Positions 1 to 64,000 of a DNA stretch of 64,000 bases are shown here, in pieces; position 1 is the stretch's first letter; each line of letters begins with the position of its first letter. A program made the translations under genes and the position numbers. The stretch lies in assembly GCA_949841355.1 (NCBI GenBank), contig CATKZP010000005.1, forward strand, positions 1 to 64,000. Direction: 5' to 3'. This DNA is from an uncultured Oscillospiraceae bacterium. Lineage in GTDB: Bacteria; Bacillota; Clostridia; Oscillospirales; Oscillospiraceae. Under the pieces are notes generated by a model. That model was not told the origin of the DNA, searched no databases, and was given only the letters and a program-made list of their open reading frames with translations.

Positions 1-124
1 GCGCCGCCACGCCCTTTCGGACCTGAATGGCGGACAGCGGGCAGACCTTGACGCAGCATCCGCAGGCCACGCAGCTGGTCTCGTCCACCAGCGCGCGCCG
101 TTTTTTCCGTACAGCGGCCGTCAT
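1..124 (-). CDS. 4Fe-4S ferredoxin-like protein, N-terminal part (cut by window edge)
   Basis: Only the first 41 codons are inside the window. After a basic N-terminus (AAVRKKRRALVD) the protein shows a cluster CVACGCCVKVCP, the CxxCxxCxxxCP pattern that binds one [4Fe-4S] cluster in bacterial-type ferredoxins. The ATG at 124 is preceded by AAGGAGG at a good distance, and further upstream on this strand there is a TATAAT -10 box (156-161). Probably an electron-transfer subunit or a small ferredoxin; the rest of the gene and its partners lie outside the window, so the specific role cannot be given. Confidence 0.75.
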   Translation of the reverse strand, partial: MTAAVRKKRRALVDETSCVACGCCVKVCPLSAIQVRKGVAA

Positions 125-383
125 AGCCAACGCCTCCTTGAATTTTATATGCCCTATTATAGCAAGTGCGGCGGCGGATACCGTGACTAAATCACAGATG
201 TCCGCCGGAAAGGAGGGAGGCGGACCGCAAAATTCTAGTATACAACATTATTTTCGTCAAATAAACGAGAAATATCCCAACATTTCCACAAATTTTCCGG
301 GGAAAGATCATGTATTTTCAATCTGTTATTTCCGCAGGAAAAACGATATACTCCTTGTAATACTTTTTGAGGAGTGAAGTTCA

Positions 384-803
384 ATGTGTTTTTCAGATCT
401 GGATTTCAGCACGCTGCAGGACATCCCGCCCGCCGGCCGCTTCCATGACGCGCCCAGGGTGTCCGTCTCCGCGGCAGGGCGGGTGGCGATGAACAGAGCC
501 TTTTGCAAGCTGGCCGCCGGCCAGCGGGAGTTTCGGGCCAAGATCAGCCCGGACGGCCGATACCTGGTGCTCTGCCCCGACGAGCCGCCCAGCATCCGAT
601 TTTCCGCCAAGGGCGGGGACTCGGTCCATTCGATACTGGCGGAGCGGCTGAAGGGGCTGGGCTTTCTGATGCCGGTGCAGTATACCATGGAGTGGAGCGA
701 GGAGCGGCGGGCATGGATGGGCTGCTGCCGGGAGCTGGCCCAGCCGCCCGCTCTGTCCGAGCTGGAAAAGCCGGCCAAGAAACCCGGAGGCAGGAGAAAA
801 TGA
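384..803 (+). CDS. Hypothetical protein, first gene of a three-gene unit
   Basis: A 139-residue soluble protein that I do not recognise. It starts at ATG 384 behind GAGGAG (369-374). It has no signal peptide or membrane segment; the C-terminus is Lys/Pro/Arg rich (KPAKKPGGRRK). The middle part (AKISPDGRYLVLCPDEPPS) reads like a small beta-rich domain. Its stop overlaps the start of the next gene by ATGA, so it is translationally coupled with the sigma-like gene downstream and with the membrane protein at 1322. Coupling of an unknown protein, a sigma-like protein and a single-pass membrane protein suggests a small regulatory unit, possibly from a mobile element; this is inference only. Confidence 0.6.
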   Translation: MCFSDLDFSTLQDIPPAGRFHDAPRVSVSAAGRVAMNRAFCKLAAGQREFRAKISPDGRYLVLCPDEPPSIRFSAKGGDSVHSILAERLKGLGFLMPVQYTMEWSEERRAWMGCCRELAQPPALSELEKPAKKPGGRRK

Positions 804-1325
804 GGCGGCGGGGACGGGAGCTTTCGTGCCGGGAGCAGGGACTGATCGACGGCTTTATCAAAGAGGTCTGTTGGGCATCAAACTGCTCGGACAAGGAGGA
901 CGACCTGTACCAGAGCGCCTGGGCGGCATTCCTCGGCGTCTACCGGGACAGCCCGTCCTCCTTTTACCGGGACGGCACGCTGGGCTGGAGCAGAGCTTAC
1001 CGCGCCGTATGGGAGGCGCTGAAGCGGGAGCGCGTCGCGTCCAGGTTCTGGCGCTGCGGGGTGAGCTCGCTGGACCGGCCGGTGAGCGGCGAGGTGCCGG
1101 TGCCCCGCGTGGAGCTGCTGCCAGCCCCGTGGGAGCTTTCAAGACAGTGTCTGCTTTCACGATTACCTGCGCCACATGGAGCGGGACGTGTGCCGCTTGG
1201 CCTACGGTCTGATCGCCGGGGACACAAAGGAGAAGGTAGGGGCGGATCATCGCTGGGCGCCGAGCTACACCAAAGCGACATTCGGCAAGCTCAAGTCCAA
1301 AATGAAGGAGTATTGGGAGATATGA
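800..1325 (+). pseudogene. Sigma-70-like protein, apparently frameshifted
   Basis: The start ATG at 800 overlaps the previous stop and has GGAGG nine bases upstream. The first ~110 codons read well (EDDLYQSAWAAFLGVYRD resembles sigma-70 region 2 DLxQEAxxGL), then the frame loses sense at about 1127. A different frame, entered by skipping one base near 1126-1133, gives a coherent C-terminus (SFQDSVCFHDYLRHMERDVC ... SYTKATFGKLKSKMKEYW) resembling a helix-turn-helix region 4, and ends at TGA 1323-1325, which overlaps ATG 1322 of the next gene exactly as expected for a real gene end. So the intact protein would have ~174 residues. Either a true one-base insertion in a CCCC/GGG-rich stretch, a sequencing error, or less likely a programmed shift. 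Confidence 0.65.
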
Positions 1326-1972
1326 GTGGAAAAAACGAAAAAAAGTCCAGCGATTCTCTGTCCGGGCATATGTCCTTCGCCAATATCTTGGGGACCTACG
1401 CGGCTTTGGCGGGAACGCTGTTTGGCCTGTTCTTTACCAAGAGCCAGCTGCGCATCGCGGAGAGCGAGGAGGCACGGGCCCGCCGAGCCGAGCCGCTGGC
1501 TTATACGCTGGAGGCTGTGGACACCCATTACCAGTATGAGATCCAGTGGGACGGCGGCGCAGCGTCTATCCCCGCGCCCGCGTACCGGCTGCGGGTGAGC
1601 CACGGGAGCCTGCGCAGCGTCACGGCCATCTCCTTTGACGGAAGGGAATTCCACGAGCTGCGCACTCTGCCCATGGAGGACGAGTGGGAGGGCCGCCCGC
1701 TGGACATCGCCATGCCCGCCCAGTACGTGGTGGAGGACGGGGTGGCGTATGATTACTTCTTCCTGTTTCTGGAACCCGTGGAGGGGCCGTCCCAGCTGGA
1801 TCTGGTGTGTACCGAAATCTCCCTGGACACATGGGAGACCGGCAGCAGCGTGCAGCGCTGCATTGATCTGGCCCGGAGGGATTTTCTTCCCCCAGGGGCG
1901 CAGCGGGACATGCTTGAGACGTACAGCGTCCTGCGGGATACGCTGAAGTCGCTGGAGCTGCTCCCGGCATAG
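1322..1972 (+). CDS. Hypothetical single-pass membrane protein
   Basis: A 216-residue protein, start ATG 1322 coupled by ATGA to the sigma-like gene, with AAGGAG upstream (about 1305). A polar N-terminus is followed by one hydrophobic segment at residues ~18-37 (FANILGTYAALAGTLFGLFF), then a charged linker and a mostly beta-type domain of ~170 residues with many aromatic and acidic positions. No catalytic motif is evident. The architecture (short cytoplasmic tail, one helix, exterior or cytoplasmic domain) next to a sigma-like gene would fit an anti-sigma or sensor, but there is no recognisable zinc-anti-sigma motif, so I leave it unnamed. Confidence 0.65.
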   Translation: MSGKNEKKSSDSLSGHMSFANILGTYAALAGTLFGLFFTKSQLRIAESEEARARRAEPLAYTLEAVDTHYQYEIQWDGGAASIPAPAYRLRVSHGSLRSVTAISFDGREFHELRTLPMEDEWEGRPLDIAMPAQYVVEDGVAYDYFFLFLEPVEGPSQLDLVCTEISLDTWETGSSVQRCIDLARRDFLPPGAQRDMLETYSVLRDTLKSLELLPA

Positions 1973-2059
1973 GGGGAGAAAAGCTAGCCCCGGAGCGCGC
2001 CGGTACTTGACGGACGGCCCAAATTGTGTCAAACTAGGGATATTAAGGAGGGATATCCC

Positions 2060-2563
2060 GTGCACAACGAGCTGACGAAAAAGGATATTGAACTCATGCG
2101 CCAGGAGCTGGAGCACCGCCGGAGCGTGCTGCGGCCCAAGCTCATTGAGGACGTGAAAACCGCCCGGGCCTTTGGCGATCTGAGCGAAAATTTTGAATAT
2201 AAGGCGGCAAAGCGGGAGAAAAACCGCAACGACAGCCGGTGCCGTTACTTAGAGAGCATGATTAAAACGGCGGTCATTATCTCGGACAAGTCCGCAGACG
2301 GGGTGGTGGGGCTGTACGACAAGGTCACCTTTTACGTGGAGGAGGACGATGAGGAGGTCACCTGCCAGATCGTCACCACCATGCGGCAGGACGCGCTGAA
2401 AAACCGCGTCAGCAAGGAGTCCCCGGTGGGCAAAGCCCTGATAGGCCGCCGGGTGGGCGACCGGGCGACGGTAGAGGTCAGCGCCAGCTACAGCTATGAC
2501 ATCGTAATCCGGGCCATCGAGCCCGGCCAGGATACCGGCGAGGCTCCGCTGGTGGGCTTCTGA
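2060..2563 (+). CDS. greA: Transcription elongation factor GreA
   Basis: GreA enters the secondary channel of backtracked RNA polymerase and stimulates transcript cleavage. The 167-residue length is close to the family norm (~158). The N-terminal coiled-coil hairpin ends in GDLSENFEY, with the tip acids Asp40 and Glu43 that hold the catalytic metal; the C-terminal FKBP-like domain contains SKESPVGKALIGRRVGD, the usual GreA signature. The start is the GTG at 2060: AAGGAGGG at 2045-2052 lies eight bases upstream, while an upstream in-frame start would place this site inside the coding region. It appears to stand alone between two unrelated genes. Confidence 0.95.
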   Translation: MHNELTKKDIELMRQELEHRRSVLRPKLIEDVKTARAFGDLSENFEYKAAKREKNRNDSRCRYLESMIKTAVIISDKSADGVVGLYDKVTFYVEEDDEEVTCQIVTTMRQDALKNRVSKESPVGKALIGRRVGDRATVEVSASYSYDIVIRAIEPGQDTGEAPLVGF

Positions 2564-2614
2564 GCAGCCAAAGAGGAAAACCGCGTACCGCCGCACAGAA
2601 AGAGAGGACCGCCC

Positions 2615-3949
2615 ATGATCCGCTTCACCGCCCGACAGCGCAACGGCGCGCTGATGCCCGCCTCCGCCCTTTTTGCCATGGCGCTGATAGCGTTCGGCCT
2701 GTGCCAGGAGCCGCCGGACCGGATTTTGTCCGGCCTGCGCACCATCGTCACCATGGAGGACGTGCTCATCACCGACTATATCGCCGTGGCGGGGATGGGG
2801 GCGGCTTTTGTCAACGCGGGGCTGGTGACGCTCATCAGCGTAGCCATTCTGTGGCTGCTGGACGACACGCCCAACGGCGCTACCATGGTCACCATCGGGC
2901 TGATGTCCGGCTTTGCCCTGTTCGGCAAGAACATTGCCAATATCTGGCCCATCCTGGGGGGCACGGCACTGTACGCCCTGGTGCAGAAGGAGGACCTCTC
3001 CCGGCACGTGAACGTGGCGCTGCGCACCACGGCGCTCTCCCCGATGGTGAGCTTCATGGCGGTGCGCTTTCACCCCTGGCTGGGGATTGCCATAGGGCTG
3101 CTCATCGGATTTGTGATGCCTCCCGTGGCGGAGCACGCCCACCGGGTGCAGAACGGCATGAATCTTTACAGCCTGGGCTTTTCCTGCGGGCTGGTGGCCA
3201 TGATGCTGGTGCCCGCGTTCAAGGCCTTCGGCCTGGCCCCCGCCGCGGCCCATTACTGGTCCAGCGGCCATAACGGCCGGCTGGGGGCGGGACTGGCGGC
3301 GCTGTGCGCAGTGTTTATTCTGGCTGGGCTGGCCCGGGGGCCTGGGCGGGTGACGCGGAAGTATTGGATGCTGTTGCGCACCTCCGGCCGGGTGCCCAGC
3401 GACTATGTGCGCACCTTTCGGTCGGGCCCGGTGCTGGTGAACATGGGGGTGAACGGGCTGATCGCCACCGGCTACATTGTGCTCACCGGCGGCGACCTCA
3501 ACGGGGCCACCATCGGCGCCATCTTCACCATCATCGGCTTTTCCGGCTACGGCAAGCACGCCTTCAATATCATCCCCGTCATGGCGGGGGTGCTGCTGGG
3601 CAGCCTGACCAACCACGTGGAGCTGAACAACAGCGGCTTGCAGCTGGCGGGGCTGTTCGGCAACACCCTGGCCCCCTTTGCCGGGGTGTTCGGCTGGCCC
3701 TTCGGGGTGCTGGCGGGGCTGATCCACTCCTCGGTGGTGCTCCAGGCGGGACTGCCGCTGGAGGGGATGAACCTCTACAACAACGGCTTTTCCGGAGGGC
3801 TGGTGGCCATTGTGCTCTATCCCATCCTCACCGCCCTGGTGAAGCACCGCCGCCCGGTGCTCATGGAGGAGGACCTGTTTGCCATCTTTGCCGAGGACGA
3901 CCCCCAGCCGCCGGAGGAGCTGCCCGGCAGGGAAGAGGACGCCCCATAG
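2615..3949 (+). CDS. DUF1576 family multi-pass membrane protein
   Basis: A 444-residue integral membrane protein with about ten to eleven hydrophobic segments, duplicated in style: both halves contain N-G-x-T/A and GFxGYGKHAFNIxP / GFALFGKNIANIWP type stretches followed by NNG(L/F)S-rich loops (HVELNNSGLQLAGLFGNTL, MNLYNNGFSGG). These features match the DUF1576 family found in Clostridia; the function is not known to me. The internal repeat suggests an inverted-repeat transporter fold. A short acidic C-terminal tail follows the last helix. It starts at ATG 2615 behind AGAGAGG and ends in a strong terminator shared with the convergent ABC permease. Confidence 0.8.
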   Translation: MIRFTARQRNGALMPASALFAMALIAFGLCQEPPDRILSGLRTIVTMEDVLITDYIAVAGMGAAFVNAGLVTLISVAILWLLDDTPNGATMVTIGLMSGFALFGKNIANIWPILGGTALYALVQKEDLSRHVNVALRTTALSPMVSFMAVRFHPWLGIAIGLLIGFVMPPVAEHAHRVQNGMNLYSLGFSCGLVAMMLVPAFKAFGLAPAAAHYWSSGHNGRLGAGLAALCAVFILAGLARGPGRVTRKYWMLLRTSGRVPSDYVRTFRSGPVLVNMGVNGLIATGYIVLTGGDLNGATIGAIFTIIGFSGYGKHAFNIIPVMAGVLLGSLTNHVELNNSGLQLAGLFGNTLAPFAGVFGWPFGVLAGLIHSSVVLQAGLPLEGMNLYNNGFSGGLVAIVLYPILTALVKHRRPVLMEEDLFAIFAEDDPQPPEELPGREEDAP

Positions 3950-3959
3950 ACAAACGCGC

Positions 3960-3990
3960 AGCCCCGCGCCGCAGGCGCGGGGCTGATTTT
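3960..3990 (+). terminator. Intrinsic terminator between convergent genes
   Basis: An 11-bp perfect GC stem (AGCCCCGCGCC / GGCGCGGGGCT) with a 3-base loop, followed by GATTTTG. It lies between the stop of the DUF1576 gene and the end of the minus-strand permease and may serve both. Confidence 0.75.
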
Positions 3991-4012
3991 GCGCACAAGA
4001 GAGGGGCAGCAG

Positions 4013-7000
4013 TCATTCCACCGTTTTAAGGCTCTCCACCATGTCCACCTTTTTCAGCTTGTAGTGGGCGGCGATGTTCACCGCGATGGAGAACACCACC
4101 GTCAGCACCGCGGCCAGCACATAGGCGTAGGGCGGCGCGGTGCGGCCGAACATCACCAGCTCTACCTCCACGGTGAGCACCATCCATGCGTGGAGGAACC
4201 GGCCCATCACCAGCCCGAGCGCGATACCGAACAGGGTGAGGAACAGGTTTTCCCGGTAGACGTAGGCGGTGACCTCCCGGTCGAAGAAGCCCAGAACCTT
4301 CAGGGTGGCCAGCTCCCGCACCCGCTCGGTGATGTTGATGTTGGTGAGGTTGTAGAGCACCACGAAGGCCAGGGCCGCCGCCGCAGTGATGATGATGACC
4401 ACGGCGTAGTCGATGGCCTCCATGCTGTCGGTGAAGTTGTCCCGCAGGGTGGCGATGTAGGAGTAGGAGTCCACCCCGTCCATGGCCATCAGATCGGCGG
4501 ACACGGCGTCCGACTCGGCATCTCCCGCCCCGTCGGCATAGCGCAGGAGCATGACATTGCGCTGCGCGTCCTTACCGAAGAGGGCGCGGTAATATTCCTC
4601 GGAGACATAGATGTAGTGATAGGCATAGTTCTCCGCGATGTCGGCCACCCGGGCTTCCACCCGTTTCCCGTCCTCCTCCAGGGTGATGGTGTCTCCCGGA
4701 GAGACCTCCAGCAGCTCGGCCAGCTTTTCCGTGACCACCAGGCCGTCCGCCGTCAGGACGGCCGGCGTTCCGTCCAGCCTGTGAGAGAGCCGGATGAACT
4801 GGGCGAACCGCTCCTGGTCCGCCACCGTGCGCAGGTAGGCGCTCTGAGCCGGGCCCCGGGTGGACGCCTCCACCAGAATATCGCTGCCCTGCAGATAGTC
4901 CTCCACCCAGGGGCTGTCCGCCAGATAGCGCTCCACCGCGGCCAGCTCCTCCTGGCCGGCATCCAGCCCCAGCAGCGCGTCATAGCGGAACACGTGGTCG
5001 AACTGCTCGTTGAGGATGGAGAAGATGGACTCGTGGAGCCCGAAGCCGGTGACGATGAGGGCGGTGCACCCGCCGATGCCGATTACCGTCATCCAGAACC
5101 GGCGCTGGTAGCGGAACAGGTTGCGCATGGTCACCTTCCAGGTGAAGGTGAGGCGCTTCCAGACAAATCCCACCCGCTCCAGCAGCACCCGGCGGCCCGC
5201 CTTGGGAGCGCGGGGGCGCATCAGGTTGGCGGGAGTGGCCATCAGGGTGGACAGGCACGCCCACAGCGCCGCCCCGGTGGTGCAGGCCACCGCCGCCAGC
5301 ACCGCGCCGAAGTACAGCCCCACCTGGGGCTTGAACTCCAGGGCGGGGATGGCGTACATGATGTTGAAGGCGTTGGCGATGACCAGGGGAATGAGGGTAC
5401 AGCCCAGCCCCAGGCCCAGAATGCCTCCCACCAGACTGGCGGAGAAGGCGTAGCCGATGTACTTTTTGGAGATGGAGAGCCGAGAGAAGCCCATGGCCTT
5501 CAGCGCGCCGATCTGGGTGCGCTGCTCCTCCACCATGCGGGTCATGGTGGTCAGGCAGGCCAGCGCCGCCACCAGGAAGAAGATGACGGGGAACACGTTG
5601 GCCAGATTGCTCACCCGGCCGGAGTCCTGAGAGTAGCCCACGATGCCCGCGTTGGTGAACCGGCTGAGGACGTACCACTCACAGTCCTCCACGTCGTCCA
5701 GCTCGTCCTGGGCGTCGTCCAGCTTCTTTTGGGCGTCAGCGATCTCCTCGTCCGCCTCCGCTTTGCCGTCCTGGTACTCCTTCAGGCCGTCGGCGTACTC
5801 CGCCTCGCCGTCGTTGAGCTCTGCCAGCGCGTCGTCCAGCTCCTGTCGCCCGTCGATCCGGGCCTTGCGCAGCTCCTCCACGCCGTCGTAATACTCGGCC
5901 CAGCCGTCCCGGAGGTCTGCCTCTCCCTGCTCCAGCTCGGTCTGGGCGTCGTCCAGCTTCGCCTGAGCGTCGTCCAGCTCGGCCCGGGCGTCGTCCAGTT
6001 CGGCCTTGGCGTCGTCCAGCTCCACCTTGGCGTCATCCAGCTCCTTTTTGCCCTCGTCCAGCTCGTCCTGAGCGTCGTCCAGCTCTTTCTTGGCCTGGTC
6101 CAGCTCGTCCTCGGCATGCCGCAGCTCCCACGCGGCGGAGTCCAGCTCGGCGCTGCCCGCGTCCAGCTCTTTCTTGGCCGCGTCCAGTTTGTCCTTGATG
6201 GGGGCCAGCTGAGCATAGCCGGCGTCTAGCGCCGCCTGTCCAGCGTCTAGCTTGGCCTTTTCCCCTGCCAGTTGCTGTTCTGCCGCCTCCTGTCCCATAA
6301 TTGCGGCAAGCTGCTCCAACGCAGCATCGTACTGTGCCCAACTGGCGTCCAGCACTTGCTTCTGTTCGTCAAGCTGAGCCTTACCCTCGTTATACTGCTT
6401 CAGGCCCTCGTTATACTCCCTGCGGCCGGCCTCGTACTCCTTCAGGCCGCTTTCGTAGGTCAGCTGGCCGCGCTCGTATTGGGCCAGGCCGTCCTCGTAT
6501 GTTTGGCGGCCCACCTCGAATTGGGCCAGGCCGTCCTCATATTTTTGAAGGCCCTTCTCGTATTCCGCCAGGCCGTCCAGGTAGTCCGCCCAGCCGTCCC
6601 GATATTTCTGCCAGCCGTCCTGGTACTCCGCCAGACCGTCCTCATACTCCTGCCGGCCGTCGGCCAGGTCGGCCTCCCCCTGGCGCAGGTCGGCCAGGGC
6701 GTCGTCCAGCTTTTTCTGGGCGTCGGCGGTCTCCCGGGCGAAGGTGTCCTCCCCGTCGCGGTAGTCCGCCCAGCCGTCGTCTAGCTCCTGCCGCCCGTCT
6801 TGAAGCTCCTGCCAGGCGTCGGCCAGCTCTTTGTCCGCGTCCGCCTTGGCGTCCTCGAACTCCCGCCGGGCATCGTCCAGCTCGGCCTGGGCCTCCCCGA
6901 TGAGCTCGTCGTAACGCAGCTGGGCGCGTTCCTCCGCCAGGGGGTCCAGGCTGTCAACCAGGGCGTCGACGCGGTCCTCGTACTCGTCCCCGTAGGTGTC

Positions 7001-7657
7001 CAGCGCGGCCAGGCCGTCCCCGGTGAAGTAGGCGCAGGTGTAGTGCTCAAAGGTAAAGTTCTCCCCCGGCACGTAGACGAAGGCGTCCACCGAGCCGCTG
7101 CCCAGGGAGGAGCTTCCCCGGTCCAGCCCCACGTACAGCGGGGAGTTCACCGATCCCACGATGGTGTAGGCGTGGCGTTCCAGGTCTCCGGCGCTGTCCT
7201 CCTCCAGAATGAGCTCCAGCTTGTCCCCCACCTGGAGGCCCAGCTCCACCAGCAGCAGGTTTTCCGTGACGCACTCGTCCGCCGACTGGGGCAGGCGGCC
7301 CTGCTTGAGCTCCAGCAGGTTGAGCTGTTCCGGCATGGAGCGCACGCTGACGATGCGGTCGATGGCCACCGCGTCCACGTCCCGGCAGCCCTCCACCGCC
7401 TCGATGCCCGGCGAACCGGCCAGGGCGGCCAGGTCCCCGTCCGTCAGCCCCAGGGTGGACAGCACATAGCCGTCCATCAGGTGGGTGCGGTCGTAGTAAT
7501 TGTCGGCGGTGTACTGCATGTCCGGCGCGGTGGTGCGCAGTCCGGACAGAAAGGCCACCGCCAGCGCCGCCAGCACCAGAATGGACAGGTAGCGGGTTAT
7601 GGTGCTCCGAATTTCCCGGATGGCGTCGGTATTCAGGTGGTTTTTCCATATTACCAT
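4013..7657 (-). CDS. MacB/FtsX-type ABC permease with a ~410-residue extracytoplasmic coiled coil
   Basis: 1214 residues, much longer than typical FtsX-like permeases (400-800). Order: one transmembrane helix at ~20-42; an extracytoplasmic domain to ~245; a heptad-repeat region ~245-655; a core of three helices at ~685-805; a further helix ~855-880 and a second MacB-like soluble domain; and three C-terminal helices from ~1075. In the coiled coil one half is built of seven-residue units with aromatic at position 1 and Gly at 4 (YEDGLAQ, YERGQLT, YESGLKE), the other of ELDDAxx units. The ATG at 7657 has GGAGG upstream and overlaps the ATPase stop (ATGGTAA), so the two make one transporter. Family knowledge: such pairs move lipids, peptides or act mechanically on the envelope; substrate unknown. 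Confidence 0.9.
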   Translation of the reverse strand: MVIWKNHLNTDAIREIRSTITRYLSILVLAALAVAFLSGLRTTAPDMQYTADNYYDRTHLMDGYVLSTLGLTDGDLAALAGSPGIEAVEGCRDVDAVAIDRIVSVRSMPEQLNLLELKQGRLPQSADECVTENLLLVELGLQVGDKLELILEEDSAGDLERHAYTIVGSVNSPLYVGLDRGSSSLGSGSVDAFVYVPGENFTFEHYTCAYFTGDGLAALDTYGDEYEDRVDALVDSLDPLAEERAQLRYDELIGEAQAELDDARREFEDAKADADKELADAWQELQDGRQELDDGWADYRDGEDTFARETADAQKKLDDALADLRQGEADLADGRQEYEDGLAEYQDGWQKYRDGWADYLDGLAEYEKGLQKYEDGLAQFEVGRQTYEDGLAQYERGQLTYESGLKEYEAGRREYNEGLKQYNEGKAQLDEQKQVLDASWAQYDAALEQLAAIMGQEAAEQQLAGEKAKLDAGQAALDAGYAQLAPIKDKLDAAKKELDAGSAELDSAAWELRHAEDELDQAKKELDDAQDELDEGKKELDDAKVELDDAKAELDDARAELDDAQAKLDDAQTELEQGEADLRDGWAEYYDGVEELRKARIDGRQELDDALAELNDGEAEYADGLKEYQDGKAEADEEIADAQKKLDDAQDELDDVEDCEWYVLSRFTNAGIVGYSQDSGRVSNLANVFPVIFFLVAALACLTTMTRMVEEQRTQIGALKAMGFSRLSISKKYIGYAFSASLVGGILGLGLGCTLIPLVIANAFNIMYAIPALEFKPQVGLYFGAVLAAVACTTGAALWACLSTLMATPANLMRPRAPKAGRRVLLERVGFVWKRLTFTWKVTMRNLFRYQRRFWMTVIGIGGCTALIVTGFGLHESIFSILNEQFDHVFRYDALLGLDAGQEELAAVERYLADSPWVEDYLQGSDILVEASTRGPAQSAYLRTVADQERFAQFIRLSHRLDGTPAVLTADGLVVTEKLAELLEVSPGDTITLEEDGKRVEARVADIAENYAYHYIYVSEEYYRALFGKDAQRNVMLLRYADGAGDAESDAVSADLMAMDGVDSYSYIATLRDNFTDSMEAIDYAVVIIITAAAALAFVVLYNLTNINITERVRELATLKVLGFFDREVTAYVYRENLFLTLFGIALGLVMGRFLHAWMVLTVEVELVMFGRTAPPYAYVLAAVLTVVFSIAVNIAAHYKLKKVDMVESLKTVE

Positions 7658-8352
7658 TCGATTTCCTCCACCGGGGTGGGGTGGGCGTTGCGCTCCACCG
7701 ACGCCACCCGGCCGTTTTTGATATGGATGACCTGGTCGGCCATGGGGGTGAGGGCGGTGTTGTGGGTGATGACGACGACGGTCATCCCCTCCTGGCGGCA
7801 GGTGTCCTGGAGGAGCTTTAAAATTGCCTTGCCCGTCACGTAGTCCAGCGCGCCGGTGGGCTCGTCGCACAGCAGCAGCTTGGGGTTTTTGGCCAGCGCC
7901 CGGGCGATGGCCACCCGCTGCTGCTCGCCGCCGGACAGCTGGGCGGGGAAGTTGTTCAGCCGGTCCCCCAGCCCCACGTGGATGAGCACCTCCTTGGCGT
8001 CCAGCGGGTCCCGGCAGATCTGGGCGGCCAGCTCCACGTTCTCCAGGGCGGTGAGATTCTGCACCAGGTTATAGAACTGGAACACGAAGCCGATGTCGTG
8101 CCGGCGGTAGGCGGTGAGCTGCTTGGGGCTGTAGCCGCTGACCCGCGCGCCGTCCACGGTGATGGTGCCGCCGGAGCAGGCGTCCATGCCGCCCAGCATG
8201 TTGAGCACGGTGGTCTTGCCCGCGCCGGAGGGGCCCACAATGACGGTGAACTCGCCCTTGTCCACGGTGAAGTCCACGCCGTCCACCGCTTGAATGGTAA
8301 TCTCACCCATTTTATATTCTTTTTTAACATTCTCAAAGGATATGTAGCTCAT
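7651..8352 (-). CDS. ABC transporter ATP-binding protein (MacB/LolD-like)
   Basis: A 233-residue ATPase with Walker A GPSGAGKT (residues 40-47), Q-loop FQFYNLV, signature [12 protein letters not shown] (~139), Walker [13 protein letters not shown] (~159-170) and H-loop VITHN, all typical of the MacB/LolD/FtsE branch. The start is ATG 8352, chosen because GGAGGGG sits just upstream; an in-frame extension to 8460 has no ribosome site. It is translated first, overlapping the start of the long permease at 7657, and energises it. A plausible promoter lies at 8411-8439. Confidence 0.93.
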
Positions 8353-8410
8353 GAAAGCCCCTCCGTCCGCCCGGCAGGCCGCCCGGGCGCTGTGGTATGT
8401 ATGATTCAAT

Positions 8411-8439
8411 ATCTTATACTCTTTCCCTGACGAGCGCAA
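8411..8439 (-). promoter_or_regulatory. Candidate sigma-A promoter of the ABC ATPase-permease operon
   Basis: TTGCGC, 17-base spacer, TAAGAT on the minus strand, about 60 bases upstream of the ATPase start. Confidence 0.5.
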
Positions 8440-8530
8440 CCGTTCCGGGGCAAAATTCAAGGTTTATTCAAAAGATTCCCGCCGCAGATTCCAGGGCGTG
8501 GCATGACGGGTTTCTTTTGGAAGATTGCCA

Positions 8531-8560
8531 TTGACTAACCGCCGCCGGCTCGGTTAAAAT
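8531..8560 (+). promoter_or_regulatory. Sigma-A promoter of the mntP riboswitch transcript
   Basis: TTGACT, 18-base spacer, TAAAAT. Transcription from here would start at about 8567, exactly at the 5' side of the riboswitch. Confidence 0.75.
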
Positions 8561-8565
8561 ACGCA

Positions 8566-8690
8566 CACTGGTAGGGGAGTAGTCGGCGGCTTGCCGCGGC
8601 TTGGTCAACACACTGGCGGCTCAGCCGTCTGGTCAAGCCTTTCATGACGAGACTTACCCGCAATGGGTGCGGGTATGGTCTCTTTTTTTG
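8566..8690 (+). ncRNA. yybP-ykoY manganese riboswitch with terminator platform
   Basis: The leader carries the hallmarks of the yybP-ykoY aptamer: a GGGGAGTAG segment at 8574-8582, then paired arms and GGTCAA-type strands, and an ACGAGAC 3' segment near 8647-8653. The 3' part GAGAC (8649-8653) can instead pair with GTCTC (8678-8682) around a CCCGC/GCGGG stem, followed by seven T (8683-8689), giving an intrinsic terminator. Mn(II) binding would hold the GAGAC strand in the aptamer and allow read-through. The gene behind it is the Mn exporter mntP, the commonest partner of this class. Confidence 0.85.
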
Positions 8691-8733
8691 TCCTCCCGCA
8701 TACGTTCAAACAGCAAAGAAGGGATGATGTGTC

Positions 8734-9300
8734 ATGGAGCTTTGGGAGCTGTTCGTTCTGGCCGTGGGCCTGTCCATGGACGCCTTCGCCGTGTCCATCT
8801 GCAAGGGGCTGTCCATCCGGGCGCTGCTGCCCCGGCACGCGCTGATCGTGGGGCTGTGGTTTGGGGCCTTCCAGGCGCTGATGCCGCTGGCCGGGTGGCT
8901 GCTTGGGGCGGCCTTCGCGGATATGATCGCCGCGGTGGACCATTGGATCGCCTTTGGGCTGCTCTGCTTCATCGGCGGCAATATGATTCGAGAGGCGCTG
9001 GGCCGCGAGGAGGACGACTGCGACCCCTCTCTGGCCCCGCTGGCCATGCTGGTGCTGGCGGTGGCCACCTCCATCGACGCGCTGGCGGTGGGGGTCACCT
9101 TCGCCTTCCTGCGGGTGGACATACTCCCCGCCGTCACCCTCATCGGGGCGTGCACCTTCCTCATCTCGGCGGCGGGGGTGAAGGTGGGCAATGTGTTCGG
9201 CGCCCGCTACAAGTCCAAGGCGGAGCTCTTTGGCGGAGTGGTGCTGGTGCTCATCGGGGCGAAGATTCTGCTGGAGCACCTGGAGCTGCTGCCGTTTTGA
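8734..9300 (+). CDS. mntP: Manganese efflux pump MntP
   Basis: A 188-residue, six-helix membrane protein of the MntP (YebN) family, two repeats of three helices. Conserved polar membrane residues are present: [13 protein letters not shown] in helix 1 and [14 protein letters not shown] in helix 4, each with the Asp needed for Mn export. It starts at ATG 8734 behind AAGAAGGG. Control by the Mn riboswitch immediately upstream gives direct support for the assignment: expression rises when cytoplasmic Mn is high. Confidence 0.96.
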
Positions 9301-9391
9301 CGGGCCGGGGCGAAAAGATTCCTCCGCCGCTTTCCTTTTTAGGGAAAAGCTGATATAATCACGTCAGAACAGGCAGAAGGGAGGGAACGCC

Positions 9392-10066
9392 GTGAAAATC
9401 CTCATCGTGGAGGACGACCGCCCGCTGGCCGCCTCTCTGCGGGCGCTGCTGGAGGACCGGGGCTATGAGGTGGAAAACGCCTATGACGGAGAGGCCGGGG
9501 TGCAGTACGCCCTTTTGGGCGTGTATGACCTCATCATTCTGGACGTGATGCTGCCCGCGCTCAACGGCTGGCAGGCGGCCCGGCAGCTCCGGGCCCAGAA
9601 GTGCGCCGTCCCCATCCTCATGCTCACCGCCCGCGGGGAGCTGGAGGACCGGGTGGAGGGCCTCAACGCCGGGGCGGACTACTACCTGACCAAGCCCTTT
9701 GACACCCGGGAGCTGCTGGCCTGCGTGGGGGCGCTGCTGCGCCGCCAGGGCGGGCAGGTGGACGAGCTGCGCTTCGGCAATACGTCCCTGGACCTGGACG
9801 CGTCCACCCTGGCCTGCGGGGAAAAGTGGGTGCGGTTGTCCGCCCGGGAGTTCGACGTGATGCGCTGCCTCATGGGGGCAAAGGGCCGCAACCTGTCCAA
9901 GGAGGCCATCCTGGCCCGGGTGTGGGGGTACGACTCCAACGCGGTGGAGAACCACGTGGAGGTATACGTGGGCTTTTTGCGTAAAAAGCTCCACAGCATC
10001 GGCTCCAACGTGCGCATCGAGGCGGTGCGGCGGCTGGGCTACCACCTGGAGGCGGAGGAGGCATAA
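9392..10066 (+). CDS. OmpR/PhoB-family response regulator, no kinase adjacent
   Basis: A 224-residue two-domain regulator. The receiver has the acidic pair Asp8-Asp9, phospho-acceptor Asp51 (IILDVMLP) and the conserved Lys in LTKPF (~101); the winged-helix DNA-binding domain starts near residue 125 and includes the typical LSAREFDVM and ENHVEVYVGFLRKKL segments. Start is GTG 9392 with AAGGGAGGG upstream. Normally a histidine kinase gene follows at once; here a perfect hairpin and unrelated minus-strand genes follow, so its kinase is elsewhere. It resembles the QseB/CarR type. Confidence 0.92.
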   Translation: MKILIVEDDRPLAASLRALLEDRGYEVENAYDGEAGVQYALLGVYDLIILDVMLPALNGWQAARQLRAQKCAVPILMLTARGELEDRVEGLNAGADYYLTKPFDTRELLACVGALLRRQGGQVDELRFGNTSLDLDASTLACGEKWVRLSAREFDVMRCLMGAKGRNLSKEAILARVWGYDSNAVENHVEVYVGFLRKKLHSIGSNVRIEAVRRLGYHLEAEEA

Positions 10067-10104
10067 GGCGGCGGACGCCTGAGGACCTCCGCGGAAACGA
10101 TTCA

Positions 10105-10139
10105 AATGGGCCGTGATCCGTCATGGATCACGGCCCATT
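10105..10139. terminator. Perfect 15-bp hairpin after the response regulator
   Basis: AATGGGCCGTGATCC (10105-10119) pairs fully with GGATCACGGCCCATT (10125-10139) around a 5-base loop. There is no T-run, so it could be a bidirectional terminator of convergent genes or a protein-binding palindrome. Confidence 0.5.
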
Positions 10140-10233
10140 CGGCTGTGTGGGAGGGCTGGCGGCCCGCCGGCTGGATACTGCCGGCTCTGAGCGGCAGAGA
10201 AAGGGACCCGCTGGGTGGAGCGGGTCCGCTGTC

Positions 10234-10407
10234 TCAGTATTTTAGGATGAAATAGATCACGTACACCCAGCTCATCATTCCGTGAATGATAGCCCAGCCC
10301 ACGGAGTGCCAGGTGGTGTAGCTGATGACCATGGCCAGGGCGCTGCCGAAGGAGATACCCGCCTTGGCCGCGCTCCCGGCGTTGAAACTGCCTCTGCTCT
10401 CGTCCAA
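10234..10407 (-). CDS. Small membrane protein downstream of asnA
   Basis: 57 residues with one to two hydrophobic stretches and a dense aromatic/His C-terminus (SYTTWHSVGWAIIHGMMSWV then YVIYFILKY). The start is a TTG at 10407, because AGAGGAGG stands seven bases upstream; the alternative GTG at 10425 lies inside that ribosome site. Function unknown. Its ribosome site directly abuts a degenerate copy of the asnA tail (10421-10513), which implies that it was once the next gene in the asnA transcript before an element was inserted between them. Confidence 0.65.
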   Translation of the reverse strand: MDESRGSFNAGSAAKAGISFGSALAMVISYTTWHSVGWAIIHGMMSWVYVIYFILKY

Positions 10408-10420
10408 ATTGCCGCCTCCT

Positions 10421-10513
10421 CTCACAGCAGAATAACTCCCGCCTCTTTACACGCCTCGATGGTGCGCGGGTCCCAGATGGAGGCCTACACCTCACCGATA
10501 TGGGCCTTGTTCC
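10421..10513 (-). pseudogene. Duplicated 3' tail of asnA (non-coding remnant)
   Basis: These 93 bases match the last ~30 codons of asnA (10646-10738) at an offset of 225, with about eight substitutions. One of them creates an in-frame TAG (GAG GTG TAG GCC), so the copy is not coding. Its terminal CTGCTGTGA is followed directly by the AGGAGG of the small membrane gene, which looks like the ancestral gene junction. Confidence 0.85.
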
Positions 10514-10645
10514 CCATGGGCAAAGCCCACGGGGGCCCCTTTGGATTTGACTTGCGCGGCGGGAATGAATCCCGCCTTGCGCCGAGATTTTGCCTGGGGC
10601 AAAATACTCGTGCGCCGCACCTGCGGCGGTGGGCAAGGCCCATAT
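10514..10645 (-). repeat. Hairpin-rich intergenic element between two asnA tails
   Basis: 132 bases read on minus as a chain of small stems: CCGCCGCAGGTGCGGCGC, then ATTTTGCC / GGCAAAAT, then GGCGGGA / TCCCGCC, then GGGCCCCCGTGGGC-type stems. The order and several core words (ATTTTGC..GCAAAATCT.G.CGCA.GGCG.ATTCA) match the element found twice after the malic enzyme gene at 43177-43560, so this is a dispersed repeat family. Confidence 0.7.
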
Positions 10646-10646
10646 C

Positions 10647-11660
10647 TCACAGCAGAATAACCCCCGCCTCTTTACATGCCTCAATAGTGCGCGGGTCCCA
10701 GATGGAGGCCTGTACCTCGCCAATATGGGCCTTGCCCAGCAGGTACATGGATACCCGGCTCTGCCCGATGCCGCCGCCGATGGTGAGGGGGAGCTCCCCC
10801 GCCAACAGGGCCTTGTGGAAGGACAGCGTGCGGCGCTCGTCGTGCCCGGATATGGACAGCTGCTGGTCCAGGGACTCCGGCGACACCCGGATGCCCATGG
10901 ACGAGATCTCGAAGGACCGGCCCAGCAGGTGGTTCCACAGCAGGATGTCCCCGTTGAGCGCCCAGTCGTCGTAGTCCGGGGCCCGGCCGTCGTGGGGCTG
11001 GCCCGACTTCAGCGCCCCGCCGATGCCCATGAGGAAGGTGGTGGGGTGCTCCCGCGTCCAGGCGTCCTCCCGCTCCTTGGGGGACAGCTGGGGCCAGAGG
11101 TCCTCCAGCTCCTGGGCGGTGACAAAGGACACCTCCCGGCGGATGAGGGGCAGGGTGGTGAGCTGGGGGTACACCGAGCGCAGGGTGGCCTGGGTATTGG
11201 CCAGGGCGTTGACGATGGTGGACACCACGCCCTTTAAGTACTCCGCCGTGCGGTCTCTGGGGGCGATGACCTTTTCCCAGTCCCACTGGTCCACGTAGAC
11301 GGAGTGGAGATTGTCCAGCTCCTCGTCCCGGCGGATGGCGTTCATGTCGGTATACAAGCCCTCCCCCACCGAGAACTGGTAACGGTGCAGGGCCATGCGC
11401 TTCCACTTGGCCAGGGAGTGGACCACCTGGGCGTCCCGTCCGGCGTCGGGCACGTCGAAGGAGACGGCCCGCTCCACGCCGTTGAGGTCGTCGTTCAGTC
11501 CGGTGGACGCCTCCACGAACAGGGGGGCGGACACCCGGCGCAGGTTCAGCGCCCCGCCCAGGTCGTCCTCAAACAGCCGCTTCAAAAGGCCGATGGCCTT
11601 CTGGGTGTCGTACAGGTTGAGCAGGGGGGCGTACCCCTGGGGGATGACGGTGGTTAGCAT
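10647..11660 (-). CDS. asnA: Aspartate--ammonia ligase AsnA
   Basis: A 337-residue class II synthetase-fold enzyme that makes asparagine from aspartate, ammonia and ATP. Hallmarks include the N-terminal SAPLFVEASTGLNDDLNGVER, KWKRMALHRYQF, and the C-terminal ATP-site block LTIGGGIGQSRVSMYLLGKAHIGE. Length matches the family (~330). Start ATG 11660 follows AAAGGAG, and a TTGCAT-17-TATAAT promoter lies upstream. The last ~30 codons are repeated, in degenerate form, 225 bases downstream. Confidence 0.96.
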   Translation of the reverse strand: MLTTVIPQGYAPLLNLYDTQKAIGLLKRLFEDDLGGALNLRRVSAPLFVEASTGLNDDLNGVERAVSFDVPDAGRDAQVVHSLAKWKRMALHRYQFSVGEGLYTDMNAIRRDEELDNLHSVYVDQWDWEKVIAPRDRTAEYLKGVVSTIVNALANTQATLRSVYPQLTTLPLIRREVSFVTAQELEDLWPQLSPKEREDAWTREHPTTFLMGIGGALKSGQPHDGRAPDYDDWALNGDILLWNHLLGRSFEISSMGIRVSPESLDQQLSISGHDERRTLSFHKALLAGELPLTIGGGIGQSRVSMYLLGKAHIGEVQASIWDPRTIEACKEAGVILL

Positions 11661-11696
11661 GGGCCCTTCTCCTTTACTCCGTTAAATTGATACACT

Positions 11697-11725
11697 ATTA
11701 TAACGCGCCTCAGAAAAAAATGCAA
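11697..11725 (-). promoter_or_regulatory. Sigma-A promoter of asnA
   Basis: TTGCAT (11720-11725), 17-base spacer, TATAAT (11697-11702) on the minus strand. It stands back to back with the promoter of the aminopeptidase gene. Confidence 0.8.
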
Positions 11726-11731
11726 ATGGAA

Positions 11732-11760
11732 TTGTGTTTTGGGATTTGATATGGTATAAT
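11732..11760 (+). promoter_or_regulatory. Sigma-A promoter of the M29 aminopeptidase gene
   Basis: TTGTGT (11732-11737), 17-base spacer, TATAAT (11755-11760). The transcript would carry a ~110-base leader with a small inverted repeat near 11815-11850. Confidence 0.75.
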
Positions 11761-11875
11761 TTCCATATCTATGTGAGTCCGGCAGGAAATTTCCGGCAAA
11801 CTGCCCATGAGGACGCGGCTGAGCCGCGAACAGGCAGAACGCGGCAGCCTGCCCCAAAAAAGGAGATATCCAAAC

Positions 11876-13117
11876 ATGGTCAAGGATTTTGAAGCCAAGC
11901 TCAGCGAATACGCCCGCCTGCTGGCGGAGGTGGGCCTGAACGTCCAGCCGGGGCAGACCCCCAGCATTGAGAGCAACGTGGAATTTGCCCAGCTCACCCG
12001 GCTGTGCGTGGCCGCGTGCTTCGACTGCGGGGCGCGGAACGTGGCGCCCTACTTCGGGGACGACTTTACCACCCGGGAGAGCTTCCTCCGGGCGGACGCC
12101 GCCGTGTTTGAGGAATACCCCAGCTATATGAAGGCCCGGATAGACTGGTATCTGGAGCATCAATGCCCCCGGCTGTCCTTCACCGGCTCCAACCCGGAGC
12201 TGCTGAAGGGGGTGGACCCCGCCCGCATCCAGGCCCGGCGCAAGGCCAGCAGCGGCCCCACCAAGCCCTACTTCGACGCCATGATGGCCAACCGCTTTCA
12301 GTGGTGCGTGGGGGCCCATCCCACCCCCGCCTGGGCGGAGAAGGTGTTCCCCGGCAAAAAGGGGGAGGAGGCCATGGACGCCCTGTGGGACGCCATTTTC
12401 TCCGTGTGCCGCATCACGGGGGACGGCAAAGCCGTGGAGCGCTGGCGGCAGGTGGCGGACGTCATCGCCCGCCGGGCCAGGATTCTCAACGACTACCGGT
12501 TCGCCAGCCTGCATTATGCCAACTCCCTGGGCACCGACCTGACCATCCGCCTGCCGGACGGCCACGTGTGGGCCGGAGCCACCGCCCACACCACCGAGGG
12601 AGTGGAGTACCTGCCCAACATCCCCACGGAGGAGATCTTCACCTCGCCCCGGTGGGACGGGGTGGACGGCCGGGTGTATTCCACCCTGCCCCTGGCCATG
12701 GACGGGAACCTGATCCGCGACTTTTCCTTCGACTTTAAGGACGGCCGGATTGTGGACGTACATGCCGCCCAGGGGGAGGAGTTCCTGCGCCGGGGCATTG
12801 AGGTGGACGAGGGGGCCCGCCGCCTGGGCGAGGTGGCGCTGGTGCCCTACGACTCCCCCATCCGGAACACCGGGCTGCTGTTCTACAATACCCTGTTTGA
12901 CGAAAACGCCTCCTGCCACCTGGCGTTCGGCGCGGCCTACCCCGGCTGCGTCAAGGGCGGCGAGGACATGGACGAGGTGGCGCAGAAGGCCGCGGGCCTG
13001 AACCAGTCCATGACCCACGTGGACTTTATGGTGGGCTCCGCCGATTTGTCCATCGTTGGGACCACCCGCGACGGGCGGGAAATTCCTGTGTTTGTCAATG
13101 GCAATTTCGCTTTTTGA
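11876..13117 (+). CDS. M29-family metallo-aminopeptidase (AmpS-like)
   Basis: 413 residues, the usual length of cytoplasmic M29 aminopeptidases, which remove N-terminal residues from peptides with two divalent metals. The most telling stretch is HTTEGVEYLPNIPTEEIFTSP, matching the metal-ligand Glu region (N-M-P-x-E-E-V-F-T) of the family, together with C-terminal NTLFDENASCHLAFG and MTHVDFMVGS, which supply further ligands (Glu, His, Asp). The start ATG 11876 has AAAGGAG upstream; an in-frame ATG at 11807 has no ribosome site. The phosphoglucomutase gene follows 27 bases later and may be co-transcribed. Confidence 0.92.
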   Translation: MVKDFEAKLSEYARLLAEVGLNVQPGQTPSIESNVEFAQLTRLCVAACFDCGARNVAPYFGDDFTTRESFLRADAAVFEEYPSYMKARIDWYLEHQCPRLSFTGSNPELLKGVDPARIQARRKASSGPTKPYFDAMMANRFQWCVGAHPTPAWAEKVFPGKKGEEAMDALWDAIFSVCRITGDGKAVERWRQVADVIARRARILNDYRFASLHYANSLGTDLTIRLPDGHVWAGATAHTTEGVEYLPNIPTEEIFTSPRWDGVDGRVYSTLPLAMDGNLIRDFSFDFKDGRIVDVHAAQGEEFLRRGIEVDEGARRLGEVALVPYDSPIRNTGLLFYNTLFDENASCHLAFGAAYPGCVKGGEDMDEVAQKAAGLNQSMTHVDFMVGSADLSIVGTTRDGREIPVFVNGNFAF

Positions 13118-13144
13118 TTTATTTTCATAAGGAGGAAGAACCCA

Positions 13145-14866
13145 ATGGACTACAAAAAGAATTACGAGCAGTGGCTGAACTCCCCCGCCCTGGACCAGGC
13201 GGAGAAGGCGGAGCTGGCCGCCATCGCCGGGGACGAGAAGGAAATCGAGTCCCGCTTCTTCTCCCAGCTGGAGTTCGGCACCGCCGGGCTGCGCGGCACC
13301 ATGGGAGTGGGGCTGTACCGGATGAACATTCACGTCATCCGCCACGCCACTCAGGCTTTCGCCAAGGTCATCCTGGGCGAGGGGCCGGAGGCGGCGAAAA
13401 AGGGCGTCGCCATCTGCTTTGACTGCCGGAATAACTCCGACGTGTTTGCCAGGGAGGCCGCCTGCATCATGGCCACCGCGGGCATTCCGGTGCGCCTGTT
13501 CGAATCCCTGCGCCCCACCCCTGAGCTGTCCTTCGCCATCCGGGAGTACGGCTGCATCGCGGGCATCAACATCACCGCCAGCCACAACCCCAAGGAGTAT
13601 AACGGCTATAAGGTCTACTGGTCCGACGGCGCCCAGCTCCCCCCCAACCACGCCGACGAGGTGGCCAAGATCATGCGGGAGTCCGACGTGTTCGACGTGA
13701 CCGCGGCCGGCTACGACCAGGCGGTGGCGGACGGCCTCATCACCATCATGGGGGAGGAGACCGACGAGAAATTCCTGGCCAACGTGATGGCCCAGGTGAA
13801 CGACCAGGCGGCGGTGGACGCGGTGGCGGACACCTTCAAAATGGTGTATACCCCCTTCCACGGTACCGGATACAAGCTCATCCCCGAGGCATTGAAGCGC
13901 CTGGGCATGAAGCACGTCATCTGTGTGCCCGAGCAGATGGTCATTGACGGGAACTTCCCCACCGTGGCCTCCCCCAACCCGGAGAATCCCGAGGGCTTCG
14001 CCCTGGCGGTGGAGCTGGCCAACAAGGAGGGCGCGGACTTCATTCTGGGCTCCGACCCCGACGCCGACCGGGTGGGCCTGATGGTCCGGGCCGGGGATGA
14101 GTTCAAGGTGCTCACCGGCAACCAGACCGGCGTGCTGCTGCTGGACTACCTCATCGGGGCCAAGCAGCGCACCGGCAAGATGCCCGTCAATCCCGTGGCC
14201 CTGAAAACCATCGTCACCACCGAAATGGCCCGCAAGGTGGCCGAGGTGAACGGCCTCGCCTGCTTCGACACCTTCACCGGCTTCAAATTCCTGGCCCAGA
14301 AGAAGGACCAGCTGGAGAGCTCCGGCGAGGGGAACGTCATCATGTCCTACGAGGAGAGCTACGGCTACATGCTGGGCAGCTACGTCCGGGACAAGGACGC
14401 GGTGACCGCCGCGGTGGCCATGACGGAGATGGCCGCCTACTACGCCGGCAAGGGCATGACCCTGTACGACGCGCTGATGGCTCTGTACGAGAAGTACGGC
14501 GACTACGGTGAGCGCACCATGAACCTGGTGATGCCCGGCCTGGACGGGCTGAAGAAGATGGCCGACCTGATGGCCAATCTGCGCGCCAATCCCCCCAAGG
14601 AGATCGGCGGCGAGACGGTCAAGACCTGGAAGGACTACAAGGACGGCAGCGTGGTGGACGCCGCCACCGGGGAAAAGACCGCCATGGAGCTGTCCGGCTC
14701 CAACGTGCTGCGCTACGAGCTGGCCGACGGCACCTCTGTCATCGTCCGGCCCTCCGGCACCGAGCCCAAGGTGAAGGTATACATTCTGGCCCAGGGCGCC
14801 AGCCAGGCCGACTGCGCGGACAAGGTAGCCCGCTACTCCGCCTGGGCGGAAGGACTGAAGAATTGA
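13145..14866 (+). CDS. pgcA: Alpha-phosphoglucomutase / phosphomannomutase
   Basis: A 573-residue alpha-D-phosphohexomutase interconverting hexose 1- and 6-phosphates. The four family signatures are present in order: the active-site serine loop TASHNPKEYNGYKVYW (~143-158), the Mg-binding loop DPDADR (~304), the sugar-binding ESYGYMLG (~405), and the C-terminal phosphate loop RPSGTEPKVKVYI (~534). The length fits the long Firmicutes PgcA type. Start ATG 13145 with AAGGAGG. It can feed glucose-1-phosphate from the glycogen phosphorylase encoded further along the window into glycolysis. Confidence 0.95.
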   Translation: MDYKKNYEQWLNSPALDQAEKAELAAIAGDEKEIESRFFSQLEFGTAGLRGTMGVGLYRMNIHVIRHATQAFAKVILGEGPEAAKKGVAICFDCRNNSDVFAREAACIMATAGIPVRLFESLRPTPELSFAIREYGCIAGINITASHNPKEYNGYKVYWSDGAQLPPNHADEVAKIMRESDVFDVTAAGYDQAVADGLITIMGEETDEKFLANVMAQVNDQAAVDAVADTFKMVYTPFHGTGYKLIPEALKRLGMKHVICVPEQMVIDGNFPTVASPNPENPEGFALAVELANKEGADFILGSDPDADRVGLMVRAGDEFKVLTGNQTGVLLLDYLIGAKQRTGKMPVNPVALKTIVTTEMARKVAEVNGLACFDTFTGFKFLAQKKDQLESSGEGNVIMSYEESYGYMLGSYVRDKDAVTAAVAMTEMAAYYAGKGMTLYDALMALYEKYGDYGERTMNLVMPGLDGLKKMADLMANLRANPPKEIGGETVKTWKDYKDGSVVDAATGEKTAMELSGSNVLRYELADGTSVIVRPSGTEPKVKVYILAQGASQADCADKVARYSAWAEGLKN

Positions 14867-14912
14867 CCGCGAAGCTGCGGCTTGGTCGCGGCTGATCGCG
14901 TTTTAAGTCAAA

Positions 14913-14951
14913 CAGGAGCGGCGGTGTGTCCTACCGCCGCTCCTGTTTTTT
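14913..14951 (+). terminator. Strong intrinsic terminator after phosphoglucomutase
   Basis: CAGGAGCGGCGGT pairs perfectly with ACCGCCGCTCCTG (13 bp, 7-base loop) and runs into TTTTTT. Confidence 0.93.
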
Positions 14952-14953
14952 GC

Positions 14954-14982
14954 TTGACATCCGCCGCGTCCCACGTTATAAT
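14954..14982 (+). promoter_or_regulatory. Consensus sigma-A promoter of the tetR-flavodoxin operon
   Basis: TTGACA (14954-14959), 17-base spacer, TATAAT (14977-14982): both hexamers are exact consensus, so expression must depend on repression, for which the overlapping operator is the clear candidate. Confidence 0.92.
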
Positions 14983-15014
14983 CCATTTATATAACTGGAT
15001 TATATAAATGGATT
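14980..15014 (+). promoter_or_regulatory. Operator: perfect 15-bp inverted repeat
   Basis: AATCCATTTATATAA (14980-14994), 5-base spacer CTGGA, TTATATAAATGGATT (15000-15014). The dyad is perfect, overlaps the end of the -10 box and the start site, and lies 15 bases before the tetR start: a typical position for TetR autorepression. Confidence 0.85.
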
Positions 15015-15029
15015 ATGTGAGGTGGGAAA

Positions 15030-15605
15030 ATGCCCAAGCAGAGAATTACCCGGGAAATGGTGGTGGACGCCGCCTTTGCCCTGGCCCGGGAGGGGGGCAT
15101 GGAGCGGGTGCTGGTGAAGGACATCGCCGCCCGCCTGAGCTGCTCCGTCCAGCCCATTTACAGCTGCTTCCGCAACATGGAGGAGCTGCGCCGGGCGGTG
15201 GAGGGCCGGACGGCGCAGTTCCTGGCGGACTATCTGTCCGCCCGCCTGGCGCCGGGCGACCTGTTCCGCAGCACCGGGCGGGCCTATGTCCAACTGGCCC
15301 GGGACGAGCCGGAGCTGTTCAAAATCTTTATCCTCCGCCGCCGGGAGGGGGTGTCCTCCCTGGACGGCCTCTACCGGGCCGAGGCCAGCCCCGGCGTGGC
15401 GGACACGATTGCGGAAAGCCTGGGCCTGGACCAGGCGGCGGCCCGCCGGCTCCACCTGGACATGCTGATCTACACCGTGGGGCTGGGGACGATTTTTTCC
15501 GTGTCCACCCCGGGCATCCCGGCGGAGGAGCTGTACGCCCAGCAGGAGCGGGCCTATCAGGCATTTTTAAACCATGCCAGGGAGGAAAACAACCATGAAT
15601 CCTAA
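15030..15605 (+). CDS. TetR/AcrR-family transcriptional regulator
   Basis: 191 residues: an N-terminal TetR helix-turn-helix (residues ~6-52, ITREMVVDAAFALAREGG ... SVQPIYSCFRNMEEL) and an all-helical C-terminal ligand domain. The gene starts at ATG 15030 behind GAGGTGGG and just after a perfect inverted-repeat operator over its own promoter, so it very likely represses itself and the flavodoxin-like gene, whose start overlaps its stop by 11 bases. The inducer is unknown. Confidence 0.93.
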   Translation: MPKQRITREMVVDAAFALAREGGMERVLVKDIAARLSCSVQPIYSCFRNMEELRRAVEGRTAQFLADYLSARLAPGDLFRSTGRAYVQLARDEPELFKIFILRRREGVSSLDGLYRAEASPGVADTIAESLGLDQAAARRLHLDMLIYTVGLGTIFSVSTPGIPAEELYAQQERAYQAFLNHAREENNHES

Positions 15606-16128
15606 CACGATCATCCTTTATAACAGCAAAACCGGCTTTACCCAGAAGTACGCCGGACTGCTGGCGGAAGAGCTGGGCTGCACCGCCCTGCCCCTGTCCG
15701 CCGCCCCCGCCGGCCTGTCCGAGTTTTCCACCGTGGTGTTCGGCTCCCGGCTCCACGCCGGGGTAATTGACGGCTGGAAAAAGGCCCGGAAGCTGCTGCG
15801 AAGCCGGGGCGCGAAGCGCCTTGTGGTGTTCGCCACCGGGGCCATGCCCAACGAGGCGGAGGACAAAATTCGGCAGGTGTGGGAGCAGAATCTCACCCCG
15901 GCGGAGCGGGACGCCATCCCCCACTTCTACTTGCAGGCGGGGCTGTGCCGGGAGAAGCTGGGCGGGGTGGATAAGGCCATGCTGAGCGTGGCGTCCTGGG
16001 CCATCGGCAGGAAGAAGGACAAGACCCCGGAGGATCAGGCGTTCCTGGACGCCATCTCCCGCTCTTACGACATCTCCGACCCGAAATACATTCAGCCCCT
16101 GGCGGCCTGCCTGCGGGAGCTGGGCTGA
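15595..16128 (+). CDS. Flavodoxin-domain protein
   Basis: 177 residues. The N-terminus TIILYNSKTGFTQKYAGLLAEEL is the FMN phosphate-binding loop of flavodoxins (here NSKTGFTQ replaces the usual SxTGNTE), and FSTVVFGSRLHAGVIDGW and VVFATGAMPN occupy the positions of the isoalloxazine loops, as in HemG/DUF-type flavodoxins. It overlaps the tetR stop and is expected to be induced together with it. Likely role: flavin-dependent electron transfer or quinone/redox detoxification under control of TetR; the substrate is not shown by the sequence. Confidence 0.85.
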   Translation: MNPNTIILYNSKTGFTQKYAGLLAEELGCTALPLSAAPAGLSEFSTVVFGSRLHAGVIDGWKKARKLLRSRGAKRLVVFATGAMPNEAEDKIRQVWEQNLTPAERDAIPHFYLQAGLCREKLGGVDKAMLSVASWAIGRKKDKTPEDQAFLDAISRSYDISDPKYIQPLAACLRELG

Positions 16129-16221
16129 GGCGGATTTTTGCAAATTTTAAATTGCGCTTGGCCCCCGGCGGGTGTATACTGTCCCCAAAGGGGCCGCGGC
16201 CCCAAGAAGGAGGAGTACCCT

Positions 16222-16896
16222 ATGCGCTATAACATTACCGGCGAACCCATGCCCGTGGTCATCTGCGACGTGGACGCCAACGAATCCATGATTACCGAAA
16301 AAGGCTCCATGGTGTGGATGTCCCCCAACATGGAGATGCAGACCAGTGCCGGCGGCATCGGCAAGGCCTTTGGCCGGATGTTCTCCGGCGAATCCATGTT
16401 CCAGAACATATACACCGCCAAGGGCGGCCCGGGGATGATCGCCTTTGCCTCCAGCTTCCCTGGCTCCATCCGGGCGGTGGACATCACCCCGGACCGGCCC
16501 ATCGTGGTGCAGAAATCCGGCTTTTTGGCCTCCGAGCAGGGGGTGGAGCTGTCCATTTTCTTCCAGAAGAAGGGGATGTCCGGCTTCTTCAGCGGCGAGG
16601 GCTTCATTTTGCAGAAGCTCTCCGGCCACGGCACCGCGTTTTTGGAGATCGACGGCTCCGCCGTGGAATACGACCTTCAGCCGGGGCAGCAGATTGTGAT
16701 TGACACCGGCAATCTGGCCATGATGGACGCCACGTGCACGGTGGACGTGCGCACGGTAAAGGGAGTCAAGAATGTGCTGTTCGGCGGCGAGGGGCTGTTC
16801 AACACGGTGGTCACCGGTCCGGGCCGGGTGGTGCTTCAGACTATGCCCATCAGCAATTTCGCCATGTCCATCGCCTCCATCCTGCCGTCCAACTAA
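16222..16896 (+). CDS. AIM24 / TIGR00266 family protein
   Basis: 224 residues built of repeated beta strands, with MEMQTSAGGIGKAFGRMFSGES and the Gly-rich FFSGEGFILQKLSGHGTAFL typical of the AIM24 (TIGR00266) family, which is widespread but without a settled biochemical role; a membrane- or tryptophan-RNA-binding-attenuator-like beta fold is usual. No signal peptide. Start ATG 16222 follows AAGGAGGAG. It is monocistronic, ending in a strong terminator three bases after the stop. Confidence 0.88.
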   Translation: MRYNITGEPMPVVICDVDANESMITEKGSMVWMSPNMEMQTSAGGIGKAFGRMFSGESMFQNIYTAKGGPGMIAFASSFPGSIRAVDITPDRPIVVQKSGFLASEQGVELSIFFQKKGMSGFFSGEGFILQKLSGHGTAFLEIDGSAVEYDLQPGQQIVIDTGNLAMMDATCTVDVRTVKGVKNVLFGGEGLFNTVVTGPGRVVLQTMPISNFAMSIASILPSN

Positions 16897-16898
16897 AA

Positions 16899-16932
16899 AA
16901 CGCCCCCGCCGCGGCTGCGGCGGGGGCGTTTT
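16899..16932. terminator. Bidirectional intrinsic terminator
   Basis: AACGCCCCCGCCGC / GCGGCGGGGGCGTT, 14 bp perfect, 4-base loop, with A-run on the left and T-run on the right. It serves the AIM24 gene and the convergent glgP gene. Confidence 0.93.
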
Positions 16933-16943
16933 CCTGTGCTTGG

Positions 16944-19238
16944 TCAGCCCAAGTGCCAGATATCCCGATTATACTCCGCGATGGTGCGGTCGCTGGAGAA
17001 GTAGCCGCTGCGGGCGGTGTTCACCAGCATCTTCCGGGCCCAGGCGGTGCGGTCGCCGTAGTCAGCGATGGCCCGGTCCCGGGCGGCGATATACGCCTCC
17101 ACGTCCAGCAGGGCCATGAACCAGTCCTTGCCGGTCAGGTCGTTCCACAGCGCCTTCAGCGCCGCCTCGTCGCCCAGCTCCACCAGAGTGGGGGAGAGGA
17201 GGAAGTCCACCAGCGGCTTCACCGCCGGGCGCTCGTAGTACACCCTGGACTGGTAGCCCTTGGAGGGGTCCTTCATCTTCTGGTCGTACAGCTCGATGAC
17301 GTAATTGCTGCCCGCGCCGAAGGTGTAGATATTGTCCGGCCCCACCAGCTCCGCGATCTCCACATTGGCGCCGTCCAGGGTGCCCAGGGTGACCGCGCCG
17401 TTGGCCATGAACTTCATATTGCCGGTGCCGCTGGCCTCCTTGGAGGCCAGGGAGATCTGCTCGGAGATGTCGCAGGCGGGGATGAGCCGCTCGGCCCAGG
17501 TGACGTTGTAGTTCTCCACCATGGCCACGTGGAGCCAGGGGCGCACCTGGGGATCGTTCTCGATGAGCCGGCGCAGGCACAAAATCAGGTGGATGATGTG
17601 CTTGGCCATCACATAGGCGGGGGCGGCCTTGGCGCCGAAGATGACGGTGACGGGCCGCTGGGGGGTCTTGCCCGCCTTGATTTCCAGGTACTTATGGATG
17701 ACGTACAGCGCGTTCATCTGCTGGCGCTTGTACTCGTGCAGGCGCTTGACCTGGATGTCGAACACCGCGTCGGGGTCCAGCCGGATGCCGTACTGGTCCC
17801 GGGCGAAGAAATCGGCGGCGGCGCGCTTATTGGCGGCCTTGATGTCCAGCAGCCGATCCAGCACGGCGCTGTCGTTATAGTAGTCCATCAGGCGGCTGAG
17901 CCGGGCGGCGTCGGTGCGCCACTGGGGGCCGACGCACTCGTCCAGCAGGGCGGCCAGCTGGGGATTGCACACCTCCAGCCAGCGCCGCAGGGTGACGCCG
18001 TTAGTCTTATTGTTGAACTTGGCGGGGTAGATGTCGTAGAAGTGGCGCAGCTCGGAGCTCTTCAAAATCTCGGTGTGGAGGGCGGCGACGCCGTTCACCG
18101 AGTAGCCGTAGTGGATGTCCAGGTGCGCCATGTGGACGGTCTCCCGGTCCGCCTCCCCCTGGAGGATGGCCGCCCTGGGGTCGGCGTGGGCGGCCTTGGC
18201 CCGTTTGTCCAGCTCCCGCAGGATGGGCACCAGCTGGGGGGCCACCTGCTCGATGAAGGTGAGGGGCCACTTTTCCAGCGCCTCGGCCAGGATGGTGTGG
18301 TTAGTGTAGGCGCAGGTCTTGGACACCTGCTCCACCGCCGCGTCCATGGAGAGGCCCCGCTCCACCAGCAGCCGCACGAGCTCGGGGATGACCATGGAGG
18401 GGTGGGTGTCGTTGATCTGGACGGCCACGTGCTCGCTGAGGGCGGCGGGGGAGAAGCCCCGCTCCTCCAGCTCCTTCAGGATGAGCTGGGCTCCGGCGGA
18501 CACCATGAAATACTGCTGGTACACCCGCAGCCGGCGTCCCGCCTCGTCGCTGTCGTCGGGGTAGAGGAAGGAGGTGAGGCGGGCGGGCAGGTCGGTTTTG
18601 TCGAAGTCGATGCCGTTTTCGGGGGCGGGGGCGGGGTGCTCCACGTCGAACAGGTGCAGGCGGTTGGCGATGTCCGTGCCTGCGCCGGGGACGGCGATGT
18701 CAAAGAGCTTGGCCTTCACCGGCCCGAAGGCGAAGGGCACCTCAAACTCAACCCCGGTGGGGATGAGCCAGCTGTCGTCCTCGATCCAGGGGTTGGGCTG
18801 CTCAAACTGATGGCTCATATGGAATTCCTGCTTGAACAGGCCGTAGTGGTAGTTGAGGCCCACCCCGTCCCCGGGCAGGCCCAGGGCGGCGATGGAATCC
18901 AGGAAGCAGGCGGCCAGGCGGCCCAGCCCGCCGTTGCCCAGGGAGGGCTCGGGCTCTATGTCCTCAATGGCGGACAGGGACTTGCCGCACTGGGCCAGGG
19001 CGTCCCTCACCTGATCGTAAATGCCCAGGGCCAGCAGGTTATTGGACAGCAGCTTGCCGATGAGGAATTCCGCGGAGAAATAGTAGAGCTTGCGCTCCCC
19101 CTTGGGGGCGGGACGGGCCTGGGCCAGCTCCTGGGTGAGCTGGAGCAGCACGTGGTACAGCTCGTCGTCTCCGCACTGGGCGGGCTCGCGGTGATATTTA
19201 GCCTGGGCCAGCTCCTGCATCCGTTGTTTGACGTCCAT
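16944..19238 (-). CDS. glgP: Glycogen/maltodextrin phosphorylase
   Basis: 764 residues, GT35 family. It releases glucose-1-phosphate from alpha-1,4-glucans with pyridoxal phosphate. Visible signatures: [21 protein letters not shown] near residue 100, [18 protein letters not shown] near 280, and the cofactor-lysine block [20 protein letters not shown] near residue 600 (Lys in GNMKF region binds PLP). A little shorter than the E. coli enzymes, lacking part of the N-terminal allosteric extension. ATG 19238 follows AAAGGAG. It is transcribed from a TTGACT-17-TATACT promoter and its leader holds a CcpA-type palindrome. Confidence 0.96.
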
Positions 19239-19290
19239 AAAACGGGGCTCCTTTCAAAATCTGATAATGCCGCCCTACCGGCGGCGGACC

Positions 19291-19302
19291 GGAAACGTTT
19301 CC
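19291..19302 (-). promoter_or_regulatory. cre-like palindrome in the glgP leader
   Basis: GGAAACGTTTCC is a perfect 12-bp palindrome with the CG centre of LacI/CcpA-family operators (compare TGNAANCGNTNNCA). It lies 40-50 bases downstream of the predicted glgP start, where CcpA sites block elongation. Confidence 0.6.
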
Positions 19303-19347
19303 AAAAACGAAACTGGAAAGACCTGGTCTGCACAGATCTCCAGGGAA

Positions 19348-19376
19348 AGTATAACCTGCTTTCCCGCTGTAGTCAA
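19348..19376 (-). promoter_or_regulatory. Sigma-A promoter of glgP
   Basis: TTGACT (19371-19376), 17-base spacer, TATACT (19348-19353) on the minus strand, giving a leader of ~100 bases. Confidence 0.85.
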
Positions 19377-19459
19377 AGGTTTTCTGAACAAAAATACGGA
19401 AAATTTCCCGTTCATTTCGTGCACAACGTATGAAAACAGGGGGGAAGCCCTGCTTTTTT

Positions 19460-19984
19460 TCACACTTTTCCGTTTTCTGGATAGGGCGCGCCGCCCTCCT
19501 CCACCCGCAGCGTTCCTCCGCAGGGGCAGCGGTAGCGCTCCGGGTGATCCACCAGGGGGGAGCGCTTCATGCGGGGGATGCGCCGGGCGCACTGCCGGCA
19601 CACCACCCAGTAGCGCACGGGCCGGTCGTCCTGAATGCCCAGCTGGCTGTAGTTGTCGGTGCGCCGGATCTGGTAGCCGTAGGCGTCGTTCATCCGCTGG
19701 GCGTAGCCCCGCCACCGGGCGCCGTGGTTGGAGCAGCCGTAGCAGGTGTGGAGCACCTCGTGGCACAGCACCTGGAGGATAGCCCGCTCCTCCCCCTGCC
19801 GGGCCAGCCGGTCGGACAGCTCAATGGTATAGGTCCCGCCCTGGCGCACGCAGCAGCCGAACCGGGTGCGCGCCCGGCGGTTGAGCCGCACCTGGGGGCA
19901 GATGTCCCGGGAGATGGGGATGTTCACCGCTCTGGCCTGGGCGATGGCCAGGGCGAGCAGTCCGTCGATGTACTCCTGTGTCAT
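19460..19984 (-). CDS. SprT-like zinc metallopeptidase domain protein
   Basis: 174 residues. The centre carries CHEVLHTC (HExxH zinc-protease motif at ~74-78) within a SprT-like domain, and the C-terminal part has two pairs of cysteines (VCRQCARR ... YRCPCGG) forming a zinc ribbon. The start is the ATG at 19984: AAAGGAG lies six bases before it, better than the ATG two codons upstream. Stop to sfsA is tail-to-head with 11 bases between the sfsA stop and this start, so the three minus-strand genes from 21365 form one operon. Role (DNA-protein crosslink processing in the family) is not certain here. Confidence 0.85.
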   Translation of the reverse strand: MTQEYIDGLLALAIAQARAVNIPISRDICPQVRLNRRARTRFGCCVRQGGTYTIELSDRLARQGEERAILQVLCHEVLHTCYGCSNHGARWRGYAQRMNDAYGYQIRRTDNYSQLGIQDDRPVRYWVVCRQCARRIPRMKRSPLVDHPERYRCPCGGTLRVEEGGAPYPENGKV

Positions 19985-19995
19985 GGGCATCTCCT

Positions 19996-20727
19996 TTACA
20001 GCCGGACGGGCACCGGCCCGGTGATGGCCAGCGAGTCCGGGGTGACGGCGCATTCCAGCGCCAGCACCCGTACTCCCGCCGCCGCGGCCTCCCGCAGGGC
20101 TTCCCCGAACTGGGGGTGGGTGCGGTCGTTGGGGGAGAAGGCGGTCATGCCCGCCATCTGGACCACCACGCACACCGCCGCCTCATAGCCCGCCTTATGG
20201 CAGGCGGTGAGCTCCCGCAGGTGCTTCACCCCCCGCAGGGTGGGCGCGTCGGGGAAGAGGGCCAGGCCGTCCTCCTCCAAGGTGCAGCCCTTCACTTCCA
20301 CAAAGCCCCGGCCTGGAACTGATGTTTCACGTGAAACAATTTCGGACTCCCAGTAGAAGTCGAAGCGGGAATTTCCCCAGACGGTCTCGGGCCGCAGCAG
20401 GGCGGGCCGGGGCAGGCCCAGCGCCCGGCCGCCTCCCGCCGCCAGCCACTCCCCGAACACCCGGTTGGGGGCCTGGGCGTCCATATTGATGAGCAGGGGC
20501 GGCAGGCCCGGCCGGGCCTTCTCCACCGCCACCAGGTCGTATTTGGTCTTGCGGGCGGGGTTGGCGCTGCCCTCCAGGTAGACGGTGCAGCCGGGGACGA
20601 GCAGCTCCCGGCAGCGGCCGGTGTTCTTCACGTGGACGGTCTCCGTCCGGCCGTCCAGCTCCACCTGGGCGATGAAGCGGTTGGGCCGGGCCAGAAACCG
20701 GGCGGCGTGTATGTCCTGATAAGTCAC
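19996..20727 (-). CDS. sfsA: SfsA family protein (DNA/RNA nuclease SfsA)
   Basis: 243 residues. The N-terminal OB-like part has FIAQVELDGRTETVHVKNTGRC, and the C-terminal PD-(D/E)xK-like nuclease part has GFVEVKGCTLEEDGLALFPDAPTLRG, both standard for SfsA. The start is GTG 20727, overlapping the stop of the upstream membrane gene by GTGA. Remarkably, codons for IVSRETS form a perfect parS palindrome (20323-20338); the amino acids at this spot lie in the E-x-x-x-x-T loop before GFVEVKG and seem free to vary, so the site can be kept by selection for DNA sequence. Confidence 0.93.
   Translation of the reverse strand: MTYQDIHAARFLARPNRFIAQVELDGRTETVHVKNTGRCRELLVPGCTVYLEGSANPARKTKYDLVAVEKARPGLPPLLINMDAQAPNRVFGEWLAAGGGRALGLPRPALLRPETVWGNSRFDFYWESEIVSRETSVPGRGFVEVKGCTLEEDGLALFPDAPTLRGVKHLRELTACHKAGYEAAVCVVVQMAGMTAFSPNDRTHPQFGEALREAAAAGVRVLALECAVTPDSLAITGPVPVRL
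20323..20338. promoter_or_regulatory. parS centromere-like site (ParB/Spo0J binding)
   Basis: TGTTTCACGTGAAACA: a perfect 16-bp palindrome identical to the general bacterial parS sequence (Bacillus form TGTTNCACGTGAAACA). It lies inside the sfsA coding region. ParB loads here with CTP and recruits SMC; parS sites cluster around the replication origin. Confidence 0.9.
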
Positions 20728-21365
20728 TTTTCGGGTTCCTCCAAATCCTCCGGGTCCTGAGCTGGGACGGGGGTCTGTTCCTCCAGGTCCTGGGAGGGGA
20801 CGGGGGCCTGTCCCTCCGGAGGCTGGGCGCTCTGGGCCGGGGCGTCCGGCTGGGGCGCGGACTGGTAGGGCAGCAGCACGTCGATGCCGCAGGCCAGCGC
20901 CACCCCCACCAGCGTCTCAAAGAGCCGGTCGATGGAGTAGACGGCGGGGGCCCCTGTGCTGTGGTTGACGGTGACGCACAAAAACACGATGCAGGCCATG
21001 GCGGCGCACCCCGGCTTTTTGATGGCCAGGCACAGCTTGATGATGGGAATGAGCATCACCGACAGCACGGCGTACTGCAAGAGCTCCAGATACAGCACAC
21101 CCAGCGTGTCCAGGCTGTATACCACCAGCACCCCCGCCACGCCGCCGATGAGGGTGCCGATCATGCGGTTGATGGACGACTCGATGGTTTTGCCGGCGGA
21201 GTTCTGGACGCACACCACGGCGGCGATCATGGAGTAGAAGGCGGACGCCTGCCGGAGATAGGCCATCAGGCCGCACAGAAACACCGCCACCACCGTCTTG
21301 ATGATGCGCATGCCCACCAGCCTCCGGTGCTCGGGAGGGATGGGGTGGACGTTTTGCCCTTCCAT
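20724..21365 (-). CDS. Aromatic acid exporter (ArAE/FUSC-like) membrane protein
   Basis: 213 residues. About five hydrophobic segments lie in residues 18-165 (MRIIKTVVAVFLCGLMAYL, then YSMIAAVVCVQ, ILINRMIGTLIGGVAGVLVV-like, LLQYAVLSVMLIPIIKLCLAI, MACIVFLCVTVN), the pattern of the YqjA/ArAE_1 branch with the conserved SINRMIGTLIGG. A ~45-residue Pro/Gln/Glu-rich cytoplasmic tail with a near-duplicate repeat (PVPSQDLEEQT / PVPAQDPEDLE) ends the protein. Start ATG 21365 follows GGAGGTG. First gene of the operon with sfsA and the SprT-like gene. Confidence 0.8.
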   Translation of the reverse strand: MEGQNVHPIPPEHRRLVGMRIIKTVVAVFLCGLMAYLRQASAFYSMIAAVVCVQNSAGKTIESSINRMIGTLIGGVAGVLVVYSLDTLGVLYLELLQYAVLSVMLIPIIKLCLAIKKPGCAAMACIVFLCVTVNHSTGAPAVYSIDRLFETLVGVALACGIDVLLPYQSAPQPDAPAQSAQPPEGQAPVPSQDLEEQTPVPAQDPEDLEEPEK

Positions 21366-21396
21366 CTCGCACCTCCGTTCTGATTGATTTCCTACC

Positions 21397-21426
21397 ATTA
21401 TAGCACACGAAAGCCCCCCGCCGCAA
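21397..21426 (-). promoter_or_regulatory. Promoter of the ArAE-sfsA-sprT operon
   Basis: TTGCGG (21421-21426), 18-base spacer, TATAAT (21397-21402) on the minus strand. Confidence 0.7.
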
Positions 21427-21495
21427 TCGGATTTTGTGCCGGACGGGCTTCCCATACCCGGAGCCGTGTGGTAAAATGGCTTTTGAGGTGATTTT

Positions 21496-22116
21496 ATGCA
21501 CATTCCAAACGGCGATACCGCCCTGCTGGAGCTGGTCCGGTTCGACGCCGCGCTGGCGGCGGCGCTGGAGCCCTCGGCGGACTATGATACACAGCGCTGG
21601 CTCTATGTCCCCAACCGCTACGGAGAGTACCGCTACATCCTGGGCACCCGGGGAGAGCGGCCCCTGATCTGCGTGGGGGTGAACCCGTCCACCGCCGCCC
21701 CCGGCGACCTGGACCCCACCCTCAAGTCGGTGGAGCGGGTGGCCCATCACAACGGGTATGACAGCTTCATCATGTTCAACGTCTACGCCCAGCGGGCCAC
21801 CCGGCCGGAGGACATGGAGCGCGCCTGCAACGCCGCCCTCCACGCCGAGAATATGCGGGCTTTCGACTACGCCCTGTCCCTGGACCGGGAGGGGGCCCCG
21901 GCGGTGTGGGCGGCCTGGGGGGCGGTCATCGAGAAGCGGGACTACCTGCCCCAGTGCGTCCGGGACATGATCGCGGTGGGGGAGCGGCGGAACGCCCGCT
22001 GGTTCTCCGCGGGGAGGCGGACCAAGGCGGGACACCCCCACCACCCGCTGTATCTGCGCAAGGACAGCGCCCTGGATCCCTTCGACGTGGGGGCGTATTT
22101 AGAAGGGCTGAAATAG
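21496..22116 (+). CDS. DUF1643 domain protein
   Basis: 206 residues. ICVGVNPSTAAPGDLDPTLKSVERVAHHNGYDSFIMFNVYAQRAT is carried in spirit by the family signature (NPSxAxxxxxDPTxxR) at residues ~56-100, followed by a WAAWGAVIEKRDYL segment and GHPHHPLYLRKDS; these are the marks of DUF1643, a uracil-DNA-glycosylase-like fold of unknown role often found next to defence or mobile genes, though here it stands alone. Start ATG 21496 behind GAGGTG; a weak promoter (TTCCCA-17-TAAAAT) precedes it. Confidence 0.88.
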   Translation: MHIPNGDTALLELVRFDAALAAALEPSADYDTQRWLYVPNRYGEYRYILGTRGERPLICVGVNPSTAAPGDLDPTLKSVERVAHHNGYDSFIMFNVYAQRATRPEDMERACNAALHAENMRAFDYALSLDREGAPAVWAAWGAVIEKRDYLPQCVRDMIAVGERRNARWFSAGRRTKAGHPHHPLYLRKDSALDPFDVGAYLEGLK

Positions 22117-22148
22117 AGCATAGGCGTTCCTTTTGCCTATCCCCATCC

Positions 22149-22196
22149 GTCACGGCTTCGCCGTGCAGCCTTCCCCCTGGAAGGGGGAAGGCTTTT
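22149..22196 (+). terminator. Terminator and GC-rich repeat after the DUF1643 gene
   Basis: GTCACGGCTTCGCCGTGC (first stem) followed by GCCTTCCCCC TGGA-loop GGGGGAAGGC (22168-22192) and TTTTC. The two-stem sequence is of a type dispersed in many copies in gut Clostridia genomes; only this copy is in the window. Confidence 0.75.
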
Positions 22197-22200
22197 CAAA

Positions 22201-22280
22201 TTTACCAAGAAAACTTTGCAAAACATGTTGACAATAAAACTTGGCGGTGATAGGATAGCCTTACCAAGTAAACTTGGCAA
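22201..22280 (+). promoter_or_regulatory. Operator region of the Xre cassette
   Basis: Two matching sites 60 bases apart, TTACCAAGAAAACTTTGCAA (22202-22221) and TTACCAAGTAAACTTGGCAA (22261-22280), the second a good dyad (CCAAG-TAAA-CTTGG). A third half-site AAAACTTGGCG (22236-22246) lies in the promoter spacer. The sites bracket the promoter and are expected to bind the Xre repressor encoded downstream. Confidence 0.75.
22228..22256 (+). promoter_or_regulatory. Promoter of the Xre cassette
   Basis: TTGACA (22228-22233), 17-base spacer, TAGGAT (22251-22256), between the two operators. Confidence 0.85.
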
Positions 22281-22302
22281 TACGGGTTGGGAGGGCTGGC
22301 GG

Positions 22303-22632
22303 ATGGACAAAGACGAAATTTTGAAAAAGAGCCGGGAGGAAAACAAGGACCGGGACTTTGTGGAGGAGGCCGCGCTGTCCAGAGCCAACGCCGTGAGCCT
22401 GGGCGTTGGCATGATCGTGTGCGGCCTGCTCAGCGTGCTCAGCGCCGTTTTTCAGGATGGCAGCCCAAACTACAGCGTCTGGACGGTGATGTGGGCCATG
22501 CAGGCGTCCATCTTCCTGTTCAAGTATTACAGGCTCCGCCGCCGCCATGAGCTGCTGCTGGGCCTGATCTACCTGGCCTTCTGCGTCACGTTCTTCGTGT
22601 TTTACCTGCGCGGCCTGCTGGGGATGGCGTGA
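22303..22632 (+). CDS. DUF6442-like small membrane protein
   Basis: 109 residues: a charged N-terminus (MDKDEILKKSREENKDRDFVEE) and three hydrophobic segments. This layout is that of the DUF6442 family, regularly found immediately before a small Xre regulator in Firmicutes. Start ATG 22303, with GGGAGGG upstream; its stop TGA overlaps the ATG of the Xre gene (TGATG). First gene of a four-gene cassette driven by the promoter at 22228 and probably involved in a regulator-membrane partner circuit; the process controlled is unknown. Confidence 0.75.
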   Translation: MDKDEILKKSREENKDRDFVEEAALSRANAVSLGVGMIVCGLLSVLSAVFQDGSPNYSVWTVMWAMQASIFLFKYYRLRRRHELLLGLIYLAFCVTFFVFYLRGLLGMA

Positions 22633-22838
22633 TGGACGAAAGCTTGGTTTTGAAAAACCGCCTGAAGGAGGCCCGGACAGAGGCGGGGCTGTCCCAGGCG
22701 GCGCTGGCGGAGCTGGTGGGCGTGTCCCGCAATACCATCAGCTCCATCGAGACGGGGCAGTTCAACCCCACCGCCAAGCTGGCGCTGATTTTGTGCGTGG
22801 CGCTGGATAAGAAGTTTGAGGAGTTGTTCTATTTTTAA
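22632..22838 (+). CDS. Small Xre-family repressor
   Basis: 68 residues, a single Cro/cI-type helix-turn-helix domain: LKNRLKEARTEAGLSQAALAELVGVSRNTISSIETGQFNPTAKLAL, ending ALDKKFEELFYF as in the stand-alone YgzD/YvaO type. The ATG at 22632 overlaps the preceding stop; a GTG one codon earlier is possible. It most likely binds the CCAAGNAAACTTGG sites around its own promoter. Its partners are the small membrane proteins on both sides. Confidence 0.92.
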   Translation: MDESLVLKNRLKEARTEAGLSQAALAELVGVSRNTISSIETGQFNPTAKLALILCVALDKKFEELFYF

Positions 22839-22850
22839 GGGGGTGTTCAG

Positions 22851-23156
22851 ATGGAGTATATCATTTTGCTGCTCATGGGGGCTGCTCTGATGGTGGCGGC
22901 CATCCAAAATTTCAAAGGGAATATTTCCACGGTCCACCGGTATAACCGCCGCAGGGTGAGCAAAGAGGACGCGCCCAGGTACGGGAGAGCCATGGGCCTG
23001 GGGACGATGATTATAGGTGTTTCCGCGGCGGCGACGGCTGTACTGCAAATGATCTTTGAGGCTGAACCCATTTTTTATCTGTTAGCCGCCGGGGTGGCGG
23101 TGGGGCTGGCCGTTATGGTCTATGCCCAGTTCAAATACAATAAAGGAATATTTTAG
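22851..23156 (+). CDS. Small membrane protein of the Xre cassette
   Basis: 101 residues with three hydrophobic segments (residues ~2-20, 50-68 and 74-92) and a basic loop containing HRYNRRRVSKEDAPRYGRAMG. The pattern resembles DUF3784-like proteins but I cannot assign it firmly. Start ATG 22851 twelve bases after the Xre stop, with GGGGGTG upstream. Its stop is fourteen bases before the next tiny ORF, so the cassette is tightly packed. Confidence 0.7.
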   Translation: MEYIILLLMGAALMVAAIQNFKGNISTVHRYNRRRVSKEDAPRYGRAMGLGTMIIGVSAAATAVLQMIFEAEPIFYLLAAGVAVGLAVMVYAQFKYNKGIF

Positions 23157-23169
23157 GGGGGTACGGAGG

Positions 23170-23289
23170 ATGGATCAAACATATATGGCCAGCCTGTGCT
23201 ATCGGGAGTGGAAGGTCCTGGTCTTTGGGCGGAAGAGCTTTTTGAAAAACCTGAAGGCCGCGATGGACGCCTATGCGTCCGGTGATTGA
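23170..23289 (+). CDS. 39-residue small protein ending the Xre cassette
   Basis: ATG 23170 to TGA 23289 encodes 39 residues (begins MDQTYMASLCYREWKVLVFG, then basic RKSFLKNLKAAMDAYASGD). A GGGGGG/CGGAGG stretch precedes the start. Mixed aromatic and basic composition, no clear helix through a membrane. It fills the gap to the terminator exactly, which supports it as a true gene; function unknown. Confidence 0.55.
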   Translation: MDQTYMASLCYREWKVLVFGRKSFLKNLKAAMDAYASGD

Positions 23290-23294
23290 ACAGC

Positions 23295-23325
23295 AAAGCC
23301 CCCGGCGCAGTGCGCCGGGGGCTTT
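23295..23325. terminator. Terminator between the Xre cassette and psuG
   Basis: AAAGCCCCCGGCGCA / TGCGCCGGGGGCTTT, 15-bp perfect dyad. It can act for both convergent transcripts. Confidence 0.8.
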
Positions 23326-23329
23326 CCCA

Positions 23330-24247
23330 TTAGTTTGCTAAGCAAGCGGCGGTCTGCGCCGCCAGGCGGGCGTTGTTGAACACCAGCTGAATGTTGGAGT
23401 CCAGGCTGTCGCCGCCGGTGAGCTCCTTCACCTTGGCCAGCAGGAAGGGGGTGGTCTCCTTGCCATGGATGCCGTTGGCCGCGGCCTGACGCAGCGCCTC
23501 GTCGATGGCAGCGTTGATCACCGCCGGGTCCATGGAATACTCCTCCGGGATGGGGTTGGCCACCAGCATACCGCCCTGGAAGCCCAGGTCCAGGCTGGCC
23601 CGGAAGGCCGCCGCCAGCTCCTCGGGCGTGTCCACCTGATAGTCCACGCTGAACCCGCTGCGGCGGGTGTAGAAGGCGGGCAGCTCCTTGGTGCCGAAGC
23701 CCAGCACGGGCACGCCATGGGTTTCCAGATATTCCAGGGTCAGCCCCAGGTCCAGGATGGACTTGGCCCCGGCGCACACCACCATCACGGGGGTATGGGC
23801 CAGCTCCTCCAGGTCGGCGGAGATGTCCATGGTGGTCTCCGCGCCCCGGTGCACCCCGCCGATGCCGCCGGTGGCGAACACCTTGATGCCCGCCATGTGG
23901 GCGATGATCATGGTGGTGGTGACGGTGGTGGCCCCGTCCTGCCCCCGGGCGCACAGCATGGCCAGGTCCCGGCGGCTGGCCTTGGTCACCTGGGGACCGG
24001 CCTTGCCCAGGTGCTCGATTTCCTCCTTGGTGCAGCCCGCCTTCAGCCGCCCGCCGATGATGGCGATGGTGGCGGGCACCGCGCCGTTCTCCCGGATGAT
24101 GGACTCCACCGCCAGGGCGGTCTCCACGTTCTGGGGATAGGGCATGCCGTGAGAGATGATGGTGGATTCCAGCGCCACCACGGGCTTTCCGGCGGCCAGG
24201 GCGGCGGCTACCTCGGGGGATACGTCCAGATATTTGTTCAGTGCCAT
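23330..24247 (-). CDS. psuG: Pseudouridine-5'-phosphate glycosidase
   Basis: 305 residues. PsuG splits pseudouridine 5'-phosphate into uracil and ribose 5-phosphate using Mn. Family signatures: VALESTIISHGMPYPQN, ATIAIIGGRLKAG, the VFATGGIGGVHRGAE block and DISADLEELAHTPVMVVCAGAKSILD split around residue 155. The start is ATG 24247 (GGAGGT seven bases upstream), not the in-frame ATG five codons earlier that overlaps the ribosome site. It follows the kinase gene by 34 bases and is in the same operon. Confidence 0.96.
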   Translation of the reverse strand: MALNKYLDVSPEVAAALAAGKPVVALESTIISHGMPYPQNVETALAVESIIRENGAVPATIAIIGGRLKAGCTKEEIEHLGKAGPQVTKASRRDLAMLCARGQDGATTVTTTMIIAHMAGIKVFATGGIGGVHRGAETTMDISADLEELAHTPVMVVCAGAKSILDLGLTLEYLETHGVPVLGFGTKELPAFYTRRSGFSVDYQVDTPEELAAAFRASLDLGFQGGMLVANPIPEEYSMDPAVINAAIDEALRQAAANGIHGKETTPFLLAKVKELTGGDSLDSNIQLVFNNARLAAQTAACLAN

Positions 24248-24281
24248 GGGAATTACCTCCATAATATAAAATAGTGATGTG

Positions 24282-25370
24282 TTAATTGGTTTTGGCGCCC
24301 ATCCGCGCCGTCAGGGCCTGGGCGCTCATGGCGTCGTTGATGGTCTCGCCGCTCTCCATGGCGATGGAGGCGGCGGCAAGGCCAGCTTGGGCGGTGTCCT
24401 CCAGGGCGGTGCCCTCCAGGTAGGCCCAGGCCAGAGCGGCCATAAACGCGTCCCCGCAGCCGGTGGTGTTCACCATATCGCCCATCAGGCAGGGCAGGCG
24501 CACCCGGCCGCTGTGGTCCGCCGCCAGCACCCCGTCCCCCCCCAGGGAGAGGAACACCCGGCGCAGCCCCGTCTCCAGCAGCTTGTCCGCCGCCCGGTTC
24601 AGGCTGGCCTCGTCCGTAATCTCCACCCCGGAGAGCAGCTGGGCCTCAATGCGGTTGGGCTTGAGGGTGTGCAGCCTCCCCAGAACCGGGCGCAGCTTTT
24701 CCGCCTTGGCGGTGGACACCGGGTCGGCAAACAGAGGGGGCTTGACGTGCTGGGCCAGCCACTGGATGGCGTCGGCGGGGATGTTGGCGTCCACCACCAC
24801 CAGCTGGGCGTTTTGCAGCAGCTGGGCCCGGGAGGCCAGAAAGGCCGGGGTGATGTGGCGGTAGATGTCCATGTCGGACAGGGCCAGCTCCATCTCCCCC
24901 CGCTCGTCGGCAATGAAGAGGTAGGTGGAGGTGCGCTCCCCCGGCACTTGCAGCGCCCGGCTGATGTCGATGCCCAGCTCCCCGCAGGAGGCGGCGATGC
25001 GCTGGGCATGGCCGTCGTCCCCAAAGGCGGTGAGCAGGCGGGTGTCCACCCCCAGAAGGGCCATGTTGTGGGCGATGTTCCGGCCCACGCCCCCCAGGCT
25101 GACGCGCACCACGCCGGGGTTGGAGTCCGCCCGGACCAGAGGGGCGCAGGACACGCCGCCGATGTCCATATTGACCCCGCCCACCACCACCGCGTAGGGG
25201 GCGGAGGAGACGATGTAGCCCTTGCCGGCGATATGGCCCTTTTTCATCAGATTGGATATGTGAACCGCCACCGACGAGCGGGCGATGCCCGCCTTGTCCG
25301 CCAGCTCCTGCTGGGAGATCAGGGGGTTCTCCTCGATCCATCGGAGGATTTGGCGCTCCCGCTGGGTCAT
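24282..25370 (-). CDS. psuK: HTH-fused PfkB-family pseudouridine kinase
   Basis: 362 residues. Residues 1-60 are a winged helix (QRERQILRWIEENPLISQQELADKAGIARSSVAVHISNLMKKGHI) and the rest a PfkB kinase: GGVNMDIGG near 66, the two Gly motif SLGGVGRNIAHNMALLG near 94, and the catalytic NTTGCGDAF (~308-316). With psuG next door, phosphorylation of pseudouridine is the best reading. Start ATG 25370 is set by AGGAG eight bases upstream. The fused DNA-binding domain together with the palindrome over its promoter suggests that this enzyme also senses its substrate and represses its own operon. Confidence 0.93.
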   Translation of the reverse strand: MTQRERQILRWIEENPLISQQELADKAGIARSSVAVHISNLMKKGHIAGKGYIVSSAPYAVVVGGVNMDIGGVSCAPLVRADSNPGVVRVSLGGVGRNIAHNMALLGVDTRLLTAFGDDGHAQRIAASCGELGIDISRALQVPGERTSTYLFIADERGEMELALSDMDIYRHITPAFLASRAQLLQNAQLVVVDANIPADAIQWLAQHVKPPLFADPVSTAKAEKLRPVLGRLHTLKPNRIEAQLLSGVEITDEASLNRAADKLLETGLRRVFLSLGGDGVLAADHSGRVRLPCLMGDMVNTTGCGDAFMAALAWAYLEGTALEDTAQAGLAAASIAMESGETINDAMSAQALTARMGAKTN

Positions 25371-25401
25371 GGATCTCACTCCTAAACTTTTCTATCTTGG
25401 T

Positions 25402-25432
25402 TAAGCATATGCTTATTTTGCGGAGTTGTCAA
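25402..25432 (-). promoter_or_regulatory. psuK-psuG promoter with overlapping palindromic operator
   Basis: TTGACA (25427-25432), 17-base spacer, TATGCT (25404-25409). The -10 box is embedded in a perfect 14-bp palindrome TAAGCATATGCTTA (25402-25415), which is the obvious operator for the HTH domain of PsuK. Confidence 0.8.
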
Positions 25433-25453
25433 GAGGTTTCATGGATTTCGGAC

Positions 25454-25482
25454 AAAAAAAGCCCGCCGGTCTCCCGGCGGGC
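25454..25482 (-). terminator. Terminator of the ABC importer operon
   Basis: On minus: GCCCGCCGG GAGA CCGGCGGGC followed by seven T. It separates the importer genes from psuK, which has its own promoter. Confidence 0.92.
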
Positions 25483-25500
25483 GGTGGGTTCCATTGCGGT

Positions 25501-26295
25501 TCAGCCCAGCAGCAGCTTGTCGTCCGCCTCGTCCGAGCCGGTGGCCTGGCCGAAACGGGCCAGCAGGTCCTCCACGGTGAGCTTTTTCTTGTCCTCCCCG
25601 GCGATGTCCAGGGCGACGCGCCCCTCGTACATCATAATGAGCCGGTTGCCGTGGACAATGGCGTCCTTCATGTTGTGGGTGATCATCAGGGTGGTGAGAT
25701 GGTCCTTTTGGACGATGCGCTCGGTGGCGTCCAGCACCTTGGCCGCCGTCTTGGGGTCCAGGGCGGCGGTGTGCTCGTCCAGCAGCAGCAGGTCGGGCTT
25801 GCGCAGGGCGGCCATCAGCAGGGTCAGCGCCTGGCGCTGGCCGCCGGACAGCAGCCCCACCTTGGAGGTGAGCCGGTCCTCCAGCCCCAGGTCCAGAATC
25901 TTCAGCATCTCGCGGTAGTGGTCCCGGTCGTCCCGGGTGATGCCGGGGCGCAGGGTGCGGCTCTGGCCCCGCCGGGCGGCTAAGGCCATGTTCTCCTCGA
26001 TCTGCATGGTGGCGGCGGTGCCCATCATGGGGTCCTGAAACACCCGGCCGATGTATTTTGCCCGCTTGTGCTCCGGAAGCCTGGTCACGTCCACCCCGCC
26101 GATGGAGATGGAGCCCTCGTCCACCGGCCACACCCCCGCCACCGCATTGAGCAGGGTGGACTTGCCCGCGCCGTTGCCGCCGATGACGGTGACGAAATCC
26201 CCGTCGTTCAGGGTGAGGGACACCCCGGCCAGCGCCGTCTTTTCGTTGACGGTGCCGGGGTTGAAGGTTTTGCGGATGTTTTTGATGTCAAGCAT
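25501..26295 (-). CDS. ABC importer ATP-binding protein (TrpZ/LivF-like)
   Basis: 264 residues with Walker A GGNGAGKST (~38-46), Q-loop FQDPMMGTAATM, signature LSGGQRQALTL, Walker B LLLLDEHTAALDPKT (note H instead of P after DE, normal for this subfamily) and the ITHNMKDAI H-loop. This is the ATPase of importers with a PF04392-type binding protein and a BPD_transp_2 permease. The start overlaps the permease stop by eight bases. It ends at a strong terminator. Confidence 0.93.
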   Translation of the reverse strand: MLDIKNIRKTFNPGTVNEKTALAGVSLTLNDGDFVTVIGGNGAGKSTLLNAVAGVWPVDEGSISIGGVDVTRLPEHKRAKYIGRVFQDPMMGTAATMQIEENMALAARRGQSRTLRPGITRDDRDHYREMLKILDLGLEDRLTSKVGLLSGGQRQALTLLMAALRKPDLLLLDEHTAALDPKTAAKVLDATERIVQKDHLTTLMITHNMKDAIVHGNRLIMMYEGRVALDIAGEDKKKLTVEDLLARFGQATGSDEADDKLLLG

Positions 26296-27247
26296 GGGTG
26301 TTCTCCTCCTTTTTCGCGGGTTTGACGGGCTTGGAGAAGTATTTTCCCTTCCAGTAGGGGATGGTGAGGAAGGCGGCCACCACCAGAGCGGTGAGCAGCT
26401 TCAGGTCGGTGGTCTCCAGCCCCAGGCGGAGCACAAGGGTAATCACGGCGTAATAGATCACCGCGCCGATGGCGCAGGCGAGCAGCTTCAGCGCGAAGTT
26501 GATGAACACCCCGCCCAGCAGCACCTCACCGATGATGACGGCGGCCAGGCCGATGACGATGGCGCCCCGGCCCATGTCCACGGTGGCGGAGCCCTGATAC
26601 TGGGCCAGCAGGGCCCCGGCCAGGGCCACCAGCGCGTTGGATACCACCAGGCCCAGCACCTTGCACCAGTTGGTGCTGATGCCCTGGGCCCGGGCCATGG
26701 CGGAGTTGGAGCCGGTGGCCCGCAGGGCGCTGCCCTGCTCGGTGCCGAAGAACCAGTACAGCACGGCGATCACCGCCGCCACCAGCGCCAGCAGCAGCAG
26801 CGTGGGATTGTCCAGCGCCAGCTTGCGGATGTTCCGGGAGGACACCAGCAGGTCGTGCTTGTCCACGCTGACGGCCAGCATGTTTTTGGTTTTGGCGTTG
26901 AGGTCCCCAAAGGCCATAACCCGCAGGTTGATGGAGTAGAGCGCCAGCTGGGTGAGGATGCCGGACAGGATGGCCGGAATGCCGCATACGGTGTGCAGGA
27001 GTCCGGTGACCAGCCCGGCCGCCATGCCGGACAGCACCGCCGCCAGCAGCGCCAGCCAGGGATTCAACCCCAGCGTGACCAGCAGGGCGCACACCGCCCC
27101 GCCGGTGGCCAGCGAGCCGTCCACCGTCAGGTCGGCCACGTCCAGAATGCGGTAGGTGATATACACGCCGATGGCCATAACGCCCCAGATCAGCCCCTGC
27201 CCCACGGCGCCGGGCAGCGAGTTCAGAAAGGAAAGCAGGAAGTCCAT
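26288..27247 (-). CDS. ABC importer permease (BPD_transp_2 type)
   Basis: 319 residues with about nine hydrophobic helices and a Pro/Lys-rich C-terminal tail. VADLTVDGSLATGGAV near residue 38 and the long cytoplasmic EAA-like loop with ATGSNSAMARAQGIS near residue 180 identify the LivH/RbsC-like permease branch used with TrpX-type binding proteins. Start ATG 27247 behind GGAGGAATA. It lies behind an intercistronic terminator that will reduce its level relative to the binding protein. Confidence 0.93.
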   Translation of the reverse strand: MDFLLSFLNSLPGAVGQGLIWGVMAIGVYITYRILDVADLTVDGSLATGGAVCALLVTLGLNPWLALLAAVLSGMAAGLVTGLLHTVCGIPAILSGILTQLALYSINLRVMAFGDLNAKTKNMLAVSVDKHDLLVSSRNIRKLALDNPTLLLLALVAAVIAVLYWFFGTEQGSALRATGSNSAMARAQGISTNWCKVLGLVVSNALVALAGALLAQYQGSATVDMGRGAIVIGLAAVIIGEVLLGGVFINFALKLLACAIGAVIYYAVITLVLRLGLETTDLKLLTALVVAAFLTIPYWKGKYFSKPVKPAKKEENTHA

Positions 27248-27289
27248 TCTTATTCCTCCAGTTTGTGGATAGTATCGCCGGTCATGTGG

Positions 27290-27328
27290 AAAAACCGCGG
27301 GAAAGGAAATCTCTTTCCCGCGGTTTTT
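27290..27328 (-). terminator. Intercistronic attenuator between binding protein and permease genes
   Basis: On minus: AAAAACCGCGGGAAAG / CTTTCCCGCGGTTTTT, 16-bp stem with a 7-base loop ending in five T. Partial termination or mRNA end protection here would give excess binding protein. Confidence 0.8.
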
Positions 27329-27346
27329 GCGGCGGTCTGCTTTGGG

Positions 27347-28363
27347 TCAGCCGATGGGCAGATAGTCCTCCGGCATGGTCAGGCCCAGCTGCTCGCAGAT
27401 TGAGGGGTTATACTTCTTGTCCAGGGTGGTGTCGAAGCCGATGGCCAGTTCGGATACGTTCTTCTCGCCCTTGAGGATCTGCACGGCCATCTCGCCGGCC
27501 AGATGGCCGATCTCGTAGTAGCTGATGGACAGGGTGGCCACGCCGCAGCCGGCGCAGATGCCCTCCTCGCCGCAGATGACGGGCACCTTGGCGGGGACGG
27601 TCACGTTGGCGATGGTCTCCGCGTTGTCGGCGGCGGTGTTGTCGGTGGGGATATACAGCACGTCGGAGTTATCGCAGGCGGTCTGCACCACGCTGGACAG
27701 GTCGTTCACATCGGTGAAAGCGTACTGAGTGCAGGTATAGCCCAGGCCCTCCAGATGGCCCTTGATGGTCTCCACCTGATACAGGGAGTTTGCCTCGGCG
27801 GAGCAGTATACCAGACCCACGTTTTTCGCGTCGGGGAACAGCTCCTTGACCATGGCGGCCTGCTGATCCAGGGGGGCCAGGTCGGAGGTGCCGGAGATAT
27901 TGCCGCCCAGCACCTTGTCCTCGGTGGAGTCCAGGTTCAGGGCGATGCCGTAGTTGGTCACGGAGGTGCCCAGGATGGGGATGGTGTCGGTGGCGGAGGC
28001 GGCGGCGGTGAGGGCCGGGGTGGCGTTGGCCAGGATCAGGTCCACGCCGTCCACCACAAAGCCGTCGATGATGGTGGCGCAGTTGGCGGGGTCGCCGCCG
28101 GCATTGCCCTCCTTGATCTCCACATTGCTGCCGAAGGCTTCGGTCAAAGCGGCCTTAAAGCCCTCGGTGGCGGCGTTCAGGGCGGTGTGGGGGAGCAGCT
28201 GGCAGATGCCTACCACATACGTTTCGCTCCCGTCGGGGGCGGGGGTCTGGCTATTATTCCCCGCGGGCGGCGGGGTATTCTCCGCGCCGCCGGAGCAGGC
28301 GGCAAGGGACAGGGCCATCACCAGCGCCAGCAGCAGCGCGGTGAGCTTCGCAGTCTTTTTCAT
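27347..28363 (-). CDS. ABC importer substrate-binding lipoprotein (PF04392 family)
   Basis: 338 residues. A lipoprotein signal peptide is clear (KKTAKLTALLLALVMALSLAAC, lipobox LAAC, Cys22), followed by a Gly/Pro/Asn linker and a two-lobed periplasmic-binding fold: VGICQLLPHTALNAATEGFK, DLILANATPALTAAAS, ILGTSVTNYG, VGLVYCSAEANS. This is the ABC_sub_bind (TrpX-like) family; members bind tryptophan, tyrosine or other small aromatic or nucleoside-type ligands, so the substrate is open. ATG 28363 follows GGAGG. Being beside psuK-psuG makes a nucleoside such as pseudouridine conceivable. Confidence 0.9.
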   Translation of the reverse strand: MKKTAKLTALLLALVMALSLAACSGGAENTPPPAGNNSQTPAPDGSETYVVGICQLLPHTALNAATEGFKAALTEAFGSNVEIKEGNAGGDPANCATIIDGFVVDGVDLILANATPALTAAASATDTIPILGTSVTNYGIALNLDSTEDKVLGGNISGTSDLAPLDQQAAMVKELFPDAKNVGLVYCSAEANSLYQVETIKGHLEGLGYTCTQYAFTDVNDLSSVVQTACDNSDVLYIPTDNTAADNAETIANVTVPAKVPVICGEEGICAGCGVATLSISYYEIGHLAGEMAVQILKGEKNVSELAIGFDTTLDKKYNPSICEQLGLTMPEDYLPIG

Positions 28364-28453
28364 TCTCAAATTCCTCCAAACGATTGCTTTACTGCTTTGC
28401 GCTACCAAAGCGCCGGGAGCACAAAGGAATGAGCTGTTCAGCTCATAGGCGTC

Positions 28454-28482
28454 AGTATAACGCTTTAATGCATTGATGTCAA
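28454..28482 (-). promoter_or_regulatory. Promoter of the ABC importer operon
   Basis: TTGACA (28477-28482), 17-base spacer, TATACT (28454-28459) on minus. The ~85-base leader contains a near-perfect dyad ATGAGCTG..CAGCTCAT and a GCGCTTTGGTAGCGC hairpin, possible control points. Confidence 0.85.
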
Positions 28483-28567
28483 GAGGCAAACGGCTGATTT
28501 TCCGCAAAATTCTGCGGGGGCGGGGGTGCGCGTTATTGAACGGACTGTAAATACTTCCCTGCATGGG

Positions 28568-28596
28568 TGGACTTTTTTTCCGCGCTGTGTTAAAAT
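28568..28596 (+). promoter_or_regulatory. Promoter of the glycosyltransferase-DJ-1-FTHF unit
   Basis: TGGACT, 17-base spacer, TAAAAT, 45 bases before the start of the glycosyltransferase gene. Confidence 0.6.
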
Positions 28597-28641
28597 AGCA
28601 AATCATAATGGACCGCTGCAAAGAAAGAGGAGGGGACCGCC

Positions 28642-29364
28642 GTGCGGGTGGACGTGCTGGGCGTAGCCTTTGACAATGTGACGCCGGAAGAGGCGGCGGA
28701 CAGGGCCTTGGCCCTGCTGGAGGAGGACGGCCCCCACCTGGTAGCCACCCCCAACCCGGAGATCGTCCAGCGGGCGAACAAGGACCGGGCGTTTGCGGAG
28801 ATCCTGGCCGGGGCCGACCTGGTGGTGCCCGACGGCGTGGGCGTTATCTACGCCGCCAAAATTCTGGGCCGTCCCCTGAAGAGCCGGGTGCCCGGCATCG
28901 ACCTGGCAGCCGCCCTGATGGGCCGGGTGGCCGGAACGGGGAAGCGGCTGTTTCTGCTGGGCGCGGCCCCGGGGGTGGCGGAGCAGGCGGCGGTGAACCT
29001 GCGGGCCGCCTATCCCGGCCTTGTGGTTTGCGGAACCCACGACGGCTATTTTGAAGAGGACGGGCCGGTGATCGACGCCATCCGCCGGGCGGAGGCGGAC
29101 ATTGTGTTTGTCTGCTTGGGAGCGCCCAAGCAGGAAAAATGGATCGCCGCCCATGGCGAGTCCGCCGGGGCGCGGCTGTATTTGGGGCTGGGCGGTTCGC
29201 TGGACGTGTTCGCGGGCAAGGCGGAGCGCGCCCCGGAGCGGTTCCAGCGGCTGGGGCTGGAATGGCTGTACCGGCTGCTGAAGGAGCCATCCCGCATCGG
29301 ACGCATGGCCAAGCTGCCCCTGTTTTTGGTTTCCGCCGCGGGCGCGCGGCTGAGAGGAAGATAA
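28642..29364 (+). CDS. WecG/TagA/CpsF family glycosyltransferase
   Basis: 240 residues, GT26 family. Typical segments: VATPNPEIVQRANKD near residue 34, the DLVVPDGVGVIYAAKILG active-site region near 59-76 (Asp in PDG), ERVPGIDL-like RVPGIDLAAAL, and FVCLGAPKQEKWI plus LGLGGSLDVFAGKAERAPERFQRLGLEW near the C-terminus. Family enzymes transfer ManNAc-type sugars to undecaprenyl-linked acceptors for wall polymers; the exact substrate is not evident. Starts at GTG 28642 after AGGAGGGG. Confidence 0.93.
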   Translation: MRVDVLGVAFDNVTPEEAADRALALLEEDGPHLVATPNPEIVQRANKDRAFAEILAGADLVVPDGVGVIYAAKILGRPLKSRVPGIDLAAALMGRVAGTGKRLFLLGAAPGVAEQAAVNLRAAYPGLVVCGTHDGYFEEDGPVIDAIRRAEADIVFVCLGAPKQEKWIAAHGESAGARLYLGLGGSLDVFAGKAERAPERFQRLGLEWLYRLLKEPSRIGRMAKLPLFLVSAAGARLRGR

Positions 29365-29406
29365 CAACCATTACAATTAGATTTTGTAAAGAAAGGCAGA
29401 TGCTCT

Positions 29407-29964
29407 ATGGTCTATATTCTGCTGGGCGCGGGCTTTGAAGAGGCCGAGGCCCTGGTCACTGCCGACGTGCTGCGCCGGGCGGGGGTTCCCGTGTGTCTGG
29501 CGGGCATCGGGGGAGAATGGGTCGCCGGGTCCCACGAGATTGCGGTGAAGGCCGACCTGCCCGTGGAGATGGCGGAGCTGCGGGAGGGGGATATGGTGGT
29601 CCTCCCCGGCGGCATGGGAGGCGTGGCCTCTATGGAGGGCAGCGAAGCCGCCATGGCCCTGATCCGCCGGGCGGCGGAGGAGCCGGAGGTCTGGCTGGCC
29701 GCCATTTGCGCCGCGCCCACCCTGCTGGCCAGGGCGGGGCTGCTGCCCCAGGGGGCGCGCTGCGTGTGCTATCCCGGAATGGAGGACGAGCTGGCGCAGG
29801 CGGGGGCTGTCCCCGTCCTGGACGGGCCCGTGGCCGTCCAGGACAGGCTCATCACCGGCAGAGGGCCCGGGGCCGCGTTCGACTTCGCGCTGGCGCTGGC
29901 TCAGGCGCTGGCGGGGGATGAGACCGCCGCTCAGGTCCGCGCGGGGCTGCATTACGGCGTATGA
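29407..29964 (+). CDS. DJ-1/PfpI family protein (YajL-like)
   Basis: 185 residues. The nucleophile elbow LAAICAAPTLLARAG holds Cys101, and the partner Glu is in GFEEAEA (Glu11/12), as in YajL/DJ-1. Members are proposed deglycases or oxidative-stress chaperones; the activity here is not proven. The stop overlaps the start of the 5-formyltetrahydrofolate cyclo-ligase gene by ATGA, so both are co-translated. Confidence 0.92.
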   Translation: MVYILLGAGFEEAEALVTADVLRRAGVPVCLAGIGGEWVAGSHEIAVKADLPVEMAELREGDMVVLPGGMGGVASMEGSEAAMALIRRAAEEPEVWLAAICAAPTLLARAGLLPQGARCVCYPGMEDELAQAGAVPVLDGPVAVQDRLITGRGPGAAFDFALALAQALAGDETAAQVRAGLHYGV

Positions 29965-30488
29965 CGGTGAAGGAGCGCAAGGCGGAGCTGCGCCGCCATG
30001 CCGCCGGCCTGCCCCAAATGGAGGCCGGGGCGCTGTTTGAGCGTTTTCTGGCCCTCCCCCAGGTGGAGGCGGCGGACACCGTGATGGTGTTTTACGGCAC
30101 CGGCCGGGAGCCGAATACCGTGCCGCTCATCCGCGCGCTGCTGGGGATGGGCAAGCGGGTGGCCCTGCCGGTGGTGCTGCCCCACAGGGGGATGGAGGCC
30201 CGGCAGGTGCTGGATGTGGACCAGCTGGTCCCCAACCGCTTCGGCATACCCGAGCCGGACGGCGGCTGTCCCGTGGTGCCCAAGGAGGAGATTGCCGCCG
30301 CCCTCATCCCGCACCTGATGGTGGACCGGGAGGGCTACCGCCTGGGCTGGGGCGGGGGCTACTATGACCGCTGGCTTGCGGATTTCACCGGCTTTACGGC
30401 GTGCGTCTGCCGCCCGGGCCGGCTGGCCGAGCACATCCCCCGGGAGGAATTTGACGTGCCGGTAAAGCTCGTCCTCATTGAAGAATAG
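29961..30488 (+). CDS. 5-formyltetrahydrofolate cyclo-ligase
   Basis: 175 residues. The enzyme (MTHFS) converts 5-formyl-THF to 5,10-methenyl-THF with ATP. Visible: N-terminal KERKAELRRHAAGLP, the mid REPNTVPLIRALLGMGKRVALP strand, and the C-terminal ATP/folate signature GYRLGWGGGYYDRWL (~127-141). Start ATG 29961 overlaps the DJ-1 stop. Folate salvage gene of normal length, ending in a GC-rich hairpin. Confidence 0.95.
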   Translation: MTVKERKAELRRHAAGLPQMEAGALFERFLALPQVEAADTVMVFYGTGREPNTVPLIRALLGMGKRVALPVVLPHRGMEARQVLDVDQLVPNRFGIPEPDGGCPVVPKEEIAAALIPHLMVDREGYRLGWGGGYYDRWLADFTGFTACVCRPGRLAEHIPREEFDVPVKLVLIEE

Positions 30489-30492
30489 GGCC

Positions 30493-30520
30493 GGGCGGAG
30501 GGCAAACGCCCTCCGCCCGT
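30493..30520. terminator. Hairpin after the cyclo-ligase gene
   Basis: CGGGCGGAGGGC / GCCCTCCGCCCG, 12 bp, loop AAAC. It lacks a long T-run but sits between convergent genes. Confidence 0.6.
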
Positions 30521-30554
30521 TGGGTACTGGTTATTTGCGCTGGCTCACGACGGC

Positions 30555-30767
30555 TCAGCAGCAGCCGTCGTTGCAGCCGCAGTTGTTATTGCAGCCGCAG
30601 TTACAGCCGCAGCCGCAGCCGTTGTTGTTCCCGCCACAGCAGCAGCAGCAACCACCGTTATTGCCGCCCCAGCTGTTCCCGCCGCCGCAGCAGCAGCACA
30701 GGAGGAGAATCAGAATAATGATCCACCAGCAGCCCCCGCCGAAACCACCATTGTTGCCACAACACAT
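30555..30767 (-). CDS. Cys/Gly/Asn-rich small membrane protein
   Basis: 70 residues of extreme composition: 21 Cys, with the rest mainly Gly and Asn. One hydrophobic helix (WWIIILILLLCCCC, ~14-27) separates a short Gly/Asn N-terminus from a C-terminus of CCCCC, CGCGC and NNN blocks. Start ATG 30767 is preceded by GAGGTGA at seven bases, and similar mini-proteins are seen in related gut Clostridia as far as I recall. Function unknown; metal binding, or lipid-attached/cross-linked cell-surface peptide are possibilities. Low complexity makes it hard to compare, but the good ribosome site and helix support translation. Confidence 0.6.
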   Translation of the reverse strand: MCCGNNGGFGGGCWWIIILILLLCCCCGGGNSWGGNNGGCCCCCGGNNNGCGCGCNCGCNNNCGCNDGCC

Positions 30768-30955
30768 GATTTAGTCACCTCACTAATAATGTCCCGGTCA
30801 CAGAGACCGGCTTCGACGCCGCGGCACATCCACGGCGCCGGAGCCGGGCCCCGTTCGTTTCCGGCCTCCCGGCCGGCTTCCCGCCCGTTTCTGCGTTATA
30901 CTATGTGGGGGCCTGAAAATTGGTTCCCCGTCTGAAACCCGAAGGAGTGAGTCAC

Positions 30956-32128
30956 ATGGCAGAAGAGCATCGCGCCGCCGGCCGCGGTCCGGCCCAGCCC
31001 CGCCGGGACCAGGCCGCACAGAGCGGCCAGCCCAGGTCCCGGAAAAAATCCGCCCGGCGCCGCAGCACCGCCGCCCGGGTGGCGGGTTCGTTTTTATATG
31101 TCCTGCTGGTCATCGGAGCCTCAGGCGTGCTGGCCACGGTGGGCTGGGTGTGGGCGTGCGATCTGCTGGGCCTGAACAAAGAGTTCATTTCCACCGAGAT
31201 CATCATTGACGACAGCACCCAGTTTGACGCGGTGGTGGATACGCTGGAGGAGGAGGGGCTGATCGAGTATAAATTCCTCTTCAAGCTCTACGCCTGGTTC
31301 TCCCACGCGGAGAACAAGATCGCCCCCGGCACCTATGAGCTGAACACCGAAATGGACTACCACGCCCTGGTGTCCAATATGGGTTCGTCCTCCGCCAGCC
31401 GAAAGACGGCGGACATCACCATCAAGGAGGGGCTCACCATCGACCAGGTTTTCGAACTGCTGGATTCGCGGGGAGTTACCTCGGTGGACAAGCTCCAGGA
31501 TATGGCCGCCAACTATGACTATGCCTTCGACTGGCTGCGGGAGCGCCCCCTGGGGGACTATCACCGGCTGGAGGGCTACCTCTTCCCCGACACCTATACC
31601 TTTGAACTGGGGGAGAATCCCAAGTACGTCATCAATAAGATGCTGGTGAACTTTGACGCCAAGATGGACGAGTATATGGCCAATTACACCGGGGAAGAGG
31701 CCCAGTACTCCCTCCATGACATCGTGACCATCGCCTCCATGATCGAGAAGGAGACCGACGGCACCAACAACGACGAGCGCAACGACTACAAGAGCATCGC
31801 CTCCGTCATCTATAACCGCCTGGAGAACCCGGAGGCGGAGACGGTGGGTTATCTCCAGATCGACGCCACCCTGGTCTATCTGAACGGCGGCAAGGTGCCC
31901 ACGGTGGCCGACCGGGCCATTGATTCCCCCTATAACACCTATCTCTACAAGGGCCTGCCCGCCGGACCCATCTCCAACCCGGGCATGACCTCCCTGCTGG
32001 CGGCCATGAACCCGGCGGACAGCAAGTATTATTACTACGTGCTCAACCCCGAGACCAACCAGCATGAGTACAGCCGCACCTATGCGGAGCACGAGGCGCT
32101 GGTCAACCGGTACAGCGGCAATGGCTAA
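30956..32128 (+). CDS. mltG: Endolytic transglycosylase MltG
   Basis: 390 residues. Order: a ~45-residue basic, Pro/Arg-rich cytoplasmic tail; one transmembrane helix at ~48-72; a LysM-like domain; and the YceG/MltG domain with catalytic Glu in IASMIEKETDG (~264) and the conserved PYNTYLYKGLPAGPISNPG near 325-343. MltG cuts nascent peptidoglycan and sets strand length. The start ATG 30956 has GAAGGAG eight bases upstream. Its stop overlaps the U32 gene by eight bases, an order also found in Bacillus (yrrL then yrrN/yrrO). Confidence 0.95.
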   Translation: MAEEHRAAGRGPAQPRRDQAAQSGQPRSRKKSARRRSTAARVAGSFLYVLLVIGASGVLATVGWVWACDLLGLNKEFISTEIIIDDSTQFDAVVDTLEEEGLIEYKFLFKLYAWFSHAENKIAPGTYELNTEMDYHALVSNMGSSSASRKTADITIKEGLTIDQVFELLDSRGVTSVDKLQDMAANYDYAFDWLRERPLGDYHRLEGYLFPDTYTFELGENPKYVINKMLVNFDAKMDEYMANYTGEEAQYSLHDIVTIASMIEKETDGTNNDERNDYKSIASVIYNRLENPEAETVGYLQIDATLVYLNGGKVPTVADRAIDSPYNTYLYKGLPAGPISNPGMTSLLAAMNPADSKYYYYVLNPETNQHEYSRTYAEHEALVNRYSGNG

Positions 32129-33332
32129 GCCGGAGCTGCTTTGTCCCGCCGGGGACCGGGAGCGGCTGGATATGGCCCTGGCCTACGGCGCGGACGCGGT
32201 ATACCTGGCGGGGACCGCCTTCGGAATGCGGGCCTTTGCGGGCAATTTCGGCCGGGAGGAGCTGGCGCAGGCGGTAAAGGCAGCCCATGACCGGGGGGTG
32301 CGGGTCCACGTGACCTGCAATACCCTGGCCCGGAACGATGAGGTCTCCCGCCTGCCCGAATACCTGGAGTACCTGGACGCCATCGGGGCGGACGCGGTGA
32401 TCGCCGCGGGCCCCGACGTGCTGGACCTGTGCAGGTGCCACGCCCCCCATGTCCAGATCCACATGTCCACCCAGACAGGCATCACCAACTACGAGATGGC
32501 GCGGGTGTGGCATGAGCTGGGGGCGTCCCGGGTGATTCTGGCCCGGGAGCTGTCCCTGGACGAGGTGGCGGAGCTGAAGGCGAAAGCGCCCAGAGGGCTG
32601 GAGGTGGAGTGCTTCGTCCACGGGGCCATGTGCGTGAGCTGGTCGGGCCGGTGCCTGCTCAGCAACTATATGACCGGGCGGGACGCCGCCCGGGGGGCCT
32701 GCGCCCAGCCCTGCCGGTACCAGTACGCCCTAATGGAGGAGAAGCGCCCGGGCGAGTACTTCCCCGTGTTCGAGGAGAACGGGGAGACCTTCATCCTGAA
32801 CAGCCGGGATATGTGCATGATCGACCACATCCCGGAGCTGATTGCCGCCGGGGTGGACTCGTTGAAAATTGAGGGGCGGGCCAAGAGCGCCTATTACGCC
32901 GCCATGACCGCCGCCGCCTACCGCCATGCCGTGGACGCTGCGGCAGAGGGGGAGCCGCTGTCCCCCCTCTGGCGGGCCGAGGTGGATAAGGTGAGCCACC
33001 GGCACTACTCCACCGGCTTCTGGTTCGGCCAGCCGGGACAGTACACCGACTCGGCCCGGTACGTCCGGGACTGGCAGGTGCTGGCCGTCGTCCAGAGCTG
33101 CGACGGGCTGGGGAACGCCGTGCTGTCCCTGCGCAACAAGTTTTCCGCCGGGGACGAGATCGAGGTGGTGGGGCCGGACGTGCCCGCCTTTGCCATGACC
33201 GCCCCCTTGATGCGGGACATGGACGGCTTCGAGCTGGCCCAACCCCGCAATCCCCAGATGAGGTTCCGCATGAAGCTGCCCCAGGCGGTCCCGCCCCTGT
33301 CCATCGTGCGGGCCTGCCGGCCAAGTTCCTAG
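32121..33332 (+). CDS. U32 peptidase-family protein (tRNA hydroxylation TrhP-like)
   Basis: 403 residues. The U32 signature is at ~163-190: ECFVHGAMCVSWSGRCLLSN, then CAQPCRY; these four cysteines are those proposed to hold an iron-sulfur cluster. Further family segments are ELLCPAGDRERLDMALAYGAD at the N-terminus and SLKIEGRAKSAYY. In Bacillus and E. coli the homologues (TrhP) are needed for 5-hydroxyuridine at tRNA position 34; the older label is collagenase. Overlaps mltG by eight bases and ends before a strong terminator. Confidence 0.92.
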   Translation: MAKPELLCPAGDRERLDMALAYGADAVYLAGTAFGMRAFAGNFGREELAQAVKAAHDRGVRVHVTCNTLARNDEVSRLPEYLEYLDAIGADAVIAAGPDVLDLCRCHAPHVQIHMSTQTGITNYEMARVWHELGASRVILARELSLDEVAELKAKAPRGLEVECFVHGAMCVSWSGRCLLSNYMTGRDAARGACAQPCRYQYALMEEKRPGEYFPVFEENGETFILNSRDMCMIDHIPELIAAGVDSLKIEGRAKSAYYAAMTAAAYRHAVDAAAEGEPLSPLWRAEVDKVSHRHYSTGFWFGQPGQYTDSARYVRDWQVLAVVQSCDGLGNAVLSLRNKFSAGDEIEVVGPDVPAFAMTAPLMRDMDGFELAQPRNPQMRFRMKLPQAVPPLSIVRACRPSS

Positions 33333-33360
33333 CGCGACGGCGCGGAGCGCCGTGAGATCA

Positions 33361-33392
33361 ACACTGCCTGGGCCCCCGCCCAGGCAGTGTTT
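33361..33392 (+). terminator. Terminator after the mltG-U32 operon
   Basis: ACACTGCCTGGGC / GCCCAGGCAGTGT, 13-bp perfect stem, 4-base loop, followed by TTTG. Confidence 0.85.
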
Positions 33393-33419
33393 GCAGCAGT
33401 TATTGAGGAGGAGAGCGCC

Positions 33420-33902
33420 ATGAGAGAGATGCGCAGATTCAAGCAGGCCCTGACCCCGGAGCAGTGCGAGGAGATCCTGAACCAGGGGACCTCCGGCGTG
33501 CTGGCGGCGGCCGGGGAGGAGGGCTGGCCCTACGCCGTGCCGCTGAGCTACGTGTGGCAGGAGGGACGGGTGCTGTTCCACTTCGCCCTGTCGGGGTGCA
33601 AGCTGGACGCCATCCGCCGGGACGCACGGGTGTCCTTCTGCGTCATCGGCCGGGATCAGATCGTGCCGGAGGAGTACACCACCTACTACCGCTCGGTGAT
33701 CGTCTTTGGCCGGGCCCGGGTGATCGACAGCCCCGAGGAGAAGCGCCGGGCCATTGAGGCGCTGGCGGAGAAGTACCGCCCCGGCTTCCCGGAGGCCATG
33801 GCGGCGGAGATTGACGGCTCCTGGGACCGGTTTTTGATGGTGGAGCTCATTCCTGAGCGGGTGAGCGGCAAACAGGCCAGGGAATTGATGGGACAAAAAT
33901 AG
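33420..33902 (+). CDS. Pyridoxamine 5'-phosphate oxidase-like FMN-binding protein
   Basis: 160 residues of the split-barrel flavin fold, NimA-like subgroup: GTSGVLAAAGEEGWPYAVPLSYVW near the N-terminus, LFHFALSGCKLDAIRRD (the FMN phosphate-binding SGxK) at ~58-74, VSFCVIG, and the C-terminal LMVELIPERVSGKQAREL. The fold binds FMN and in relatives reduces nitro groups or unknown small molecules. The ATG at 33420 follows GAGGAGGAG. Monocistronic. Confidence 0.9.
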   Translation: MREMRRFKQALTPEQCEEILNQGTSGVLAAAGEEGWPYAVPLSYVWQEGRVLFHFALSGCKLDAIRRDARVSFCVIGRDQIVPEEYTTYYRSVIVFGRARVIDSPEEKRRAIEALAEKYRPGFPEAMAAEIDGSWDRFLMVELIPERVSGKQARELMGQK

Positions 33903-33968
33903 CGCCCAGTCATGACCCGCGCCGTTTTTGTATATACTGATTAGATATCAATGACGGGAGGTCCTCTC

Positions 33969-35129
33969 ATGCTGGACGCCATCCTTCGCCGGCTCATCCC
34001 CAATTACGGCCGCCCCGACGACCCGGAGGTCCGGAAGGGCTGCGGGCTGCTGGCTGGCGGGGTGGGGCTGGCCCTCAACCTGCTGCTGTTCGCCGCCAAG
34101 CTGTGCGCGGGGCTGCTCACCGGGGCCATCTCGGTGACGGCGGACGCCTTCAACAACCTGTCCGACGCCGCCGGATCGGCGGTGACCCTGGCGGGGTTTA
34201 AGCTGGCCTCCCAGCGGGCGGACGAGCGCCACCCCTTCGGCCACGGGCGGATCGAGTATCTGGCGGGGCTGGCGGTGTCCCTGCTCATCCTGCTGGTGGG
34301 GGTGGAGCTGGGCAAGGACTCCATCGCCAAGATCCTGCGCCCCGAGCCCGCGGTGTTCAGCGTCCTGGCGGTGTGCCTGCTGGCGCTGTCCATCGGGGTG
34401 AAGCTGTGGATGGGCTGGTTCTACGCCGCCATGGGGAGACGGGCCCAGTCCCCCACCCTGGCCGCCGCTGCGGCGGACGCCCGTTCGGACGTGCTGGCCA
34501 CCTCGGCGGTGCTGGCGGGGCTGGTGGTCTCCCACTTCTTCCAGGTGCAGCTGGACGGCTGGCTGGGGGCGGTGGTGGCGGTGCTCATCCTGCGCACCGG
34601 GTGGGGCGCCGCCCGGGATACCCTGGACCCCCTGTTGGGCACGCCCCCCGATCCCCTCATGGTGGCGGATATCGAAAAGCAGGTGCTGAGCCATCCCCAG
34701 ATCCTGGGGCTGCACGATCTGGTGGTCCACGACTACGGCCCCGGGCGGCGGATGATGTCCGTCCACGCCGAGGTGCCCGCCGATGGCTCGCTGGTGGAGC
34801 TGCACGATGTCATCGACCGGGCGGAGCGGGAGCTGAAGGAGCGCTTTGGGCTGGAGGCGGTGATCCACCTGGACCCGGTGGAGACGGGGGACCCCTGGGC
34901 GGACCGGCTGCGGGCGCTGACGGAGGAGCTGGCCCGGGAGATCGACCCCGCCGCCACCATCCACGACTTCCGCCTGGGCGAGGGGGGCGAGGTGTCCTTC
35001 GACGTGGTGGTGCCCTACGACGTGGCGCTGTCCGACGGCCAGGTCCGGGAGTCGCTGGCGGGTAAGCTGGCCGAGCGGGAGCCCGGCTGCCGCCCCGCCA
35101 TCCAGGTGGACCGGTCCCATGTGCTGTAA
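33969..35129 (+). CDS. Cation diffusion facilitator (CDF) transporter
   Basis: 386 residues. Six hydrophobic helices in the first ~210 residues with the two metal-site motifs DAFNNLSD (~57-64) and DARSDVLATS (~170), and the loop HPFGHGRIEYLAGL between; two C-terminal cytoplasmic metal-sensing domains follow, with VVHDYGPGRRMMSVHAEV typical of this class. CDF proteins exchange Zn, Mn or Fe for protons to export metal. The metal is not certain: Asn-Asn-Asp sets in the N- and D-type motif point to Mn/Fe rather than Zn. Start ATG 33969 after GGGAGG. Confidence 0.93.
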   Translation: MLDAILRRLIPNYGRPDDPEVRKGCGLLAGGVGLALNLLLFAAKLCAGLLTGAISVTADAFNNLSDAAGSAVTLAGFKLASQRADERHPFGHGRIEYLAGLAVSLLILLVGVELGKDSIAKILRPEPAVFSVLAVCLLALSIGVKLWMGWFYAAMGRRAQSPTLAAAAADARSDVLATSAVLAGLVVSHFFQVQLDGWLGAVVAVLILRTGWGAARDTLDPLLGTPPDPLMVADIEKQVLSHPQILGLHDLVVHDYGPGRRMMSVHAEVPADGSLVELHDVIDRAERELKERFGLEAVIHLDPVETGDPWADRLRALTEELAREIDPAATIHDFRLGEGGEVSFDVVVPYDVALSDGQVRESLAGKLAEREPGCRPAIQVDRSHVL

Positions 35130-35176
35130 TTTCGCTTTGTTTACAAATTTCTCTGGAATTTCAACGCGGTTCGGCT

Positions 35177-35182
35177 TATAAT
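35177..35182 (+). promoter_or_regulatory. -10 box of the two-component operon
   Basis: TATAAT, with only a weak -35 (TGGAAT, 17 bases upstream), 35 bases before the response regulator start. The weak -35 suggests that an activator, possibly the regulator itself, assists. Confidence 0.55.
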
Positions 35183-35216
35183 GACAGAAGAATAAACGAA
35201 GGAAAGGGTGTGTCCT

Positions 35217-35903
35217 ATGCCCCGCAGCATTCTCATTGTAGAGGACGACAAGAACATCGCAGACCTGCTCCGGCTGTATCTGGAGAAGGAGGGGATGACC
35301 TGCCATGTGGCCGGGGACGGTCTGGCGGGGCTGGAAAAATTTCAGCAGACCCAGCCCGACCTGGTGATTCTGGATATCATGCTCCCCGGTATGGACGGCT
35401 GGGCGGTGTGCCGGAGAATCCGGGAGGTGTCCAAGACCCCCATCATCATGCTCACCGCCAAGGGCGAGCTGGAGGACAAGGTGTCCGGTTTGGAGATGGG
35501 GGCGGACGACTACATCACCAAGCCCTTTGAGACCAAGGAGGTGCTGGCCCGGGTCCACGCGGTGCTGCGCCGCTTCGGTGAGGAGGAGCAGCCGGAAAAG
35601 CGCCTGTCGTTCGACAAGCTGGTGGTCAATCTGGATTCCTACGAGCTGCTGGTGGACGGCAAGCGGGTGGATACGCCCCCCAAGGAGCTGGAGCTGCTCT
35701 ACCATCTGGCGGCCGCCCCCAACCGGGTATTTACCCGCAACCAGCTGCTGGACGAGGTGTGGGGCTTCGACTACTTTGGCGACAGCCGGACGGTGGACGT
35801 GCACATCAAGCGCCTGCGGGAGAAGCTGGAGGGCGTGTCCGATCAGTGGAGCCTCAAGACCGTGTGGGGCGTGGGTTATAAGTTCGAGGTGACCACCGCG
35901 TGA
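35217..35903 (+). CDS. OmpR/PhoB-family response regulator
   Basis: 228 residues. Receiver with Asp10-Asp11 pair, phospho-acceptor Asp53 (LVILDIMLPGMDGW) and Lys in ITKPFE; DNA-binding winged helix in the C-terminal half (PPKELELLYHLAAAP, SRTVDVHIKRLREKLEG, VGYKFEV). Start is ATG 35217; GGAAAGG sits upstream, and a GTG three codons earlier lies in the ribosome site. The stop overlaps the kinase start (GTGA). The pair precedes an HtrA-type protease gene, so envelope stress is a possible signal. Confidence 0.95.
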   Translation: MPRSILIVEDDKNIADLLRLYLEKEGMTCHVAGDGLAGLEKFQQTQPDLVILDIMLPGMDGWAVCRRIREVSKTPIIMLTAKGELEDKVSGLEMGADDYITKPFETKEVLARVHAVLRRFGEEEQPEKRLSFDKLVVNLDSYELLVDGKRVDTPPKELELLYHLAAAPNRVFTRNQLLDEVWGFDYFGDSRTVDVHIKRLREKLEGVSDQWSLKTVWGVGYKFEVTTA

Positions 35904-37333
35904 AAACCATGTACGGCCGCCAGTTCGCCACCATGGTGGGCATGGTGCTGCTGTCCTTTCTGATGCTGGGGGCGTCCTTCGCCACGCTGAGCTACCAGTA
36001 CACCATCCGGGAGAAAAAGGACACCCTGGAGCGAAACGCCAAGTATATCGCCCAGTTCACCTCCAATTCGGTGAACGACGGCGGCAGCGGCGTGTGGCGC
36101 ACCGAGGCGTTTCAGAGCTACCTCAGCTCGGTGGCCATGGTGTCCGACTCCCACATCATCGTGACCACGCCGGAGGGCGTCATCGTCTATGCCGCCAGCG
36201 GGGAGGCCGCCCTCACCGGCCTTCAGTACGCCCCGCTGAACCGGCAGATGGTGGATGCCGTCGTGAGCGGGTCCTTCACCGGCATGACCACCCTCAACGG
36301 CCTGTATGACGAGCCGCGGTATTTGGTGGGCCTGCCCATCACCACCGCCGTGGGAGGCATGGACTATCTCCAGGGGCTGGTGCTGGTGTCCTGCTCTGCG
36401 TCCAATATCAGCAGCGTGTGGCGGGACCTGTTCGCCATCCTGCTGGTCACCACCCTGGCGGTGGTGCTCATCGCGGCCATCATCAGCTCGGTGACCAGTA
36501 TGCGCCAGTCCCAGCCCATCAAGGAGATCGCCGCCGCCGCGCGGCAGTTCGGCCTGGGCCAGCTGGACGTGCGGGTGGATGTGGGCGCGCGCCGGGACGA
36601 GGTGGGAGAGCTGGCCGAGGCGTTCAACGCCATGGCCGACTCCCTGTCCAAGAGCGAGCAGCGCCGCAGCGAGTTCATCGCCAACGTGTCCCACGAGCTC
36701 AAGACCCCCATGACCTCCATCGCCGGCTTTGCCGACGGCATTCTGGACGGCACCATCCCGCCGGATCAGGAGCGGCACTATCTGAAAATCATCTCCTCCG
36801 AGACCCGGCGGCTGTCCCGGCTGGTGCGCTCCATGCTGGACCTGTCCCGCATCCAGTCCGACGAGCGGGCGGCCCAGCAGCAGTTCGACATATGCGAGAC
36901 CCTGGTGCGGGCCCTGGTCACCCTGGAGAGCAAGGTGAACGCCAAGCACCTGGAGGTGGACGCCCAGATTCCCCAGGACGAGCCCGTCCCCGTGTGGGGG
37001 GATCAGGACGCCATCACCCAGGTGTGCTATAACCTGCTGGACAACGCCATCAAGTTCTCCCAGGAGGGGGGCGTGCTGGGCCTGGGGGTGACGGTGAAGG
37101 GGGCCAAGGCCACCGTCACCATCAGCAACCAGGGGGAGACCATCCCCCCGGAGGAGCAGCAGCTGGTCTTTGACCGCTTCCACAAGACCGACCACTCCCG
37201 CTCCGCCGACCGGGACGGAGTGGGGCTGGGCCTGTATATCGTTAAAACCATTCTCAACAGCCACAAAGAGAATATTGTGTGTACCAGCGAGGACGGCGTG
37301 ACCAAATTCATCTTTACCATGACCCGCGCATAA
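35900..37333 (+). CDS. Membrane sensor histidine kinase
   Basis: 477 residues. Helix at ~12-34, extracytoplasmic sensor ~35-175 (Cache/PAS-like), helix ~177-200, HAMP ~200-250 (SMRQSQPIKEIAAAARQFGLG), HisKA with H-box SHELKTPMTSIAGF (His ~264), then HATPase_c with N-box CYNLLDNAIKFS, G1 and DRDGVGLGLYIVK G2. Start GTG 35900 overlaps the regulator stop; an ATG at 35909 is an alternative. Partner of the regulator upstream; the signal is unknown. Confidence 0.95.
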   Translation: MKTMYGRQFATMVGMVLLSFLMLGASFATLSYQYTIREKKDTLERNAKYIAQFTSNSVNDGGSGVWRTEAFQSYLSSVAMVSDSHIIVTTPEGVIVYAASGEAALTGLQYAPLNRQMVDAVVSGSFTGMTTLNGLYDEPRYLVGLPITTAVGGMDYLQGLVLVSCSASNISSVWRDLFAILLVTTLAVVLIAAIISSVTSMRQSQPIKEIAAAARQFGLGQLDVRVDVGARRDEVGELAEAFNAMADSLSKSEQRRSEFIANVSHELKTPMTSIAGFADGILDGTIPPDQERHYLKIISSETRRLSRLVRSMLDLSRIQSDERAAQQQFDICETLVRALVTLESKVNAKHLEVDAQIPQDEPVPVWGDQDAITQVCYNLLDNAIKFSQEGGVLGLGVTVKGAKATVTISNQGETIPPEEQQLVFDRFHKTDHSRSADRDGVGLGLYIVKTILNSHKENIVCTSEDGVTKFIFTMTRA

Positions 37334-37379
37334 AGCCCGCACAGCCCTGTTCGATGGATGCCGAAGGAGGTTTGCTCCC

Positions 37380-38672
37380 ATGGAGAACTATCTCAATTAC
37401 CGCTGGCCCAAAGGCACTGGCGTTCAGCCGCCGCCGGTGCCCCGCACCCCGCCGCTCCCGCCCCCGCGCAGGCCCAGGCGGGGCGTGAGGCGCTGGCTTG
37501 TGCCCGTGCTGTCCATTGTGCTGTGCCTGGCGCTGCTGGGCGGCGTCAGCTTTTGGGCCGTGAACGGCATTGCCGCGCTCCTCGCCCAGGCCGAGCCCAT
37601 GACGCCGGATGACGCCCGGCCTCAGATAAGCTGGGAGCTGCCCCGCGATTCCGGCTGGACCACCGACGATCTGCCCTGGGGGGAGCCGGACCCGTCGGTG
37701 TCCCTGTCCGTTCAGCCCGCAGGCCCCGCCGTCACCGGGCGGGAGGCGTACAAGGCCGCCCTGCCGACCTTGGTATGCGTGGAATCCGCCCACGCCAGCC
37801 GCTACGAGGGGACCAGCGTGGGAACCGGCGTGGTGGTGGACCGGGAGGGATACGTACTCACCAACTACCACATCATCGACGAGGGAGTGGCCATCTGGGT
37901 CCAATTGTTGGAGGGCTCGGACAGCCGCTTTCCCGCCAAGGTGGTGGGCTTTGACGAGGAATTCGACCTCGCCGTGCTGAAATTCGACCCCGCCGGCGTG
38001 AAGCTCACCCCCGCCCAGCTGGGGGACTCAGACCAGCTGGCGGTGGGGGACCGGGTATATGCCGTGGGCAATCCCATGGGCTACCTGCTGGGCTCCATGT
38101 CCACCGGCATTGTGTCCGCGCTGAACCGGGAGACCAACCGGGAGGACGCGAATGCCAAGGGCGCCCTGGGCATGATTCAGACCGACGCGCCCCTGAATCC
38201 CGGCAACTCCGGCGGGGCGCTGCTCAACGAGGCGGGGCAGGTGGTGGGCATCACCAGCGCCAAGATCACCGGCCTTTCTCGCGAGGACGGAGAGGCGCTG
38301 GAGGACGCCGCCGTCATTGAGAACATCGGCCTGGCCATCCCCATCACCGACGCCATCCCCTTCGTCAATCATATCCTGGCCACCGGAGAGAGCTGGCGGC
38401 CCGCCATGGGTATCACCTGCGTGGAGGCGTCGGCGGACGGCCGGCGGGGCGTCCAGGTGCGGGAGGTCACCGGCGAGGCCCCTCGGGCGGCGGGCCTGCG
38501 CCACGGCGACCTCATCGTGTCCGCCAACGGCCGGCCGGTGAGCACCCTGGTGGAGCTGCGCCGGGTGCTCTACCGCACCGGAGTGGACGGGAATCTGACC
38601 TGCGGCGTTGTGCGGGACGGGGAGGAGCTGGAGATTTCCTTCGTCCTGATGGACAGCCTGAAAGAGGACTGA
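37380..38672 (+). CDS. HtrA/DegP-type membrane-anchored serine protease with PDZ domain
   Basis: 430 residues. A Pro-rich cytoplasmic N-terminus (PPPVPRTPPLPPPRRPRR, ~17-36) leads to one helix at ~40-65; then a trypsin-like domain with triad His in LTNYHII (~164), Asp in DLAVLKFD (~196) and Ser in GNSGGAL (~276), and a PDZ domain at ~340-425 (GVQVREVTGEAPRAAGLRHGD). S1C family proteases degrade or refold misfolded exported proteins. Start ATG 37380 after GAAGGAGG. It lies 46 bases behind the two-component operon and is likely under its control. Confidence 0.94.
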   Translation: MENYLNYRWPKGTGVQPPPVPRTPPLPPPRRPRRGVRRWLVPVLSIVLCLALLGGVSFWAVNGIAALLAQAEPMTPDDARPQISWELPRDSGWTTDDLPWGEPDPSVSLSVQPAGPAVTGREAYKAALPTLVCVESAHASRYEGTSVGTGVVVDREGYVLTNYHIIDEGVAIWVQLLEGSDSRFPAKVVGFDEEFDLAVLKFDPAGVKLTPAQLGDSDQLAVGDRVYAVGNPMGYLLGSMSTGIVSALNRETNREDANAKGALGMIQTDAPLNPGNSGGALLNEAGQVVGITSAKITGLSREDGEALEDAAVIENIGLAIPITDAIPFVNHILATGESWRPAMGITCVEASADGRRGVQVREVTGEAPRAAGLRHGDLIVSANGRPVSTLVELRRVLYRTGVDGNLTCGVVRDGEELEISFVLMDSLKED

Positions 38673-38679
38673 GGCGTCC

Positions 38680-39651
38680 ATGGAACGCGATCAAGTGGCC
38701 GCTCTGCTGGCGCAGAGCGAGGGCTATCTCTCCGGTGAGGAGATGAGCCGCGCCCTGGGAGTCACCCGGGCGGCGGTGTGGAAGGAGATCGAGGCGCTGC
38801 GTCAGGCGGGCTGGCCCATCCAGTCGTCCACCCGGAAGGGGTACCGGCTGGCGGGGCCGCCTCCGGCCCTGTCCGCGCCCTATATCTCCGCCCGGCTGGG
38901 AAGGGACAATCTGTTTTCCGGCAAAATCACCGTGGAGCCGCTGGTGGACTCCACCAACACCCGGCTGAAAGCCCTCGCCCACTCCGCCCCCACGGGCAGT
39001 GCCCTGCTGGCCGAGGAGCAGAGCGGCGGCCGGGGCACCCATGGCCGCTCCTTCCAGTCCCCTAAAGGGGACGGGCTGTACCTGTCGGTGCTCATCCGGC
39101 CCCAGGTGGAGCTTGCCGACCTGCTCACCCTGACGGGGTGGGTGGCGGTGGCCGCCCGGGAGGGGACGGCGCGCGCCAGCGGCGCGCCGGTGGAGGTAAA
39201 GTGGCTCAACGACCTCTATCTCAACGGCAGGAAGCTGTGCGGCATCCTCACGGAGTTCGCCCTGCTGGCGGAGAGCGGCGAGCCGGACTATGTGGTCACC
39301 GGCATGGGGGTGAACATGAATCAGACCGCCGAGACCTTCCGCGCCCAGGGGCTGGAGGGAATTGCCGCCTCTCTGGCGGGGGAGGGGTACCCGGTGGAGC
39401 AAAACCACCTGGCGGTGTGCCTGCTGGAGGCGCTGGACCGGCTGGTCCGGGACTTTCCAGAGAAGCGTTCGGACTACCTGGAGCGCTACCGCGCCCACTG
39501 CCTCACCCTGGGGCGGCGGGTGAGCTTCGACGGGGAGGGGGCGCTGCTCACCGGCGCCGCCGCTGGGGTGGACGAGCATTTCGCCCTGGTGGTGGACGGA
39601 GACGACGGAAAGCGGCATGTGGTGTCCTCCGGGACGGTGAAGATGATATGA
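38680..39651 (+). CDS. birA: Biotin--protein ligase / biotin repressor BirA
   Basis: 323 residues with three parts: N-terminal winged helix (EGYLSGEEMSRALGVTRAAVWKEIEALRQAG), catalytic domain with VDSTNTRLKA, GRGTHGRSFQSP (biotinyl-AMP loop; family usually GRGRxGRxW) and KWLNDLYLNGRKLCGIL (catalytic Lys), and a C-terminal SH3-like barrel. Thus it can attach biotin to carboxylase carriers and repress biotin genes. Starts seven bases after the HtrA stop. Confidence 0.94.
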   Translation: MERDQVAALLAQSEGYLSGEEMSRALGVTRAAVWKEIEALRQAGWPIQSSTRKGYRLAGPPPALSAPYISARLGRDNLFSGKITVEPLVDSTNTRLKALAHSAPTGSALLAEEQSGGRGTHGRSFQSPKGDGLYLSVLIRPQVELADLLTLTGWVAVAAREGTARASGAPVEVKWLNDLYLNGRKLCGILTEFALLAESGEPDYVVTGMGVNMNQTAETFRAQGLEGIAASLAGEGYPVEQNHLAVCLLEALDRLVRDFPEKRSDYLERYRAHCLTLGRRVSFDGEGALLTGAAAGVDEHFALVVDGDDGKRHVVSSGTVKMI

Positions 39652-39688
39652 GGAAAGCACTCCCGCAGCGCGGGAGTGCTTTCCTTTT
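39652..39688. terminator. Bidirectional terminator after birA
   Basis: GGAAAGCACTCCCGC / GCGGGAGTGCTTTCC, 15-bp perfect, 3-base loop, then TTTT. It serves birA and the convergent anti-sigma-like gene. Confidence 0.92.
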
Positions 39689-40631
39689 ACGCTGCCGGGT
39701 CGTATTCCAGCACTTCGGCCAGATTCAGGCTGTCCAGGATGGCATGAATCTCATCCAGATCCACCTGGGTGCCGTGCATACCGAACGAGCTGTGCCCGCC
39801 GTCCAGGCTCACCCAGAACACGCTTTTCCCCGTGATCGAGGTGTCCATCTCAATGGCCGCCTCCATGCCGTCGGCGGTGGTATACAGCTCAGCGAACTCT
39901 TTGTTCCCGAGTGCCCGGTATTCATCCCCATGGCTGAAGGACCCATTCCAGGACCACGTGACATTGAACCGGGCCTCGTCCTCCCCCAGATACTCGCCGC
40001 CCACCGCGATGAAGCGCAGCTCGTCCTCATAGACGATGGTGCGGGCGAAGGAGCCGTAGGGGTTGGCGGTATAGCGCCCCTCCAGCCGGGACAGGTCCCA
40101 GTTGTTGAACAGGTCGCTGTAATCGGATGCCCGCCCGGCCTTGTACCGGGTTTCCACATACTGCTGGCCCTGCCGCAGGCCGTAACTGGTGGCGCTCGCG
40201 CTGCTCTTGAATACCCGCTTGGCGGTCCAGCCGTCCTGCGCCGTCCCGGGAATTTCCTCCACCAGCTCTCCTGGGCCGTCCCACCAATTCTCCTGCCACT
40301 CTTCGCCGCACCCTGTGAAGTCCCTGCCGGTATAGGTGGAATTGCTGTAGTTGTCCGGGCTGGCCCCGTTCTTCTCCAGGTATTCGCTGTACTCCTTTTG
40401 GAACTGCTCCCGGTCCAGGTACTGGATGTGGGCCTGCCGCGCCGCCAGGGCGGCCGCTCCCGCCGTCCCCACCAGCGCCGCGCACAGCGCCGCCGCCAGC
40501 AGCACCGTCCGCACAGGCCGCAGACGGGTCCGGGGCGTTCCGCCCTCCTCCACCGCCCGCGCCGTCCGCTCCCGCAGCCCGGGGGCGGGGGCGAAGTGCT
40601 CCATGGCCCTGCGGTAATCCAGTTCGTTCAT
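39687..40631 (-). CDS. Membrane protein, probable anti-sigma partner
   Basis: 314 residues: a cytoplasmic N-terminus of ~40 residues (MNELDYRRAMEHFAPAPGLRERTARAVEEGG, the typical sigma-binding segment length), one helix at ~45-66 (TVLLAAALCAALVGTAGAAAL), and a large extracytoplasmic domain rich in Tyr, Trp and acidic residues. The start overlaps the sigma gene stop (ATGA). This order - ECF sigma gene then a single-pass protein beginning with a short conserved head - is that of DUF4179-like anti-sigma proteins; the outer domain is not familiar to me. Confidence 0.75.
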   Translation of the reverse strand: MNELDYRRAMEHFAPAPGLRERTARAVEEGGTPRTRLRPVRTVLLAAALCAALVGTAGAAALAARQAHIQYLDREQFQKEYSEYLEKNGASPDNYSNSTYTGRDFTGCGEEWQENWWDGPGELVEEIPGTAQDGWTAKRVFKSSASATSYGLRQGQQYVETRYKAGRASDYSDLFNNWDLSRLEGRYTANPYGSFARTIVYEDELRFIAVGGEYLGEDEARFNVTWSWNGSFSHGDEYRALGNKEFAELYTTADGMEAAIEMDTSITGKSVFWVSLDGGHSSFGMHGTQVDLDEIHAILDSLNLAEVLEYDPAA

Positions 40632-41170
40632 GCCTGACCCTCCATTTCCCGGCGGAGAAGCTCCCGGCCCCGCTTGAGGCGCATCTTCACCGCCGATTGT
40701 CCCAGCTTTAAGATTTCGCTGATCTCCGCCACCGAATAGCCCTCGCAGTAGTGCAGGTGGATGGGGCCCTTGTAGGACTCGGGCAGGGCCACGATGGCCT
40801 CCGCCAGCCCCAGGCTCTCCGGGTCCCGGGCGGGGAGGCCGGGCTCCAGCTCCACCGCCCGCCTGCGCCAGAAGCCCTTGAGCTGGTCCCGGCACAGGTT
40901 CACCGCCACCCGCAGCAGCCACCGCTTTTCGTGCTCCCTGTCGGCAAAGGCGGGGGCGCGGCGGAGCAGGCGTACGAAAGCCTCCTGGGTCACGTCCTCC
41001 GCGTCCGCCCGGCTGCCCAGGTACACCATGGCCAGCCGGTGCACCATGGGGCCGTAGGCGTCGTAGGCCGCCTCGAACCCCAGGGCCGTTTTGGGAACGT
41101 CTGTGGGCAGCTCTTCCGCTCCCGCGCGGTCCGCCTGGCCGGCGGGGGACGCCAACGCTGTGTCCGCCAT
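40628..41170 (-). CDS. ECF-type RNA polymerase sigma factor
   Basis: 180 residues. Region 2 is YDAYGPMVHRLAMVYLGSRADAEDVTQEAFVRLLRR (DAEDVTQEAF being the -10-recognition core), and region 4 is LPESYKGPIHLHYCEGYSVAEISEILKLGQSAVKMRLKRGRELL. The start is ATG 41170 because AAAGGAG stands eight bases before it. Co-translated with the membrane protein at 40631, its probable anti-sigma. An N-terminal ~25-residue Ala/Gly/Glu-rich extension precedes region 2. Confidence 0.93.
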   Translation of the reverse strand: MADTALASPAGQADRAGAEELPTDVPKTALGFEAAYDAYGPMVHRLAMVYLGSRADAEDVTQEAFVRLLRRAPAFADREHEKRWLLRVAVNLCRDQLKGFWRRRAVELEPGLPARDPESLGLAEAIVALPESYKGPIHLHYCEGYSVAEISEILKLGQSAVKMRLKRGRELLRREMEGQA

Positions 41171-41315
41171 GTCATCAACTCCTTTCACTCAGTATAACGA
41201 TGGAGCAGGGGCTTGGGTCACAGATCAGTTCAAAATTTTTACGCGGGGTTAATAAAGATGGAATATCCGCCGATCTATTCCATAGAGTAATCTGATAACG
41301 AGGGGAGTGTGGAAC

Positions 41316-41867
41316 ATGGAGCTGCGCACCATGCGGGAGATGCGGCGCAATCAGCGTCTGGACAAGGCCATGGCGAAGCAGGAAAAAACCATGACTGACG
41401 CCGGTCAGCCCCAGCAGGCCCGGCGTCAGGGCGGGGACAAGCTGACCCTGTCCCAACAGGCGCTGAGCTATCTGGGGGAGCAAAGCCGCCTGGCCTGGGA
41501 GCGGGACCAGCAGCGGGATCAGCGGCGGGACCGTGCAAGCGACAGCCTCAGCGCCCTGGACACGGCCAAGAGCCAGCTGGATTCCATGGCGGAGAAGCTC
41601 AAGGTGATGAGGAAGTGCCAGAAGATCGCCGCGTCTGTGATGCGGGGGGACCGGGTGCCCCAGGAGGACCTGGCCTATTTGATGAACAACGACCCGGAGG
41701 GGTATAAGCTGGCCATGGCCATGCGCCGGGAGAACCCGGACCCGGAGGACTGCGAGAGCGTGCTGGACGAGGAGGACCGCAGGGGAAATACGCAGGCCGC
41801 GTCCGGCGAGAGCCGCTCCGGCGGGGGCGAGCCGTCCGCCACGGCGGACTGCGGAGAGAGCGGATAA
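41316..41867 (+). CDS. Hypothetical helical protein
   Basis: 183 residues, very charged and helical throughout (MREMRRNQRLDKAMAKQEKT, RLAWERDQQRDQRRDRASDSL, TAKSQLDSMAEKLKVMRKCQ), with a conserved-looking centre AASVMRGDRVPQEDLAYLMNNDPEGYKLAMAMRRENPDPE split around residue 120 and a disordered Gly/Ser tail. No membrane or signal. The start ATG 41316 has GGGGAG eight bases upstream. I do not recognise the family; the layout recalls coat or scaffold-like small proteins of clostridia but this is only an impression. Confidence 0.6.
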   Translation: MELRTMREMRRNQRLDKAMAKQEKTMTDAGQPQQARRQGGDKLTLSQQALSYLGEQSRLAWERDQQRDQRRDRASDSLSALDTAKSQLDSMAEKLKVMRKCQKIAASVMRGDRVPQEDLAYLMNNDPEGYKLAMAMRRENPDPEDCESVLDEEDRRGNTQAASGESRSGGGEPSATADCGESG

Positions 41868-41876
41868 CGCACGCTG

Positions 41877-41917
41877 AAAGGGCTCGGAGCGCCGTTTGAC
41901 GCTCCGGGCCCTTTTTA
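41877..41917 (+). terminator. Terminator after the helical hypothetical gene
   Basis: AAAGGGCTCGGAGCG / CGCTCCGGGCCCTTT with one mismatch, followed by TTTTATAT. Confidence 0.85.
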
Positions 41918-41946
41918 TATGCGGAAATTTCGGTAAAAAGCCGGGG

Positions 41947-41975
41947 TTCCATTTTTGAAAAAGATGTGATATACT
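41947..41975 (+). promoter_or_regulatory. Promoter of the malic enzyme gene
   Basis: TTCCAT, 17-base spacer, TATACT, with TG one base before the -10 hexamer (TGATATACT, extended -10). Confidence 0.65.
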
Positions 41976-42008
41976 TTTTCAGAGATACATAGAAAAGGGG
42001 CGCTGAGC

Positions 42009-43187
42009 GTGGATTACGCGGCAGAATCGTTAAGGCTCCACTACCAATGGCGGGGTAAGCTGGACACCGTGCCCAAAATGGAGGTTAAGGACCGTCAGGC
42101 GCTGTCCCTGGCCTACACCCCCGGGGTGGCCCAGCCCTGCCTGGAAATTCAGCGGGACGTGAGCAAGAGCTATGAGCTCACCGGGCGGTGGAACACCGTG
42201 GCGGTGGTCACCGACGGCACGGCGGTGCTGGGTCTGGGGGACATCGGCCCCGAGGCGGGTATGCCGGTGATGGAGGGCAAGTGCGTGCTGTTTAAGGCCT
42301 TCGGCGGGGTGAACGCCGTGCCGCTGTGTGTGCGTTCCAAGGACGTGGATGAGATCGTCAACACCGTGTCGCTGCTGGCGGGGTCCTTTGGCGGGGTGAA
42401 TCTGGAGGATATCTCCGCCCCCCGGTGCTTTGAAATTGAGCGCAGGCTGAAGCAGCGCTGCGATATCCCCGTGTTCCACGACGATCAGCACGGCACTGCC
42501 ATCATCGTGGCGGCGGCGCTGCACAACGCGCTGAAGCTGGTGGGCAAGCGGCTGGAGGACGTGAAGCTGGCAATGTCCGGGGCCGGAGCGGCGGGGACGG
42601 CGATTTTTAAGCTGCTGTGGTCTATGGGGCTGCGCCGGGCGGTGCTTTGCGATGTGAAGGGGATTGTCTATCCCGGCCGGCCCGGCCTGGAGGAGGACCC
42701 CGCCCTGGCCGAGCTGGCGGACATGACGCGGCCGGAGGTTACCCAAGGGGGGCTGGCGGCGGCTATGCGGGGGGCGGACGTGTTCATCGGAGTGTCCGCG
42801 CCGGGCATCGTCACCCAGGATATGGTGCGCTCCATGGCGGACAATCCGGTGCTGTTTCCCATGGCCAACCCCACGCCAGAGATTATGCCCGATCTGGCAA
42901 GGGCCGCCGGGGCGGCGGTGGTGGGCACCGGCCGCAGCGACTTTCCTAACCAGATCAACAACGTGCTGGCCTTTCCCGGGGTGTTCCGGGGTGCCTTCGA
43001 CGTGCGGGCGTCGGAGATCAACGAGGAGATGAAGCACGCCGCTGTCCGGGCGCTGGCGGAGCTGGTGGGGGAGGATGAGCTCTCCCCGGAGTACATCATT
43101 CCCGCCGCTTTTGACCCCCGAGTGTGCCCGGCGGTGGCGAAAGCGGTGGGCCAAGCGGCGAGAGCCACCGGGGCGGCGCGGGCGTGA
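42009..43187 (+). CDS. NAD(P)-dependent malic enzyme
   Basis: 392 residues, bacterial short-type malic enzyme (oxaloacetate-decarboxylating): SLAYTPGVAQPCLEI, VTDGTAVLGLGDIGPEAGMPVMEGK, FHDDQHGTAIIVAAALHNAL (metal Asp pair), the Rossmann GAGAAGTAI, and ANPTPEIMPDLA and GRSDFPNQINNVLAFPG. Start is GTG 42009. It makes pyruvate and NAD(P)H from malate. The last codons (CPAVAKAVGQAARATGAA) belong to a 50-bp stretch that is present three times downstream; the distal copy reads on in the same register to GAARI-stop, which is probably the original end of this gene. Confidence 0.95.
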   Translation: MDYAAESLRLHYQWRGKLDTVPKMEVKDRQALSLAYTPGVAQPCLEIQRDVSKSYELTGRWNTVAVVTDGTAVLGLGDIGPEAGMPVMEGKCVLFKAFGGVNAVPLCVRSKDVDEIVNTVSLLAGSFGGVNLEDISAPRCFEIERRLKQRCDIPVFHDDQHGTAIIVAAALHNALKLVGKRLEDVKLAMSGAGAAGTAIFKLLWSMGLRRAVLCDVKGIVYPGRPGLEEDPALAELADMTRPEVTQGGLAAAMRGADVFIGVSAPGIVTQDMVRSMADNPVLFPMANPTPEIMPDLARAAGAAVVGTGRSDFPNQINNVLAFPGVFRGAFDVRASEINEEMKHAAVRALAELVGEDELSPEYIIPAAFDPRVCPAVAKAVGQAARATGAARA

Positions 43188-43620
43188 ACGAAAGAACCGA
43201 GGGCACACCCGGGGCCCCGCGAAGCGGGGCGCGCGTAAGCGCGAACAAGCATTTTGCGCAGCAAAATCTTGCCGCAGGGCGAATTCAGTTCGCCCGAGGA
43301 AGAAAATACGGGGTCCCCGCAAGGCGCAGCCTTGTGGGGCGTGTCCGGCGGTGGCGAAAGCGGTGGGCCAAGCGGCGAGAGATACCGGGGCGGCGCGGGC
43401 GTGAGCGAAAGAACCGGGGCACACCCGGGACCCCGCGAAGCGGGGCGCGCATAAGCGCGAACAAGCATTTTGCGCAGCAAAATCTTGCCGCAGGGCGAAT
43501 TTAGTTCGCCCGAGGAAGAAAATACAGGGTCCCCGCAAGGCGCAGCCTTGTGGGGCGTGCCCGGCGGTGGCGAAAGCGGTGGGCCAAGCGGCGAGAGCCA
43601 CCGGGGCGGCAAGGATCTGA
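43127..43620 (+). repeat. Tandem array: three malic-enzyme tails separated by two element copies
   Basis: A 50-bp tail starting CCGGCGGTGGCGAAAGCGGT occurs at 43127-43176, 43345-43394 and 43561-43610. Between the tails are two nearly identical elements of 168 and 166 bp (43177-43344, 43395-43560) made of hairpins: GGGCCCCGCGAAGCGGGGC, GCGCGTAAGCGCG, ATTTTGCGCAGCAAAAT, GGGCGAATTCAGTTCGCCC, and CCCCGCAAGGC/GCCTTGTGGGG. The elements differ at roughly ten positions. Frames through this block encode only repeated hairpin sequence, so no protein is called. Confidence 0.93.
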
Positions 43621-43646
43621 GGAGAAAATTGATAGGAGGGATAGCA

Positions 43647-44108
43647 ATGGCGGCTATATGCGGAGCAGACTGCGGCAGCTGCGGGATGAGAGAACGGTGC
43701 AGAGGATGCGCGGAGACGGAAGGACGTCCCTTTGGGGACGAGTGCGTGGTCTACAAGTGCTATAAGGGCGGAGGAGAAAAGTCGTTTTACCAGTATAAAA
43801 ACCAGCTGATTGAGGAATTCAATGCCCTGGATATTCCGGATATGCCCCAGATCACCGAGCTGTTCCCGTTAAATGGGGCTTATATCAATCTGGAGTATAA
43901 GCTGGAGAACGGCCAGCGGATCAAGCTGCTGCGGGACAGCGATATCTACCTGGGCTGCCAGGTGGAGAAGCCCGGCAGTGACCGGTGCTACGGCCTGTCC
44001 GCCGACAGCGGCCATTTGGTGGTATGCGAGTACGGATGCGGGGGCAGCGATCCACAGATCGTCATTTACAAGAGAAGACAGCCCCAGGCCGATGGACCTT
44101 CGGCATGA
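43647..44108 (+). CDS. DUF3795 domain protein
   Basis: 153 residues. The N-terminus has the Cys pattern CGADCGSCGMRERCRGCAETEG then CVVYKC (split around residues 5-40), matching DUF3795, a small probable zinc-binding domain, followed by a region EFNALDIPDMPQITELFPLNGAYINLEY. No function is known. The ATG at 43647 follows AGGAGGG. It lies directly after the distal tail copy of the malic enzyme gene and ends at a hairpin shared with spoIIP. Confidence 0.8.
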   Translation: MAAICGADCGSCGMRERCRGCAETEGRPFGDECVVYKCYKGGGEKSFYQYKNQLIEEFNALDIPDMPQITELFPLNGAYINLEYKLENGQRIKLLRDSDIYLGCQVEKPGSDRCYGLSADSGHLVVCEYGCGGSDPQIVIYKRRQPQADGPSA

Positions 44109-44124
44109 GGGGAAGAACGTGAAC

Positions 44125-44160
44125 AAGGGGAGCGCCGGCTGGTCAGCCGGCGTTCCCCTT
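44125..44160. terminator. 17-bp hairpin between DUF3795 gene and spoIIP
   Basis: AAGGGGAGCGCCGGCTG / CAGCCGGCGTTCCCCTT, one G-T pair, very short loop. The right arm includes the last codons and stop of spoIIP. Confidence 0.75.
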
Positions 44161-45321
44161 GTCCTGTTCCATCAGCTCCACCACAGTCCGGGCGTATAGC
44201 CGGGCGGCGGTGATGGCCTCCTGAAGGGTATTCCCATGGGTGCCCACCTCCACCAGGATGGTGCCGGTGGACAGATGCTGGTTGAACCGGGTGGGCCGCA
44301 GCACCAGGGGCCGGGCCAGGGTGGCCCATTTGTCCGCCAGCGCCGACTGGATGGACAGCGCCAGGGCCAGATTCACCTTCCAGTTGGGGTGGACCTGGCC
44401 GTTGGCGTCGCTGCCCAGCACCATCATCACCTGGGCGCAGTCGTCCACCGTCCCCGCCACCACCTTGTAAATGGTGCCGTCGTTGGCCACCAGCGCGTCC
44501 CGGTGGACGTCCAGCGCCAGCACGATGGAGGGGTATTTCTTTAAATTCTCCGCCACCCCCTGAACCGAGCGGTTATAGGCGTCGTTATAGCTGGGGTAGT
44601 CGTACAGGGTGGTGTCGTGGACCACGCCGATGCCCGCCGCCTCGAACACCGCTTTCATCTCCTCTCCCACCCGGACCATGTTTTTGTCCGTGTCCAGGGT
44701 GCGGTGGTCGCCGCTGGGCTCGTATACGTCGGTGCCCTGCATGGAGTAGGACTCGGTGGCATGGGAGTGGTAGATGAGCACTTTTGGGCCATCTCCGTCA
44801 GGGGAGAGCTGGGGGGCGTTTTCCAGCAGGGCGGGTATGTCCAGCGTGTAATCCGTATGGTTGTAGACCGATACGTTCCCGGACGTGACGTATTTGGCCG
44901 AAGTGCCCGCCACCATAGTGCGGGGGATGACGTCCTCCGGGGCGTCCACGGAGGGCAGGGAGGCGCTGGGCTCCTCATCCTCTCCGGAGGGGTCCAGCTC
45001 CAGCAGATCCCGGCTCTCTTCCGGGGGAGGGGGGCTGCTGGAGGGGGCGGCGGAGGGCGCGGCGCCTCCCAGCAGGGAGGACTGGGCCAGCACCAGCCGG
45101 TCCCAGCGGGACAGGCCGCTCCCGTGCTCCTCCAGCCCCAGCTCCGCCGACAGCAGGGCCAGAGACACCTGGGCGCTGCCCGCCAGCTCCCGAAGGTTGT
45201 CCAGGGCGGCGGCGGGGTCTCCCACCAGCCAGGCCAGCCACAGCGCCAGCGACCCCACCAGCACCGCCGCGCCCGCCCGCAGTCCCCGGACCCAGGGCCG
45301 GGTTGTCCTTTTCTTTCGCAT
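44143..45321 (-). CDS. spoIIP: Stage II sporulation protein P
   Basis: 392 residues. One helix at ~15-36, a long Ser/Pro/Glu-rich linker (PSSSPPPPEESRDLLELDPS), then the SpoIIP amidase/endopeptidase domain: VLIYHSHATESY (~176-187, zinc His and Glu), TDKNMVRVGEEM, VHDTTLYDYPSYNDAYNRS, LDVHRDAL, and EVGTHGNTLQEAITAARLYA. SpoIIP works with SpoIID and SpoIIM to strip septal and engulfment peptidoglycan. The start is ATG 45321: GAGGTG lies six bases upstream, and the GTG three codons earlier is part of that site. Its presence marks a sporulating Firmicute. Confidence 0.95.
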   Translation of the reverse strand: MRKKRTTRPWVRGLRAGAAVLVGSLALWLAWLVGDPAAALDNLRELAGSAQVSLALLSAELGLEEHGSGLSRWDRLVLAQSSLLGGAAPSAAPSSSPPPPEESRDLLELDPSGEDEEPSASLPSVDAPEDVIPRTMVAGTSAKYVTSGNVSVYNHTDYTLDIPALLENAPQLSPDGDGPKVLIYHSHATESYSMQGTDVYEPSGDHRTLDTDKNMVRVGEEMKAVFEAAGIGVVHDTTLYDYPSYNDAYNRSVQGVAENLKKYPSIVLALDVHRDALVANDGTIYKVVAGTVDDCAQVMMVLGSDANGQVHPNWKVNLALALSIQSALADKWATLARPLVLRPTRFNQHLSTGTILVEVGTHGNTLQEAITAARLYARTVVELMEQDKGNAG

Positions 45322-45370
45322 ATGCTTCACCTCACCGGCATCCTATGCGGCGGAGATGGGAAATAGACGC

Positions 45371-45399
45371 TTGACATAGAAAGTTTATCGAATTATACT
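45371..45399 (+). promoter_or_regulatory. Promoter of the AbrB-ABC operon
   Basis: TTGACA (45371-45376), 17-base spacer, TATACT (45394-45399), only 35 bases before the AbrB-type gene. Confidence 0.9.
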
Positions 45400-45434
45400 A
45401 AGTGGGAAAAGTAGAACTAATAGGAGGAATCGCA

Positions 45435-45677
45435 ATGAAGCTGAAGCTGCCGCAGGATCAATTTCTGAGCACTGTCCGGGTGGGGGATAAGGGCCAAATC
45501 GTCATCCCCAAGGAGGTGCGGGACCTGTTCGAGATCGAGTCGGGGGACAGCCTGCTGCTGATGGCGGACAAAAAACGGGGCATCGCCATTGTGGGCTTCG
45601 ACGGGATGATAGATTTTATGGACGAATCAATCCGGCAGGCCCGAATGGCCCAGCAGAAACAGGAGGAGCAGAAATGA
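45435..45677 (+). CDS. SpoVT/AbrB-domain transcriptional regulator
   Basis: 80 residues. The swapped-hairpin DNA-binding domain is complete: VRVGDKGQIVIPKEVRDLFEIESGDSLLLMADKKRGIAIV, followed by a helical C-terminal tail rich in Gln and Glu. Start ATG 45435 after AGGAGG. The stop overlaps the ATPase start by four bases, so it heads an operon with an ABC exporter, which it probably represses together with itself. Confidence 0.92.
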   Translation: MKLKLPQDQFLSTVRVGDKGQIVIPKEVRDLFEIESGDSLLLMADKKRGIAIVGFDGMIDFMDESIRQARMAQQKQEEQK

Positions 45678-46393
45678 ACGCGATACAAATATTGGGGCTG
45701 AGCAAGGAATACGGACGCCGCCGGGTGGTGGACGCGCTGGAGCTCACCGTTCCGGCGGGGGAGCTGTTCGCCCTGCTGGGGGTGAACGGGGCGGGGAAGT
45801 CCACCACCATTAAGATGCTGTCCTGCCTCACCGTCCCCACCCAGGGGGACGCCCGGATTATGGGCCGCAGCGTGCGCACCGACAGCTATCGGGCAAAGGA
45901 GATCCTGGCGGTATCCCCCCAGGAGACCGCCATTGCCCCCAACCTCACCGTGAGGGAAAACCTGGAGCTGATGGCGGGCATATACGCCCAGCCAAAGGAA
46001 CGGGTGGCGGAAGTGACCGCCCGGCTGGGGCTGGAGGAGTGGGCCGGGCGGCGAGCCAGAACGTTGTCCGGCGGCTGGCAGCGCCGGCTATCCATCGCCA
46101 TGGCCCTGGTATCCCGGCCGGAGGTGCTGTTTTTGGACGAGCCCACTCTGGGGCTGGATGTGCTGGCCCGGCGGGAGCTGTGGTCGGTGATCCGGGGCCT
46201 CAAGGGGCACACTGCCATTATTTTGACCACCCACTATCTGGAGGAGGCGGAGTCCCTGGCCGACCGCATCGGGATCATGGTGTCCGGACGACTCCGGGCG
46301 GTGGGGACGGCGGAGGAGCTGAAGGCCCTGGCGGGCTGTGAGAACTTTGAGGACGCCTTTGTGGCTCTGGCGGGAGAGGGGGCGGCGTCGTGA
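45674..46393 (+). CDS. ABC-2 exporter ATP-binding protein
   Basis: 239 residues with Walker A GVNGAGKST (~37-45), Q-loop SPQETAI, signature LSGGWQRRLSIAMAL, Walker B VLFLDEPTLGLD and H-loop LTTHYLEEAE. This is the NatA/CcmA-like group that works with an ABC-2 permease. Starts at ATG 45674 overlapping the AbrB stop and overlaps the permease start by GTGA. Confidence 0.94.
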   Translation: MNAIQILGLSKEYGRRRVVDALELTVPAGELFALLGVNGAGKSTTIKMLSCLTVPTQGDARIMGRSVRTDSYRAKEILAVSPQETAIAPNLTVRENLELMAGIYAQPKERVAEVTARLGLEEWAGRRARTLSGGWQRRLSIAMALVSRPEVLFLDEPTLGLDVLARRELWSVIRGLKGHTAIILTTHYLEEAESLADRIGIMVSGRLRAVGTAEELKALAGCENFEDAFVALAGEGAAS

Positions 46394-47121
46394 GAACGCT
46401 GGCGTTCGCAAAGCGCAACGGCAAGGAGCTGTTCCGGGACCCGCTGACCCTGTTCTTCGGGCTGGGCTTTCCCCTGGTGCTGTTGGTGATGATGACCGTG
46501 ATTCAAAACAATATCCCGGTCCATATTTTTGAGTTGAACACCCTGGCCCCGGGCATCGCTCTGTTCGGGCTGACCTTTTTGGCGCTGTTCGCCGGTCTGC
46601 TGCTGGCCAAAGACCGCTCCACCGCCTTTCTGGCTCGGCTGACGGCGTCGCCTATGACGGCCTCCGACTTCCTGCTGGGCTATCTGCTGCCCATGCTGCC
46701 CATGGCGGTGGGGCAGAGCGTTATCTGCCTGGGGGCGGCGGTAGCCCTGGGCCTGCCCCTGAGCTGGAACCTGCTGGCGGTGGTGGCCTCCCTCGTCCCG
46801 TCGGCCCTGCTGTTCATCGCTCTGGGCCTGCTGTGCGGCACAATGTTCAACGACAGGCAGGTGGGGGGTATGTGCGGGGCCATCCTCACCAACGTGACGG
46901 CCTGGCTGGCGGGCATCTGGTTCGACCTGTCCCTGATGGGAGAGAGATTCAAGGCGTTCGTCTATCTGCTCCCCTTCGCCCACGGGGCGGACGGGGCCAG
47001 GGCGGCGCTGGCAGGGGACTGGGCGGCGCTGCCGGGGCACCTGCTTTGGGTGTCCGTCTGGGCGGCGGCGCTGATGGCGTTGGCGGTGTGGCTGTTCCGG
47101 CGGCGGCTGGTGGAGCGCTGA
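46390..47121 (+). CDS. ABC-2 type exporter permease
   Basis: 243 residues, six hydrophobic helices with the short N-terminal amphipathic head (FAKRNGKELFRDPLTLFFGLGFPL) and the SPMTASDFLLGYLLPMLPM signature loop of ABC-2 permeases. GTG start 46390 coupled to the ATPase. Drug or lipid-type export is usual for such pairs; the substrate is unknown. Confidence 0.92.
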   Translation: MRTLAFAKRNGKELFRDPLTLFFGLGFPLVLLVMMTVIQNNIPVHIFELNTLAPGIALFGLTFLALFAGLLLAKDRSTAFLARLTASPMTASDFLLGYLLPMLPMAVGQSVICLGAAVALGLPLSWNLLAVVASLVPSALLFIALGLLCGTMFNDRQVGGMCGAILTNVTAWLAGIWFDLSLMGERFKAFVYLLPFAHGADGARAALAGDWAALPGHLLWVSVWAAALMALAVWLFRRRLVER

Positions 47122-47150
47122 TTTTATAACCGGCAGGAAGACATTGAGGG

Positions 47151-47179
47151 TTGAAATTTTTTTCCTTTTGTGTTAGGAT
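47151..47179 (+). promoter_or_regulatory. Promoter of the bactofilin gene
   Basis: TTGAAA (47151-47156), 17-base T-rich spacer, TAGGAT (47174-47179). Confidence 0.82.
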
Positions 47180-47239
47180 GGAGGACACTAGAGGAAGGCC
47201 GGAAATTGCGGCCGTCCCAAAGGAAAGGTGAGGATTCGT

Positions 47240-47731
47240 ATGGGCTTTTTTGGTATGCAGAAAGCGGAGCAGATGATAGAGCCGCCCGCCGCCGAGGAGC
47301 GCTTTGAGGAGAAACCCGCGCTGCCTCGGGCTAACAGCACCGTCATTGCGCAGGGCGTGACTATCAAAGGCACGCTGCGCGGCGAGGGTGTGGTCCAGGT
47401 GGAGGGTGTTGTAGAGGGCGAGTTCGACCTGACCGGCGCGGTGATCGTGGCGGAGAGCGGCCTGATCCGGGGGCCCATCAAGGCGGATGTGGTCCGCGTG
47501 GCGGGCCGGGTAGAGGGCAGCGTCTACGCCCGGGAGCATATGCGCTTGGAGCCCACCGGAAGCCTGGACGGCGATGTGACCACCGCTTCCCTGGTGGTGG
47601 AGGACGGCGGCATCCTGAACGGCCGGTGCACCACCACCAAGCTCCCCGTGCCCGAGCTGGAGCTGCAAAGGGTCAAGGGATCGACCGCTCTGGAGTTTGG
47701 ACCCGAGTTTGATCTGGAAGAGGAAAAATGA
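47240..47731 (+). CDS. Bactofilin (polymer-forming cytoskeletal protein)
   Basis: 163 residues. A short N-terminal tail is followed by the right-handed beta-helix repeat of bactofilins: TVIAQGVTIKGTLRGEGVVQVEG, GEFDLTGAVIVAESG, GPIKADVVRVAGRVEGSVYA, TGSLDGDVTTASLVVEDGGIL, with Gly and hydrophobic residues every ~20 positions, and an acidic C-terminus. Bactofilins form nucleotide-free filaments under the membrane, guiding wall synthesis. Start ATG 47240 after AAAGGTGAGG; a GTG four codons upstream is inside the site. Confidence 0.93.
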   Translation: MGFFGMQKAEQMIEPPAAEERFEEKPALPRANSTVIAQGVTIKGTLRGEGVVQVEGVVEGEFDLTGAVIVAESGLIRGPIKADVVRVAGRVEGSVYAREHMRLEPTGSLDGDVTTASLVVEDGGILNGRCTTTKLPVPELELQRVKGSTALEFGPEFDLEEEK

Positions 47732-47734
47732 GAT

Positions 47735-47768
47735 AACCCCCGCCGGATGTCCGGCGGGGGCTATTTTG
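47735..47768. terminator. Terminator between bactofilin and gdhA
   Basis: CCCCCGCCGG / CCGGCGGGGG, 10-bp GC stem, loop ATGT, flanked by AT-rich bases (TAA left, CTATTTTG right). Convergent genes. Confidence 0.88.
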
Positions 47769-47802
47769 TGCTTGGAATATGGGGCTTGCTGTGGCTCCGC
47801 GC

Positions 47803-49185
<1,383 letters not shown>

Positions 49186-49197
49186 TTACAACACAGT

Positions 49198-49226
49198 ATT
49201 TTACACCACTAAAGCGAAATTTGCAA
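49198..49226 (-). promoter_or_regulatory. Promoter of gdhA
   Basis: TTGCAA (49221-49226), 17-base spacer, TAAAAT (49198-49203) on the minus strand. Confidence 0.82.
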
Positions 49227-49280
49227 GTGCGGAGATGAAAAATTGCAAAAAAGAATTTCACAAATTTTTTCGGCGGAGCG

Positions 49281-49306
49281 GGAACCTTTTTGGAATCCAG
49301 CGCGTC
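49281..49306 (+). promoter_or_regulatory. Candidate ECF-type autoregulated promoter
   Basis: GGAACC, 16-base spacer, CGTC: the -35 GAAC and -10 CGT signature of ECF sigma promoters, placed 45 bases before the ECF sigma gene. No good sigma-A promoter is seen nearby. Confidence 0.6.
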
Positions 49307-49350
49307 TTAGTTATGTCCGGACAAGAGACCCAAAAGGAGATGATGCCAAA

Positions 49351-49845
49351 ATGGAGTGGACGCGGGAGGAATTCGCCGCCGCTGTGACCGAGCATAGCCG
49401 CCGGATGTACCGGGCCGCCCGGGCGGTGCTGGACAGCGACGCGGACGCGGAGGACGCGGTGGGCCAGGCGGTTTTGCAGGCGTGGCAGGCGCTGGGCCGG
49501 CTGAAAAACAGGCAGGCCGTCCGGCCTTGGCTGGTAAAAATCGCGGTAAACTGCGCCTATGCCCAACGGCGCAGGCAGGGCAGGGTGGTCTGCCTGGACG
49601 ACCTGCCCCAGGAACCCGCCGCCCCCGAGTCCCGGGATTACAGCGGGCTTTGGGAGGCGGTGTGCGCCCTGCCGCCCGACCGGCGGGCGGTGGTGGTGCT
49701 GTTCTACTATGAGGATATGGGCGTGGAAGAGATCGCCCGGCTGCTGCGGACGCCCCAGGGGACGGTGAAGTCCCGGCTGTCCCGGGCCAGGGCGCAATTG
49801 AAGGAAATACTGCAAGAACAGGAGGGCGAATATGGAACAATTTGA
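49351..49845 (+). CDS. ECF-type RNA polymerase sigma factor
   Basis: 164 residues. Region 2 SRRMYRAARAVLDSDADAEDAVGQAVLQAWQAL (DADAEDAVGQ core) and region 4 LPPDRRAVVVLFYYEDMGVEEIARLLRTPQGTVKSRLSRAR are complete. ATG 49351 with AAAAGGAG. The stop overlaps the next gene, whose product is a DUF4179-like membrane protein, so this is a classical sigma/anti-sigma pair, and the upstream GGAACC-16-CGTC sequence suggests that it drives its own expression. Confidence 0.94.
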   Translation: MEWTREEFAAAVTEHSRRMYRAARAVLDSDADAEDAVGQAVLQAWQALGRLKNRQAVRPWLVKIAVNCAYAQRRRQGRVVCLDDLPQEPAAPESRDYSGLWEAVCALPPDRRAVVVLFYYEDMGVEEIARLLRTPQGTVKSRLSRARAQLKEILQEQEGEYGTI

Positions 49846-50812
49846 CGAGGCGCTGAAAAATATGGCGAAACAGGAGGAATGTATTGTGCCGGAGGGATTT
49901 GACGGGCGGCTGCAAGAGGCGCTGGCGGCGCTGCCGCCCCGGGCGAAGAAGCGCCGGGGGCTGGGGTTGATGAAAAGCGCGGCCATCGCGGCAGCGGCCT
50001 GCGTGCTGCTGGCGGGTACGGCGCTGGCGGCGTCGCCGGGGCTGCGGGAGATGCTGGGGACCGCGCTGGGTGGGTTCGCGCCCTACGCCCAGGAGCAGGA
50101 GGACAAGGCGTATGTCATCGACGGGATTGAGTTCAAGGTGGGGTCGGTACTGGCGGACGATTTCACCATCCGAGCCTATGTAGAGGCAAGGGATCTGGAG
50201 GGCGGCCGGCTGAGCAAGCTGGAGTTGAACACGTTCGGCAGCGCGTTCGGCCTGGTGGATCTCCCCAGAAAGGATACCGGTCCGGGTGTCAGCGGGTTCG
50301 TCAGCAGCGGTGTGTGCCTGGATTATGACGAAGAAAGCAAAACCGCCCTGCTGGCGGTCACCAGTTGGGGGCAGGTTCCGTCGGATGATCTGTCAGGGGC
50401 GGCTGTGAAGTTGTTCAATTTGGTAGGCGACGTTAGCGGCGCACATCAGGACCTCTGGGAAAACAGCGACGGGGTGGCGTTCCCGGTGGAGGTGAAGCTC
50501 ATGCCCAGCCTCACCGCCAGCGCGGAGTTGGCCTCCGCGTTTCAGGCGGAAGAGGTGCGGATGTCCAGCCTGAGCCTGTCGATGATTTTCAAGGGTGACG
50601 GAGCGTGGTCCAGGTTTGCCGGTACCAATGTCTCCGCCAAGATGGCAGACGGCACGCTGGTGGAAGCCCCCTGGGAGGGCGGCCAGGGCAATTTTGGAGC
50701 CTACGGCACGGACAGTGCCCGCAAGGTGCTGGTCTGGAATTTCCGTGAGCCGGTGGAGCCGGAGCAGATCGAGGGGGTCTACGTGGGCGAGGACTATTTC
50801 CCCATAAAGTGA
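49832..50812 (+). CDS. Anti-sigma factor, DUF4179-like
   Basis: 326 residues: cytoplasmic head of ~45 residues (FDEALKNMAKQEECIVPEGFDGRLQEALAAL), one helix ~48-67 (SAAIAAAACVLLAGTALAA), then SPGLREMLGTALGG and an extracytoplasmic domain of ~240 residues, rich in beta strands. Head plus the LREML motif immediately after the helix matches DUF4179 / RsiV-type anti-sigma proteins of Firmicutes. It starts 14 bases inside the sigma gene. It would hold the ECF factor at the membrane until a signal triggers release. Confidence 0.82.
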   Translation: MEQFDEALKNMAKQEECIVPEGFDGRLQEALAALPPRAKKRRGLGLMKSAAIAAAACVLLAGTALAASPGLREMLGTALGGFAPYAQEQEDKAYVIDGIEFKVGSVLADDFTIRAYVEARDLEGGRLSKLELNTFGSAFGLVDLPRKDTGPGVSGFVSSGVCLDYDEESKTALLAVTSWGQVPSDDLSGAAVKLFNLVGDVSGAHQDLWENSDGVAFPVEVKLMPSLTASAELASAFQAEEVRMSSLSLSMIFKGDGAWSRFAGTNVSAKMADGTLVEAPWEGGQGNFGAYGTDSARKVLVWNFREPVEPEQIEGVYVGEDYFPIK

Positions 50813-50889
50813 GCTTTGCCGCTGTCCGCCATGCAATCCGTGTGTTGGAAATCCTGCGGGAGGCATTTCTCTGAACTTTAGGGAAGAAA

Positions 50890-50918
50890 TTGACTTTTTC
50901 AAAAATAAGTGATATTAT
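50890..50918 (+). promoter_or_regulatory. Sigma-A promoter before a decayed gene
   Basis: TTGACT (50890-50895), 17-base spacer, TATTAT (50913-50918). No gene with a good start follows, only the remnant at 50932-51366. Confidence 0.65.
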
Positions 50919-50931
50919 CGTGAAAATATAG

Positions 50932-51366
50932 TCGGATTATTTTGCATTTGACGCGCAGCAGGCGGCCTATCTTGCCCAGCATGACGAGGCAAAGGAACTA
51001 CGGGAAGCGCATTCGCCAAAGGAGGGCGATGGGCCGGAGTGTGATGAAGCTGTCACAGTGGACGGTGGGCCCGTTATTCCCGCCGGGTTCGACCTGTGGG
51101 TGGACGTCAATATGTCCATCAAGCTAAGGACAAAGAGCTATCCGGATGGGGAGTGGGTGACCCTGTGGTGCGATGACGAACCGTCCCCTGTCCTGTCAGA
51201 AGGAAAGTATTACTTTTGGTCCTGGTGGAAAAGCTCGTGGAAAACGTGCCAAAAGGTGCTGGAGGAGCATGGAATCCCCATCCTCAGCAAACACTACTAT
51301 TGGTATGCGCCCTGCGACATCGCAATTCCCTACGACTACGTTGTAGATGACCCGTACAATAGATGA
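50932..51366 (+). pseudogene. Remnant of an unknown gene (no usable start)
   Basis: From just after an in-frame TAG (50929-50931) to TGA 51366 one frame stays open and reads as plausible protein: DYFAFDAQQAAYLAQHDEA, then VDGGPVIPAGFDLWVDVN, then a Trp/Tyr-rich part (KYYFWSWWKSSWKTC, SKHYYWYAPCDIAIPYDYVV). The first start codon in this frame is a GTG at 51058 without ribosome site, whereas the one strong site AAAGGAGGG (51017-51026) serves an ATG at 51029 in another frame that stops soon. This suggests a truncated or frameshifted gene. I do not recognise the family. Confidence 0.45.
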
Positions 51367-51389
51367 CAATGTGCCGCGCGGCGGCAAAC

Positions 51390-51423
51390 AAGGGCCTGTG
51401 GACGATCTCCACAGGCCCTTTTT
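51390..51423 (+). terminator. Strong terminator after the remnant
   Basis: AAGGGCCTGTGGA / TCCACAGGCCCTT, 13-bp perfect stem, 5-base loop, then TTTTT. Confidence 0.9.
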
Positions 51424-51426
51424 GGG

Positions 51427-51915
51427 GTCATTATTTGACTGATGCTATTGTCAGCGTTCGACGAATAACGCGCACGTTGTCCGAGTTATTTTGACCTCGC
51501 TCTGGCCCCAGGCACCACCCCCGCCACGCCCGCATTTCTTCCCCTCCGGGGGCAAACGTCCAATTTATCCTCTGCACTCAATAATTTTTCAAAAACCGGT
51601 GCTATTTGCTTAAAAAGGCCGGGATTTCCAGCCGCCCGCGCCGATTTTGTGAGGGATTTCCATGGGGATGGCATGGGGAGTGTGAAAATCAAACGGAGGG
51701 CGTTGGACAGGGTGCAGGGGGAGAATTTGCTTGGGAAAACCTTGTTTTTCTGGGTTTTTTCGCACAAGTTTTAACTGTTCCGGTGCCCCCGAAAGAGAGA
51801 ATGAGGGGATGGCGGGGGATGGCCTGAGGGGTGAGATGCCCTTTTTGATAACAAAAAAGAGCCAGCGGAACGAATTCCACTGGCTCAATTTGAGTCATTA
51901 TTTGAATGATACTAT
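51427..51915. repeat. Non-coding stretch bounded by a 22-bp direct repeat
   Basis: GTCATTATTTGA-CTGATGCTAT (51427-51448) returns as GTCATTATTTGA-ATGATACTAT (51894-51915), 20 of 22 identical. The ~445 bases between them have no reading frame with a ribosome site or recognisable product; the composition is mixed, with AT-rich patches around 51580-51620 and 51740-51780. Nothing else is seen except the rplL terminator at its right end. Confidence 0.55.
51853..51886 (-). terminator. Terminator of the rplJ-rplL operon
   Basis: On minus: GAGCCAGTGGAA TTCG TTCCGCTGGCTC (UUCG tetraloop, one G-U pair) followed by TTTTTTG. Confidence 0.92.
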
Positions 51916-51953
51916 GCGTGGATTGCTTGAGACGGGAACATGCGATGCGCTGA

Positions 51954-52328
51954 TTACTTCAGATCCACCTTGCCGCCGGCCTCTTCGATCTTCTTCCTCA
52001 GCTCCTCGGCTTCGTCCTTGGACACGGCCTCCTTCAGGGTCTTGGGAGTGCCCTCGACAGCGGCCTTCGCCTCGGCCAGGCCCAGGCCGGTGATCTCGCG
52101 GACCACCTTGATGACCTTGATCTTGGCGGCGGCGTCGAAGCCGGTCAGGACCACGTCGAACTCGGTCTTCTCCTCCACAGCGGCGGCGGAGGGGCCGGCG
52201 GCGGGAGCGGCCATGGCGGCGGCGGAAACGCCGAACTCCTCCTCCAGAGCCTTGACTAGGTCGTTCAGCTCCAGAACGGTAAGGGCTTTGACTTCTTCAA
52301 TCAGAGCAGTGATCTTCTCGCTAGCCAT
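51954..52328 (-). CDS. rplL: 50S ribosomal protein L7/L12
   Basis: 124 residues: N-terminal dimerisation domain ([29 protein letters not shown]), an Ala/Pro hinge, and the C-terminal globular domain with [36 protein letters not shown] in family order. The start ATG 52328 has AGGAGG nine bases upstream; an ATG eight codons before is in the leader. It recruits translation factors to the ribosome stalk. Ends at a UUCG terminator. Confidence 0.97.
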
Positions 52329-52391
52329 GATGAAATTCCTCCTAATTTTCAAATGTTAAAATATGTTGTGTCCCCTTGCAGGGACAGCCGC

Positions 52392-52934
52392 TCATTCGGC
52401 GGCGGGGGCCTCCTCGGCGGGGGCTTCGGCAGCGGGCTCGCCGTTCTTTTCGGCAATGGCCTTGATGACGATGGCCAGGCTGGTGATGGGGGCCAGCATC
52501 ATGCCCAGGACCTGACCCAGCAGGGCGTCCTTGGAGGGCAGCTCGGCCAGGGCAAACACGTCGTCCAGAGGCAGGACCTTGCCGTCCATGAAGCCAGCCT
52601 TGATGTTGAAGCGGTTGCCCATCTGCTTGGCGTACTTGTTGACGATGCGCATGGGGGCGATGGGGTCTTCCTTGGAAATGGCCATGGAAGTGGTGCCGTT
52701 GAGCACCTCGTCCAGCTCGCCCAGCTCCACGTCGTCCAGAGCGCGGCGCAGCAGGGTGTTTTTCACCACGGCGTACTCCACGCCATTCTCACGCAGCTCG
52801 TGGCGCAGAGCGGTGTCCTCGGCCACGGTGATGCCCTTGTAGTCCACCAGGACGCCGGAGCTGGCGGCCTTCAGGTCGTCCACCAGAGCAGCCACGATGG
52901 CCTGCTTCTCACTGAGAACCTTTGCGTTAGGCAT
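52392..52934 (-). CDS. rplJ: 50S ribosomal protein L10
   Basis: 180 residues: MPNAKVLSEKQAIVAALVDDLKAASSGVLVDYKG, VVKNTLLRRAL and GKVLPLDDVFALAELPSKDALLGQVLGMMLAPI parts are all standard for L10, with an Ala/Glu/Pro tail. It binds the L7/L12 dimers through its C-terminal helix. It follows an L10 leader RNA, which allows autoregulation. Co-transcribed with rplL 63 bases downstream; rplK-rplA and rpoB are not adjacent in this window. Confidence 0.97.
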   Translation of the reverse strand: MPNAKVLSEKQAIVAALVDDLKAASSGVLVDYKGITVAEDTALRHELRENGVEYAVVKNTLLRRALDDVELGELDEVLNGTTSMAISKEDPIAPMRIVNKYAKQMGNRFNIKAGFMDGKVLPLDDVFALAELPSKDALLGQVLGMMLAPITSLAIVIKAIAEKNGEPAAEAPAEEAPAAE

Positions 52935-52949
52935 TGTTTGAATTCACCT

Positions 52950-53096
52950 CCGAAATGATTGGATGGCGGCATTTCTCTACCCGGAGGAAAAAGAAAACGC
53001 CGCTTTCGTGTCCACACGAAAACAGCGCAAACGTAGCGTTATCAGCTGTATTCTCGGCGGGATTTACGCTTACGCACCCGCTGTCTTTGAACACTT
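52950..53096 (-). ncRNA. Ribosomal L10 leader (autoregulatory mRNA element)
   Basis: On minus the 5' leader reads AAAGACAGCGGGTGCG - TAAGCG - TAAATCCCGCCGAGA, matching the conserved kink-turn/bulge core of the Firmicutes L10 leader. Downstream a G-U-containing stem (52998-53027: CGCTGTTTTCGTGT / ACACGAAAGCGGCG on minus) followed by TTTTCTTTTT forms an attenuator. Excess L10(L12)4 bound to the core would favour termination. Confidence 0.85.
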
Positions 53097-53101
53097 GAGG
53101 C

Positions 53102-53130
53102 ATTATACGCCCATGGCGGGCGTTTGTCAA
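53102..53130 (-). promoter_or_regulatory. Consensus sigma-A promoter of rplJ-rplL
   Basis: TTGACA (53125-53130), 17-base spacer, TATAAT (53102-53107): exact consensus, as expected for ribosomal protein genes. Confidence 0.93.
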
Positions 53131-53188
53131 GGGAAAACGGGGAAAAAGAGAAAAAATTTCTCCTCCGGCGGGACAGGGAGGGCTGGAA

Positions 53189-53217
53189 TTGACATTTCCT
53201 GGCCGGACCCTTATAAT
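53189..53217 (+). promoter_or_regulatory. Consensus sigma-A promoter of the lipoprotein gene
   Basis: TTGACA (53189-53194), 17-base spacer, TATAAT (53212-53217). Confidence 0.9.
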
Positions 53218-53280
53218 AAGGTAGGATGGAATCAATCACCTGGACCCGGAGCCGGACGAGAGACCGGCAAGGAGGAAGCG

Positions 53281-53886
53281 ATGAAATTGAAACACTGTTA
53301 TTTGTTTGTGATGGCGGCAGCGCCGTGCGCGGCGCTGCTGGGCTGTGCCGTCTCGGAGCCTCCGGCGGAGAGCACGTCCGCCGCGCCGCAGGAAACGGCC
53401 TCTGCTCCGTCTACGGCGCCCACCGTCGAGCCCTCCGCCCAGGCGCCGGAGGACGGCCAAAGCGCCGTGCTGTACGTGGGCACCCGCAGGGCGGGCTTTC
53501 AGGAGTACGCCATGGATTACCAGGGTGAACTCACCCCCGAGCTGCTCATCCAGGGCATTGCGGACTTGACGGGATGGGACCTGACCCTGGCCGAGCCAGT
53601 GACCGACGGCAAGGGCGGGATGAGCGTGTGCCTGGCGGAGGGTTCGTCGTTGTTTCAGGGGCCGCCGGACCCCCAGAAGGACGAGTTCTACATGTTCAGC
53701 GCGGAGCAGCTGGCTCAGACCATTTTGGACAGCATCCAAAAGACCCTCCAGCAAAACTTCGTGGCCGCTCCGGGGGACCCGGATAAGCTGGACATTTACT
53801 TTTACATGGAGGGGGAACAGGCTTTGGAGCTGCCGGAGCTGGGCCTCTCCTGGCCGCTGGACCAGCCTTACCAGTGGCCTCAATGA
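53281..53886 (+). CDS. Lipoprotein with a GerMN-like domain
   Basis: 201 residues. Signal peptide KHCYLFVMAAAPCAALLGC with lipobox ALLGC (Cys22), a Ser/Ala/Pro/Thr-rich linker to ~60, then a domain beginning AVLYVGTRRAGFQEYAMDYQ, ELTPELLIQGIADLTGWDL, GMSVCLAEGSSLF and SAEQLAQTILDSIQKTLQQNF. Strand-helix order is similar to the sporulation/germination domain GerMN, but similarity is modest. ATG 53281 follows AAGGAGG, behind a consensus promoter. Confidence 0.7.
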   Translation: MKLKHCYLFVMAAAPCAALLGCAVSEPPAESTSAAPQETASAPSTAPTVEPSAQAPEDGQSAVLYVGTRRAGFQEYAMDYQGELTPELLIQGIADLTGWDLTLAEPVTDGKGGMSVCLAEGSSLFQGPPDPQKDEFYMFSAEQLAQTILDSIQKTLQQNFVAAPGDPDKLDIYFYMEGEQALELPELGLSWPLDQPYQWPQ

Positions 53887-53933
53887 GAGCGAAAGAAGCC
53901 TCCGGCCTGCGGCTGGGGGAAATAGCAAAGAGA

Positions 53934-53963
53934 GAAGCCGCCGGCGGGCCAGCCGGCGGCTTC
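53934..53963. terminator. Terminator between the lipoprotein and exonuclease genes
   Basis: GAAGCCGCCGGC / GCCGGCGGCTTC, 12-bp perfect, 6-base loop, followed by CTGTTT; convergent genes. Confidence 0.82.
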
Positions 53964-53990
53964 CTGTTTGGAGAGCTTGTCCAGGAGGTC

Positions 53991-54935
53991 TCAGTGCTTG
54001 GACCGGCGGCGTTTGCCGCGGCTGCTCCGGCAGACATGCGCGCCGCCGGTCAGGGCGGCGGCATATTCCCGCTCCAGCTCCGGCGTGACGGCGGGGACGC
54101 TGCGCCGCCCGCGCCACAGCCCGTCTTGCCCCTGGGCCAGAGTCAGGCGGCACAGAAACCAGCCGTGCTCCGGGCAGAAGAAGGGGGAAAAGTATTGGGT
54201 GGGAGGAGCGCCGCGCCGGGGATGGACGAAGTGCCAGCGGATGACCAGCCCCGCCTCCCCGCACAGGGGGCAGGGGGGCTTTCGGGCGGGCCTGGCGTCC
54301 AGAACCTGCTGGGGGGTGGCAAAGGGCCCGATCCTCCGCCGGGGCTGAGGGGGGAAGGGGAGCGCGGAAAAGGCCGGGAGCTCCGGGGCGCAGGCGCAGG
54401 GGTTCTGGACCTCCGGGGCCAGGTCCTCCGGCCGCAGCCAGCCCCCCACAATGGCGGTATACAGCGCGTCGTGCAGGGCGTTGTGGAAGGAGAAGATATC
54501 CGGTACGCGGCAGTACTCCGCCGCCCGCCACAGAGCCAGCTGCTGCCCGACGCCCAGCCGGTGGGAAAAAGCCCGCTGGAAGTCATAAAACGCCTGGGAG
54601 GTGAGGGGCTCCACCCCCCAATAGGTGCAGCTCTCGGCCAAAATGTCCAGGTCACCGCCGCCCCAGGAGGCAAATTCCGCCTCCTCGCCGCACCAGGCGC
54701 GAAACGCCTCCATAGCCGCCGGGAAATCCAGCGGCGACTCCTTGGAGGCGCGCAGCTCAGGCAGGGCGGAGGCGCCGCGGTCGAATTTTTTGTGGACAGC
54801 AGGCTTGATGTAGGCATTGAACGCGCTGAGCACTGGTCCGCCGGGACGCTCCACCCGGACGGCGCCGATCTGAAGAATTTCGTTGAGGGGATTGCGGTCA
54901 TAGCCGCGATTCCACTCCAGGTCTAAAACGATCAT
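53991..54935 (-). CDS. DEDDh 3'-5' exonuclease domain protein with zinc ribbon
   Basis: 314 residues. Exonuclease fold in the first ~175: MIVLDLEWNRGYD (Asp5, Glu7), NEILQIGAVRVE, then SWGGGDLDILAE (middle Asp) and FHNALHDALYTAIV (~150-163, final His and Asp). The C-terminal half has CPLCGEAGLVIRWHF and FFCPEHGWFLCRL, probably a zinc ribbon, and a basic tail RSSRGKRRRSKH. Similar to the KapD/ERI-1-like exonucleases; RNA or DNA substrate not determined. ATG 54935 follows a weak site. Confidence 0.85.
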   Translation of the reverse strand: MIVLDLEWNRGYDRNPLNEILQIGAVRVERPGGPVLSAFNAYIKPAVHKKFDRGASALPELRASKESPLDFPAAMEAFRAWCGEEAEFASWGGGDLDILAESCTYWGVEPLTSQAFYDFQRAFSHRLGVGQQLALWRAAEYCRVPDIFSFHNALHDALYTAIVGGWLRPEDLAPEVQNPCACAPELPAFSALPFPPQPRRRIGPFATPQQVLDARPARKPPCPLCGEAGLVIRWHFVHPRRGAPPTQYFSPFFCPEHGWFLCRLTLAQGQDGLWRGRRSVPAVTPELEREYAAALTGGAHVCRSSRGKRRRSKH

Positions 54936-55152
54936 GATACCACTTCATCTCTATTAAGGGTCTATGGGCCGCGCTGCGGCGGCCCGGCAAAAGGAGGCGG
55001 GGACTGGCTCATCCAAAGCATTGCTGTATCAAACAAGCACCAGGCAGCCTGAATAAATACGGACCCGGAATGGGGTCTGGCGCAGTGATTGGCACTCGCC
55101 TGCCGTCAAGGAATCCATACGCTTCTTGCTGTCATTCGTTTGAGTAAATAGG

Positions 55153-55191
55153 AAAAGCCTCCGCGCAGATAAAATCTGCCCGGAGGCTTTT
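55153..55191 (-). terminator. Terminator of tRNA-Thr
   Basis: On minus: AAAAGCCTCCGGGCAGAT - TTTT-type loop - ATCTGCGCGGAGGCTTTT, long stem with one mismatch ending in T4, two bases after the tRNA CCA end. Confidence 0.88.
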
Positions 55192-55192
55192 G

Positions 55193-55268
55193 TGGAGCTG
55201 GTAATGTGACTCGAACACACGACCTGCTGATTACGAATCAGCTGCTCTACCGACTGAGCTATACCAGC
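55193..55268 (-). tRNA. tRNA-Thr (anticodon CGT)
   Basis: 76 bases including an encoded CCA. Acceptor arms GCTGGTA / TACCAGC pair fully; D-arm AGCTCAGTCGGTAGAGC; anticodon arm CTGA-TTCGTAA-TCAG with anticodon CGT; T-arm GTGTGTTCGAGTCACAT. It has its own promoter and terminator, so it is a single-tRNA transcript. Confidence 0.96.
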
Positions 55269-55286
55269 GGCTGTGGACCGAGGCCT

Positions 55287-55316
55287 ATTTTAACACAAAG
55301 GCCGGGGCGGCGTCAA
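55287..55316 (-). promoter_or_regulatory. Promoter of tRNA-Thr
   Basis: TTGACG (55311-55316), 18-base spacer, TAAAAT (55287-55292) on minus, 18 bases before the mature 5' end. Confidence 0.8.
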
Positions 55317-55479
55317 GGGAAACCGAAAAAATATCCGATTGCGGCGGGAAGTGCCTAGAACCGGCGGGACGGGCGTCCGCCCAGAAAATTTTCGCATTTA
55401 CAAAAAATCCATAGGCAGGGCGGGAAATTTGTGATATAATACCCTCTAACTGCGAACATGCCGGAAGGGGGGAGAGACG

Positions 55480-56838
55480 ATGGGAAAGCGTTTGCTGCTG
55501 GCGGGGTTGGCCGCCGCGCTGGGGCTGTGTCTCAGCGGCTGTGTGTTTGAGCCGGTGGATAAGCTGTATGCCCTGCCTGCCCTGCCCCAGGAATACAGGG
55601 ACCTTCAGGCGACCATCGACGCCACGATGAGCGGGCTGGGGGCGGAATACGCCACCATCAATTACGGCAGCAATACCTCCACCATCCAGCTGCTGGATAT
55701 GGACGGAGATGGGAGGCAGGAGACGGCGGCGGTGTTTCTGCGGGTGGCCTCCGCCGAGGAGAAGCCTATGCGGGTGTGCCTGTTTCGCCAGGGCAGTGAC
55801 CAGACGTACCGCCAATCCGCCGTGCTGGCCGGAAACGGCACCTCCATCAACTCCGTGGCCTATGAGGACCTCACCGGCGACGGGAGCCGGGAGCTCATCG
55901 TCAGCTGGCAGCTCAGCGCGGGCGTGCACAGCCTGTCCGCCTACAGCTTCGGCACCAACGGGGCCAACGAACTCATGAGCGTTTCCTATAACGAGGGCTA
56001 TATGACGGTGGACCTGAACCAGGACGGCAGTAAGGAGCTGATTGTGTTTCAGCGGGATATCACCGGCGAGGGCTATAATGTGGCGGAGTACTACGACTAT
56101 CAGGACGGGGTGATGGTGCTGGCCTCCACGGGAACGCTGTCCGACGGAATGAAGGATGTGGTGCGGTCGGAGTCCGGGCTGCTGGCGGACGGCCGGCCGG
56201 GCGTGTATGTCACCCTGGAAATCGAGGCCGGCTGGCTTACCGATGTGCTCACGCTGGAGCCCGGCGGGCTGGTGAACGTGACCCGGGACCCGGAGCGGGG
56301 CGTGAGCGTGGACACCCGCTGGTCGGACACAGAGGCGTCCACCGCCGACATCAACGGAGACGGCGTGCCGGAGATCCCCCGGCCCCAGCGGCTGCCCTCG
56401 GTGAGCGAGGAGGAGGCCGCGCCGCAGTATTTGATCTATTGGCAGCAATTTGATTCCTCCGGAATGGGGGCCACCAGCACCATCACGTACCACGCCTTCA
56501 CGGACGGCTGGTACCTCACCCTGCCCAACGGGTGGAACGCGGGCAATATCACCGTGGTCCGGGACGACAGCCTCAGCAACCGGGGCGAGCGGGCGGTGAC
56601 CTTCTACTATTGGCCCGACCAGAAGGAGGGGAAGCCGGAAAGATTCCTTACCATCTACTACCTCACCGGGAGCAATCGGACTGCGCGCTCCAAGCTGCCC
56701 GGCCGGACGGTGCTGGTCAGCGACAGCAGCGCCATCTACTGCGCCGCGCTGGACACCCAGGTCTGGGACTGCGGTATCAGCGAGGAGGATCTGGCCCAGC
56801 GGTTCAGGCTGATTACGGCAGCGTGGTCCAATCGATAA
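55480..56838 (+). CDS. Lipoprotein with FG-GAP / EF-hand-like Asp repeats
   Basis: 452 residues. Signal peptide GKRLLLAGLAAALGLCLSGC with Cys21 lipobox LSGC. The mature part contains at least four calcium-loop-like repeats, LDMDGDGRQETAA, EDLTGDGSRELIV, VDLNQDGSKELIV and ADINGDGVPEIPR, typical of VCBS/FG-GAP blades, and a C-terminal beta domain. Likely a surface-anchored beta-propeller protein; ligand unknown. The promoter is an extended -10 (TGATATAAT, 55432-55440). It precedes a two-component system, for which it might be an accessory sensor. Confidence 0.78.
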   Translation: MGKRLLLAGLAAALGLCLSGCVFEPVDKLYALPALPQEYRDLQATIDATMSGLGAEYATINYGSNTSTIQLLDMDGDGRQETAAVFLRVASAEEKPMRVCLFRQGSDQTYRQSAVLAGNGTSINSVAYEDLTGDGSRELIVSWQLSAGVHSLSAYSFGTNGANELMSVSYNEGYMTVDLNQDGSKELIVFQRDITGEGYNVAEYYDYQDGVMVLASTGTLSDGMKDVVRSESGLLADGRPGVYVTLEIEAGWLTDVLTLEPGGLVNVTRDPERGVSVDTRWSDTEASTADINGDGVPEIPRPQRLPSVSEEEAAPQYLIYWQQFDSSGMGATSTITYHAFTDGWYLTLPNGWNAGNITVVRDDSLSNRGERAVTFYYWPDQKEGKPERFLTIYYLTGSNRTARSKLPGRTVLVSDSSAIYCAALDTQVWDCGISEEDLAQRFRLITAAWSNR

Positions 56839-57087
56839 GCGCTGAGCCGTCGTGAGCAGCCGTTAGGCCGCAAAGCGGCCATAGGCCTAAGCCGCCTCTT
56901 GGGCGGCCCACGGCGCGGATGGATCGGAGCGAGGGGAAAAGCCCAGCCACCGCGCAGCGGCAGGCGGGTTTTGCCCGAGACGGAGGGAAGCCGCGCGTCG
57001 CGAACAGGCGAAGCGTGACAGCCGGTAAGCGCTGAGTCGCGGCGAGCAGGCGAAGCGCGGGAGTGAAGCGATCTTAATAATTGAGCT
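56839..57087 (+). repeat. GC-rich intergenic repeat block
   Basis: About 250 bases without a gene. It contains stems such as GGCCGCAAAGCGGCC and GCCGCCTCTTGGGCGGC, and a motif TAAGCGCTGAG-CCGTCGTGAGCAG at 56836 that returns as TAAGCGCTGAG-TCGCGGCGAGCAG at 57026 (offset 190), the first copy overlapping the stop codon of the lipoprotein gene. It resembles the tail-element-tail layout of asnA and the malic enzyme in a worn form, but similarity of the interior is not clear. Confidence 0.6.
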
Positions 57088-57117
57088 GTGATTTTAGAAA
57101 GCGGGGAACATATCAAA

Positions 57118-57807
57118 ATGCGCAAGGTACTGGTTTTGGAGGACGAGACCAATATCCGCAGCTTCGTGGTCATCAACCTGAAGCGGGCGGGCTACGACAC
57201 CATGGAGGCCGGCACCGGCGAGGAGGCGCTGGCCCTGATCCAGAAAAACCCCGACGTGCAGGTGGCCCTGCTGGACATCATGCTCCCCGGAGAGATGGAC
57301 GGCTTTGAGGTGTGCCGCCGCATCCGGGCGGGCAATCCGCAGATGGGGATTATCATGCTCACCGCCCGCACCCAGGAGATGGACAAGGTGAGCGGGTTAA
57401 TGACCGGGGCGGACGACTATGTGACCAAGCCCTTTTCCCCGGCGGAGCTCACCGCGCGGGTGGACGCCCTGTTCCGCCGCACCGGCGGGGCGCCTGTGCA
57501 GGACGCGGATGAGCTGAGCCAGCCCCCGTTCCTGCTCAACACCCGAAACCGCACCCTGGAGAAAAACGGCAAGCGCATCAAGCTGACCCAGGTGGAGTAC
57601 TCCATTGTAAAGCTGTTTATGGAGAACGCGGGCAAGGCCCTCTCCCGGGAGGAGATTTTAGAGGCCGTCTGGGGCAAGGAGTATTTGGGTGAGCTAAAAA
57701 TCGTGGACGTGAACATACGCCGACTGCGCATCAAGCTGGAGGACGACCCCCAGAACCCGGCCCATATCAGCACTGTGTGGGGTTACGGATACGAGTGGGA
57801 GACATAG
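57118..57807 (+). CDS. OmpR/PhoB-family response regulator
   Basis: 229 residues. Receiver: acidic pair in LEDETNIRS, phospho-acceptor Asp in VALLDIMLPG (~54), Lys in VTKPFSPAE (~105); winged helix with LTQVEYSIVKLFMENAG, LKIVDVNIRRLRIKLED and VWGYGYEWE. The loop after the phospho-acceptor reads PGEMDGFEV, with one residue more than the usual PGMDGFEV. Start ATG 57118 with GGGGAA nine bases upstream; a GTG ten codons earlier has no site. Forms a pair with the kinase at 57854. Confidence 0.93.
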   Translation: MRKVLVLEDETNIRSFVVINLKRAGYDTMEAGTGEEALALIQKNPDVQVALLDIMLPGEMDGFEVCRRIRAGNPQMGIIMLTARTQEMDKVSGLMTGADDYVTKPFSPAELTARVDALFRRTGGAPVQDADELSQPPFLLNTRNRTLEKNGKRIKLTQVEYSIVKLFMENAGKALSREEILEAVWGKEYLGELKIVDVNIRRLRIKLEDDPQNPAHISTVWGYGYEWET

Positions 57808-57853
57808 AACCGCCATCAGCGCGAGAACCATTGACACGAAAGGGGGGAGAGGG

Positions 57854-59365
57854 ATGGAACAGGAAAACCGCCCAAAGCGGCGCAAGCTGCTGCCCATGGC
57901 GCCAAAGCGGGAGCGCAGACCGGCGGAGGACGTTCTGCCCGAGCCCCCTGAAAAAAAACGCGGCCGGGGCCGGCTGCGCCGGCGCTGGCTGGTGAATACC
58001 CTGACCGTCACGCTGGTGGTGGTGGCCGTGGCAGTGAGCGCCTTTTCCCTGGCCATGTATAGCTACTACACCTCCACCATCCTGGCCACCCTGGAGAGCA
58101 AGGCCCAGACTGCTGCGGGGATGTTCCGCAATTATACCGAAACCGCCTACCTGGCCAACGCCCGGCAGTTTATCAACCAATTTGAGGAGAAAAACGTCAT
58201 TGAGGTACAGATCCTCAACGCCAATGGCCGGGTGCTCATGTCCTCTATGATGGACATATCCGGCGCCGCCGCCCACAGCCCCGACGTGTCCGCGTCCATC
58301 TCGGAAAAGCGGGTGCGCACCCACATCGGACAGGACCCGGACACCGGGGACGACGTGATCTCCGCCTGCGCGCCGGTGATCTACAACAGCGTGGTGGTGG
58401 GTGTGGTGCGCATGGCCACCTCCCTGCGGCAGGTCCACGACCAGATGGTGCGCATTGTGGCCATGACCTCCGCCATTGGGCTGGCCATCCTGATCGTGAT
58501 GGGGCTCATCGCGTCCTACTTCATCCGGTCGGTGCTGGACCCGGTGATCCGGGTGACGGAGACCGCCAAGCGCATCGCCGCGGGCAGCTACGGCGTGCAG
58601 ATGGAAAAGGAGTCCAACGACGAGATGGGCGAGCTGGTGGAGAGCATCAACGACATGTCCATGAAGATCGACCAGGCGGAGCGCACCCAGTCGGAGTTCA
58701 TTTCCTCCGTATCCCACGAGCTGCGCACCCCCCTTACCGCCATCAGCGGCTGGGCCGAGACGCTGTATAACGGCGAGGTCCGGGACGCCGCCGACGTGAA
58801 AAAGGGCATGGGCATCATTGTGTCCGAGGCTCAGCGCCTCACCCGCATGGTGGAGGAGCTGCTGGAGTTCTCCCGGATGGAGACGGGGCGGTTCAACCTG
58901 TCGGTGGAGCCCATCGACATTGTGGCCGAGCTGGAGGACGCGGTGTATACCTATCGGGAGTTCTTCCGCCGGAAGGGGCTGGAGCTGGACTACACCGAGT
59001 GCCTGGAGGAGCTGCCCCTCATCAGCGGCGACCCGGAGCGGCTGCGCCAGGTGTTCTGCAATTTGCTGGACAATGCGGACAAGCACGGCGGGTCCGGCGG
59101 CCGGATCGAGGTGTCCGTGGGCAGAGAGGAGGAGACCGTGGTAATACGCATCCGGGACCACGGCCCCGGCGTGCCCGAGGAGGAGCTGCCCTTCATCAAA
59201 TACAAGTTCTATAAAGGCTCTTCCAAGGCCCGTGGGTCGGGCATTGGCCTGGCCGTGTGCGACGAGATCGTGAACAGCCACAACGGCTCGCTGAGCATCG
59301 GGAACGCTCCCGGCGGGGGCTGTGTGGTCACCATCCGGCTGCCCATCGGGGTGGAAAGCGTATAG
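57854..59365 (+). CDS. Membrane sensor histidine kinase
   Basis: 503 residues. A ~45-residue very basic cytoplasmic head (RPKRRKLLPMAPKRERRP) precedes helix 1 (~47-70); extracytoplasmic sensor ~71-205 (PAS/Cache type, VIEVQILNANGRVLMSSMMD); helix 2 ~207-230; HAMP; HisKA with SHELRTPLTAISGW (His ~289); HATPase with FCNLLDNADKHGG, IRDHGPGVP and RGSGIGLAVCDEIV. ATG 57854 after AAAGGGGGGAGAGG. The sensor of the preceding regulator. Confidence 0.94.
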   Translation: MEQENRPKRRKLLPMAPKRERRPAEDVLPEPPEKKRGRGRLRRRWLVNTLTVTLVVVAVAVSAFSLAMYSYYTSTILATLESKAQTAAGMFRNYTETAYLANARQFINQFEEKNVIEVQILNANGRVLMSSMMDISGAAAHSPDVSASISEKRVRTHIGQDPDTGDDVISACAPVIYNSVVVGVVRMATSLRQVHDQMVRIVAMTSAIGLAILIVMGLIASYFIRSVLDPVIRVTETAKRIAAGSYGVQMEKESNDEMGELVESINDMSMKIDQAERTQSEFISSVSHELRTPLTAISGWAETLYNGEVRDAADVKKGMGIIVSEAQRLTRMVEELLEFSRMETGRFNLSVEPIDIVAELEDAVYTYREFFRRKGLELDYTECLEELPLISGDPERLRQVFCNLLDNADKHGGSGGRIEVSVGREEETVVIRIRDHGPGVPEEELPFIKYKFYKGSSKARGSGIGLAVCDEIVNSHNGSLSIGNAPGGGCVVTIRLPIGVESV

Positions 59366-59457
59366 ACGAAAGACAGCCGGGCAAAAGTAAAAAACGCGTG
59401 TTTTCCCACCGCTTCTGGCATTCTGAGGAAAACGCGGCGGCGCAAAGGAGAACGACA

Positions 59458-60426
59458 ATGGCAAAACAAGACGGAAAGTGCACCCCATTTAAGACCACCT
59501 GCGGCGGTCAGGCCCTGCTGGAGGGTATCCTCATGCAGGGCCCCGGCAAGCGGGCTATGGTGGTGCGCAAGGCGGACGGACAGCTGGTCATTGAGGAGGA
59601 GGAGGTCAAGCCCCGGTCCGGGCTGGCCAAGCTGCCCTTCCTCCGGGGACTGTTCATCTTCGGCGGCTCCATGGTCCACGGGATGAAGGCGCTGATGCGC
59701 TCCGCCGAGCTGTCCGACGACGGCACGGCGGAGGAAGAGGAGCTCACCGGCATCGACAAGTGGATCAGTGAGCACTTTGAGGATGAGAAGGCCGTGGCCA
59801 TCATCGTCACCCTGGCGGCGGTCATCGGCATCGTGTTTTCCATCGGGCTGTTCATTTTGCTGCCCACCGCGCTGACGGGGCTCATCGGGCTGGCGTGGAC
59901 CACCATGCCCCTGTGGGCCCGTTCGGTGATCGAAGGGGTGCTCAAGGTGGTCATCTTCATGATCTACCTCTACCTGTGCTCCAAGACGAGGGAGATCCAC
60001 CGGGTATTTGAGTACCACGGCGCGGAGCATAAGACCATCTACTGCTATGAGAACGGCCTGGAGCTGACGGTGGAAAACGTCCGCAGGCAGCCCCGGCACC
60101 ATCCCCGGTGCGGCACCAGCTTTCTGTTTGTGGTCATTGCGGTGTCCATCTTCCTGTCCATTGTCATCTTCACGCCGCTGGAGATCGAGAACACCTTCCT
60201 CCGTATGGCGCTGCACCTGCTGATGCTTCCCATTATCGTGGGGGTGACCTACGAGTTCAACCGCTACGTGGGCGGACACGACGGCCCTGTGTGCCGCGCC
60301 CTGCGGGCTCCCGGCATGTGGATGCAGAACTTTACCACCTTTGAGCCGGACGACTCCATGATCGAGGTGGGCATCGAGGCGCTCAAGCGGGTGCTGCCCG
60401 AGGAGAAGGGCGCGGACCGCTGGTGA
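59458..60426 (+). CDS. DUF1385 membrane protein (YqhQ-like)
   Basis: 322 residues. GGQALLEGILMQGPGKRAMVVRK at ~16-38, four to five hydrophobic helices between ~115 and 270, the EYHGAEHKTIYCYE signature (~184-197) with conserved His pair, and HPRCGTSF. DUF1385 is near-universal in Firmicutes and normally lies just upstream of prmC and prfA; here prmC follows after one small gene. Function unsettled. Start ATG 59458 after AAAGGAG. Confidence 0.93.
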   Translation: MAKQDGKCTPFKTTCGGQALLEGILMQGPGKRAMVVRKADGQLVIEEEEVKPRSGLAKLPFLRGLFIFGGSMVHGMKALMRSAELSDDGTAEEEELTGIDKWISEHFEDEKAVAIIVTLAAVIGIVFSIGLFILLPTALTGLIGLAWTTMPLWARSVIEGVLKVVIFMIYLYLCSKTREIHRVFEYHGAEHKTIYCYENGLELTVENVRRQPRHHPRCGTSFLFVVIAVSIFLSIVIFTPLEIENTFLRMALHLLMLPIIVGVTYEFNRYVGGHDGPVCRALRAPGMWMQNFTTFEPDDSMIEVGIEALKRVLPEEKGADRW

Positions 60427-60445
60427 GAAAAGGGAGATGAGCGCG

Positions 60446-60895
60446 ATGGGATTGCTGGACAAGCTGCTGGGAAAGAACAAAGCCAGGCCCACCCTGGTGC
60501 AAGACATTCCCAAGGCCGCGGCGTGGCTGACGGAGGCCATGGCGTATTCCGGCTACGCGCTGGATGGAAGCGTGGAGAGCTTTCGGGAGTTGGACCGTTT
60601 TTTTGACGAGCAGCAATGCCCCGGCGGGCTGCTGGACGGCAGAGTGGGGAACAAGCTGTTCGCCGTAGGCTGTTATATGGGACAGGCGCTCATCGCCCAG
60701 CTGGGCGGCGTGTGGCTGACCGATGATGAGGACCCCATGGGGGAAATGAATATCGCGGTACGCCTGCCGGACGGGAGTACGGTCTGGCCGGTGCAGCGGG
60801 CGATGAAGCGCTTTGAGAACGGCGCGGAGGACGGGCTGTACATCTACGGCGCCGTGCTGAGCCGGAGAGGGCCGGCAAATCAGTCTGGGGGGTGA
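60446..60895 (+). CDS. Hypothetical protein between DUF1385 and prmC genes
   Basis: 149 residues, soluble. It begins GLLDKLLGKNKARP and contains FRELDRFFDEQQCPGGLLDG, KLFAVGCYMGQALIAQLGGVW and PDGSTVWPVQRAMKRFENG. The segment FxxGCYxGExxxxxxGGxW is a recurring pattern in small uncharacterised and immunity-like proteins, but I cannot name the family. Start ATG 60446 is preferred, because GGGAG lies nine bases upstream; the ATG at 60437 touches that site. Confidence 0.7.
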   Translation: MGLLDKLLGKNKARPTLVQDIPKAAAWLTEAMAYSGYALDGSVESFRELDRFFDEQQCPGGLLDGRVGNKLFAVGCYMGQALIAQLGGVWLTDDEDPMGEMNIAVRLPDGSTVWPVQRAMKRFENGAEDGLYIYGAVLSRRGPANQSGG

Positions 60896-60899
60896 GTCT

Positions 60900-61778
60900 A
60901 TGCCCGCAACCTATAACGACTTATACCTGGACGCCCGGAAGGCGCTGAAGGCCGCCGGCGTGGAGCAGGCGCAGCTGGAGGCCAGGGAGCTTTTGTGCTT
61001 CGCGTCCGGCAAGAGCCGGGAAGAATTTCTCCGGGACCTGACGCTGTACGCCTCCGACGGGGTGGAGAAGCGCTTCCGCGCCCTGCTGGAGCGGCGGATG
61101 AAGGGCGAGCCGGTGGCCTACCTCATTGGGGAGTGGGAGTTCTACGGCCTGACGCTGGATGTGTGCCGGGACGTGCTCATCCCCCGGCCGGACACTGAGA
61201 CGCTGGTGGAGCGGGGCATCCTGTTCGTCCGGGACCTGCCCGACGGGACCCGGGTGCTGGACCTGTGCGCCGGGAGCGGCTGCGTGGGCCTGGCCGTGGC
61301 GGACAACTGCCCCAACACCCGGGTGATTCTGGCGGAGTGGTCGGAGGACGCTTTGCGGGTGTGCCGGCAGAACATCCGGCGGTGCGGCCTGACCGATCAG
61401 GTCAATCCTATCCAGGCGGATGCGCTGGAGCCGCCCCCCCGCATCCTGCGGGACTTCGACCTCATTCTCTGCAATCCCCCCTATATCCCCACCCTGGAGG
61501 TGGGGCGGCTGGACCCATCCGTCCGGGATTACGAGCCCCGCATGGCCCTGGACGGGGGAGAGGATGGGCTGAAATTCTACCGGGCCGTCGCGAAAAAGTG
61601 GAAGCGGGCGCTGAAGCCGGGGGGCAAGCTGGCCTTTGAGGTGGGGTATGACCAGGCCCCGGCGGTGGAGTACATACTGGCGGAGAACGGCTTTGCGGAT
61701 ATCCAGACCACCATGGACCCGGGGATGCACTGGCGGGTCGTGGAGGGGAGCACGGAGCGGGAGGAGAAGCCGGAATGA
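60900..61778 (+). CDS. prmC: Peptide chain release factor N5-glutamine methyltransferase PrmC
   Basis: 292 residues. N-terminal helical domain with EARELLCFASGKSREEFL, then PVAYLIGEWEFYGLTLDV and LIPRPDTETLVE, SAM-binding VLDLCAGSGCVGLAVA (~120), and the catalytic NPPYIP (~191). PrmC methylates the GGQ glutamine of RF1/RF2. Start ATG 60900 after GGGGGGTGA. The stop overlaps the next small gene by ATGA. Confidence 0.96.
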   Translation: MPATYNDLYLDARKALKAAGVEQAQLEARELLCFASGKSREEFLRDLTLYASDGVEKRFRALLERRMKGEPVAYLIGEWEFYGLTLDVCRDVLIPRPDTETLVERGILFVRDLPDGTRVLDLCAGSGCVGLAVADNCPNTRVILAEWSEDALRVCRQNIRRCGLTDQVNPIQADALEPPPRILRDFDLILCNPPYIPTLEVGRLDPSVRDYEPRMALDGGEDGLKFYRAVAKKWKRALKPGGKLAFEVGYDQAPAVEYILAENGFADIQTTMDPGMHWRVVEGSTEREEKPE

Positions 61779-62089
61779 AAAAGGTAAAGATCACGGTGAT
61801 GAGGACCGCCTCCTACGGGGACCTGATCGAAAAATATGAAAACCCCATCGAGCACGCCTGCGATATGCGGGAGGGCCAGGTGTTTGTGGCCAACGGCTGG
61901 GAGAGGCCGGAGGGCTTCTGCGTCAGCGCGTGGGACAGTATGTCCCCCTTCGTGATGACGCTGGCCCACGGCGGCGGGGATCTTTACGGCGGCTGGATGA
62001 AAAACAAAAAATCCGCCATGATCTCCTGCAACGACGGCTTCCGCCCCGTCAGCTTTTTGCTGGAGGCCCTAGAAGCCGACGCGGAATGA
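61775..62089 (+). CDS. TIGR04076 family protein
   Basis: 104 residues. KVKITVMRTASYGDLIEKYENP, CDMREGQVFVANGWERPEGFCVSAW, and CNDGFRPVSFLL match the TIGR04076 family (small protein with conserved C-x(n)-G and W-x-S positions). Role unknown. Start overlaps the prmC stop. Confidence 0.85.
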   Translation: MKKVKITVMRTASYGDLIEKYENPIEHACDMREGQVFVANGWERPEGFCVSAWDSMSPFVMTLAHGGGDLYGGWMKNKKSAMISCNDGFRPVSFLLEALEADAE

Positions 62090-62214
62090 CAGCTTCCGCC
62101 TGGGGAGGGAAAGGGCCTTTTAAGTCCGTTTTATGGGACACATAGAGGCGTATCATAGAGGATAGAACGAGGCCGGCGGCCCTAAAACGCGCCGGCGGGA
62201 AAGGATGATCGTAC

Positions 62215-63315
62215 ATGGCAGAGAAGAAAAAGCAGATTGAGCCGGCCGCCCCGGCGTCAGATAAGAAAAAGGCGCTGTCCACCGCCATCGCCCAGATTGA
62301 GAAGGAGTACGGCAAGGGCTCCATCATGCGCCTGGGGGAGAACTCCCACATCGTGGTGGAGGCCATCCCCACCGGGTCACTGTCGCTGGACATCGCGCTG
62401 GGCATCGGCGGCGTGCCCAAGGGGCGCATCATTGAGATCTACGGCCCCGAGTCCTCCGGTAAGACCACTCTGGCCCTCCACATCGTGGCCGAGGCCCAGA
62501 AGCGGGGCGGCGAGGTGGCCTACATTGACGCCGAGCACGCCCTGGACCCCACCTATGCCCGGGCCCTGGGGGTGGATATCGACTCCATGCTCATCTCTCA
62601 GCCGGACACCGGCGAGCAGGGGTTGGAAATCTGCGAGGCTCTGGTGCGCTCCGGCGCCATCGACGTGGTGGTGGTGGACTCGGTGGCGGCCCTCACCCCC
62701 CGCGCGGAGATCGAGGGCGACATGGGTGATTCCCACGTGGGCCTGCTGGCCCGGCTAATGAGCCAGGCCCTGCGCAAGCTGGCGGGGTCCATCTCCAAAA
62801 CCAATTGTATCGTCATCTTCATCAACCAGCTGCGTGAGAAGGTGGGGGTGGTGTATGGCAACCCCGAGGTGACCACCGGCGGCCGGGCGCTGAAGTTCTA
62901 CGCCTCGGTGCGCATGGAGGTGCGCCGGATTGAGGCCATCAAGAACGGCACCGAGATCATCGGCAACCGCACCCGGGCCAAGATCGTGAAGAATAAAGTC
63001 GCGCCTCCCTTCCGGGAGGCGGAGTTCGAGATCATGTACGGCGAGGGCATCTCCAGAATGGGCGAGCTGGTGGACCTGGCCGTCAAGCTGGACATCGTGC
63101 AGAAATCCGGCTCCTGGTTCTCCATGGGGGACACCCGGCTGGGCCAGGGCAAGGACGCGGTGAAGAAATACTTTGCCGAAAACCCGGAGATCGCCGCCCA
63201 GGTGGAGGCGGACGTGCGTGCCAACTCCTACAAGCTGATGAGCAAGCAGTCTCAGGCGGCCGCCAAGGCGGCGGGCCGCGCGGTGGACGTGGACGCCGAG
63301 GACTTCGAGGGCTGA
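62215..63315 (+). CDS. recA: Recombinase RecA
   Basis: 366 residues. Walker [12 protein letters not shown] (~76), Walker [13 protein letters not shown], loop L1 [22 protein letters not shown], and L2 [36 protein letters not shown] in order. The N-terminal tail is basic ([11 protein letters not shown]). Start ATG 62215 after GGAAAGGATG; a GCCGGC hairpin directly precedes the ribosome site. No LexA-type GAAC-N4-GTTC box is seen upstream. recX follows. Confidence 0.98.
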
Positions 63316-63343
63316 CGCCCCGGCGGAACTCTGCGAGGCTTTT

Positions 63344-64000
63344 ATGAAAATCGAAAAACTGGAGCCCTCCCAGCACAAGCAGGGCCGCTGGCTGGTGTGG
63401 CTGGACGACGCCTCCATTGTCCGGGTGGGGGAGGGGGACGTGGTGTCCCTGGGCCTCTACGCCGGCAAGGAGCTGTCCGACGCCGAGGGGGAGGCCCTGA
63501 CCGCCGCCGGGGAGCAGTCCCGGCTGATGGAACGGGCGGTGGGGCTGCTGGCCCAGCGGCCCATGTCCCGGAAGGAGCTGCTGGATAAGTTGTGCGCCCC
63601 GCCCCGGCAGAGGCAGGAGAAGTACCCCTATGACAAGCTGGACGACGGCCCCGATCCGGCGCTTTTGCAGGCCCAGCGTGAGGCCCTGCGGGAGCGGGCC
63701 GAGGGTGTGGCGGACCGGCTCGCCGGTCTGGGCCTGCTCAACGATGAGGAGTACGGCCGCATGGTGGTGCGCCACTACGCCGCCAAGGGGTACGGCCCCC
63801 GGAAGCTCCGGGACGAGCTGTACCGCCGGGGGGTGCCCCGGGAGTTCTGGGAGGACGCCATGGACGAGCGGGAGCCGGACGGGGATCAGGTGGTCAAGCT
63901 GGCCCGGCAGAAGCTCCGGGGGGCCGAGCCCACCCGGGAGAATTTGAAGAAGGTGTCCGACTATCTGGCCCGGCGGGGATACGGGTGGGATGAAATCTCG
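63344..64000 (+). CDS. recX: RecX regulatory protein (cut by window edge)
   Basis: The ATG at 63344 (GAGG upstream) opens a frame that runs to the window end, 219 codons without stop. N-terminal KIEKLEPSQHKQGRWLVWLDD, then the three-helix repeats: RPMSRKELLDKLC, LGLLNDEEYGRMVVRHYAAKGYGPRKLRDELYRRGVPREFWEDA in family order, and QKLRGAEPTRENLKKVSDYLARRGYGWDEI. RecX caps and disassembles RecA filaments. It begins 28 bases after recA and is probably co-transcribed. Confidence 0.93.
   Translation, partial: MKIEKLEPSQHKQGRWLVWLDDASIVRVGEGDVVSLGLYAGKELSDAEGEALTAAGEQSRLMERAVGLLAQRPMSRKELLDKLCAPPRQRQEKYPYDKLDDGPDPALLQAQREALRERAEGVADRLAGLGLLNDEEYGRMVVRHYAAKGYGPRKLRDELYRRGVPREFWEDAMDEREPDGDQVVKLARQKLRGAEPTRENLKKVSDYLARRGYGWDEIS

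What the first reader, a model, noticed from the sequence alone, without database searches (positions are those of the whole stretch)
43127..43620. Gene-tail duplication element: tail-E-tail-E-tail after the malic enzyme gene
The last 50 bp shared with the malic enzyme coding end occur three times, separated by two 166-168 bp hairpin-rich elements. In the distal copy the reading register of the malic enzyme continues to GCA AGG ATC TGA (...GAARI-stop), followed directly by the ribosome site of the next gene; in the proximal copy it ends in GCG CGG GCG TGA, supplied by the element. So the distal copy looks like the ancestral gene end, and each element looks as if it arrived with, or generated, a long direct repeat of the gene tail, leaving the host gene intact.
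Basis: partly seen in the sequence, partly recalled or inferred. Interest (0 to 1): 0.78.

Follow-up and report, generated by a model that had tools for sequence, protein, structure and literature searches.

The report
Mobile hairpin element duplicating gene ends
A short hairpin-rich DNA element, present in dozens of copies in some gut bacteria, inserts at the ends of genes and usually leaves a second copy of the gene's end plus a small mirror-image piece of it, a signature that none of the known insertion systems we compared it with produces.

Summary
The window carries tail-E-tail-E-tail after a malic enzyme gene. E is a covarying five-hairpin element found in many Oscillospiraceae genomes (up to 58 matches each) and has no Rfam match. 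In 83 of 100 E loci fetched from seven other genomes, E is followed directly by a second copy of the adjacent gene end. Two sites have relatives with one tail joined directly to the same flank, so E plus the duplicate is an insertion. The window's second unit is probably a tandem duplicate, since a relative has one unit.

New here: E's 5' junction usually carries S', an inverted copy of roughly 8-17 nt around the start of the tail, at preferred distances (loop about 70 nt, less often about 35). E has a fixed 3' end and stepwise 5' truncation at hairpin borders. Tails often end at the stop codon. E copies tend to resemble others in the same genome rather than those at the same gene in other genera.

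Best explanation: a non-autonomous mobile element whose insertion copies about 80 bp of target and ends in snap-back synthesis, as primed reverse transcription could do. Enzyme and RNA step are inferred. No known family tested fits.

The parts
42009..43187 (+). malic enzyme gene whose 3' end is the duplicated tail
   Evidence: ORF; Pfam malic + Malic_M
43122..43129 (+). S, target sequence at the tail start (GTGTGCCC)
43124..43177 (+). tail copy 1, part of the gene
   Evidence: exact match to copy 3
43178..43340 (+). element E, copy 1; covariance-model match 43210-43341
   Evidence: E-value 7.2e-37
43201..43208 (+). S', inverted copy of S at the 5' side of E1 (loop 71 nt)
43341..43394 (+). tail copy 2 (3 mismatches)
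43395..43556 (+). element E, copy 2; model match 43426-43557; its S' is 43417-43424
   Evidence: E-value 7.2e-36
43557..43610 (+). tail copy 3, continuing to the native stop; probable ancestral gene end
43647..44108 (+). next gene (no Pfam match), same neighbour in G427
10645..10734 (-). second E locus of the window: asnA gene end, functional tail copy
   Evidence: Pfam AsnA
10510..10644 (-). E at asnA; its S' is 10634-10644
   Evidence: model match E 1.3e-22
10420..10509 (-). second copy of the asnA end (8 differences, one a nonsense TAG), joined to the ancestral flank

Best explanation
E is a non-autonomous mobile structured element of Oscillospiraceae. When a copy inserts, its fixed 3' end is joined at a G(A/T)|GG-like site (S) in a gene, its 5' end is joined typically about 80 bp away (a minority about 43 bp), usually just past the stop codon, and the DNA in between is duplicated, so the gene stays whole. 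Around the 5' junction some 8-17 nt of S are copied backwards (S'), leaving S-loop-S'-E-S. Shown: E plus duplicate is an insertion at two sites with empty relatives; the S' mark; the preferred loop lengths; the fixed 3' end and stepwise 5' truncation; the structure; nearest relatives often at other loci of the same genome. Inferred (about 0.4 on its own): an RNA copy of E is extended from a nicked target 3' end (target-primed reverse transcription), the polymerase halts at E's hairpins, snaps back on the target strand to make S', then switches to the other end of a long staggered break. Arrays such as the one in the window then arise by unequal recombination between tails, which also homogenises or removes units (inferred).
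For: 83 of 100 loci have the second tail starting within -13..+6 nt of E's 3' end. S' score >=10 in 55 of 83 (0.5% of 809 swapped controls), >=11 in 47 of 83 (0 of 809); of 58 loci with score >=9, loops of 66-75 nt in 37 and 29-36 nt in 7. Second set: repeats in 29 of 36, S' >=9 in 24 of 29 (1.8% of 223 controls), loops 30-41 (6) or 67-74 (18). S' ends 2-9, 13-22 or 30-43 nt before hairpin P3 in 7, 17 and 17 of 42. Empty sites: asnA 9 of 29 relatives' loci read, DUF711 13 of 19. Covariation: seed 65 cells changed on both sides against 20 shuffled; model-fitted set 816 against 208. Nearest relative in the same genome for 42 of 97 copies, 18.2 expected, permutation maximum 32 of 2000 runs. [quoted passage not shown]
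Against: No enzyme is tied to E. RVT_1 is over its cut-off in 11 of 13 E-bearing against 2 of 9 E-free genomes (p 0.007; genomes not chosen at random), but G160 has 16 copies and none, and the RTs differ in type. No RNA form of E has been looked for or seen. The coincidence of tail ends with stop codons (28 of 64 within 2 nt) and, in several antisense cases, start codons is not predicted by this mechanism. At DUF711 the two copies have different leaders. 17 of 100 loci fail the adjacent-tail rule; S' was not found at score >=8 in 18 of 83.
Confidence: 0.6

Rival explanations
1. DNA-only mobility: E moves as single-stranded hairpin DNA or by replication template switching (fork stalling, microhomology-primed synthesis), and S' is a quasi-palindrome copy made by a DNA polymerase.
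For: All marks can be made by DNA polymerases; E1 folds much better than shuffles; the gene context at the junction (G at -2 in 59, A or T at -1 in 55, G at 0 in 52 of 83) resembles E's own GTGGGG end, as microhomology priming would give.
Against: No Y1 (HUH) transposase match in the window's own genome (94.6% complete) or in 4 of 13 E-bearing genomes in all. Random fork errors do not explain the spread of one conserved element, the fixed 3' end or the preferred loops.
Confidence: 0.25
2. Allelic replacement: the E-bearing gene end came from another species by homologous recombination, so tail1 is foreign and tail2 native, as described for fungal mitochondrial endonuclease elements.
For: Tail1/tail2 differences lie mainly at third codon positions (180 of 1419 against 41 of 1383 and 56 of 1395); homology often stops at the gene border; the DUF711 copies have different leaders.
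Against: At asnA all 8 differences are transitions; against relatives, by eye, they fall on both copies, mostly as G/C to A/T changes, with a nonsense codon in the dead copy. Mutation bias plus constraint on the live copy can give the codon pattern (my estimate). Differences are nearly even along the tail, not graded as a crossover would give.
Confidence: 0.08
3. E is not mobile but a selected regulatory 3'-UTR structure, with S-S' pairing as a switch, and tails are by-products of local tandem duplication.
For: Strong covariation; S' follows S in sequence (asnA of G000 against G402) and shows G-U pairing at one gene (L027, L039).
Against: Insertion polymorphism with empty sites; antisense copies; copies at tRNA genes; nearest relatives at unrelated loci; 5' truncation.
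Confidence: 0.07

Closest known systems
Prokaryotic MITEs / small palindromic repeats (ERIC, RUP, Correia and others; PMC10969869, passages)
   Same: Short, non-coding, presumably non-autonomous, hairpin-forming, mostly intergenic, many copies, some known to lie at gene 3' ends.
   Different: No terminal inverted repeats of its own seen in the alignments; flanking duplicate of tens of bp to over 100 bp; inverted copy of the target; stepwise 5' truncation.
REPINs with RAYT (Y1) transposases (PMC3116915, passages)
   Same: Hairpin-forming replicative unit spread between genes.
   Different: E is not a symmetrical repeat doublet; Y1 transposase not found in the window's genome; long target duplicate and S'.
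Eukaryotic SINE/LINE retroposons (recalled)
   Same: Fixed 3' end, 5' truncation, target duplication that can be long.
   Different: No A-tail; inverted target copy at preferred distances; bacterial host; no enzyme identified.
Fungal mitochondrial mobile ORF elements with a duplicated gene C-terminus (PMC3630166, passages)
   Same: Gene tail, element, second gene tail; host gene kept intact.
   Different: Those encode endonucleases and are linked to gene transfer; E is non-coding and local duplication fits better.
Group II intron-like RT snap-back synthesis (G2L4 RT; PMC12337344, passages)
   Same: A bacterial RT that folds a 3' end back on itself and copies upstream sequence, as S' would need.
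   Different: A repair enzyme, not known to mobilise an element; no link to E shown.

Membership tests
MITE | terminal inverted repeats of the element | tested here: not met
   Alignments show a fixed 3' end and variable 5' ends without a shared terminal repeat; the terminal inverted pair S'/S is target-derived
MITE | short target-site duplication | tested here: not met
   Junction-to-E distance quartiles 72.5, 83 and 91.5 nt in 83 loci
REPIN/RAYT | Y1 transposase in the host | tested here: not met
   No Y1_Tnp match in the window's genome nor in 3 other E-bearing genomes; present in 9 of 13
SINE-like retroelement | fixed 3' end, 5' truncation, target duplication | tested here: met
SINE-like retroelement | RNA intermediate and partner reverse transcriptase | tested here: inconclusive
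   RVT_1 in 11 of 13 E-bearing, 2 of 9 E-free; absent from G160 with 16 copies; RNA not testable
Known structured RNA family (Rfam) | match above the gathering score | tested here: not met
   Only a tRNA in the window; only sub-threshold matches at the E locus
Mitochondrial tail-duplicating endonuclease element | encodes a homing endonuclease | tested here: not met
   Inter-tail E segments printed are 81-182 bp, too short for such an ORF
Integron attC cassettes | attC-type recombination by an integron integrase | not tested
   considered only by analogy

The most novel reading that the evidence does not exclude
E is a bacterial SINE-like retroelement, possibly the first: a non-coding structured RNA copied into gene ends by an RT supplied in trans, through a mechanism with a built-in ruler (loops of about 35 or 70 nt) and a snap-back step, which prefers the ends of coding sequences and so spares the host gene by duplicating its end.
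Probability: 0.35. Interest if true: 0.93.

Novelty: new variant of a known kind. Interest (0 to 1): 0.8.

Why it matters
Small palindromic repeats are usually explained by DNA transposition with short duplications. This family shows three marks together (long gene-end duplicate, inverted target copy at preferred distances, stepwise 5' truncation) that call for a different insertion mechanism, possibly a bacterial counterpart of SINE retroposition, in gut commensals. It also shows how an element can insert at gene ends without breaking genes, and it leaves direct repeats that could make loci copy-variable. Because S' records the target sequence, the many natural insertions can be read as footprints of the reaction.

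Tried and rejected
Simple tandem repeat at one gene: rejected, E is genome-wide. Known RNA family: no Rfam match. Phage carriage: no hit in viral contigs, but only two exact patterns were tried, a weak test (a longer exact pattern also found nothing in genome contigs, where a shorter one found 47 stretches); three 'phage' records are linear unverified scaffolds; one plasmid of Pusillibacter faecalis carries a partial match. Allelic replacement as the main cause: taken seriously because of the codon-position bias, lowered after the asnA comparison. Old shared insertion at orthologous genes: lowered because such E copies are not consistently more alike than others. Enzyme hunt (RVT_1, Y1): no consistent partner. 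Literature: over open-access PMC only (72 and 86 returned nothing); I saw no description of this element in those listings. Not tried: replication-strand bias, transcript data, within-species strain series, attC comparison, structure prediction.

Full report
OBSERVATION. The window holds a malic enzyme gene (42009-43187) followed by tail-E-tail-E-tail. The 54-bp tail is exact at 43124-43177 and 43557-43610 and has 3 mismatches at 43341-43394. E1 with its edges (43180-43345) folds better than all 200 shuffles (z -3.8). The distal tail continues in frame to the native stop.

E IS A FAMILY-WIDE ELEMENT. BLAST with one unit found matches in 98 of 400 genomes of the family, 39 of 106 genera. A covariance model of 20 copies has five main hairpins. 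In the seed alignment 93.1% of cells pair and 65 cells change on both sides against 20 in shuffles. On 125 matches fitted to the model (117 distinct; the fit leans to the structure) 38 of 39 pairs change on both sides, 816 cells against 208. In the window's genome the model gives 11 matches at E <= 1, 8 of them at E <= 4.1e-13, one of these at window 10510-10644. It gives 7 to 58 matches in nine other genomes picked for completeness or richness in E. In 199 genomes drawn across the phylum it matched 2, the window's own and one of its genus (stricter filters). Named matches come from Flavonifractor, Pseudoflavonifractor, Intestinimonas, Oscillibacter, Dysosmobacter, two Candidatus genera and unnamed Oscillospiraceae, a few labelled only Clostridiales, Eubacteriales or uncultured bacterium (47 stretches). 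Rfam has no such family at threshold.

THE DUPLICATE IS GENERAL. I fetched 100 E loci from seven genomes, chosen by hand from the best rows, whose list was cut; G427, G125, most of G074 and a few loci of G307 were left out. 86 of 100 have a direct repeat above the 99th percentile (18.2) of 595 swapped pairs, though some swapped pairs of the same gene score up to 51; in 83 the second copy starts within -13..+6 nt of E's 3' end. By a rough ORF rule the gene body lies on E's 5' side in 81 of 83. By my hand classification 64 are gene 3' ends in E's sense, 14 gene 5' ends with E antisense, 5 unclear. Of the 17 others, 7 have a tRNA gene beside E on the opposite strand (0 of 11 tailed loci tested), with a terminator-like hairpin where P5 should be; at least L104, L126 and L169 show a repeat that the rule missed. 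A second set, the 36 of 47 named loci with enough flank, gave 29 with a repeat at the same score, 28 above that set's own 99th percentile of 31.8; some are species or loci already seen.

EMPTY SITES. At asnA (second E locus in the window) I read 29 relatives' loci out of 40 other genomes with a match. 9 of 29 have one tail joined directly to the same flank; G402 carries E; most of the rest have another flank and do not inform. Thus E plus a duplicate is the derived state. At the malic enzyme itself G427 has tail-E-tail with the same next gene, G410 tail-E-tail plus an E remnant, G415 gene-S'-E without a second tail, G351 and G247 remnants; the other 24 of 29 loci read show no E in the 330 nt printed, but have other neighbours. 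So the window's second unit is probably a tandem duplication, and its tails look homogenised (copies 1 and 3 identical, those of G427 alike but different).

THE INVERTED MARK S'. In the window GTGTGCCC (43122-43129) returns inverted as GGGCACAC (43201-43208, 43417-43424). In the 83 loci S' scores >=8 in 65 (7.7% of 809 swapped controls), >=10 in 55 (0.5%) and >=11 in 47 (0). In 42 of the 58 loci with score >=9, S begins 3-7 nt upstream of the junction, so S' was copied from the uninterrupted gene. In those 58 the loop is 66-75 nt in 37 and 29-36 nt in 7; the other 14 run from 53 to 116. In the second set S' >=9 in 24 of 29 (1.8% of 223 controls), loops 30-41 (6) and 67-74 (18). The search space limits long loops but does not impose these clusters.

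5' AND 3' ENDS. The 3' end (P5...TGTGGGG) is fixed. Where P3 could be located (42 of 58), S' ends 2-9, 13-22 or 30-43 nt before it in 7, 17 and 17, one at 78, that is, before P3, P2 or P1. The gene context at the junction is G (59 of 83), A/T (55), G (52), G (42) at -2..+1.

GENE BORDERS. In 28 of 64 sense loci the repeat ends within 2 nt of the stop codon; among the 23 most alike, 14 within 2 nt and 17 within -4..+3. S' starts -1 to 28 nt after the stop in 39 of 46. In several antisense loci the repeat ends at the start codon. Selection to keep the gene whole is part of the reason, but it does not predict such precision. I leave this open; a link to translation or to abundant mRNAs is possible.

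LOCAL DUPLICATION OR FOREIGN ALLELE. Tail differences are 3.0, 4.0 and 12.7% at codon positions 1, 2 and 3, which first suggested two functional alleles. At asnA all 8 differences are transitions which, read by eye against the relatives, fall on both copies, mostly as G/C to A/T, with a nonsense codon in the dead copy. Mutation bias plus constraint on the live copy can give the same pattern (my estimate).

SPREAD. The nearest relative of a copy is in the same genome for 42 of 97 (18.2 expected; maximum 32 in 2000 permutations). Copies at the same gene in different genomes (my groupings, 16 pairs) are 53-74% alike; the averages are 61% between and 63% within genomes. The same genes are hit again in different genera, for example fhs at the same nucleotide in three (L037, L184, L200; gene names recalled from peptide ends). 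This points to movement within genomes and recurrent use of the same targets; exchange between E copies could also contribute.

ENZYME. RVT_1 is over its cut-off in 11 of 13 E-bearing and 2 of 9 E-free genomes (p 0.007, not a random sample), but missing from G160 with 16 copies. Y1 transposase is in 9 of 13 and 3 of 9 and missing from the window's own draft genome.

MECHANISM. Fixed 3' end plus 5' truncation plus duplicate is what target-primed reverse transcription leaves (established for non-LTR elements, recalled); [quoted passage not shown] I therefore prefer primed copying of an E RNA with halts at hairpins, snap-back and template switch; only the footprints are shown. DNA-only copying is the main rival.

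NOVELTY. As a short non-autonomous hairpin element E belongs to a known broad kind; its insertion signature matches none of the families tested. My literature searches covered open-access PMC only, so a description elsewhere cannot be excluded.

Noticed in passing
window 10420-10734: A second E insertion in the window, at the asnA 3' end; the dead tail copy carries a premature stop codon.
   Followed up: yes
L288, L294, L296, L301: Four relatives carry other inserted sequences between the same two genes (upstream gene and DUF711), with a new ribosome-site leader, unlike E.
   Followed up: no
L042 (G000:C6:49605-49755 and flanks): A tandem GC-rich hairpin repeat of about 105 bp in the window's genome that scores weakly with the E model and looks like a different family.
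   Followed up: no
L143, L146, L149, L153, L159, L185, L202: Tail-less E copies lie next to tRNA genes on the opposite strand, with a terminator-like hairpin in place of E's last hairpin.
   Followed up: partly
L039, L040, L098: The window's genus has E copies with a different third hairpin (AAATTCGGAG type) at genes that carry the canonical type in other genera.
   Followed up: no
L151: In one locus (probably uvrB) the gene-attached tail is frameshifted relative to the second copy, so the gene may run on into the element.
   Followed up: no
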